Positions 1 through 33,225 of a DNA stretch of 33,225 nt are shown piece after piece; the stretch's first letter is position 1, and every line of letters starts with the position of its first letter. The notes under the pieces are model-generated. The model made no database searches. It was not told where the DNA came from and was given only the letters and a program-made list of their open reading frames with translations. The translations under genes were made by a program, and so were the position numbers. The stretch lies in contig SVOG01000019.1 of NCBI GenBank assembly GCA_015066525.1, positions 1 to 33,225 of the forward strand, read 5' to 3'. The stretch is from Oscillospiraceae bacterium. Lineage in GTDB: Bacteria; Bacillota; Clostridia; Oscillospirales; Acutalibacteraceae.

Positions 1-611
1 ATCAGTTTGAACGCAACGCCGACGCCGCAGTATTCGCGAAATGTGAGGTCGTTTTCCTCGCGGTGCGGATTGACAACCGCTTCGGCTCTCGGGAGCGTAT
101 CGCCGAGTTGGTGGTGGTCGGTAATGACAAGGCGCATTCCAAGGGAGTAGATATACTCAGCCTCGTCCACGGAACTGATACCGTTGTCGACGGTGATAAT
201 CAGCTTGGCGCCCCGCTCCTTAATCGTATCAATCGCGTCCTTATTTAGTCCGTATCCCTCGCCCTCACGGTCGGGAATATAGGCAAAGACGTCCGCGCCC
301 TCGCTCCTCAGATAGGACAAAAGGAGCGCCGTGGAGGTCACGCCGTCGCAGTCGTAATCGCCGTAGATACAGATTTTTTCGCCGAAATCCACTGCCTCGC
401 CGACGGTGAACGCCGCCTCTTCCATATCTGCAAAACAAAACGGAGACACCGTTTCAAAAGAACCCGAAAGAAAATTTGAAACGGTTACATCATCATCCAT
501 TCCCCTTGCAGTAAGCATATAGGCAATAAATGGGTCGATATTGAATTTTTCGGATAGTGCGGTCGCCCTGTCCTTATCGGCAGCGCGGACAACCCATTTT
601 TTATGTGCCAT
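1..611 (-). CDS. recJ: RecJ single-strand-specific 5'-3' exonuclease, N-terminal part
   Basis: The first 203 codons are present and the gene runs off the left edge of the window. Hand translation shows the DHH-family motifs in order: GDYDCDGVTST near residue 98 (motif I aspartates), TVDNGIS near residue 147, TDHHQ near 170 and CGVGVAFKL at the window edge. These are the metal-binding motifs of RecJ, which degrades single-stranded DNA 5' to 3' in recombination and mismatch repair. The ATG at 611 overlaps the hisE stop codon (TAATG), so recJ is translationally coupled to the histidine operon and no separate promoter is visible. The C-terminal DHHA1 and OB domains lie outside the window. Family assignment is firm; only the completeness of the gene is unknown. 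Confidence 0.93.
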   Translation of the reverse strand, partial: MAHKKWVVRAADKDRATALSEKFNIDPFIAYMLTARGMDDDVTVSNFLSGSFETVSPFCFADMEEAAFTVGEAVDFGEKICIYGDYDCDGVTSTALLLSYLRSEGADVFAYIPDREGEGYGLNKDAIDTIKERGAKLIITVDNGISSVDEAEYIYSLGMRLVITDHHQLGDTLPRAEAVVNPHREENDLTFREYCGVGVAFKL

Positions 612-934
612 TATGAATTCTTATCTACCTTGTGAAATTTTTTGAGATTACCGGCTTTTTCGGCTCTCTGACTGAGCACCGCCTCGACATCCTCGATGGT
701 GATGCCCTCATTGACCATCATCACGAGTGTATGGTAAATGAGGTCGCAGATTTCGCCGACGGTTTCATCTTTTTTTCCGTTTTTCGCGGCGATGACCATC
801 TCGGTGGATTCCTCGCCGACTTTCTTTAAGATTTTATCGAGTCCCTGCTCAAAAAGGTAGCAGGTATAGGAGCCTTCCTCGTTTGCGTCGCGACGCGCAA
901 GGATGGTCTCGTAATCATTTCTTATACAGTCCAT
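611..934 (-). CDS. hisE: Phosphoribosyl-ATP pyrophosphatase (HisE)
   Basis: This 107-residue protein hydrolyses phosphoribosyl-ATP to phosphoribosyl-AMP plus pyrophosphate, the second step of histidine synthesis. It has the all-alpha MazG-like fold signature: [15 protein letters not shown] near residue 40 and [14 protein letters not shown] near residue 60, supplying the acidic magnesium ligands. Its length is normal for a stand-alone HisE. The ATG at 934 lies inside the end of hisI (13-base overlap), and its stop overlaps the recJ start. In many bacteria HisI and HisE are one fused protein; here they are separate genes in overlapping frames. Confidence 0.95.
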
Positions 935-1251
935 TTCTTAATCTCCTTGAAAAAGCAGCTGTGATTTCCCGTGTGGCAGGCGGCGCCCGTCTGAATCACG
1001 CGAATCAGCAGGGTATCGTCGTCACAGTCGCCCTTGATGTCGACAATCTTTTGCAGGTGGCCCGAGGTTGCGCCCTTATTCCAGAGTTCCTGACGGGAAC
1101 GCGACCAGAACCAGGTGTAGCCCGTTTCAAGCGTTTTTTGGAGCGACTCACGGTTCATATACGCGAGCATCAATACCTCGCCCGTCGCATCCTCCTGCAC
1201 AATGGCGGGGATTAAATCCGATTTGACAAAATACTTTTCTAAATCCTGCAT
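922..1251 (-). CDS. hisI: Phosphoribosyl-AMP cyclohydrolase (HisI)
   Basis: This 109-residue enzyme opens the adenine ring of phosphoribosyl-AMP, the third step of histidine synthesis. Visible signatures are the segment [20 protein letters not shown] (about residues 46-65), an acidic CDDDTLL cluster that binds magnesium, and [10 protein letters not shown] near residue 92, which supplies zinc-binding cysteines together with the earlier CDDD cysteine. It overlaps hisA by 13 bases upstream and hisE by 13 bases downstream, a sign of tight translational coupling. In Firmicutes hisF usually sits directly before hisI; here hisA does, and hisF is absent. Confidence 0.95.
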
Positions 1252-1955
1252 ACTTCCACCGCCTCTTTCAAATCCAGCGTACCCTTATAAATCGACTTGC
1301 CGCAAATCGCGCCGTAAAGCCCGTTATCACGCAGGGTAATAATATCACCGATATTCGTCACACCGCCCGACGCGGTAATATCACACGAAACAGCGGCATT
1401 CAGTTCGGTCAACTGCGCGACATTCGGTCCGCTGAGGGTGCCGTCCTTGGATATATCGGTATAGATAATCGTGGACACGCCCATATCCTCCATCTGTTTA
1501 GCGAGGTCAATAAAGTGCGTCGTTGAGCCCTCAGTCCAGCCCTCGGTCGCGACAAATCCGTGCTTCGCGTCAATGCCGACGGCAATCAAATCGCCGTATT
1601 CCGTCACCGCCTCGCGGACAAGTTCGGGATTTTTCAGCGCGACGGAGCCGAGAATCACACGGCTGATACCGTGGTTGGCATAGTAGTCAATATCGTTCAT
1701 CGTGCGGATACCGCCGCCGATTTCGACTTTCAGCGCAGTCTGATTTGCCACATCGACAAAGGTCCGGTGATTGACGCGTTTTTTCTGCACGGAGCCGTCG
1801 AGGTCCACCATATGCACCCACGCGGCACCGGCTTTCACAAAGCGCTCAGCCGTTTCGAGCGCGTCATCGGCAACCTGCTCCGCCGTGGCAAAATCGCCCT
1901 TATAAAGGCGTACGGGTTTGCCGTCAATAATATCAATCGCGGGAAAAATCAGCAT
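1239..1955 (-). CDS. hisA: ProFAR isomerase (HisA)
   Basis: HisA converts ProFAR to PRFAR by an Amadori rearrangement on a (beta/alpha)8 barrel. The 238-residue length is standard. The N-terminal strand [18 protein letters not shown] carries the first catalytic aspartate (Asp8), and [14 protein letters not shown] near residue 130 carries the second. Phosphate-binding loops are seen at EIGGGIR (about residue 79) and ASGGV (about residue 195). The SKDGT segment resembles both HisA and the paralogue HisF, but the IDIIDGK start and VDLDGS strand favour HisA. Its ATG overlaps the hisB stop (TAATG). I see no sign that it replaces the missing HisF, since no glutaminase partner is nearby. Confidence 0.93.
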
Positions 1956-2533
1956 TACAGTACTCCTTTGGTAGACAGTACCGAGCCGTCGTCATTCTTC
2001 TTGACGGCAATTTTCAGCGCGTGTGCGACTGCCTTAAAAATCGCCTCAATCTGGTGGTGCGCATTGGTACCGTAAGGTACGTCAATATGCAGGGTTATAC
2101 CCGCATTCGTCGCAAACGCACGCCAGAATTCCTCGGTCACTGCGGTTTCAAAATCGCCGCAGAGTTCCTGCTCAAAAGTTGCGTTAAACACGAGGAACGG
2201 ACGGTTCGAAATATCGAGAATGGCTTTGGCAAGGCTCTCGTCCATCGGCACGGCAAAGCTGCCGTAGCGCTGAATGCCGCTCATATCGCCGAGCGCCTGC
2301 TTAAACGCCTTGCCGAGTGCGATACCCGTGTCCTCAGCAGTGTGGTGCGTGTCGACTTCAAGGTCGCCCTTTACATCAACATCAAGACCAAATCCGCCGT
2401 GGACGCCGAACGCCGTGAGCATATGGTCAAAAAAGCCGATGCCCGTGCTGACCTTCACCGCGCCGCCATCGAGATTCAGCGCAATTTTAATCTGTGTTTC
2501 CTTTGTATTTCTCTCAATTGTTGCAGTTCTCAT
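1955..2533 (-). CDS. hisB: Imidazoleglycerol-phosphate dehydratase (HisB)
   Basis: This is a monofunctional IGP dehydratase of 192 residues, acting late in histidine synthesis. The paired manganese-binding histidine motifs are clear: DTHHTAEDTGIALG around residue 60 and NAHHQIEAIFKA around residue 157, plus the FDHML segment near residue 35. No histidinol-phosphatase domain is fused, unlike enterobacterial HisB. I chose the ATG at 2533 because an AAGAGGTG ribosome site lies just upstream. The frame extends to a TTG at 2551, but that overlaps hisD without gain. The stop overlaps the hisA start by one base. Confidence 0.95.
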   Translation of the reverse strand: MRTATIERNTKETQIKIALNLDGGAVKVSTGIGFFDHMLTAFGVHGGFGLDVDVKGDLEVDTHHTAEDTGIALGKAFKQALGDMSGIQRYGSFAVPMDESLAKAILDISNRPFLVFNATFEQELCGDFETAVTEEFWRAFATNAGITLHIDVPYGTNAHHQIEAIFKAVAHALKIAVKKNDDGSVLSTKGVL

Positions 2534-2543
2534 CGCGCACCTC

Positions 2544-3827
2544 TTATTCAAATCTGACTTTAATGGAATTTGCGTGAGCGGTTAATCCCTCGCTCTCGGC
2601 AAGGGTAATAATATCGTCCTTCGCCTTGCGCAGCTCGGCGCAGGTGTAGTAGATAAACTGGGATTTTTTCGTGAAACTGTCCACGGAAAGCGGCGAGAAA
2701 AATCTTGCCGTGCCGCTTGTCGGCAGGACGTGGTTCGGTCCCGCATAGTAATCGCCGAGCGGCTCGGGTGACCAGTTGCCGAGGAATACGGAGCCGGCAT
2801 TGTCCACCTTGCCTATATATTTCAGCGGCTCGGAAATGCACAACTCGAGATGCTCGGGAGCCAGCTCGTTGGCAAACTCAATCGCCTGCTCAACCGTGTC
2901 GCATACAATAATTTCGCCGAAATTATCGAGGGATTCCTCAATAATCATCTGGCGCTCAAGGCGTTTCACCTGGCGGTCAATTTCGTGAACGGTCTGCTTA
3001 GCGAGTTCGCCCGAGGTGGTAATCAGGATTGCCGACGCCATTTTGTCGTGCTCCGCCTGGCTCATCAAATCAGCCGCAAGGAATGCCGGGTCAGCCGTCT
3101 TATCGGCTACGATGAGAATCTCGCTCGGTCCTGCAACCATATCAATATCCACAATGCCGTAAAGCAGTCGCTTCGCCGTGGCGACAAAGATATTGCCGGG
3201 ACCGACAATTTTATCGACCTTCGGGATTTTCTCCGTGCCGTATGCGAGCGCGGCAACCGCCTGTGCGCCGCCGACCATAAAGACGCGGTCAACGCCCGCA
3301 ATCGCAGCAGCAGCCATAATCTGGGGATTCGGGTTACCGTCCTTACCGGGAGGGGTCACCATAACAATCTCTTTGACCCCTGCGATTTTCGCAGGAACGG
3401 CATTCATCAGTACGGAAGATGGGTACGCTGCCGTTCCGCCGGGTACGTAAATACCCACGCGGTCAAGTCCGCGCACGCGCTGACCCATAATCACGCCGTT
3501 TTCCTCCGTCGTCATAAAGGACTGCTGTGTCTGTCTGCCGTGGAAGCGTTTAATATTCTTCTTCGCTCTGATGAGCGCATTCTTAAAATCATCATCCACC
3601 ATACCGAGATAGGTATACAGTTCGTCCTTCTCGACTACGGTTTTTTTCGGTACGCCGCCGTCAAAACGCACGGTGTACTCGAGCACTGCCGCATCGCCGT
3701 TTTCGCGCACTTCGCGGATAATGGTGGATACGATGTCCACAATTTTCTGGTCGGTTTCGCCCGCACGCTTTTTCAGATTGTCAAGCACTGCGTACTCAGC
3801 TTTGCCGTTTGCCTTCGTAATTTTCAT
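2544..3827 (-). CDS. hisD: Histidinol dehydrogenase (HisD)
   Basis: HisD performs the last two steps of the pathway, oxidising L-histidinol to L-histidine with two NAD. The protein is 427 residues, normal for the family. Landmarks are YVPGGTAAYPSSVLM near residue 127, the VGPGN and AGPSE loops around residues 210-236, SQAEHD near residue 257 (zinc ligands Gln and His), the catalytic PEHLEL near residue 325, and the GDYYAGPNHVLPTSGTAR segment near residue 360 with the last zinc ligands. The start ATG follows a perfect AGGAGG, 12 bases after the hisZ-hisG fusion gene. All key residues look intact. Confidence 0.97.
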   Translation of the reverse strand: MKITKANGKAEYAVLDNLKKRAGETDQKIVDIVSTIIREVRENGDAAVLEYTVRFDGGVPKKTVVEKDELYTYLGMVDDDFKNALIRAKKNIKRFHGRQTQQSFMTTEENGVIMGQRVRGLDRVGIYVPGGTAAYPSSVLMNAVPAKIAGVKEIVMVTPPGKDGNPNPQIMAAAAIAGVDRVFMVGGAQAVAALAYGTEKIPKVDKIVGPGNIFVATAKRLLYGIVDIDMVAGPSEILIVADKTADPAFLAADLMSQAEHDKMASAILITTSGELAKQTVHEIDRQVKRLERQMIIEESLDNFGEIIVCDTVEQAIEFANELAPEHLELCISEPLKYIGKVDNAGSVFLGNWSPEPLGDYYAGPNHVLPTSGTARFFSPLSVDSFTKKSQFIYYTCAELRKAKDDIITLAESEGLTAHANSIKVRFE

Positions 3828-3839
3828 AATATCCTCCTA

Positions 3840-5453
3840 TTACACCTGAGAAGCAAGTTCCAAGTCATTCAGAAATGCCTCAATCTCTGCCTTGCGCAGT
3901 TTCATTGACGCCATATTGACAATCACTCTCGCCGAAATCGGAAGAATCTCCTCGACAACCTCGAGTCCGTTTTCCTTCAAAGTGGAGCCCGTTTCGACGA
4001 TATCCACAATGCCGTCGGCAAGTCCGAGAAGCGGCGCGAGTTCCACGCTGCCCTCAATCTTAATCACCGCGACATCCATCCCCTTGCTCTCAAAGAATTC
4101 TTTGGCAACCTTGGGGTATTTCGAGGCAACAACCTTGCGCTTATATCCCGCAAAGAAATCCGTTCCCTTCGGGCATGCGAGTGCGAAGCGGCATTTGCCG
4201 ATACCAAGGTCAAGCACCTCGTAAAAGGATGAGCCGTGCTCGACAATCGTGTCCTTGCCGACAATGCCGATGTCGCACACGCCGTGTTCTACATAAGTTA
4301 TCACATCGGGCGCTTTGGAGAGTACCGCCTCATATTTATCAACGGGAAGAATCAGCCGCCTGCCCTTATTCTCAAGGGCGGAGGTGTCGAGCCCCATTGT
4401 CTGAAACAGTTTCACCGAACTCTTCTCGAGTCTGCCCTTAGTCAGCGCAATTCTCAGCGGGCGCTCCACATTGATGACCTCGTGCATCGCTTCGCACAGC
4501 GCCGACACCTCGACCGCAAAGCCGATGGCGGGCGCGTCCAGTCCGAACTCACCGAGCAGATTATCATATCTACCGCCCGACAGCACCGTCAGTCCGCTGC
4601 CCTCGGCATAGCCGTGGAAGATAACGCCCGTGTAGTAATTCGAGCGGTTGACAAGACCGAGGTCGAGCATAATAGACTCGCCGAGTCCCTTGTCACAAAG
4701 GGCGTCAAATACCTGCTTGAGATAATCGAGAGCGTCGGACGCTTTTGTATCGGCGTAAAGTTTCTTCGCCTCATCAATCACCTCAATACCGCCGAACAGG
4801 CGCGGCAGGCGGCGGATAATCCGCGTTTCCGCCGTATCCCCGAAGGTATCGAGCAAATCACCGAGCGCCGCATAATTCTTGCCTTCAATGAGTTTACAAA
4901 TCTGCTTTTTCGTATCGGTGTCGATAGGCATATTCTCCAGGATAGCGCCGAAGAACGCGGCGTTTCCTATCTCAATTTTGAACGAGTTGAGGTCGCAGCG
5001 CATCAGCGACTGCGCCGCCATCGAAATGACCTCGACATCCGCCTCCATCGAGCCGTCGCCTATCAGTTCGACGCCGCTCTGGGCAATTTCATTCGGCACG
5101 CCGTACAAATCCCTGCCGCGCACATACACATTCTGGTTATAATAGAGGCGCACGGGGAGATTTTCGCCGCCGAGCCTCGTCGCCACCATACGCGCAATCG
5201 GCATCGTATTATCGGGGCGCAGCACAGTAGTCCTGCCCTTGGAGTCCGTCAGTTTGAACATCTCGTCGGGCGAGATACCCGTGTTGTCGCTCTCGAACAC
5301 GTCAAAGAATTCGATGGACGGAGTAATCACCTTGCGATACTCATTTTCCTTGAAAAGCTCTGCGAGGACGCGCTCTACCTGGCGTCTGTCGTCGCATTCC
5401 TCAAAGAGGTAGTCGCGGCTGCCCTCGGGTGTAATTTTGGAATATTTCTTCAT
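3840..5453 (-). CDS. hisZG: Fused ATP phosphoribosyltransferase: HisZ regulatory domain joined to HisG catalytic domain
   Basis: One 537-residue frame holds two normally separate proteins. Residues about 1-328 are HisZ, a histidyl-tRNA-synthetase paralogue: ITPEGSRDYL at the start, class II motif 2 (RPDNTMPIARMVATRL, about residue 80) and motif 3 (GGRYDNLLGEFG, about 293). Residues about 331-537 are short-form HisG: LRIALTKGRLEKS, DIGIVGKDTI and the PRPP loop in VDIVETGSTLKENGL (about 483-497). Together they catalyse and regulate the first step of histidine synthesis. The junction lies near position 4460 with no stop or frameshift. I prefer the ATG at 5453 (MKKYSKITPEG) over a GTG 18 bases upstream. 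It is the first gene of the operon, behind a promoter and palindrome. Separate hisZ and hisG genes are the usual arrangement. Confidence 0.94.
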   Translation of the reverse strand: MKKYSKITPEGSRDYLFEECDDRRQVERVLAELFKENEYRKVITPSIEFFDVFESDNTGISPDEMFKLTDSKGRTTVLRPDNTMPIARMVATRLGGENLPVRLYYNQNVYVRGRDLYGVPNEIAQSGVELIGDGSMEADVEVISMAAQSLMRCDLNSFKIEIGNAAFFGAILENMPIDTDTKKQICKLIEGKNYAALGDLLDTFGDTAETRIIRRLPRLFGGIEVIDEAKKLYADTKASDALDYLKQVFDALCDKGLGESIMLDLGLVNRSNYYTGVIFHGYAEGSGLTVLSGGRYDNLLGEFGLDAPAIGFAVEVSALCEAMHEVINVERPLRIALTKGRLEKSSVKLFQTMGLDTSALENKGRRLILPVDKYEAVLSKAPDVITYVEHGVCDIGIVGKDTIVEHGSSFYEVLDLGIGKCRFALACPKGTDFFAGYKRKVVASKYPKVAKEFFESKGMDVAVIKIEGSVELAPLLGLADGIVDIVETGSTLKENGLEVVEEILPISARVIVNMASMKLRKAEIEAFLNDLELASQV

Positions 5454-5468
5454 TATTTTCACTCTTTT

Positions 5469-5504
5469 CACTTTAGCGTGCTAATATGCTAACACAATAA
5501 AGTG
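5469..5504. promoter_or_regulatory. 36-bp interrupted palindrome, candidate his operator
   Basis: The sequence reads CACTTTA-N2-GTG-N-TA-N2-AT-N2-TA-N-CAC-N2-TAAAGTG, symmetric about its centre with 26 of 36 positions matching. It covers the -10 box and much of the spacer of the his promoter and ends 15 bases before the start codon. Because most of it lies upstream of the expected transcript start, a DNA operator fits better than an RNA hairpin. The regulator is unknown. Confidence 0.5.
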
Positions 5505-5514
5505 ATAATGTCAA
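5486..5514 (-). promoter_or_regulatory. Promoter of the histidine operon
   Basis: On the minus strand TTGACA (5509-5514) is followed after 17 bases by TAGCAT (5486-5491), a good sigma-A type match. It sits in the 80-base gap between the polC stop and the hisZ-hisG start. No T-box or terminator-like leader fits in this short gap. Confidence 0.6.
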
Positions 5515-5533
5515 TCTTTTTATTTATATAATA

Positions 5534-8500
5534 TTAGAATCCAAATAAGGATATTTGCTTGCTCTCGGGTAAATCGCCGAGTGCTCCCGCGGCTCTGAGC
5601 GCATCGACGACCGATTTGCCCACGCCCGGCTCATTGGCAAGGTCGTCGGAGGCAATAAAGCCCTCGGGATTGCGCTTCACCGCGTCCGCGATGGCAATCG
5701 CCGCTTTGTCGCCGATACCGTCAATCGCCGAGAACGGCAGACGAATCATGCCCTCTTCTATCTGGTAAACACGCCAGTCGGATTTATATAAATCCACGGG
5801 CAAAAATTCATATCCGCGGGCGAGCATCTCAATCACAATCTGGTTGACAACATAGGTGTCCTCCTCTTTCTGCGATACCTCGATGCCGTGATTCTTCTTA
5901 TTCTTATACTCCTCCATCTTTGCCTTGACGGCAGCCTTGCCCTGCACGGCTGCCACGGCGTCAATTGCGCCGCCGCGTACCGTGAAGTAGGCGGAGTAAA
6001 ACTGAATCGGATAATAAATCTTGTACCACGCGATACGCAGCGCCGCGATAACATAAGCGGCGGCGTGCGCCTTGGGGAACATATACTTAATCTTATAGCA
6101 CGAGTCGATATACCACTGCTCAACGCCGATTTTCTTCATCGCGTCCTCGTAGGGCGGAAGTTCCTTCGGCGCTTTACCCTTACGGGTGTACTCCATTATC
6201 TTGAAGCAGTCCTTCTTAGACAGCGGTGACTCCTCACCGGTGTCGCGCTCGTATTTCTCCGCGACGTGGATGAGGTGCGTCATAATATCATCACGGCAGC
6301 CGATTACATCCGAGATGCCGCAGGTGCCGTTTTGAATCAACTCCTGCGCGTTGCCGAGCCAAACATCCGTGCCGTGCGACAGCCCCGAAATCTGCAGGAG
6401 GTCGGCAAAGGTTTTCGGCTGTGCCTCGGTCAGCATTCCGATAACAAACGGGGTGCCCATTTCGGGAATCGCGAGCGTACCCGTCGGGCAGTCGATGTCG
6501 TCAGGGTTTACGCCGATGGGCTCGGTCGATGTAATGAGTTTATAGAGATTCGGGTCGGATAAATCGACGTCCATAACGGGAATCCCCGTCGCATCCTCGA
6601 GATACTTATAGAGCGTCGGATTATCGTGGCCGAGTTCGTCGAGTTTCAAGAGGGTGTCGTGGAGTGAATTCTTAAAGTCAAAATGGGTGGTATACGTTCC
6701 CTTCTTCTCGTCGTTCGACGGGTACTGAATCGGGGTAAAGTCCTCGACCGTATACTCGTCGGGCACGACGACCATTCCACCGGGATGCTGACCCGTGGTA
6801 CGCTTAATACCCGTACAGCCGACTGTCAGCCGGTCAATTTCAGCCTTCGGTGTCACGGCGAGCAAATCACGCTCTTCGAGATATTTCACGACATAGCCGT
6901 AAGCGGTCTTATCCGCCACGGTCGCCATCGTACCCGCCTTAAAGACATACTCCTTACCGAAGAGTTCTTCAGTAAAGCGGTGCGAGCGGGACTGATACTC
7001 ACCCGAGAAATTCAGGTCGATATCGGGCTCCTTGTCGCCGTCGAAACCGAGGAAGGTTTCAAACGGGATTTCGTGGCCGTCACGCTTCATCGGTGCGCCG
7101 CACTCGGGGCAGTTCTTCGGCGGGAGGTCAAAGCCGGAGCCATACTCACCGTTGAGGAAAAACTCGGAATGCTTACAGTTCTTGCAGTAATAATGCGGTG
7201 CGAGGGGGTTAACCTCGGAGATACCGCCGAAATGCGCGGCAAGCGAGGAACCTACCGAACCACGCGAGCCGACAAGATAGCCGTTTCGCTCGCTCTCCTC
7301 AACCAGTCGCTTGGCGATAACATAGAGCACGCCGAAACCGTGGGAGATGATGGAATTGAGTTCTCGCTCAAGTCGCGCGGCAACATATTCGGGTACGGGG
7401 TCGCCGTAAAGGTCCTTTGCCATATCCCAGCATTTCTTCGTCAACTCTTCGTCCGCGCCGTCAATATGCGGCTGGAAGGTGCCGGGCGGAATCGGCGGGA
7501 TATCATCCCACACCATATCGGCGATTTTGTTCGGGTTGTCGATGACAAATTCCTTCGCTCTGTCGCCCGCCCAGGCAAAGTCGCTGAGCATTTCATCGGT
7601 TGTCTTGAAATACAGCGGCGCCTGCTGGTCGGCGTCGTCGAATCCCTTGGACGCCATCAGAATGGCGCGGAATTTTGCATCCTTCGGGTCGATGAAATGA
7701 ACGTCTCCCGTCGCCACCGTCATCTTGCCGAGGGTATCGGCAAGTTCGACAACCTTCTTATTGATATTTATCAAATCCTCCTCGCTGTTGATATGCTGAT
7801 GGATATCACGCTCGGAGCGAATCATAAAGGCATTGTTTCCGTTTGGCTGGATTTCGAGATAGTCATAAAATGCCGCCAGCCGGAGGAGTTCCTCATCGCT
7901 TTCACCGCGGAGAATTGCCTGAATAATCTCGCCCTGCTCGCAGGCGGAGCCGACGATGATGCCGTCGCGCTTTTTGGCAAGCATGGACTTCGGAATCAGC
8001 GGTCTGCCCTTAAAGGTGCGGACATTGGAATGCGAAATCATCTCGTAGAGATTCTTTCGTCCGTATTTGCGCTCCTCCTTCGGGACGGAGTCGTCAAGCG
8101 AATTATCCTCCTTCACGAGCAGGATAATATGGTGACGGCGAAACTCCTTCAGTTTCATATTCATAAAATCGGGATAGAGGCTGTCGTCGACGAGATAGCC
8201 CTCCATACCGAGAATCAGTTTAATACCGTTTGCTTTTGCGGCGGCATACGCTTCGGGAAGCGCCTGCACGACGCCGTGGTCAGTGACGGCAATCGCCTTG
8301 TGTCCCCACTTGGCGGCACGCTTAACGAGTTCCTTCGGCGCGGTCATTCCGTCCATATCGGACATCGTGGTATGGAGATGCAGTTCCACGCGCTTTTCCT
8401 CAGCGGTGTCCATCTTCTCCGCCTTTTGCACCTTCTCGATGGAGGTCGGGCGCAGGACGGATTCATTGGAGAATTTATCGAATTGGTAGGAGCCGTTAAT

Positions 8501-9349
8501 AATCAACGTTCCGCCGCCTTCCACCACTTTGAGGAGGGGCTCGACGACATTATTGCGGTCGAACACCTTAACCGTGATGGAGGAGGTATAGTCCGAAATA
8601 TCGAAGGTCAGAATCTTGCTGTCACCGCGGCGGGTGTCGCGGCACTCGCTCTTCAGAATATCGCCCCAGACAGTAATCACGCCATCGTCGTACTTCACAT
8701 CCTTAATTGGCTTGGGAAGTTCACGGATATTTCTGCCCATCACGACCTTGCGGGTGTCGGCATAGAGCGGAGTGTCGCCGAGAATGGTATGCACGGCGTT
8801 TTTCTCCTGCTCTTCCCTGACAGCGCGCTCCTTCTCCTTCTTCTGCTCAAAAGCTTCATGCACTGCCTTCTCGACATCGAAGGTCTGCACCTGCATAAAG
8901 GAAACATCGAGGTCGATGTCAAACGCGTCGTAAATCAACTTGGATATTTCTTTATCCACGCCCTGGCTTTCGAGCAGTTCCTGACCGCCGTTTTTCAGAA
9001 AGACGGTGAGGGTATTGTCCTCGATTTCCGCCTCGCACGCATCGAAGAAGCCGTTGACCATCTGATTCGTGAAGCGGATGGGAGAAATAATCTTTTCAAT
9101 CTCGTCGACCGAAAAAAGATTCTTAGGATACTTCACTTTTACCTCAGCCTTATGGAGCTGCAGTCCGTCGGCAATCCCCTTTTGCACGCGCTCGATAACG
9201 TCGGCACCGACAAGGCGGTCGCTTCTGAGTTCAATCAGCGCATACCGTGTATCGCGTTTTACGACGAGGCGGGTGATTTCGGCAAAGCCGATTTGCGCGG
9301 CGTCGCTCTCGCTGATATATGTATTAAAAAAATTGTAAAATTCGTTCAT
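5534..9349 (-). CDS. polC: DNA polymerase III PolC lacking the 3'-5' exonuclease domain
   Basis: PolC is the replicative polymerase of low-GC Gram-positive bacteria. The 1271 residues show an N-terminal domain, an OB-like region (about 215-305), a PHP domain (HLHTTMSDMDG at 324, VTDHG at 355, VGSACEQGE at 466, ATGDVHF at 546), a zinc module (CKNC at 722, CPEC at 747), the catalytic PDIDLNFSGEYQ at 775 and a C-terminal clamp-binding QISLF. In Bacillus PolC a DEDD exonuclease of about 165 residues interrupts the PHP domain just after the GMEVNLVDD-type strand. Here GMEGYLVDD (381-389) runs after about 16 residues straight into HHIILLVKED, with no FDVETTG motif. The short length (usual about 1430) fits a clean domain loss. 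The ATG overlaps the ispG stop. Polymerase and PHP residues look intact. Confidence 0.95.
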   Translation of the reverse strand: MNEFYNFFNTYISESDAAQIGFAEITRLVVKRDTRYALIELRSDRLVGADVIERVQKGIADGLQLHKAEVKVKYPKNLFSVDEIEKIISPIRFTNQMVNGFFDACEAEIEDNTLTVFLKNGGQELLESQGVDKEISKLIYDAFDIDLDVSFMQVQTFDVEKAVHEAFEQKKEKERAVREEQEKNAVHTILGDTPLYADTRKVVMGRNIRELPKPIKDVKYDDGVITVWGDILKSECRDTRRGDSKILTFDISDYTSSITVKVFDRNNVVEPLLKVVEGGGTLIINGSYQFDKFSNESVLRPTSIEKVQKAEKMDTAEEKRVELHLHTTMSDMDGMTAPKELVKRAAKWGHKAIAVTDHGVVQALPEAYAAAKANGIKLILGMEGYLVDDSLYPDFMNMKLKEFRRHHIILLVKEDNSLDDSVPKEERKYGRKNLYEMISHSNVRTFKGRPLIPKSMLAKKRDGIIVGSACEQGEIIQAILRGESDEELLRLAAFYDYLEIQPNGNNAFMIRSERDIHQHINSEEDLININKKVVELADTLGKMTVATGDVHFIDPKDAKFRAILMASKGFDDADQQAPLYFKTTDEMLSDFAWAGDRAKEFVIDNPNKIADMVWDDIPPIPPGTFQPHIDGADEELTKKCWDMAKDLYGDPVPEYVAARLERELNSIISHGFGVLYVIAKRLVEESERNGYLVGSRGSVGSSLAAHFGGISEVNPLAPHYYCKNCKHSEFFLNGEYGSGFDLPPKNCPECGAPMKRDGHEIPFETFLGFDGDKEPDIDLNFSGEYQSRSHRFTEELFGKEYVFKAGTMATVADKTAYGYVVKYLEERDLLAVTPKAEIDRLTVGCTGIKRTTGQHPGGMVVVPDEYTVEDFTPIQYPSNDEKKGTYTTHFDFKNSLHDTLLKLDELGHDNPTLYKYLEDATGIPVMDVDLSDPNLYKLITSTEPIGVNPDDIDCPTGTLAIPEMGTPFVIGMLTEAQPKTFADLLQISGLSHGTDVWLGNAQELIQNGTCGISDVIGCRDDIMTHLIHVAEKYERDTGEESPLSKKDCFKIMEYTRKGKAPKELPPYEDAMKKIGVEQWYIDSCYKIKYMFPKAHAAAYVIAALRIAWYKIYYPIQFYSAYFTVRGGAIDAVAAVQGKAAVKAKMEEYKNKKNHGIEVSQKEEDTYVVNQIVIEMLARGYEFLPVDLYKSDWRVYQIEEGMIRLPFSAIDGIGDKAAIAIADAVKRNPEGFIASDDLANEPGVGKSVVDALRAAGALGDLPESKQISLFGF

Positions 9350-10386
9350 TACAGTTTATCAATCTCTTTCATTAATTCGTCGAGGAGCTTGCCCTCGTCT
9401 ACCTTGCGCAATATCTCGCCCTTTTTGAAAATCAGTCCGCAGCCGTCGCCGCCCGCGATGCCGATATCCGCTTCGCGCGCTTCGCCGGGTCCGTTTACGA
9501 TACAACCCATCACGGCAACTTTAATCGGTTTCTTCACATCGCGCAGGCGCTCTTCAACCTGGTTAGCAAGACCGACGAGGTCAATCTTCGTTCTGCCGCA
9601 GGTCGGGCAGGAGATGAGGTAAGGGGTATCGTTTTTCAGTCCGATAGCCTTGAGAATGTCAAAGGCGGCATAGACCTCCTTGAGCGGGTTATCGGTCAGG
9701 CTGACACGAATCGTGTCGCCGATACCGTGCGTCAGAAGTGAGCCGATACCGACCGCCGATTTAATAATACCCATACGCTCGGTGCCCGCCTCGGTCACGC
9801 CGAGATGGAGCGGGTAATCGCATTTTTCGTGGGCAAGTTCATACGCCTGAATCATCGTATTTACGTTGGAGGATTTAATCGAAATGACGATGTCCTCAAA
9901 GTCGAATTTCTCGAGCAGGGAGGCGTGGTAGAGCGCACTCTCGACCATCGCTTCGGGCGTGGGCGAGCCGTATTTGGCAAGAATCTCCTTCTCGAGCGAG
10001 CCGGAGTTTACGCCGATACGAATCGGAATCTGCTTTTGCTTACAGATATCCGCCACCGCCTTTACCCTGTCCTCGGCACCGATATTGCCGGGGTTTATAC
10101 GGATTTTATCAATACCGCGCTCAGCAGCGCCGAGTGCGAGCTTATAATCAAAATGAATATCGGCAACGAGCGGCACGCTGACAGCGTTTTTAATCGGTTC
10201 CACGAGGGAAAGCGCATCGTTGTCGGGAATGGCAAAGCGAATAACCTGGCAGCCCGCTTTTTCAAGCTCGACCGCCTGCTTCACGCTGCCTTCAATATCG
10301 CTTGCGGGAACATTGAGCATACTCTGGACGAGCACGGGCTCCCCGCCGCCTAAGAATGTGTTACCTAATTTAACTTTTCTTGTCAT
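9349..10386 (-). CDS. ispG: 4-hydroxy-3-methylbut-2-enyl diphosphate synthase (IspG/GcpE)
   Basis: IspG is the iron-sulfur reductase that makes HMBPP in the MEP isoprenoid pathway. The 345-residue length suits the bacterial two-domain form. A TIM barrel fills the N-terminal two thirds (VLVQSML near residue 18, DIHFDYKLA near 75, KIRINPGNIG near 93). The C-terminal domain has the [4Fe-4S] ligands CPTC near residue 261 and MGCIVNGPGE near residue 294. The start follows AAGGAG. With dxr in the same operon and uppS using the product chain, the locus couples isoprenoid supply to cell-wall lipid carrier synthesis. Its stop overlaps the polC start. Confidence 0.97.
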   Translation of the reverse strand: MTRKVKLGNTFLGGGEPVLVQSMLNVPASDIEGSVKQAVELEKAGCQVIRFAIPDNDALSLVEPIKNAVSVPLVADIHFDYKLALGAAERGIDKIRINPGNIGAEDRVKAVADICKQKQIPIRIGVNSGSLEKEILAKYGSPTPEAMVESALYHASLLEKFDFEDIVISIKSSNVNTMIQAYELAHEKCDYPLHLGVTEAGTERMGIIKSAVGIGSLLTHGIGDTIRVSLTDNPLKEVYAAFDILKAIGLKNDTPYLISCPTCGRTKIDLVGLANQVEERLRDVKKPIKVAVMGCIVNGPGEAREADIGIAGGDGCGLIFKKGEILRKVDEGKLLDELMKEIDKL

Positions 10387-10425
10387 ATTTACTCCTTAAT
10401 TAAACAATTCTCCATTCCAAGCTGA

Positions 10426-11463
10426 TTAATGAATCAGCTTGGATATATCCGAAAAGGTGATGACCGTCATCAGTCCAAGTAGCAGAATCAGTCCCGCGCC
10501 GTTGATTGCCCACTCCCATTTGGGCGGGAGTTTGCGTCTGAAAATGCCTTCAAAGATAAGAAGGAAGAGCCTCCATCCGTCGAGTGCGGGTATCGGGAAA
10601 AGGTTAAATAGTCCGACATTAATAGTCAGCAGCGCCATAATCTTCAGCATCGATGGGATGCTGACCTTCACCGCCTCGGACACGATGCCTACCGCGCCGA
10701 CGGGACCGCTGAGGTCGGACACTCTGAAATGCCCTGCAATCAGGTCGTGCACCGAGAGAAATACCATTCTGCCGTAGGATATCCACTGCATCAAGCTCTC
10801 GCCGAGCACATTCGGAACGGTCTTTTCCTTACCGAGGAGCCAGAAGTCGAGTTTGATAAACTGTCTGCCGTCGTCCTCCTCGGTATCGAAGGTGACGGAG
10901 AGATTCTCTTCCCTGCCGTCACGCAGCACCGTCATATCGAGGGTGCCGTCGGTACTGCGGGTCAGACCCGTCGTAATATCCGTTGCGGAATAGACGCGCA
11001 TACCGTCGATAACTTTAATCTTATCCCCTGCCTGCAGGGTTTGGGAGCTGACGGCATTTTTATCGAATCTGGCAATCTCGGTCGTTCCCACGAGATTCTG
11101 CGAACAGACGATAATCGACGTAATGACAAGTCCTAAAATCAGATTCATCACAGCGCCTGCAACAACGATAAAAATGCGCTGAATGACTTTCTTATTCGAA
11201 AAGGCATTCTCGTCGTCGCTGTCCTCGTCCTCGCCCTCCATCGCGCAGTATCCGCCAAAGAGGATGAAACGCAGCGAATAGGTCGTCTCCCCGCGTGTGA
11301 ACTGCACGAGTTTCGGACCCATACCGATGGAAAATTCATTTACTTTAACCCCCATCAGGCGGGCGGCTACAAAATGCCCGCCCTCGTGAATCACGATAAT
11401 CAGTTCAAAAAACAGTATCGCAATCAACACGGGGTACACTGTATTCCAGATATTTGCTAACAC
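10426..11463 (-). CDS. rseP: Site-2 intramembrane zinc metalloprotease RseP/RasP
   Basis: This M50 protease cleaves transmembrane substrates such as anti-sigma factors. The 345 residues have the zinc motif HEGGH at residues 26-30 in the first membrane helix, a second helix near 95-117, a PDZ-like domain around 125-205, and C-terminal helices with NLFPIPALDGWR near residue 287, whose Asp295 is the third metal ligand. The family usually has LDGG; here it is LDGW, an unusual substitution beside the ligand. The start is a GTG with GGAG eight bases upstream, overlapping the end of dxr by seven bases. The dxr-rseP order is the classic Firmicute arrangement. Confidence 0.94.
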   Translation of the reverse strand: MLANIWNTVYPVLIAILFFELIIVIHEGGHFVAARLMGVKVNEFSIGMGPKLVQFTRGETTYSLRFILFGGYCAMEGEDEDSDDENAFSNKKVIQRIFIVVAGAVMNLILGLVITSIIVCSQNLVGTTEIARFDKNAVSSQTLQAGDKIKVIDGMRVYSATDITTGLTRSTDGTLDMTVLRDGREENLSVTFDTEEDDGRQFIKLDFWLLGKEKTVPNVLGESLMQWISYGRMVFLSVHDLIAGHFRVSDLSGPVGAVGIVSEAVKVSIPSMLKIMALLTINVGLFNLFPIPALDGWRLFLLIFEGIFRRKLPPKWEWAINGAGLILLLGLMTVITFSDISKLIH

Positions 11464-12608
11464 TTAACCGTCTCCATAACATATTGCCTTGCCGCCCGGT
11501 CTGCATCGAGCACATCCTGCAAGGTAAAATCAGTAATATCGGGCGCACTTTTCATCGCCTCGTTATTAAGATATGCAATATCGCCGAATTTAATTTTACC
11601 GTCAAGGAATAATCTGACACTTTCCTCGTTTGCGCCGTTTGCAGCGGCAGGGTGAACGCCGCCAAGTGCAATCGCATTTTTGCAGACGTTGATGCACTTA
11701 AAGGTGTCGTAATCCGGCTCATAGAATGTTAGTTTACCGTAGTCCGCAAGGCTCAGATACTGCACGGGGCTCGGCTTTCTGTCGGGATAGGTCAGCGCAT
11801 ACTGAATCGGGATGCGCATATCGGGCACGCCAAGCTGCGCAATCATCGAATTATCCTGATACACAATCGCCGAATGGAGCACCGATTCGCGGTGAATGAC
11901 AATCTCGATATCCTCATTCGGCATATCGAAGAGCCACTTCGCCTCGATAAACTCGAGACCTTTATTCATCATCGTAGCCGAGTCGATGGTGATTTTAGCG
12001 CCCATATCCCAGTTCGGGTGTTTCAAAGCGTCCGCAGCGGTGACGTTTTCGAGTTCCTGCTCCGTCTTGCCAAAGAAGGGACCGCCCGACGCGGTCAGGA
12101 TAATTTTCTTCACCGCTTTTTTCTCCGGACAGCCCTGCAACGACTGGAAAATCGCGGAATGCTCGCTGTCTACGGGGAGGATGTCCACGCCCATATCGCG
12201 CGCTAAATTTGTGACGAGGTGTCCGCCTGCCACAAGGGTTTCCTTATTCGCAAGGGCGATGGTTTTCCTCGCCTTAATCGCCTCAAGCGTCGGCTGGAGT
12301 CCGACCATACCGACAACGGAATTCAGCACGGTATCCGCGCCGTCATATACCGCGCATTCTATCAGTCCGTCCATCCCGCAGACAACGCGTGTGGCGGTGT
12401 CTGCTATTTTTGTTTTTAACTCCTTTGCGGCGTCTTCGTTCATCATACACACAAGTGCGGGGTGAAATTCCCTCACCTGCTCTTCCATCAGCGAAACGTT
12501 TGAGGAAGCGGTGAGGCATTTTACCGTATAGCCATGCATACGGCAGACGTCGAGCGACTGCGTGCCGATGGAGCCCGTGGAGCCGAGGAGTGAAATATTC
12601 TTCGTCAT
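11457..12608 (-). CDS. dxr: 1-deoxy-D-xylulose 5-phosphate reductoisomerase (Dxr/IspC)
   Basis: Dxr commits deoxyxylulose phosphate to the MEP pathway, producing MEP with NADPH. The 383-residue length is normal. The N-terminal Rossmann loop is LLGSTGSIGTQSLDV (residues 7-21). The catalytic region has ANKETLVAGG near residue 119, VDSEHSAIFQ near 146 with the metal-binding Asp and Glu, ILTASGGPFFG near 170, and MNKGLEFIEAKWLFDM near 213 with the third acidic ligand. The C-terminal segment PAAANGANEESV near 320 is also typical. It lies five bases after cdsA and overlaps rseP. Confidence 0.97.
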   Translation of the reverse strand: MTKNISLLGSTGSIGTQSLDVCRMHGYTVKCLTASSNVSLMEEQVREFHPALVCMMNEDAAKELKTKIADTATRVVCGMDGLIECAVYDGADTVLNSVVGMVGLQPTLEAIKARKTIALANKETLVAGGHLVTNLARDMGVDILPVDSEHSAIFQSLQGCPEKKAVKKIILTASGGPFFGKTEQELENVTAADALKHPNWDMGAKITIDSATMMNKGLEFIEAKWLFDMPNEDIEIVIHRESVLHSAIVYQDNSMIAQLGVPDMRIPIQYALTYPDRKPSPVQYLSLADYGKLTFYEPDYDTFKCINVCKNAIALGGVHPAAANGANEESVRLFLDGKIKFGDIAYLNNEAMKSAPDITDFTLQDVLDADRAARQYVMETVKC

Positions 12609-12612
12609 AGTC

Positions 12613-13482
12613 TTACCTTACAATAAACTGCGCTACTACAAAAGTAAGCGGAAGGGTGAAAAGGGATGAGTCAAATCTGTCCATCACGCCGCCGTGGCCG
12701 GGGAAAATCTTGCCGAAATCCTTGACATCAAAATTCCTCTTCAGCACGGACGCGGTGAGGTCGCCCATCATACTGAGAAAAGCGATAAACGGTGCCGCCG
12801 CAAGAAGGACGGTCGCCTGCGTCATTGTCAGTCGGAAATCCGCAAAGTGATTATACAGCACGATGGCAACGGCGTTCAGAATCAGGCTGAACACAATGCC
12901 GCATACCGCGCCCTCCACTGTTTTCTTCGGCGAAATCTTCGGTGACATCTTGGTCTTGCCGATTGCCATACCGCCGAGCTGCGCGCCGACATCGGTGCCG
13001 AGCGCACTGATAAGCGCATAGAAAATCAGATAGACACCAATCTGGTTGCCGTAACCCGTGGTATCGCGCAGCACGCCGAAGAGCGCAAAGCCGCTCGGTA
13101 CGAGAAGGCTCGCCACAATCGTAATCGCGACATCCTCAAACTTCGTGTGCTCGTAATCCTTCAGCATCGCGAGGAAATAGGCGATGACAATGACGATGAC
13201 ATATACCGCCTTCGGCAGGAAGTTATAGAATTTCAGCAGCGTATACGTCGGCACAAACGGCTCGAGAATGCTCGCGCTCGAGAAAAGCGGCACGATGAAC
13301 GCCACGATAACGCCGAATACGAACAGAAATTTATTACTGATTTTTGCGCAGTGCATAATCTCCCCCGCTGCTATCGCTGAGAAAACGGCAATGACTGCGA
13401 TAAAGAGCGGCGTATAAATCTGCCACACGACAAGCGCAAGCAGTGCCAGCAGCACTGCGGCGGTTAATACTCTTTGTTTCAT
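12613..13482 (-). CDS. cdsA: Phosphatidate cytidylyltransferase (CdsA)
   Basis: CdsA makes CDP-diacylglycerol from phosphatidate and CTP, the branch point of phospholipid synthesis, in the cytoplasmic membrane. The 289 residues are strongly hydrophobic, with about eight membrane helices. The CTP_transf_1 signature is clear near residues 236-268: GDLTASVLKRNFDVKDFGK followed by FPGHGGVMDRFDS, with the conserved acidic residues in place. A second conserved stretch, KTMSPKISPKKTVEGA, is near residue 177. The start follows AAGGAG. It sits between uppS and dxr in the usual order. Confidence 0.95.
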   Translation of the reverse strand: MKQRVLTAAVLLALLALVVWQIYTPLFIAVIAVFSAIAAGEIMHCAKISNKFLFVFGVIVAFIVPLFSSASILEPFVPTYTLLKFYNFLPKAVYVIVIVIAYFLAMLKDYEHTKFEDVAITIVASLLVPSGFALFGVLRDTTGYGNQIGVYLIFYALISALGTDVGAQLGGMAIGKTKMSPKISPKKTVEGAVCGIVFSLILNAVAIVLYNHFADFRLTMTQATVLLAAAPFIAFLSMMGDLTASVLKRNFDVKDFGKIFPGHGGVMDRFDSSLFTLPLTFVVAQFIVR

Positions 13483-13523
13483 ATTATTACTCCTTAACTA
13501 TTACGAATTATAATTACTTTCAG

Positions 13524-14243
13524 TTATCCACCGAAGCGGCGGTTGCGGTTTTCGAAATCGGTCAGAGCCGCATATAAATCCTTCTTCGTAAAATCGGGCC
13601 AGAGCACATCGCTGTACCAGAATTCGCTGTAAGCCGCTTGCCACAGGAGAAAGTTCGAAAGGCGTTGCTCGCCCGACGGACGGATAATCAAGTCGCAATC
13701 GGGCACGGTGTAAAGATTATCGCTGATGTCATGCTCGGTGATTTCGGTTTTGCCGCTTCGCATCAGTTTATTCACGGCGCTGACAATCTCCTGTCTGCCG
13801 CCGTAATTCACCGCGAGGTAAACGGTTGTACCCGTATGCGCAGCAGTCTCCGCCTCCGCCTCGTCCATCAGGTCGAGGAGTTCCTGCGAGATACCTTCGC
13901 GCTCGCCGATGAATTTAATCTTACTGTTTTTTGCCTTCGCCATATCCGCTTTCGCCTCGAGGAGATATTCCTTAAACAGCTGCATCAGCGCGTCCACCTC
14001 TTCCTTCGGGCGCTTCCAGTTCTCGGTGGAAAACGCGTAGAAAGTCACATAGCGGATGCCGAGGTTCGCGCACTCGTCGGAAATGGTACGAAAGATATTG
14101 GCGCCCGCCTTATGTCCCGCGGAACGCGGCAATCCCCTCTTCTTTGCCCATCTGCCGTTGCCGTCCATAATAATGCCGAGATGATTCGGCAGGACGTCAA
14201 ACGAAGTACGGATTTCTTTATCCTTTTTGGAAAAAAGTGCCAT
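13524..14243 (-). CDS. uppS: Isoprenyl (undecaprenyl) diphosphate synthase
   Basis: This cis-prenyltransferase extends farnesyl diphosphate with isopentenyl diphosphate to the C55 lipid carrier used for peptidoglycan and surface polymers. The 239 residues contain the family signatures: HLGIIMDGNGRWAKKRG near residue 21 with the catalytic Asp, YAFSTENWKRP near residue 68, and the C-terminal RPSGEQRLSNFLLWQ near residue 188 followed by EFWYSDVLWPDF. The start follows AAGGAG. Just upstream, between frr and uppS, lies a GAAA-tetraloop hairpin. Confidence 0.96.
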   Translation of the reverse strand: MALFSKKDKEIRTSFDVLPNHLGIIMDGNGRWAKKRGLPRSAGHKAGANIFRTISDECANLGIRYVTFYAFSTENWKRPKEEVDALMQLFKEYLLEAKADMAKAKNSKIKFIGEREGISQELLDLMDEAEAETAAHTGTTVYLAVNYGGRQEIVSAVNKLMRSGKTEITEHDISDNLYTVPDCDLIIRPSGEQRLSNFLLWQAAYSEFWYSDVLWPDFTKKDLYAALTDFENRNRRFGG

Positions 14244-14270
14244 ATTGTCAACTCCTTAAAAAGAGTTATA

Positions 14271-14291
14271 GGGCGTTGCTTTCGCACGCCC
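14271..14291 (-). other. Intercistronic hairpin with GAAA tetraloop between frr and uppS
   Basis: On the transcript, GGGCGTGC and GCAACGCCC pair around a GAAA loop, with one bulged A. The uridine run expected of a rho-independent terminator does not follow directly; instead AACTC and GAGTT (14251-14267) can form a second weak stem around the uppS ribosome site. This could be an RNA processing or stability element, or a partial attenuator. Confidence 0.45.
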
Positions 14292-14305
14292 ACAAACTAC
14301 TATTG

Positions 14306-14860
14306 TCAGATGGAAAGAATCTCGTCTTCCTTCTTCTTGGTCATATCGTCAACACTCTTGATATACTGATCGGTGATGTCCTGCAGCTTCTTTTCGCCGT
14401 CCTTCTGGTCATCTTCGGTAATTTCATTATTCTTCTTGAGCTTCTTAATATCGTCCATCGAATCGCGGCGGATATTTCTCACTGCGACCTTGGCTTCCTC
14501 CGCTCTCTTGGAGACATCCTTGACGAGGCGCTTTCTGTCCTCCTCGGTCATCTGCGGGAAGGAGAGGCGGATAACCTTGCCGTCGTTTTGCGGATTGATA
14601 CCGATTTCGGCAACATTGATAGCCTTCTCGATATCCTTCAGCGTGCCGGCATCCCAGGGCTGAATAACGAGAAGTCTCGGCTCGGGAACGGAAACCGCCG
14701 CCATCTGATTCAGCGGGGTCGGCGTGCCGTAATACTCCACAACGACATTGTTGAGAATGTTCGGGTTTGCTCTGCCCGCTCTGATGGTATCGTAATCTCT
14801 CTCGAGCGAGTCAAGGCATTTTTCCATTCTTGCTTTCGTGTTTTCAAATACTTTATCCAT
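14306..14860 (-). CDS. frr: Ribosome recycling factor
   Basis: RRF works with EF-G to split ribosomes after termination. At 184 residues it matches the family length of about 185. The typical pattern is visible: an N-terminal helix (MEKCLDSLERDYDTIRAGRANP), a short beta domain near residues 30-105 with TPLNQMAAVSVPEPRLLVIQPWD, then long helices with RKRLVKDVSKRAEEAKVAVRNIRRD near residue 108 and a charged C-terminal coil. It follows pyrH by 25 bases with an AAGGAG site, the near-universal pyrH-frr pairing. Confidence 0.98.
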   Translation of the reverse strand: MDKVFENTKARMEKCLDSLERDYDTIRAGRANPNILNNVVVEYYGTPTPLNQMAAVSVPEPRLLVIQPWDAGTLKDIEKAINVAEIGINPQNDGKVIRLSFPQMTEEDRKRLVKDVSKRAEEAKVAVRNIRRDSMDDIKKLKKNNEITEDDQKDGEKKLQDITDQYIKSVDDMTKKKEDEILSI

Positions 14861-14885
14861 AATCTTACTCCTTATATAAATTCAA

Positions 14886-15593
14886 TCAGTTTTTTACAGT
14901 GGTACCGATAACCTCGCCGCTGACTACGCGAACGATATTTTCAGGGTCTTCCAGGTTAAATACGATAATCGGCATATCGTTATCCTTACAAAGGGAGAAA
15001 GCGGTGGAATCCATTACCTTAAGGTCACGGGTGATAACCTCCTGGAAGGAAACGGTGTCGAACTTCACAGCGTCGTCAAACTTATTCGGGTCCTTATCGT
15101 AAACGCCGTCCACATTGGTTGCCTTCAAAAGAGCGTCCGCATTAATCTCGACGCTGCGCAGTGCTGCGGCAGTATCAGTAGAGAAGAACGGTGAGCCCGT
15201 GCCGCAACCGAAGATAACGATTCTGCCCTTTTCAAAATGGCGAATCGCCTTGTTGCGGATATACGGCTCTGCAATCTGGCGCATTTCGATAGCGGTCTGT
15301 ACTCTGACATCCGCGCCGAGCTGCTCGAGTGCGTCGCAAAGTGCGAGCGAGTTCATCGCCGTAGCAAGCATACCGATATGGTCGGCTCTCGTTCTGTCCA
15401 TATGTTCGCTCGAGCGACCTCTCCAGAAATTGCCGCCGCCGACAACGATGCCGACATCGACGCCGAGGTCCGCGACCTTTTTCACGCTGCGGCAGATTTT
15501 CAGCACGGTATCATTATCAATACCCTTGCCTGCGGCGCCCGCGAGCACCTCGCCGCTGAGTTTCAGTAAAATTCGTTTATAAGCAATACCCAT
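14886..15593 (-). CDS. pyrH: UMP kinase (PyrH)
   Basis: PyrH phosphorylates UMP to UDP and belongs to the amino-acid-kinase fold. The 235 residues show the ATP loop [12 protein letters not shown] at the start, [12 protein letters not shown] near residue 49, the [20 protein letters not shown] segment near residue 66 and a uridine-site region [11 protein letters not shown] near 139. The ATG follows AGGAGGG. It heads the eight-gene housekeeping operon. In many Firmicutes rpsB and tsf lie directly upstream; here a surface protein gene with its own terminator does instead. Confidence 0.97.
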
Positions 15594-15622
15594 CAGTGTA
15601 TCCCTCCTAATTTATTATTAAT

Positions 15623-15651
15623 ATAATAATATAATTCGCGCCTAAAGTAAA
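15623..15651 (-). promoter_or_regulatory. Candidate promoter of the pyrH-polC operon
   Basis: On the minus strand TTTACT (15646-15651) and TATTAT (15623-15628) are 17 bases apart, between the upstream terminator and the pyrH ribosome site. The region is very A+T rich, so other registers are possible. Confidence 0.45.
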
Positions 15652-15683
15652 GAATATAAAGAAAAAAATATGTTACAAATTGG

Positions 15684-15713
15684 TAAAAAAGAAGAGGGCA
15701 CGCTGCCCTCTTC
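15684..15713 (-). terminator. Rho-independent terminator of the BspA-like gene
   Basis: A perfect 10-bp stem, GAAGAGGGCA (15691-15700) with TGCCCTCTTC (15704-15713) and a three-base loop, is followed on the minus strand by a run of T. It lies five bases past the surface-protein stop and separates it from the pyrH operon. Confidence 0.92.
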
Positions 15714-15717
15714 TGTA

Positions 15718-18609
15718 TTATTCGTGATTTACTTCTTCGGTTTGTTCCTGTTCTGCTTCTGCCGCTGCAACCGCCTCAGCCTCTTTGGCAGTGAGGGTTT
15801 TCAGATATCCGTAATCCCTGCCGTTGATAATGCCGTCGCCGTTAAAATCGAGATAGGAGGTCAAATCGACTTCCTCGGTGTGCTCGGTTTCTTCGCCTTC
15901 GTCGACGGTAATTAGTCCGGTGCGATGCGGCGCAGTGCCTACGACATCAAAGTTCCAGAGCGCCTTGACTTCGGCGATGGGTTTCGTCGTCGTTCTGAAG
16001 CAGTGCGGGCAAAGGAAGGTCACGCCGTCCTTGGTCACCTTACCGCTGAAGGTAAAGCCGTCGTCCGTCTGCTCCGCCTCAATCGGCAGGCTGTTGATAA
16101 ACGCAAGCACTGCCGCATTGCCGATATAATCGCTGACATTGACACCCGGAACATCGGGAATTTCAATTTCCTGGGAAAGTCTTGCGTTAATGGCGTCGTT
16201 GGTGATGGTGCCCGTATAGCGCCACATATGTCCGAGCGCGGGCGATACCTCGACCGTGCCGACGGTATTACAGATGGTGCACTGTCTGACTTCGCGCGCG
16301 CCGAGTACGCAGGTCGCGGGCGTGGTGGTCGTTACGGTATAATTGCCGTCCGTCCACTCCTTATGGACAATCGTGCCTGCCTCGCGGGAATTACACCTCG
16401 TGCACTGCGGCGTCGAGAGGACGTGGCCGGGTTTGTCCTCATCAGTGATTTCGGTTTCCACCGGCTGATAATCGTGGCCAAGCGCCGCAATCGTGCCCGT
16501 ATACGCCTCGTTGCAACGGTCGCAGACGCCGTGACCCGCACCGTCCTTTGTACAGGTAGGCGCTGTGTCAACGACCCAGGTACCCTCTTTCGCAATATGA
16601 CCGAGTGCCTCGACACTATCCGTCTTAGACGCGGAACAGCGCGAGCATTTATAGAAGATGGAGCCGGCTTCCGTACAGGTGGCGTCGGTGCTCTTGCTGT
16701 CGTCTCTGACAAAGTCGTGACCGAGCGCCGGGATATATTCTACCGTCGTGTACTGGCAGTTATGGCAGGCTTTATTGATTCTGCCCCTGGTCGTACAGTC
16801 GGGCTCGGTGCGACCCGTTTCATATAAATCGTGTTCACCGCGGGCGGGAACCGTCTGCGTACGCAGGGTACCGCAGAGATTGCATCTGTCGAGTTCCACG
16901 CCGGGAAGTTCGCAGTTATCGTAGGTGGTTGAGGTCGGCGTGTAATAGCCGTCAATCCACTCGTTGTGCACATACTCCTCCACCTCTTCGCCGCAGGTGC
17001 TGCAGATAAACACTTTATGGGTATGTCCGTCCTCTTCGCTGTCCCAAACCTCCGAGGGATTCTCAGCATCATAGGTATGGCCCGTCGCTTTTATCGTTTC
17101 GGTCACCGTATTGCCGCATTCGGTACAGGTACCCGTACGGGTGCCGTCCTCGGTGCAGGTTGCCTTCTTCGTCACCTTCCAGGTTTCCACCGTGTGATGC
17201 GGGAGCAAGGGGCGCAATTCGCGCTTATTACAGCCTTCGACATTACACTTATAGTATTCGCCGCCGTACTGGGTACAGTTCGCTTCTCTGATAGTAGTTT
17301 TCGAATAATAACCGTCAACCCAGACGTAAATCGGCTCTTCACTGAGCGTCGACCAGTCGAAATCCCTGAGTCTGCTAATGAGGCTGATAAGACTTGTGGT
17401 ATCAAAATCAATCGCCGATGTGTCAATATTCGTCGGGTCGATACCGCTCGTGTACTGATGGACGGCGTCGGTCTTGGTTTCATTGCAGCGGGAGCAGACA
17501 TAGGTCTTATAAATATGTCCGTCCTCTTTCGTACAATCCACTTCCTCAACCGGCTCTCCCCACTCGTGACCGAGGGCGTCAATCTCCGTTTCAAGAACAA
17601 CCGCGCCGCAATCGTCGCAAATTGTCTGCTGTACGCCCTTTTCCTCGCAGGTGGGTTCCTTGGAGATAACGGTATGGGTATTCTCGTGCGCACACGCGTC
17701 GATGGATTCAAAGGCGTAGCCGTACTGCGTGGCAAAGCTCTGCGCCGTCGAGCCGGCATGACCGCGAATGGTAATGCTCTGGTCGGAGCCCTCGCAGAAA
17801 TTATCCTTAAACTCCGTACTCGGATTATGAATCGTAATCGTCGTCAGGAACTTACAGGTCTTAAACGCCAGTCTCTCAACTGTCGTAATATTCTCCGGCA
17901 GCTCAACCGTCACAATCTCACTATCCATAAATGCCGAAAGCGGAATGGTGGTGATGGTATCGTTCCAGTCGATTGTCTTCATCTTCGTCTTGGAAAACGA
18001 CATCGTACCGATGGTGGCAAGATTGGCACCCATCGTCAGACGCGTTAATCCCGTGCAGTCAAAGAACGCATAATTACCGATGGTGGTAACGCTGTCGGGA
18101 ATGATAATCCGCTTGAGCGCCGTGCACTGATAGAATACAAAAGGCTCAATTTCTGTCAGATTAGCCGGCAGTGTAATACTCTCGAGTGCGGGGCAGGATT
18201 CAAAGCAGCCGTAGGACAGCATCTCGGTACTGCCGGTATATTTCGGCGCCCCCGTGCCCTTCAGTTTCGTCAGTGTGGACGGAAGGGAGACGCTGGTCAG
18301 AAGCGGACAGTTATAAAAGTTCGAATAGCCGATTTCGGTAATGCCTTCATTTACCACAACCTTTACCAGCTCTGACTTATAGTCGTTCCACGGCGCGGCG
18401 GTACTCTTCGTCTTATAATAGTTCTTAGTAGCACCCGTGCCGCTGATGGTCAGCGTTTTCGTACTCGTGTCATAACTCCAGGTGGCATTCGTGCCGCACG
18501 AACCCGAGGTCGCGGCAAAAGCCGTGCCGATATTCAGCGACATCAGAGTCGTCACCATCAGCACCGCGGCAAAGAAAGCCGCTAGGAATCTCCTTGTAAA
18601 TTTCTTCAT
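15718..18609 (-). CDS. Secreted BspA-like leucine-rich-repeat protein with many CxxC repeats and a dockerin-like tail
   Basis: This is a 963-residue surface or secreted protein. Residues 1-32 form a signal peptide (MKKFTRRFLAAFFAAV, ending near AFAA). Next comes the GSCGTNATWSYD..LTISGTG segment typical of BspA proteins (about 37-60), then LRR_5-type repeats (about 85-300), for example LPANLTEIEPFVFYQCTALK. From about 305 to 860 there are roughly a dozen repeats carrying a CxxC or near-CxxC pair (CDDC, CSRC, CTEC, CSTC, CNLC, CDRC), many followed by an ALGH-type motif. The C-terminus has one EF-hand/dockerin-like repeat, DFNGDGIINGRDYGYL, and an acidic tail. The ATG at 18609 has an AGGGTG site; the frame's upstream extension runs through the promoter. 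Likely roles are adhesion or surface display; the function is not known. Confidence 0.88.
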   Translation of the reverse strand: MKKFTRRFLAAFFAAVLMVTTLMSLNIGTAFAATSGSCGTNATWSYDTSTKTLTISGTGATKNYYKTKSTAAPWNDYKSELVKVVVNEGITEIGYSNFYNCPLLTSVSLPSTLTKLKGTGAPKYTGSTEMLSYGCFESCPALESITLPANLTEIEPFVFYQCTALKRIIIPDSVTTIGNYAFFDCTGLTRLTMGANLATIGTMSFSKTKMKTIDWNDTITTIPLSAFMDSEIVTVELPENITTVERLAFKTCKFLTTITIHNPSTEFKDNFCEGSDQSITIRGHAGSTAQSFATQYGYAFESIDACAHENTHTVISKEPTCEEKGVQQTICDDCGAVVLETEIDALGHEWGEPVEEVDCTKEDGHIYKTYVCSRCNETKTDAVHQYTSGIDPTNIDTSAIDFDTTSLISLISRLRDFDWSTLSEEPIYVWVDGYYSKTTIREANCTQYGGEYYKCNVEGCNKRELRPLLPHHTVETWKVTKKATCTEDGTRTGTCTECGNTVTETIKATGHTYDAENPSEVWDSEEDGHTHKVFICSTCGEEVEEYVHNEWIDGYYTPTSTTYDNCELPGVELDRCNLCGTLRTQTVPARGEHDLYETGRTEPDCTTRGRINKACHNCQYTTVEYIPALGHDFVRDDSKSTDATCTEAGSIFYKCSRCSASKTDSVEALGHIAKEGTWVVDTAPTCTKDGAGHGVCDRCNEAYTGTIAALGHDYQPVETEITDEDKPGHVLSTPQCTRCNSREAGTIVHKEWTDGNYTVTTTTPATCVLGAREVRQCTICNTVGTVEVSPALGHMWRYTGTITNDAINARLSQEIEIPDVPGVNVSDYIGNAAVLAFINSLPIEAEQTDDGFTFSGKVTKDGVTFLCPHCFRTTTKPIAEVKALWNFDVVGTAPHRTGLITVDEGEETEHTEEVDLTSYLDFNGDGIINGRDYGYLKTLTAKEAEAVAAAEAEQEQTEEVNHE

Positions 18610-18645
18610 ATCTATCACCCTGTTTAGATAAATTACCCCATATAA

Positions 18646-18674
18646 AATATAGCACACTTTTTGTCATAAATCAA
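18646..18674 (-). promoter_or_regulatory. Promoter of the BspA-like gene
   Basis: On the minus strand TTGATT (18669-18674) is followed after 17 bases by TATATT (18646-18651). It lies about 37 bases before the chosen ATG and overlaps the promoter region of the divergent plus-strand gene. Confidence 0.6.
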
Positions 18675-18690
18675 TATGCAAGAATATATA
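18661..18690 (+). promoter_or_regulatory. Weak candidate promoter for the divergent truncated membrane gene
   Basis: TTGTCA (18661-18666) and TATATA (18685-18690) are 18 bases apart. The predicted transcript would begin almost at the GTG start codon, leaving little leader. The -35 region overlaps that of the opposite gene. Confidence 0.3.
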
Positions 18691-18700
18691 TTTATATGAG

Positions 18701-19459
18701 GTGGTAAAAATCAAAAAGTTGAACAGCATCGTCCTATCCGTCATCACAGCGGTATTCATCGTACTGCTGACAGTCGCGGGCGCACAAAGTCACAGCGATA
18801 TACGCTTCACGCAAAAGCCGTCGCACATGGTGATGACAGAATGGTACAACGGCAAAGGCAGGCGGCAGCGCATCTACACACTCGAAATCACAAGTCCTCT
18901 GACACTCACCGCGCCTATGGAAGAAAACACTAAGGGCAAATGCGTCATTATTCAGTCCGAAAACCTGCAGATTAAAGCATACACCCGCGGCAAGGTGCTC
19001 TATTCGCCGCAGGGCAAGAATTTCAGCGGCAAGAGAATCACCATCATCCCCGCCGACGAAATCAAAAAAGGCGGCACGCTCTTTCTCACGCTTACCCCTG
19101 CCGAAAACAAAACAGGCACCGTAACGGCGCCCGTCTATCTCGCATCCAATGATGCCTATCTGTATTCCGTTTTAAGTCGCGAAAAAGCGGTTATCATCAG
19201 CATCTTCATTCTGGCGACAATTCTGGTTTTCCTGCTCTTTCAACTCTTCAATAACCATAAAAGAACAAGCGCCCTCTATCTGATTCTCGCCGATATAGCG
19301 CTGATGATTCTGCTGATTAGCGGCAGCGATTTGTATCAGTTTTTCATCGGCTCAAGCGCGGCAAATCAGGCGTTGCACAAAGGGATGTACATACTCCTGC
19401 CCATCATTATTGCAACCGGGATTATTCAAAAATGCCGGCGTCCTTCATATTGCCGATAA
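18701..19459 (+). CDS. Truncated membrane protein resembling the sensor part of 7TMR-DISM signalling proteins
   Basis: The 252-residue frame has an N-terminal membrane anchor (about residues 8-28), an extracellular beta-rich domain of about 130 residues, and three further membrane helices (about 160-182, 190-210 and 225-245). The pattern SALYLILADIALMILL..GSDLYQFFIG..GMYILLPI resembles clostridial receptors that have an extracellular domain, seven or eight helices and then a GGDEF or kinase domain. Here the protein ends after the fourth helix, and its last dozen codons are antisense to the 3' end of the pqqD-like gene, so it looks like a decayed or truncated gene. The start is uncertain: GTG at 18701 overlaps a GAGGTGG sequence, while TTG at 18719 would lie 13 bases after it. 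Family resemblance is by eye only. Confidence 0.6.
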   Translation: MVKIKKLNSIVLSVITAVFIVLLTVAGAQSHSDIRFTQKPSHMVMTEWYNGKGRRQRIYTLEITSPLTLTAPMEENTKGKCVIIQSENLQIKAYTRGKVLYSPQGKNFSGKRITIIPADEIKKGGTLFLTLTPAENKTGTVTAPVYLASNDAYLYSVLSREKAVIISIFILATILVFLLFQLFNNHKRTSALYLILADIALMILLISGSDLYQFFIGSSAANQALHKGMYILLPIIIATGIIQKCRRPSYCR

Positions 19460-19685
19460 TCTTGTCGGTATCCGCCTGCGCCTTTTCGGCAGAGATGGCG
19501 TACTTTTCACAAAGTTTAGCGGCGATTTCCGTAGTCGAAAGTCCTGCTGCGACGCCGTCCCAGATGTCGCTCGACGTCTCGTTGAGCTCAATCATAATAT
19601 TATTCGTTTTGCCGAGTTCACCGGTGGTCACAACAAGATATTTCTCACCGATTTTACATTTTACAAATCCGTCTTTAATCTTCAT
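19422..19685 (-). CDS. PqqD-like peptide chaperone
   Basis: This protein of 87 residues has the PqqD fold pattern: a beta start (MKIKDGFVKCKIGEKYLVV), the conserved LNETSSDIWDGVAAGLSTTEIA segment (about residues 35-56), and a C-terminal helix region ending DTDKIIGNMKDAGIFE. PqqD-like proteins bind precursor peptides and present them to modifying enzymes in RiPP pathways. I chose the ATG at 19685, which has AAAGGA six bases upstream; an ATG at 19700 is possible. It overlaps the upstream HPr-kinase-like gene by 11 bases. No radical SAM enzyme or precursor peptide was seen beside it. Its 3' end overlaps the truncated plus-strand gene by 38 bases. Confidence 0.82.
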   Translation of the reverse strand: MKIKDGFVKCKIGEKYLVVTTGELGKTNNIMIELNETSSDIWDGVAAGLSTTEIAAKLCEKYAISAEKAQADTDKIIGNMKDAGIFE

Positions 19686-20409
19686 CTTTTTTCCTTTCAT
19701 CAAAGGGCAGTCCCGTCATCGCTTCAAACGAGCAGCGAACGGCGTCCTCACTCATATCACAGCCGAGTAAATACACGGGTACCCGCCTGAGCATTTTATC
19801 CATTAATTCCAGCGTTTTCACAACGCCCTCCGCCGAAAACGGGCGATAAATCTGTCCCATCAGGCGCATCAGAATTTCTGACGGCTCCAGGCGGCGGATG
19901 GTATTCTCCTTCGCCTGTTCAATCAGACAGATGCCGCAAAGCTCGGCGCTCGTATGATTCTGGAAGCCCTCTTTGCCGGCATAGGGAGTGGCATACGCGG
20001 TAACGAGGTCCTCGGTGATGTGCAGCACCGGCTTGTCGCCGTTGACAATCTCCACGCCGTCGAGGTATTTTTGCCACAGGCTGATGTGGGTTGTCTTTCC
20101 CGTGCCGCTCGGCGCGGTAAAAATATATCCCTTGCCGTCATATGAAATCACGGCGCCGTGGAAAACACAGCGGTCATAAAACGGGAATTTTTCCGCCATT
20201 TCACGGTAGGCGCAAATGCTCTCCGCATACGGTGCGGAAGGGTTATAAGGGGAAATGTCAATTTCTTCCTGTATCGCCTCTTCGCTGACCGATACCGAAA
20301 AATCGGGCGCATTCTCCGTCAGATATTCGCGACAAAACCGACACGTATAATCATAATGGCAATGCACTTCGATATTCAGCCCTGCAAAATTAACCACAAA
20401 TTCTGTCAT
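19675..20409 (-). CDS. HPr-kinase-like (HprK-related) P-loop ATPase
   Basis: This 244-residue protein has a Walker A loop APSGTGKTTH (about residues 99-108) preceded by HGAVISYDGKGYIF, and a VNGDKP motif near residue 122, as in HPr kinase. A TPYAGKEG segment near 141 matches related kinases that accompany PqqD homologues. True HPr kinase/phosphorylase is longer, with an N-terminal DRTGG-type domain; this protein belongs to the shorter group of HprK-related proteins found beside PqqD and nucleotidyltransferase genes in peptide-modification loci. A CRFC pair sits at residues 23-26. It has its own strong promoter and a GGAGG site, and overlaps the pqqD-like gene. The substrate is unknown. Confidence 0.8.
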   Translation of the reverse strand: MTEFVVNFAGLNIEVHCHYDYTCRFCREYLTENAPDFSVSVSEEAIQEEIDISPYNPSAPYAESICAYREMAEKFPFYDRCVFHGAVISYDGKGYIFTAPSGTGKTTHISLWQKYLDGVEIVNGDKPVLHITEDLVTAYATPYAGKEGFQNHTSAELCGICLIEQAKENTIRRLEPSEILMRLMGQIYRPFSAEGVVKTLELMDKMLRRVPVYLLGCDMSEDAVRCSFEAMTGLPFDERKKDED

Positions 20410-20429
20410 AGCAAACCTCCGTTTTTACT

Positions 20430-20457
20430 ATTATACCAAATCAAACGAAAATGTAAA
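20430..20457 (-). promoter_or_regulatory. Strong promoter of the HprK-like/pqqD-like pair
   Basis: On the minus strand TTTACA (20452-20457) and a perfect TATAAT (20430-20435) are 16 bases apart, shortly before GGAGG and the ATG at 20409. It lies directly after the terminator of the preceding gene, so the pair is transcribed independently. Confidence 0.8.
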
Positions 20458-20460
20458 TAG

Positions 20461-20489
20461 AAAAAAGCCGTTCCTTTTTGGAACGGCTT
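20461..20489 (-). terminator. Terminator of the nucleotidyltransferase/ECF operon
   Basis: AAGCCGTTCC (20465-20474) and GGAACGGCTT (20480-20489) form a perfect 10-bp stem with a five-base loop, followed by a T run on the minus strand. It is nine bases past the ECF gene stop. Confidence 0.93.
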
Positions 20490-20498
20490 AGTTTATGA

Positions 20499-21617
20499 TT
20501 ATCTTCTTTTCTGTTTTTTGCTCTTCACTCTGTAATGGAGATAATCGGTAATCGGCGGATAGAGTATCGCCGTCGCTATCGAAATCAGCATAAATTTAAT
20601 AAAGGTCATCGGCAGATTATACACCACAATCGCTTTGTTCAGCGAGTCGATGCTTGTGATAACACCACTCAGCACGTCGGGGAGGACGGCATTAATAGAA
20701 TCGAGCGACGCCTGGTACATATAGAGCATATTTTTCTCCGTGTAGCCGTAATCGCTGAACATACGCATCAAAAGCGGGTACGAAATATATCTCGTTGCAA
20801 AGAACGCGATTACCGTTGCGGTCAAAGAACCGACAAATCCGCCGAGCAGGATTCTGCGGGAGCGGTAGGCTCTCTTTGTGTTGTACTGCTTTTGGGAGGG
20901 CTTAATGCTGAACATACGCTTGGTGTAAATAAAGCCGCCGATAAAGATGTACGCCGTGTCAATGACGAAATTCTGTAGCTCCGAAATAAAGGACGGCTGA
21001 TGCGTAATCATATGCACGACATTCTTAATCAGCGCGATGACGACACCGAACACGGGTCCGAATGCAAGCGAAGCGATAAACTCGGGGATAGCCGAAAACT
21101 CCACGGTCAAAAACTGCGGCATATACGGTACTCTGAAGGAAAAGAGATTCATACCGATGGCGACAATCAGCATGCCCACTATCAGAAGCGCCGTTCTGAC
21201 AATTTGGGAAGCGCGGCGGTTATCGTCCGGCGCCATCTCAGCTTCTACATAATGCTTTACCGCGTCCTTATCCGCTTTTTCATTCGTGAAGATAGCGGAC
21301 TGGTCGCCCTTGGATTCGCGGACTTCGTCCAGACTCATTACCTCCTGGGGCAGTTTGCCCTTCTGTCTGGGAGCCGACCGTTCGGGACGGGGTGTTCTGT
21401 TTTGTAAATTATTTTGACCCGCGTCGCGGTGATACTTGCCGATATTACTATTTTGATGGGAAAAGGACGAACTGTTTTTACTATCTTCGCCGGAAGCGCT
21501 CTTAAAATACTTACTCTTGCGCTCCTCGCCTTCCTGACGGAAATACTTGGACTTTGGTTGATTGTCCGATGCGTCCTTAAAATACTTCGATTTTCTCGGC
21601 TCTTTATAATTCGCCAT
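20499..21617 (-). CDS. ECF transporter S component with an N-terminal KSKYF-repeat extension
   Basis: The C-terminal half (about residues 138-360) is a polytopic membrane domain with about six helices and the sequence VEFSAIPEFIASLAFGPVFGVVIALIKNVVH near residue 172, a pattern typical of RibU-like ECF S components that capture vitamins such as riboflavin. The first 135 residues are different: hydrophilic, probably disordered, with repeats RKSKYFKDAS (8-17), PKSKYFRQEG (21-30), RKSKYFKSAS (33-42) and a worn copy GKYHRDAGQ (60-68). Such S components are usually only about 190-210 residues, so at 372 this one is unusually long. It follows the nucleotidyltransferase gene by 13 bases with AGAGGTG and has a strong terminator. 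The vitamin is not certain and the role of the repeats is unknown. Confidence 0.8.
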   Translation of the reverse strand: MANYKEPRKSKYFKDASDNQPKSKYFRQEGEERKSKYFKSASGEDSKNSSSFSHQNSNIGKYHRDAGQNNLQNRTPRPERSAPRQKGKLPQEVMSLDEVRESKGDQSAIFTNEKADKDAVKHYVEAEMAPDDNRRASQIVRTALLIVGMLIVAIGMNLFSFRVPYMPQFLTVEFSAIPEFIASLAFGPVFGVVIALIKNVVHMITHQPSFISELQNFVIDTAYIFIGGFIYTKRMFSIKPSQKQYNTKRAYRSRRILLGGFVGSLTATVIAFFATRYISYPLLMRMFSDYGYTEKNMLYMYQASLDSINAVLPDVLSGVITSIDSLNKAIVVYNLPMTFIKFMLISIATAILYPPITDYLHYRVKSKKQKRR

Positions 21618-21630
21618 ATCAACACCTCTG

Positions 21631-22770
21631 TTATGAATTCTTTATTCTCTTAAAGAAATGCAGCATTTTCTTAATTTCTGATGGTCTGAAATGCTCGGCG
21701 GCACGCAGGACGCGGCATTTCAGAAGCGAGTAGCCCTTTTCCTTATACGCGGGATGGCCCTCATAGAGTTCCTCGAGTGACGGGAACAGAAAGCGCTTCA
21801 TCCTGCGCAGTTTCGCCTTCTGCATACTGTCGTCGGCATCCCTGCGCAGTGAATTACGCAGGAAAAAGTCCGCAGTACCGTGGTTACCGCTGCGCACGAT
21901 ATCAATCGCTGTTTCCGTCAAGTCAAAGTCCGCGGGCTTATCCTCAAACCAGAATTCCTCGAGCGCAAAGAGCGTATCGCGCAACGCGGTAAAATGATAT
22001 TTTTCAAACGCTGCCTCCAACAAGTCATGGTCGACCTTGTCGGAAAGCGTCTTGCGCAGATAGTATAAATCAAGAATACGACGGATGCCGCAGCCCGCAT
22101 ACTCATAATGCTTAATCGTATGAAGGAGGGTGTACATATAGTAATAAGTCGTATCGAGTATCCACTTATGGGAGTTCTCTTCGTCGGGCACAGCATGGAG
22201 AAACGGGCTGTTCATCGCGCCCGAATAGCGCTCGAAACTGCCCTCATAGAATTCCGTAAAGAAATCGTGGTGAAATTCAATCGCAGTCCCCTTTTCGGGA
22301 TAGACGTTTACCTCGTTTTCATTCTCCTTATAATGCACTTCGTGACCGAGCGCCGTCATTATTTCGCGGACCTTGGGAATGTTTTCCTCATCAATGAGGA
22401 AATCCATATCGCTCATCATACGCCACTCGGGATGGGGATAAATCGTTTTGGTAACCGTGCCCTGCGCCTCGGTCCAGCGGATGTCATTCTCCGTCAGGAG
22501 TTTCGTAATCGCGCCATACTCCGCAAGCTGACGCGCGTTTCGCTGCACCGAATGGAAATAAAACACCTGCCATTCGTTATAAAGCGCCGGCTCGGGCTTT
22601 TCCCTGAGTCTATCCACGCTGAGGAACGCAATATTGCCAACCTCGTGCATCTTGCCGAGCTCAAACACATTCTCGAAGGAAATGTGCGCCGGCTTCTCCT
22701 GCGGCTGCACATCGTGAATCGCACAATAGAGAAGATGTATTAAGTATTCAAAATCGTATCTGATTTCCAT
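21631..22770 (-). CDS. NTP_transf_5-family nucleotidyltransferase
   Basis: This is a cytoplasmic protein of 379 residues. The nucleotidyltransferase core is visible at SDMDFLIDEENIPKVREIM (about residues 120-138), where the two aspartates match a metal-binding DxD, followed by AIEFHHDF near 163 and a helical C-terminal half. This family often appears beside PqqD and HPr-kinase-like genes in peptide-modification and capsule loci; here those two genes lie just beyond the ECF gene. I chose the ATG at 22770 because GAGGA is five bases upstream; another ATG 21 bases further upstream lacks a site. The substrate is unknown. Confidence 0.78.
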   Translation of the reverse strand: MEIRYDFEYLIHLLYCAIHDVQPQEKPAHISFENVFELGKMHEVGNIAFLSVDRLREKPEPALYNEWQVFYFHSVQRNARQLAEYGAITKLLTENDIRWTEAQGTVTKTIYPHPEWRMMSDMDFLIDEENIPKVREIMTALGHEVHYKENENEVNVYPEKGTAIEFHHDFFTEFYEGSFERYSGAMNSPFLHAVPDEENSHKWILDTTYYYMYTLLHTIKHYEYAGCGIRRILDLYYLRKTLSDKVDHDLLEAAFEKYHFTALRDTLFALEEFWFEDKPADFDLTETAIDIVRSGNHGTADFFLRNSLRRDADDSMQKAKLRRMKRFLFPSLEELYEGHPAYKEKGYSLLKCRVLRAAEHFRPSEIKKMLHFFKRIKNS

Positions 22771-22803
22771 ACAATCCTCACTTTTTGTCATTAGTTCGGT
22801 TAT

Positions 22804-22832
22804 ATATTAGCATAAAGATTGCTTTTTTACAA
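22804..22832 (-). promoter_or_regulatory. Promoter of the nucleotidyltransferase/ECF operon
   Basis: On the minus strand TTGTAA (22827-22832) and TAATAT (22804-22809) are 17 bases apart, about 35 bases before the chosen ATG. Confidence 0.55.
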
Positions 22833-22850
22833 CATAAAAATAAATAACTA

Positions 22851-22879
22851 TTGAAATCCTGCTTGTAAAGTTTTATAAT
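22851..22879 (+). promoter_or_regulatory. Promoter of the glycerophosphodiesterase gene
   Basis: TTGAAA (22851-22856) and a perfect TATAAT (22874-22879) are 17 bases apart, followed by AGAGG six bases before the ATG at 22922. It is divergent from the nucleotidyltransferase promoter. Confidence 0.75.
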
Positions 22880-22921
22880 GATTTCGGTTTCGACAAATAA
22901 TTATAAATTCAGAGGTTTATT

Positions 22922-23785
22922 ATGAAACTGACAGCGAAAACAGGAATATTTGCCATGCTCGGCTTTGCTGCGGCAGCAGGCGTCGGCAAAGGAATCGAGC
23001 GACTGATATGGCTACACAATTACTGCAAACTGGTGGACTACCCGGTTAATTCCATCAAGGGTACCGACCTTGACGACAAGGATTTGAAGCTCATCGCGCA
23101 CCGCGGATTCAGAGCGGTGGCGCCCGAAAACACCCTCCCCGCCTATGTCAAAGCGGGCGAAGCAGGATTCTGGGGCGCCGAGTGCGACGTCTACCGCACG
23201 AAGGACGGCGTATGGGTGCTGCATCACGACCCCGTTACCTACCGTCTGATGGATAAGACAAAGAATCCCGAGAAGTGCACCTATGAAGAACTGCACAAGC
23301 TCACCTATATCAAGGGTCACAATATCAAAGATTACCCCGACCTGCATATCACGCGCCTCGAGGAATTCTTCGAGATGTGCAAAAAGTACGGGATGAAAGC
23401 AATCATCGAAATCAAGTATGACCGCAGCGCGGATTATATGAAGGAACTCGTCGATATGGCAAAGCAATTCGACGTGGAGACGACCTATATCGCATTCGAT
23501 TTCATCAATCTGCAGAATCTGCGTAAATATACGGACGCGCCGCTTTTCTACCTCGTCTACGACATCAAGGATAAGCAGATTGAGACGGCGAAAACGCTCG
23601 AGAACTGCGGCATCAGTTTCGACGGTAACGACGAGAAAAATCTCGCTGACAACTGCCGTATGATTCGCAAGGTACGCGATGCGGGACTCGACACCGCCAC
23701 CTGGGCAGTCGACGACCTTGACATCGTCCGTCAGATAGCGGATACGGGTACAAAATACATCACGACCAACGGAATTACTTACTAA
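22922..23785 (+). CDS. Membrane-anchored glycerophosphodiester phosphodiesterase (GDPD family)
   Basis: GDPD enzymes split glycerophosphodiesters into glycerol 3-phosphate and an alcohol, recycling lipid or teichoic acid parts. The 287-residue protein has an N-terminal hydrophobic anchor (about residues 8-22) and then a TIM barrel: AHRGFRAVAPENTLPAY (about 59-75, catalytic His and Arg plus Glu), ECDVYRTKDGVWVLHHDP (about 88-105, metal ligands and second catalytic His), IEIK near 161, and TWAVDD near 260. All core residues are present. It is one of only two plus-strand genes and stands alone, with its own promoter and a shared terminator. Confidence 0.93.
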   Translation: MKLTAKTGIFAMLGFAAAAGVGKGIERLIWLHNYCKLVDYPVNSIKGTDLDDKDLKLIAHRGFRAVAPENTLPAYVKAGEAGFWGAECDVYRTKDGVWVLHHDPVTYRLMDKTKNPEKCTYEELHKLTYIKGHNIKDYPDLHITRLEEFFEMCKKYGMKAIIEIKYDRSADYMKELVDMAKQFDVETTYIAFDFINLQNLRKYTDAPLFYLVYDIKDKQIETAKTLENCGISFDGNDEKNLADNCRMIRKVRDAGLDTATWAVDDLDIVRQIADTGTKYITTNGITY

Positions 23786-23788
23786 AAT

Positions 23789-23820
23789 AAGGCTGACTCG
23801 GATGAGTCAGCCTTTTATTT
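23789..23820. terminator. Bidirectional terminator between the GDPD gene and the DHHW gene
   Basis: AAGGCTGACTC (23789-23799) and GAGTCAGCCTT (23804-23814) form an 11-bp perfect stem with a GGAT loop. T runs follow on the plus strand, and an A-rich flank gives a T run on the minus strand, so it can stop both converging transcripts. Confidence 0.9.
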
Positions 23821-24988
23821 ATGATAATTTCGCGTTGATGGAGGAATCGTTGAGGAAGGTGTCGGCATTATAAAGCCAGAGGATATCGGTGACGCCCTCC
23901 TTTTCAATTTCCTGCTGTAAACTGTCGTTATAATAGCGCAAGTCGACCATCACAATCGTCTTGAAATACGGAATCAGCATCGGCACAAGGCAGTTTGCGT
24001 AGGAATCTTTGATGACCATCAGCACCCTGTCGGACTGCGCGGCGCTTTCCATCTTTACCTCGGCGAAATTGCCGCCGAAGAAAACGTCGTACTTACTCTT
24101 CTCATAGAGTTTGGAGGAATCAAAAACGGTCGTGCGCGTCTTATTTTCCTCCACGAAGTTCACGGTATAATTCACCTCGGGCTCCGTCACGGGGATATAC
24201 ACGGTGTCGTTTGCGTTGAAGATGCCCGAGGATGAGGCGAGCGTGCCCTGAAAACTGTTGGTAACCGGAAGATAGTTTATCTTGTAGGGTTTCGTATTCA
24301 GTTTCATCGCTTTTGCGATTTCCTCAAAGGCAATGCCTGCCGCCTGCGTCGTCCAGTGGTGGTCGGTTTTATAATAGAGTTTTTGCGGTTTTTCCGCACT
24401 CTTCAGCGCAGCACAGAGGTCGACGGTCGTCATACCCTCGAGTTTGGCATAAACCTGCTCAATCTGCTGCGTCTGATTCTGCGTCGGTGCGAACGGCGGC
24501 AGAAAGCGTGTGATAATCTCGGTTGCGTTCGGGGCTATGGCAGCATAGTGACGGATTTTGGGATTATGCTTCGCCACCTGATTCATATTTGCCGTCGTCT
24601 TAGCAATCCGCTCCTCGTCGTAGACGGCTGGTTTTTCAAATAGGAAGTGCCGTCTGCCGACATAGATTTTATTAATCTCGCGCTTGCCGAGGAAGATGTC
24701 GATATTCGTGCGCGTGCATACGAGTTTATCCCTCATAAAAAACTGGTCGGACAAATAGGACTCCGTATCCTTCATAAATTTGCCGTCCTTAATCCCGGAA
24801 ATGCTGATACTCGGTTTACCTGCGAGGTAGCGGTTTTCATTCTCGCTGTAATCCCTTTTCTCCCCCGTCAGAGACAGAATTGCCACAGTAAAGAGCAGAA
24901 GGGTAATCAACACGCCCGATATCAGCGCATAGAGATTATAGTCCTGCTTGGAGACTTGATTCGGTTTTTTCTCTTTGATATCCTGCAT
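23819..24988 (-). CDS. DHHW-family (AlgX/AlgJ-like) extracytoplasmic acyltransferase partner
   Basis: The 389-residue protein has one N-terminal membrane helix (about residues 18-40) and an extracytoplasmic SGNH-like domain. The family motif KTDHHWTTQAA is at about 207-217, and KDSYANC at about 327-333 supplies the likely catalytic serine. Proteins of this kind accept acyl groups exported by an MBOAT partner and transfer them to surface polysaccharides, as in alginate O-acetylation. It starts one base after the MBOAT gene stop, and it is the last gene of a four-gene operon ending in a terminator. The polymer target is unknown. Confidence 0.88.
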   Translation of the reverse strand: MQDIKEKKPNQVSKQDYNLYALISGVLITLLLFTVAILSLTGEKRDYSENENRYLAGKPSISISGIKDGKFMKDTESYLSDQFFMRDKLVCTRTNIDIFLGKREINKIYVGRRHFLFEKPAVYDEERIAKTTANMNQVAKHNPKIRHYAAIAPNATEIITRFLPPFAPTQNQTQQIEQVYAKLEGMTTVDLCAALKSAEKPQKLYYKTDHHWTTQAAGIAFEEIAKAMKLNTKPYKINYLPVTNSFQGTLASSSGIFNANDTVYIPVTEPEVNYTVNFVEENKTRTTVFDSSKLYEKSKYDVFFGGNFAEVKMESAAQSDRVLMVIKDSYANCLVPMLIPYFKTIVMVDLRYYNDSLQQEIEKEGVTDILWLYNADTFLNDSSINAKLS

Positions 24989-24989
24989 A

Positions 24990-26408
24990 TTAAAATCTGA
25001 AATACAAAAACGGATTATAGGTTTCGCTGATCATAAAGATAATACATACAATAAAGAGCAGCGGTGTGGTGATAATTCTCAGTTTGCTCAGTCGTCTCTC
25101 GTCGAAATACTGCGTCAGTTTGCCGTACAGCGGTACCGAAGCAACAACACCGAGAAGAATGAGCACAAAATTTGTCAAAAGCATATAAACGCCGTCTGAG
25201 TCGATGAAAGCGGACGCCCTGCCAAACATCGCGCCGAGGTAGCGCATCGCGTCGGTCAACGTCGGTGCTGAGAAGAATACCCAGCCTATCATCACGCAAA
25301 TCATCGTCGTGATATGACGGAGCCATTTCGGCATTTTCTCAAGCAGTGCGGCAAAGACATACTTCTCAAGAATCAGCAGCACGCCGTAGTAAACGCCCCA
25401 CAGAATGAAATTCCACGCAGCGCCGTGCCACAGACCGGTCAGAAACCACACAATCATCAGATTGAGGATGACGCGCGGCGTTTTGCGGCGGTTGCCCCCG
25501 AGCGGAATATACACGTACTCCTTAAACCACGAGGAGAGCGAGATATGCCATCTGCGCCAGAAATCCGTGACGGAGCTTGCGATATAGGGATAGCGGAAGT
25601 TCTCGTTGAAACGAAAGCCGAACATACCGCCGAGCCCGATTGCCATATCGGAATAACCCGAAAAATCGAAGTAAATCTGCAAGGTATAGCAGATGATACC
25701 GACCCACGCGGTAAGCGTACTGAGATTCTCCGTACCCGTTTCCTGGATTGTGCTGTAAATACTGCCGAGAGTGTTGGCGAGAATCAGCTTCTTAGACAGA
25801 CCGATGACAAAGCGGTTGATACCGCGGGCATATTGATTCACTGTTTCCCTGCGGTTTTCGAGCTGGTCGGCGATATCCTTATATTTCACGATAGGACCGG
25901 CAATCAGCTGCGGGAACAGGGATACATAGAGCGCAAAGGAAGTCAGTTTCTTCTGCACGGGAATCCTGCCGCGGTAGAGGTCGATGATATACGACATAAT
26001 CTGGAAGGTATAAAACGAGATACCCACGGGAAGCGGCAGATGGAGCGGTTTTACCAAAAGTCCGAGTAATGCGCCGACATTCTCCACCGCGAAATCCGCG
26101 TACTTAAAGAAGCCGAGCACGCCGAGATTAAAGACAATATCGAGGAGAAAAAGGGTCTTTGCCCGCTTAACCTCTCCGTCGTTTCGCAAACGGTCGATAT
26201 CCCTGCCGACTGTGTAGTTAAAGCAGATGCTGATTAGCATCAGAATAATATAAATCGGCTCGCCCCAAGCGTAGAAAACAAGGCTCGCGATTAAAAGTAT
26301 GAAATTTTTTACGGCGGTGCTCTTCGTCAGCGCCACGCCCACAAGATAGTAAAGCACCATCGTCACGGGCAAAAATATCAACAAAAATGTCGCAGAGCTG
26401 AATACCAT
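24990..26408 (-). CDS. MBOAT-family membrane O-acyltransferase (AlgI/DltB-like)
   Basis: This polytopic membrane enzyme of 472 residues moves acyl groups across the membrane for O-acetylation of surface polymers. Family landmarks are YFDFSGYSDMAIGLGGMFG (about residues 246-264), FRYPY near 271, TDFWRRWHISLSSWFKEYVY (about 281-300) with PLGGNR after it, and LTGLWHGAAWNFILWG (about 323-338), whose His328 is the likely catalytic histidine. It resembles AlgI rather than DltB by its FWRRWHISLS form, and no dltA/dltC/dltD genes are nearby. It lies between the DUF4358 and DHHW genes. Confidence 0.94.
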   Translation of the reverse strand: MVFSSATFLLIFLPVTMVLYYLVGVALTKSTAVKNFILLIASLVFYAWGEPIYIILMLISICFNYTVGRDIDRLRNDGEVKRAKTLFLLDIVFNLGVLGFFKYADFAVENVGALLGLLVKPLHLPLPVGISFYTFQIMSYIIDLYRGRIPVQKKLTSFALYVSLFPQLIAGPIVKYKDIADQLENRRETVNQYARGINRFVIGLSKKLILANTLGSIYSTIQETGTENLSTLTAWVGIICYTLQIYFDFSGYSDMAIGLGGMFGFRFNENFRYPYIASSVTDFWRRWHISLSSWFKEYVYIPLGGNRRKTPRVILNLMIVWFLTGLWHGAAWNFILWGVYYGVLLILEKYVFAALLEKMPKWLRHITTMICVMIGWVFFSAPTLTDAMRYLGAMFGRASAFIDSDGVYMLLTNFVLILLGVVASVPLYGKLTQYFDERRLSKLRIITTPLLFIVCIIFMISETYNPFLYFRF

Positions 26409-26431
26409 ATATGTAATAAGTCCTTAGTAGA

Positions 26432-26908
26432 TTATAATGCTTCCTTAAAACTCTCAAGGAGCTTGTCCGCGTTTTTTGCCGTGCAATAGAACACGGCATT
26501 GCCGCTCACCTCAATGACGCAGTTCTGAAGCAGCGAATACTGCGCCGGTGCATAACTCTTATATAAATTCTGACGGTCGGTGACGCGCTTTTTAATCGCG
26601 GTTTTGAGTTCCTGGGCGTCGTCCTCGTCTTGCAATTTCACAATCAACAGTTCAGAGACGTCCATGATATTATCATTGGCAAAATATGCCACGCCGTCGG
26701 TTTTTGCAAAATCGAAATGAAAGGCTTTATAGGCGTCGGCATTGGTCTTGCGCGTCATCTGGTTCTCATCCATCGCCTCACTGACGGAAGCGGCGAGCGC
26801 CTCGATATCCTTATCGGTGCCGCCCGTATGCGCGATACAGACCACCGCGATAAATGCCGCCAGTGCCACAAGGCAAAGACATTCGATAATTCTATATGTT
26901 TTGGTCAA
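26432..26908 (-). CDS. DUF4358-family membrane-anchored protein
   Basis: This small protein of 158 residues has an N-terminal membrane helix (about residues 8-27) and an extracytoplasmic alpha/beta domain of about 120 residues with the segment ELLIVKLQDEDDAQELKTAIKKRVTDRQNLYKSYAPAQYSLL split over residues 86-127. This pattern fits DUF4358 of clostridia, often found with MBOAT/DHHW genes. The start is a TTG overlapping the stop of the SGNH gene (TTGA). It is preferred because any later start would lose the membrane helix. A GGAGG lies 13 bases upstream, rather far. The function is unknown; a structural role in acylation is an inference from context. Confidence 0.75.
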   Translation of the reverse strand: MTKTYRIIECLCLVALAAFIAVVCIAHTGGTDKDIEALAASVSEAMDENQMTRKTNADAYKAFHFDFAKTDGVAYFANDNIMDVSELLIVKLQDEDDAQELKTAIKKRVTDRQNLYKSYAPAQYSLLQNCVIEVSGNAVFYCTAKNADKLLESFKEAL

Positions 26909-27711
26909 TTTTTACTCATAACCTCCGTGTAAACATAGGGAAGATACTGTTCGGTATAGAAGGTGCCGAGCGGATGAATGCCGTCGGCATCAAAATAATT
27001 CTTGTCAAAAGATTTCCACAGCGGCGTAAAGTCGATATAGCCGACCTTCAGCTCAGCCGCCATCTTCTTAAGAAGTGCGTTATAGTAGCCGATATTCACC
27101 GTGTAAGGCTCGCTCTTATGCGCCTTTTTCTGCACGGGGAAGATACTGTCCACATAGATTTTCGTATCGGGGAGCTGCTTTTGGAGCGTCCGGATACATT
27201 TCTTATAGCGGTTGATGAAATTCACCGCGTTTTCCTTTTTATCGAGTTCGTTCTCGCCGTAGTGAAGAATCAGATACTTCGGCTTTGCCGCGACGATATC
27301 CTTCGTCGTCTTGGAAAGATAGGCAGTACCGACACCGATTTCGGCTCGAACGGTCTTATTATCCAGATAACCGTACTCCTCAATCGCCTTCACAAGGCTG
27401 TCGCCCGAGATAATGAAGTCCTTGTATGCCGCCCTGAAATTGCCGTCCTTAATGGTCGGGGTTTCGGTCTTCTTCGCATTCTTTTTCTTCTTATTATTCT
27501 TTTTATTCTGTTTTGACGAGATAAGCTCCTTTTTCTTCGTGGTGCTTTGCGTCGCTTTCACGGTTTCGTGCGAAGCGATGTAGGAGACACCTTCTGCCGT
27601 GTCCACCTTCTCGCCCTGCTGGGGATAAGTGGTAATAAATAGGCGAATGGACATCAATCCAATCGCCACAGCAAAAAAGAGCAAGACTGCCTTTTTGTAA
27701 TTATTTCGCAT
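26905..27711 (-). CDS. Membrane-anchored SGNH/GDSL-type hydrolase
   Basis: The 268-residue protein has an N-terminal membrane helix (about 8-26), a lysine-rich linker (about 58-82, KKNNKKKKNAKK), and an SGNH domain. Catalytic blocks are ISGDSLVKAIEEYG (Ser105 at about 101-114), a glycine in GVGTAYL near 126, YGENEL (about 151-156) in place of the usual GxND, and DADGIHPLG (about 241-249) with the Asp and His. It is probably an esterase or acyltransferase acting on surface glycans outside the cell, and leads the acylation operon. The ATG at 27711 follows AGAGGT. Confidence 0.83.
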   Translation of the reverse strand: MRNNYKKAVLLFFAVAIGLMSIRLFITTYPQQGEKVDTAEGVSYIASHETVKATQSTTKKKELISSKQNKKNNKKKKNAKKTETPTIKDGNFRAAYKDFIISGDSLVKAIEEYGYLDNKTVRAEIGVGTAYLSKTTKDIVAAKPKYLILHYGENELDKKENAVNFINRYKKCIRTLQKQLPDTKIYVDSIFPVQKKAHKSEPYTVNIGYYNALLKKMAAELKVGYIDFTPLWKSFDKNYFDADGIHPLGTFYTEQYLPYVYTEVMSKN

Positions 27712-27757
27712 TACTGACCTCTATATGCTATTAACTGTAATTCAATGTGCAAATATA

Positions 27758-27785
27758 ATTATAAACCGGAGGTGAAAAAAATCAA
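27758..27785 (-). promoter_or_regulatory. Promoter of the surface acylation operon
   Basis: On the minus strand TTGATT (27780-27785) and a perfect TATAAT (27758-27763) are 16 bases apart, about 47 bases before the SGNH gene start. Confidence 0.7.
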
Positions 27786-27792
27786 TATTTTT

Positions 27793-27821
27793 TTACAAAA
27801 TTATTACAAAAAATTACAAAA
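27793..27821. repeat. Three helically phased TTACAAAA repeats upstream of the acylation promoter
   Basis: TTACAAAA begins at 27793, 27804 and 27814, spacings of 11 and 10 bases, so all copies lie on one face of the helix. They start eight bases upstream of the -35 box and could act as an activator site array or an UP-like curved element. Confidence 0.55.
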
Positions 27822-27859
27822 GATTTTCACGATTTTTTTGTGCACTTTTACCCTTCGGC

Positions 27860-27902
27860 AAAAAGAAAAAAGCCGCAGCAAACAGAACACATTTGCTGCG
27901 GC
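27860..27902 (-). terminator. Terminator of the membrane protein/GPH transporter operon
   Basis: GCCGCAGCAAA (27872-27882) and TTTGCTGCGGC (27892-27902) form an 11-bp perfect stem with a nine-base loop. On the minus strand it is followed by TTTTTTCTTTTT. Confidence 0.93.
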
Positions 27903-27913
27903 ATAAATTTGCC

Positions 27914-29347
27914 TTATTCCGTTACCGTTTCGTTGGACTGATGGACCTTGTCATAGATGGGCTCGAGTTTCTCTTTCGTCAGCGGATAGCCGAAGCGATA
28001 CAGGAGCCAAATCAGCGTATACGTCACGGCGGGAATGATGGTGCATACCTTGAGGATGCCCTCGCTGACGCCGTTCACATATCCTGCGTTTGACATCAAC
28101 TGTACGTCGTAACCGACCTTGCTCAGCAGCATCAGTCCGCCGTAATCGGCGATGGTCTGACCGAGCTTGCGGCAGAAGGTGTACACGGCATAAATCGTAC
28201 TCTCGCTCTTGATACCCGTCTTAACGAACTGATAGTCGATAACGTCGGCAACGACCGCCCAGTTCGTAATGGACACGAAGGAATAGCCGAATCCGATAAT
28301 AAAGAGTACGACCATAAAAATCCACGGCTGGTCCGGTTTCGGTTTGATAATATAGCACGCGATGGCGGCGATTGCCGCAAACATCGAGCCGAAACCGGCA
28401 AGCTCCTTCTTGCCGAATTTACGCACGAGCATCGGCGTTACGGGAATCATCAGCGCCATCGGCAGATACTGTGCAATGGAGCCGAGGATGGAAAGATTCG
28501 TATTGCAGAAATAGTTTTTATACAAATACTGATTGAGCGACGCAAACTGAAGCTGTCCGCTGATCAGAATACCCGTCACGGCGAGGACGATAAACGGACG
28601 GCTTTTGAGCATACCCTTATAGGCTTCCTTCACGTTCACGTTCGGGATATTGTCGGATTTGACGCGCTCCTTCGTCGTGCCGTAGCACGCAAAGTAAAAG
28701 ATAATCGCACAGATGCACATCGCGAGTGCAAAGTAGAACATACCGTCGCCGTTGACGACATTGTACTGATTGCCTGCGGCATCGGTCTTTTTTGTATAAA
28801 TAATAATCGGTGCGAGAAGGAGCGGCGCGGCGCCGCCGATACCGCCGCCGATGGAGCGGAAGGTGCTGAGCAGCGTTCTGCCCTCGGGATCGTCGGTAAT
28901 AACGGACGCGAGCGAGCCGAACGGCACATTAATTCCCGTATAGAGCATCCCGAAGGATATGTAGGTCACATACGCAAATATCATAATGACGAGCATATTA
29001 TTCGTATGCTTCGAGATGTCGTAAAAACAAATCAGCTCTGCGAGAGCCACGGGAATGGCAATCCATTTCAGATACGGGCGGTACTTGCCGTCCTTCGTGG
29101 GCGGTTTCTTGGCAACCAGAGCGCCCCAGAGCGGGTCATTCACCGCGTCCCACAGTCTCGTAACGAGGAAGAGAGTCGCAACCTTATTCGTCGCAATCTT
29201 GAGCACATCGGTATAAAACACCTTGAGAAACGACGAAACATAGGTCAGAACGAAGAGATTACCGCCGTCGCCGAGCGCATATCCCGCCGCTTCTTTAATA
29301 CCTATTTTATTTGGATGTTGATTCTCTGTTTTCTTCTTGTCCTTCAT
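27914..29347 (-). CDS. GPH-family (glycoside-pentoside-hexuronide) cation-sugar symporter
   Basis: This MFS-fold transporter of 477 residues has about twelve membrane helices. The N-terminal signature YALGDGGNLFVLTY..FYTDVL followed by TRLWDAVNDPLWGALV (about residues 64-79) matches the MelB/XylP-type GPH family, in which the paired aspartates bind the coupling cation. The basic loop KDGKYRPYLKW follows near residue 86. The ATG at 29347 has GAGGA just upstream; a TTG three bases earlier is less likely. It overlaps the upstream membrane gene by 41 bases and ends at a strong terminator. No glycosidase is nearby, so the sugar cannot be named. Confidence 0.9.
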   Translation of the reverse strand: MKDKKKTENQHPNKIGIKEAAGYALGDGGNLFVLTYVSSFLKVFYTDVLKIATNKVATLFLVTRLWDAVNDPLWGALVAKKPPTKDGKYRPYLKWIAIPVALAELICFYDISKHTNNMLVIMIFAYVTYISFGMLYTGINVPFGSLASVITDDPEGRTLLSTFRSIGGGIGGAAPLLLAPIIIYTKKTDAAGNQYNVVNGDGMFYFALAMCICAIIFYFACYGTTKERVKSDNIPNVNVKEAYKGMLKSRPFIVLAVTGILISGQLQFASLNQYLYKNYFCNTNLSILGSIAQYLPMALMIPVTPMLVRKFGKKELAGFGSMFAAIAAIACYIIKPKPDQPWIFMVVLFIIGFGYSFVSITNWAVVADVIDYQFVKTGIKSESTIYAVYTFCRKLGQTIADYGGLMLLSKVGYDVQLMSNAGYVNGVSEGILKVCTIIPAVTYTLIWLLYRFGYPLTKEKLEPIYDKVHQSNETVTE

Positions 29348-30116
29348 CAAAATCCTCCTCTTTCATCTCCCCGCTCGCATCATCGGGCGCATTCACATCG
29401 CTTTCATCATCGAGAAACGCGTGAAAATGCACTTTGTCGTCAAGGTAGCGGTAGGCTTTCTTGCCCTCTTGTTCGGTCTTTTCAACCTTCCATTTCACAT
29501 CCTCGTAGGTTTCCTTCAGCTGCTTACGGCAGATGAAGCACTGAAACATAAAGGCAAGAACGCCCATCAGAATGCCGACGGGTTTCTCGTAAGGCATTCC
29601 GTAGCGCTCCGCCATCACCTCGCAAAAGATGAACGAGCCGCTGAACGCGGTCGTTGCGATGATGAGCATATACTTATACTTCACTGTCAAAAATGCGAGC
29701 GCGCACGCGACAACCAGGCTGACAATCTTCGCGCCCCACTCGCCGAGATACCACACAAACGCAGGAAGCGAGGCATACACGAGGAAGAACATTGATACCA
29801 CGAGTTGCGCCCGAAACAGGTATTGGGAGAAGTAGGCGCTGAGTATGGCAATCACAATACAGACGCTGAACATCACCCAGAACCAGAAGTCGTACATATT
29901 AAAGGCGGGCAGCAATAATTTCGCACTCACCGTACCGCCGAGCATAAAGAACGTGACATAGCACCACACGGAGCCGCATTTCAGTCCGAAAAACGCCGTA
30001 AACAGCGCGCATCCCATCAGAAGATAGGGCATCAACTCCGTCAGAAATTCCCGCACGGCGGGAAAACCCGCGGGGATATTATCAAAGATGGACTTGAATA
30101 AATCGTAAAACTGCAC
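29307..30116 (-). CDS. Polytopic membrane protein, TMEM198/DUF4203-like, with acidic C-terminal tail
   Basis: The chosen reading frame gives 269 residues. After a short amphipathic start (QFYDLFKSIFDNI) there are about seven membrane helices up to about residue 185, then a soluble, charged tail with a helix (ETYEDVKWKVEKTEQEGKK) and a strongly acidic end. The helix pattern resembles TMEM198/DUF4203 proteins, of unknown function. I chose the GTG at 30116 because the promoter boxes (30142-30170) lie upstream of it; a TTG at 30170 is inside the -35 box. A GGGGTG site sits three bases before the GTG, rather close. Its 3' end overlaps the transporter start by 41 bases. Confidence 0.62.
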   Translation of the reverse strand: MQFYDLFKSIFDNIPAGFPAVREFLTELMPYLLMGCALFTAFFGLKCGSVWCYVTFFMLGGTVSAKLLLPAFNMYDFWFWVMFSVCIVIAILSAYFSQYLFRAQLVVSMFFLVYASLPAFVWYLGEWGAKIVSLVVACALAFLTVKYKYMLIIATTAFSGSFIFCEVMAERYGMPYEKPVGILMGVLAFMFQCFICRKQLKETYEDVKWKVEKTEQEGKKAYRYLDDKVHFHAFLDDESDVNAPDDASGEMKEEDFDEGQEENRESTSK

Positions 30117-30141
30117 ACTGTCACCCCGCTTTTTCCCTACT

Positions 30142-30170
30142 ATTTTATCATAATGAAAACGGCAAAGCAA
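30142..30170 (-). promoter_or_regulatory. Promoter of the membrane protein/GPH transporter operon
   Basis: On the minus strand TTGCTT (30165-30170) and TAAAAT (30142-30147) are 17 bases apart, ending 25 bases before the preferred GTG start. It decides the start choice for that gene. Confidence 0.6.
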
Positions 30171-30182
30171 TACGCCCTGCCG

Positions 30183-30710
30183 CTAAAAGTTAAAATCGAG
30201 ATAATCCTCACGGATAAACCGATGGTATTCGAGCTGCAAATCATCATCGTGGAGACAGTACCAGAAGTCGTCGATACCCTCCTCCTCAAAATAGATGAGA
30301 TAGTCAAATTCGCCGTTATCCACCCGCTCAAAATGCACCTTATCCGAAAAGGAGTAAAACACGCTCCGCACATCGTCCACGGTACAAAGCGGTTTTTTCA
30401 CCGTGCGGATAAAGACCGAGAGAAATTCATTCTCCTCTAATATACTATGCACATAGGAAACGCCCTTCACCGGTACGGTCAGGCGAAAGCCGTTTTCCCG
30501 TGCGGCAAATTCTATCCTGCCGAGGACATCGGCATAGTTTTGAGAAAAGGCAGCGAGTTCGCCCTCGACCTCCGCCTCCCCGCAACCGAGGAGATGGCAG
30601 AGCGAACGCGTGATGTAATTCACGCCGATGGCATGCTCTTCATAGCCGAGTTTCAGCTGCGCCTCTTTCAAAACGGAGACGATATTATCATACAGTCGTT
30701 GCTGACTCAT
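30183..30710 (-). CDS. DUF3877-family protein
   Basis: A cytoplasmic protein of 175 residues without membrane helices. The order of conserved stretches, EAQLKLGYEEHAIGVNY near the start, GVSYVHSILEENEFL in the middle, and DKVHFERVDNGEFDYLIYF followed by LEYHRFIREDYLDF at the end, agrees with the clostridial DUF3877 family as I recall it. The function is unknown. The ATG at 30710 overlaps the TetR stop (ATGA), so the two are translationally coupled. The frame extends upstream inside tetR but the overlap start is more plausible. A poor hairpin with TTTT follows the stop. Confidence 0.7.
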   Translation of the reverse strand: MSQQRLYDNIVSVLKEAQLKLGYEEHAIGVNYITRSLCHLLGCGEAEVEGELAAFSQNYADVLGRIEFAARENGFRLTVPVKGVSYVHSILEENEFLSVFIRTVKKPLCTVDDVRSVFYSFSDKVHFERVDNGEFDYLIYFEEEGIDDFWYCLHDDDLQLEYHRFIREDYLDFNF

Positions 30711-31276
30711 AATGTGAGCGACACCTGCTTGCAAGCATTAAACAGGTTCTGAATACGCTGCGTCATCACCTCGGGGTTCTCTTTCATTCCCCTGTTTGCC
30801 CAGCTCATTACGACACCCGAAATACCGTGACCGAAAAATTCGGCAATCACGATGTCACTCTCGTGGTCGACACTCTCAACGCCGGACTTCGCGCCGAGTT
30901 CCTTTACCACATCGGTAAACTGTTCGGTAGCCACACGGCTGACGTAACGCGAGAGTTCCTCGGTATTAATTCTCAGCGCGTTCTGATAGAATTTCTTGTC
31001 CGTACGCATCGTGGTAAACAGCTGATTCAGTTTGTCATACAAATTTTGGAAATTCAAATCCGTGAGTAGCGTAACGAGCAGTTCCTGATAGAGTAACCAG
31101 TCGAGAAGTTCGTATCTGTCCTGGAAATGATAATAAAATGTCTGACGATGAATCTTAGAATAATTCGCTATGTCAGAGATTGTAATTTTATCAAACGAAT
31201 TCGTTTTCATCAATTCTTTCAGTGCATCCGCCATCTTTCGCTTGGTACGCATCGCACAATTAGAAATCTGTTCCAT
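30707..31276 (-). CDS. TetR-family transcriptional regulator
   Basis: This protein has 189 residues. The N-terminal helix-turn-helix is clear: ALKELMKTNSFDKITISDIANYSKIHRQTFYYHFQDRYELL, about residues 18-58, split by the DNA-recognition helix HRQTFYYHF. The C-terminal half is the ligand and dimer domain. It lies downstream of an ABC exporter pair on the same strand but has its own promoter, and its leader carries a CAAAATTTTG palindrome where it could bind itself. Control of the exporter is a reasonable inference and is not shown by the sequence. It is coupled to the DUF3877 gene. Confidence 0.9.
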   Translation of the reverse strand: MEQISNCAMRTKRKMADALKELMKTNSFDKITISDIANYSKIHRQTFYYHFQDRYELLDWLLYQELLVTLLTDLNFQNLYDKLNQLFTTMRTDKKFYQNALRINTEELSRYVSRVATEQFTDVVKELGAKSGVESVDHESDIVIAEFFGHGISGVVMSWANRGMKENPEVMTQRIQNLFNACKQVSLTL

Positions 31277-31284
31277 AGGTCACC

Positions 31285-31302
31285 TTTTGTCAAAATTTTG
31301 TC
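31285..31302. promoter_or_regulatory. Candidate TetR operator at the tetR transcript start
   Basis: TTTTGTC-AAAA-TTTTGTC is both a direct repeat and the surround of a perfect 10-bp palindrome, CAAAATTTTG (31291-31300). It sits just downstream of the -10 box, a typical place for an autoregulatory site. Confidence 0.4.
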
Positions 31303-31303
31303 T

Positions 31304-31332
31304 ATTATACCATTAATGAATAAAATATACAA
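31304..31332 (-). promoter_or_regulatory. Promoter of tetR-DUF3877
   Basis: On the minus strand TTGTAT (31327-31332) and a perfect TATAAT (31304-31309) are 17 bases apart, before an AAAGGTG ribosome site. Confidence 0.7.
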
Positions 31333-31373
31333 GTAAACAAATAAAATGGATTTTTATAATCAAACATTAATAA

Positions 31374-33128
31374 TTATACATTAATGGTAGGAAACTGCGA
31401 ATTGTAGAGTTCGTAGTAAAAACCCTTTTTGGCAAGGAGTTCGTGATGGTTGCCCTGCTCGACGATATTACCGTCCTTCATCACAAGGATGACGTCCGCT
31501 TCCTTAATCGTGGCAAGACGGTGGGCGACGATGAAGGTCGTTCTGCCCTGCATCAGGACGGAAAACGCCTTTTGTATCCGGATTTCGGTGCGGGTATCAA
31601 TCGACGAGGTTGCCTCGTCGAGAATCAGCATCGGGGGTTTACAGAGCATCAGTCGCGTAATGCAAAGCAGCTGCTTTTGTCCCTGCGACAGGGAGCCGCC
31701 GTCCTCGCCGAGCACGGTATCGTAACCGTCGGGCAGACGCTTAATAAAGGAATGCGCGTGCGCCTTTCTGGCGGCGTCGATGATTTCCTCCTCCGTCGCG
31801 TCGGGCGCGCCGATTATCAAATTCTCGCGCACGGTGCCCGATTTCAGCCAGGTATCCTGAAGCACCATACCGAAACTCTCGCGCAGCGACTGACGCGTCA
31901 CATCGTTGTAATCGTTGCCGTCAATCAGAATACTGCCGCTCTTCACGTCGTAAAAACGCATTAAAAGATTTATCAGCGTGGTTTTACCGCAGCCCGTAGG
32001 ACCGACAATCGCGACGCGCTGACCCGCTTTCACCGAAAGGTTAAAGTCCTCAATCAGGCGTTGATTTTCGGTATAGGAGAAGCTGACGTTACGCAGCTCC
32101 AGAACGCCGTTCACCTCGTGCAGTTCGCGCGCGCCGTCACTGTCGGCGGGGACGCTCTCCTCCTCGAGGAGTTCGAACAGTCTGCCGGCGCAGGCAATCG
32201 CATTCTGCAATTCGGTGATGACTTCGCTGATTTCGTTAAACGGTTTCGTATACTGATTCGCATATGCAAGGAAGCTCGCGAGCACGCCGACGGTGATTGC
32301 CGCCTGGTGCGTTTTCACCGCGAGCAGTGCGCCCGAAAAGGCGACCGCCGCATACACAATCGCATTGACAAAGCGCGTGCCGGGATTCGTAATCGAGGAA
32401 AAGAACACGGCGCGCAGGGAGTATTTCTCAAGACGGGCATTAATCTCGTCAAAGGTTTTCATATTCTCGTCGCCGTGGCTGTAAGCAGTAACGGTTTTCT
32501 GTCCGCCTATCATCTCATCAATGAAGGCGGTCTGCTCTCCCCGTGTCTCGCTCTGGAGCTTAAACATCTTATAGGTCTTGCGTGCGATGAAACCCGCAAG
32601 GAGGAAGGACATCGGTGTCACGACGACAACGACAATCGCAATCCAAACGTTAATGCTCAGCATAAAGGCGAGCGTGCCGATAATGGTGACCACGCCCGTA
32701 AAGAACTGCGTAAATCCCATCAGCAGTCCGTCCGCAAACTGGTCGACATCGGCAATCACGCGCGACACAATTTCGCCCGTCGGGTGCGCGTCGATATAGG
32801 AAATCGGCAGGCGCTCAATCTTGGCAAACGCCTTGCGCCGCATATCGCGCACGACATTAAAGGTAATCTTATTATTCGAGGCGTTCATAATCCACTGCGA
32901 AAGCGCGCAGAGTCCGACAATTGCCGCAATCTCAAGCAGCACGGATAAAACGCCCTTAAAATCCACACTGCCCGCGCCCGTTACACGGTCAATCGCGCGT
33001 CCGATGAGAATCGGGATATACAGCGCGCCGAGCGAACTGACGAGCGCAAACAAAACGGATGCCGCGATATAAAACTGATACTTAGCGACATAGGAGAAAA
33101 CTTTTCTGAGAATATCACGATTCTTCAT
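31374..33128 (-). CDS. ABC exporter half-transporter (permease fused to ATPase), second subunit
   Basis: The 584-residue protein has a six-helix exporter domain (about residues 1-310) and a nucleotide-binding domain with Walker A GPTGCGKTT near residue 380, a degenerate signature SLSQGQKQ near 482, Walker B MLILDEATSSID near 500 and the VAHR switch histidine near 535. It is the later half of a heterodimeric exporter: the preceding frame, cut by the window edge, encodes the C-terminus of a similar protein and overlaps by ATGA. I chose the ATG at 33128 with AGGAGG seven bases upstream. Such pairs usually export drugs, lipids or peptides; the substrate cannot be read. Confidence 0.94.
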   Translation of the reverse strand: MKNRDILRKVFSYVAKYQFYIAASVLFALVSSLGALYIPILIGRAIDRVTGAGSVDFKGVLSVLLEIAAIVGLCALSQWIMNASNNKITFNVVRDMRRKAFAKIERLPISYIDAHPTGEIVSRVIADVDQFADGLLMGFTQFFTGVVTIIGTLAFMLSINVWIAIVVVVVTPMSFLLAGFIARKTYKMFKLQSETRGEQTAFIDEMIGGQKTVTAYSHGDENMKTFDEINARLEKYSLRAVFFSSITNPGTRFVNAIVYAAVAFSGALLAVKTHQAAITVGVLASFLAYANQYTKPFNEISEVITELQNAIACAGRLFELLEEESVPADSDGARELHEVNGVLELRNVSFSYTENQRLIEDFNLSVKAGQRVAIVGPTGCGKTTLINLLMRFYDVKSGSILIDGNDYNDVTRQSLRESFGMVLQDTWLKSGTVRENLIIGAPDATEEEIIDAARKAHAHSFIKRLPDGYDTVLGEDGGSLSQGQKQLLCITRLMLCKPPMLILDEATSSIDTRTEIRIQKAFSVLMQGRTTFIVAHRLATIKEADVILVMKDGNIVEQGNHHELLAKKGFYYELYNSQFPTINV

Positions 33129-33225
33129 CTCGCGTCCTCCTTTCCGCCGCGTTCGGTATCGTCGAACTGGGAGGCGTAAATCTCGCGGTACACCTCGCAG
33201 GAACAAAGGAGCTCGTTATTCGTGC
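33125..33225 (-). CDS. C-terminal end of the partner ABC exporter half-transporter (partial)
   Basis: Hand translation of the right edge gives TNNELLCSC followed by EVYREIYASQFDDTERGG and a stop at 33125. The NNELL..EVYREIYASQF pattern is the usual C-terminal tail of an ABC exporter ATPase. The stop overlaps the next start (ATGA), so both halves are cotranscribed and translationally coupled. Everything upstream is outside the window. Confidence 0.85.
   Translation of the reverse strand, partial: TNNELLCSCEVYREIYASQFDDTERGGKEDAR

Follow-up and report, generated by a model that had tools for sequence, protein, structure and literature searches.

A PolC-type replicase lacking its inserted exonuclease in an Oscillospiraceae genome, and repeated changes of exonuclease state across the order

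The window analysed here, a stretch of 33,225 nucleotides from an Oscillospiraceae bacterium of the gut, carries polC on the minus strand as an intact open frame that runs from 9349 down to 5534, with an ATG start and 1271 residues. The frame had been recognised correctly in the original prediction, to which the strand can now be added. Two NCBIfam models specific to PolC-type DNA polymerase III score the protein over their cut-offs (TIGR01405, 1241 bits against 1043; NF001688, 1375 bits against 873). Directly upstream lies ispG (9349..10386, minus strand; PF04551), followed by rseP, dxr, cdsA and uppS (10426..14243, minus strand; family and domain profile matches), and directly downstream is a fused HisZ-HisG gene (3840..5471, minus strand; Pfam). 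Given this uppS-cdsA-dxr-rseP-ispG-polC synteny, the gene is the resident polC and not an extra copy. Two histidine proteins were also seen in our comparison of ispG loci, which Pfam assigns to IGPD (HisB) and His_biosynth (HisA-like).

From its N-terminus, the protein contains PolC N-terminal domain II (residues 83–181; 8807..9103; PF11490, 29.8 bits), a region at about residues 219–315 (8405..8695) which we take to be the OB domain from its alignment with the start of 3f2b, and an unsplit PHP domain at about residues 319–560 (7670..8395; PF02811 at 322–495). The polymerase core spans about residues 561–1170 (5840..7669; PF07733 and the finger domain PF17657) and includes D776, D778 and D904, presumably the catalytic aspartates; an Asp stands at these positions in every covering row of our PolC alignment, all three being covered in 89 of the 100 rows and two in the other 11. 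An HhH motif (residues 1179–1264; 5558..5815; PF14579) and the C-terminal QISLF (residues 1265–1269; 5543..5557), which we assume to be the clamp-binding motif and which resembles the tails of ten PolCs compared, complete the PolC architecture. The order of OB, PHP, polymerase and HhH parts and the catalytic aspartates are shared with the classical PolCs of Geobacillus kaustophilus (3f2b, matched at 1027 bits) and E. faecium (9qpc), whereas the exonuclease inserted in those enzymes is missing.

At the usual site of the DEDDh exonuclease, GMEGYLVDD (residues 381–389) is joined to HHIILLVKED (from residue 406) by a linker of 16 residues (390–405; 8132..8182), the site being placed by alignment against 33 exonuclease-containing PolCs. 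Pfam finds no RNase_T match in the protein at E up to 0.001. A profile trained on 30 exonuclease domains taken from PolCs of the order recovered its positive control (one sequence) at 262 bits, yet neither the six-frame translation of the window nor those of 65 named relatives gave a match, even at E up to 10. These searches rule out an exonuclease elsewhere in this PolC or in the window. A deletion introduced by assembly is ruled out as well, since full-length frames of 1253–1314 residues without the domain are present at 52 of the 65 named loci. By our own count, 35 of the 37 genomes of the window's genus have a PolC that continues across the junction with no insert, the other two (G009 and G028) holding C-terminal pieces that are uninformative for the junction; the PolC of Eubacterium coprostanoligenes ATCC 51222 is likewise exo-less. 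The PHP, polymerase and clamp-binding parts named in the original prediction, and the missing exonuclease at this junction, are thus all borne out.

That prediction had also cautioned that such enzymes might already be catalogued, and rightly so. Timinskas et al. (PMC3919608, in excerpt) count exo-less enzymes as PolC and report them from Clostridia and Negativicutes; they make up 6% of PolCs, and 16% of those within PolC+DnaE1 systems. The window polC belongs to this published kind, with the same missing insert and the same pairing, if the 1141-residue DnaE of its genome is a DnaE1, as the usual PolC+DnaE1 pairing in Clostridia and the intact PHP domain of this DnaE suggest. The available part of that paper describes neither origin counts nor decaying intermediates; both come from the present comparison.

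Where proofreading would then reside had been left between a separate protein, the PHP domain and a reduced capacity. A stand-alone DnaQ-like exonuclease acting in trans with the exo-less PolC is, in our estimation, improbable. The genome does encode one solo DnaQ-like protein of 213 residues with DEDDh-type motifs; among family genomes, a strong solo match (E no higher than 2e-28, in a frame shorter than 480) is present in 3 of the 26 that are exo-less, 3 of the 7 that are PolC-absent and 1 of the 41 that have the exonuclease, by a hand count that ignores kinship and omits G444 (59% complete, state unknown). However, the majority of exo-less genomes in the family sample are without a strong solo match, some of the solo exonucleases bear apparent BRCT domains, and that of G463 adjoins genes that appear to encode an integrase and phage-type regulators. 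Thirteen solo exonucleases separate from 30 PolC exonuclease domains with 99/99 support, which rules out that they are escaped PolC domains. A further DnaQ-like protein of about 300 residues is found in 31 of the 37 genus genomes (frames of 286–332, our own count, with 16 of these inspected at sequence level). It is ruled out as a genus-wide replacement because it is KapD-like (best model NF005838 for the two proteins scanned, at 75 and 56 bits and so under the cut-off of 169) and common in exonuclease-containing family members too. As a general rule, then, the separate protein falls away, being patchy and not derived from the PolC domain, and the PHP domain is the best supported of the proposed options.

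All nine PHP metal residues are present in the window PolC (H324, H326, D333, H358, E383, H407, C470, D549 and H551), in 99 of 100 PolC rows and in the PolCs of G505 and G506; the hundredth row, truncated where its contig ends, shows all six residues that it covers. They follow the pattern HHDHEH[C/H]DH given for PHP-proofreading C-family polymerases (PMC12926913, in excerpt). The same nine-residue site and a short uninterrupted loop are seen in the DnaE1 proteins of Mycobacterium tuberculosis and Thermus, which proofread by PHP; those polymerases have DnaE architecture, whereas for the window PolC the PHP activity is a prediction. The distance between E383 and H407 is 24 residues, near that between E72 and H95 in the Taq enzyme (PMC3666897). 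At position 8 of the site, the 3f2b alignment pairs Asp549 with Asn743 of G. kaustophilus PolC, a residue listed in a table of PMC3666897. The G. kaustophilus enzyme is without PHP exonuclease activity, for which this change is blamed in the available text of PMC5636811, and the same text places the PolC exonuclease insertion in a loop adjoining the PHP site.

We therefore favour, with moderate confidence, an active replicase that is proofread by its own zinc PHP site, with the PHP of DnaE1 as redundancy. The inserted DEDDh exonuclease would have been deleted from a PolC that remains active, resident and replicative, and its PHP domain would now have a short, DnaE-like loop at that place. Proofreading would be carried out in cis by the zinc-dependent PHP site of the polymerase itself, in the manner of Mycobacterium DnaE1, and the PHP of the co-resident DnaE1 would be a second safeguard. 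Such redundant proofreaders would explain how repeated loss of DEDDh was possible in the order. We infer that the PHP site cuts DNA and suffices for proofreading. Conservation of its residues is not a response to exonuclease loss, because they are just as invariant in the order's exonuclease-containing PolCs (58 of 58), and at equal core identity the PHP domains of exo-less PolCs are only slightly more alike than those of exonuclease-containing ones. The PHP domain may have been retained on structural or other grounds; a structural role is described in E. coli (PMC3666897). That proofreading of PolC is simply absent, with a higher error rate tolerated and mismatch repair helping, we regard as very improbable: exo-less family genomes are somewhat smaller than exonuclease-containing ones (median 1.8 Mb in 22 genomes versus 2.3 Mb in 37, all at least 90% complete; p 0.015, kinship ignored), but none of the PolC rows examined has lost PHP residues.

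Across the order, exonuclease state changed about ten separate times while the older second correction site, PHP, was kept. Forcing a single origin of exo-less PolC is rejected on 57 rows hand-picked from 100 (lnL difference 837, p-AU 9e-41). A quick tree of 100 PolC cores gives 11 state changes, at least 10 of them forced by well-supported branches, and a quick DnaE1 tree of 83 rows gives 13, again with at least 10. Among the state labels, G503, which is absent from the PolC tree, counts as exonuclease-containing (frame split, exonuclease seen); for the DnaE1 tree, G442 was not scored exo-less, its exonuclease domain being degenerate, G446 (a fragment) was kept as exo-less, and G244 was called exo-less from an unbroken match. 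The G474 row of the DnaE1 set begins late owing to frame calling. Most of the changes are probably losses, and in genus g184 a vestigial exonuclease persists inside PolC.

Some relatives have no PolC at all. On one alternative hypothesis, raised as a question in PMC3919608 (in excerpt), DnaE1 with its own PHP is the main replicase and proofreader, and PolC is a secondary enzyme on its way out that may lose its exonuclease and vanishes in one clade. No PolC is seen in 7 of 66 good family genomes (checked at 1e-5). In six of these, the run cdsA-dxr-rseP-ispG is unbroken and ispG is followed by genes other than polC, and because of this synteny we do not accept a mere assembly gap for the six; in the seventh, G457, no ispG was found, and the argument does not extend to it. 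In the DnaE1 tree, the six genomes with this synteny and two of unknown state form one clade within a group prone to exonuclease loss, a 25-row clade that also includes the window's genus, 12 exo-less and 4 exonuclease-containing genomes. Such loss fits a less essential PolC and counts against an active PolC proofread in cis. However, some PolC sequence is present in all 37 genomes of the window's genus, and no DnaE1 is seen in 5 of the 66 genomes, so assembly gaps must be allowed for. PolC is under strong purifying selection, with dN/dS against close relatives of 0.02–0.05 in the polymerase and 0–0.08 in PHP-N (7 of 9 pairs computable in each). Nor is there a clear speed-up of exo-less PolC: the PolC/DnaE1 ratio is 0.82 in exo-less versus 0.71 in exonuclease-containing members (median pairwise), and 0.55 versus 0.57 on terminal branches (p 0.09). 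In G445, the PHP of DnaE is broken (HHNDERYNY) and this DnaE is very long-branched, while the exo-less PolC retains its PHP, and the sole RNase_T match sits in a 283-residue frame; this case comes from one assembly, 96% complete, whose PolC also evolves fast (end branch 0.70). Taken together, we consider a secondary PolC beside a DnaE1 replicase unlikely, if less so than the trans-acting exonuclease.

Returning to the PHP-proofread PolC, a broader scenario, which we put forward tentatively and at slightly under even chances, is that PolC in this order repeatedly reverses its evolution. The DEDDh exonuclease in PHP would decay, with g184 as the vestigial stage, and be removed independently some ten times, the zinc site in PHP, the ancestral proofreader, would take over again, and one clade would then drop the whole polymerase in favour of DnaE1. 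According to the available text of PMC5636811, DEDDh has taken over from PHP proofreading on three or more occasions; the order appears to show the opposite direction, repeatedly, with close exonuclease-containing and exo-less relatives. Which protein proofreads in PolC+DnaE1 bacteria can thereby be tested directly, and a commensal strain for such work is on deposit. An excerpt of PMC11963600 calls the DEDDh insert in PHP PolC-defining, and PolC was chosen there by this RNaseT insert when modelling gut commensals spared by ibezapolstat, a rule that would miss exo-less PolCs. Inactivation in Pol III alpha is said to affect the PHP domain rather than the DnaQ proofreader (PMC12926913, available part), and genus g184 looks like an exception to that statement.

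The polC gene (5534-9349, minus strand) encodes an open frame of 1271 residues, which passes two PolC equivalog models, retains the polymerase aspartates D776, D778 and D904 and a clamp-type tail, and matches the PHP domain as one unsplit piece. A 16-residue linker separates GMEGYLVDD (residues 381-389) from HHIILL, and the DEDDh exonuclease occupies this place in 33 aligned PolCs that carry it, all from the same order (15 extending through the polymerase, 18 partial). A domain search of the protein found no RNase_T domain, bearing out the original prediction of an intact PolC without its exonuclease. A profile of 30 exonuclease domains from exo-containing PolCs had no match in the six frames of the window. 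The gene order uppS-cdsA-dxr-rseP-ispG-polC-hisZG is common to the window and all four named relatives examined for order, and the gene is therefore the resident polC. Named relatives include Eubacterium coprostanoligenes ATCC 51222, Clostridium sp. CAG:678, CAG:217, and rumen and gut MAGs; E. coprostanoligenes and G005, a genome listed in the window genus, have PolCs of the same length and score. The assembly (1.64 Mb, 66 contigs, completeness estimate 74%) belongs to a group that we take to be the GTDB family Acutalibacteraceae, order Oscillospirales. Domain matches also identify a 543-residue HisZ-HisG fusion (3840-5471, minus strand; HisZ-like 17-325, HisG 386-538), matched by two separate frames in G045, a genome of another family, and a 979-residue protein with BspA-type leucine-rich repeats (15718-18657, minus strand).

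According to PMC3919608, the insert is missing from 6% of PolCs, all but one copy of them in Clostridia and Negativicutes, where PolC is accompanied by DnaE1; the same text asks whether DnaE1 might carry out replication where PolC is exo-less. Such PolCs had thus been catalogued, as was originally allowed for, and the window gene on its own is a further example of a published form. Judged by title or abstract, none of the open-licence papers listed as best matches counts independent losses or describes a PolC with a dead exonuclease. What stands out is the surrounding pattern, namely recurrent removal of a replicase proofreading domain, together with a PHP site that stays constant, a vestigial stage and one polC-less clade.

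Within the window genus, PolC crosses the junction without an insert in 35 of 37 genomes, the other two being uninformative. The family sample has a PolC match in 72 of 90 genomes, and the 67 of these examined comprise 25 exo-less, 41 exo-containing and one with a degenerate exonuclease. G244, with an unbroken PolC match, is likewise exo-less, and the remaining four are fragments (G449, G476, G479, G484); two of these, G449 and G479, show the exonuclease domain and therefore count as exo-containing in the DnaE1 tree. Among 23 genomes that belong to the order but not to this family, the exonuclease is present in the PolC of 18 and absent from three (G054, G059, G037), and two gave no match; the same mixture appears among the matches listed for a 394-genome sample of the order. 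Mapping the trait, as had been proposed, gave 11 changes for the exo-less label on a quick 100-row PolC-core tree built with trait columns excluded, and 13 on a quick 83-row DnaE1 tree, with at least 10 forced on each (by well-supported branches on the former). Forcing together all 25 exo-less PolCs in a set of 57 rows, chosen by hand out of the 100, cost 837 log-likelihood units (p-AU 9e-41). Transfer may have restored the domain in some cases, so the ten are changes of state and not strictly losses.

In genus g184, the PolC of G442 (99% complete; locus L252, 314-4627) is a full-length frame, but the exonuclease profile gives its insert no more than 23-26 bits; its genus mates G505 (L400) and G506 (L381) score 42 and 39 bits, compared with 251-262 bits in four neighbours. 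As we read the alignment, all three inserts lack motif I (D.E) and the motif III His, the Asp of motif III is not conserved, and the motif II Asp alone aligns. All three motif patterns occur in 57 of 58 exo-containing rows, the 58th (G448) missing one by spelling, where it reads AHRACDD. The nine PHP metal residues are all kept in the three species, and their insert is a vestigial exonuclease kept in frame within one genus. On the PolC tree, these proteins lie near the exo-less pair G282/G409 and near exo-containing PolCs.

The nine PHP residues are complete in 99 of 100 PolC rows, and the 100th ends at a contig edge with its six covered residues intact. Position 8 of the site is Asn in the PolC of G. 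kaustophilus (N743; PMC3666897), an enzyme whose lack of PHP exonuclease activity is tied to one changed residue (PMC5636811); window PolC, in contrast, has Asp549 at position 8. PMC12926913 credits Clostridia mostly with three apparently active proofreaders: PolC PHP, DnaE1 PHP and PolC DnaQ. We infer, as the central mechanistic claim, that the PHP site performs proofreading for exo-less PolC. The nine residues are equally complete in exo-containing PolCs of the order (58/58), so the PHP site predates the exonuclease loss and represents redundancy rather than a new adaptation. Of 83 DnaE1 rows, 78 have the whole PHP site; among the other five, G432, G464 and G474 are rows cut short, G473 (a PolC-less genome) carries Tyr in place of a His, and the fifth is G445. 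In G445, a 1.1 Mb genome known from one 96% complete assembly, the DnaE (L373) has a broken PHP and a very long branch (2.02), the exo-less PolC (L195) has an intact PHP and a rather long branch (0.70), and a single RNase_T-type frame of 283 residues occurs; apart from the PolC PHP, no complete C-family proofreading site turned up in that assembly.

A search of the window genome for a stand-alone DnaQ-like exonuclease and for DnaE, as originally suggested, recovered both: one 213-aa solo exonuclease flanked, as we read its neighbours, by gap-like and aroF-like genes, and a complete 1141-residue DnaE, which we treat as DnaE1. Proofreading by such solo enzymes is a rival to PHP proofreading. Strong solo genes are commoner where PolC is exo-less (3/26) or missing (3/7) than where it is exo-containing (1/41), in family-sample counts made by hand, without G444 and uncorrected for kinship, a lead that speaks against the PHP reading. 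The solo genes do not represent an escaped PolC domain: 13 of them separate from 30 PolC exonuclease domains with 99/99 support, in a tree whose bootstrap is not fully settled and where some solo rows are long.

Against nine relatives, dN/dS of window PolC is 0.02-0.05 for the polymerase and 0-0.08 for PHP-N (dS computable in seven of nine pairs for each, many other dS values being saturated). Relative to DnaE1, exo-less PolC is not clearly faster than exo-containing PolC (G445 excluded). Together, these observations argue that the exo-less enzyme is in use.

Among the 66 family genomes with a completeness of 90% or more, seven show no PolC above the DnaE cross-hit level, and in an eighth, G504, PolC is seen solely as a contig-edge fragment. 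DnaE1 was not found in five of the same 66, taken as a gap control, and PolC absence counts alone therefore prove little. For six of these genomes, however, cdsA-dxr-rseP-ispG lie together on a contig that runs on into other genes at the polC site; with two genomes of unknown state, these six form one clade of the DnaE1 tree, inside a well-supported 25-row group (12 exo-less, six PolC-less, four exo-containing, three unknown). In G045, ispG is directly followed by hisZ-hisG-hisD, the window order minus polC, which was not seen in the other three genomes of its family examined for gene order. No DnaE1 above PolC cross-hits was found in G431, G435, G454, G461 and G483 (completeness 92-99%), which may reflect assembly gaps; G461, with no RNase_T match, would hold an exo-less PolC as its sole C-family polymerase. 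A broken PolC-like remnant with stops (L262) lies on a 4.4 kb contig of G132 (contig 98, about 1947-3133), and five other genomes of that family, when searched, had no PolC. Second PolC-like genes occur as short frames of ~700-840 aa in G506 (contig C11), G068 (C9), G043 (C2) and G489 (C16), and as longer copies in G034 and G020.
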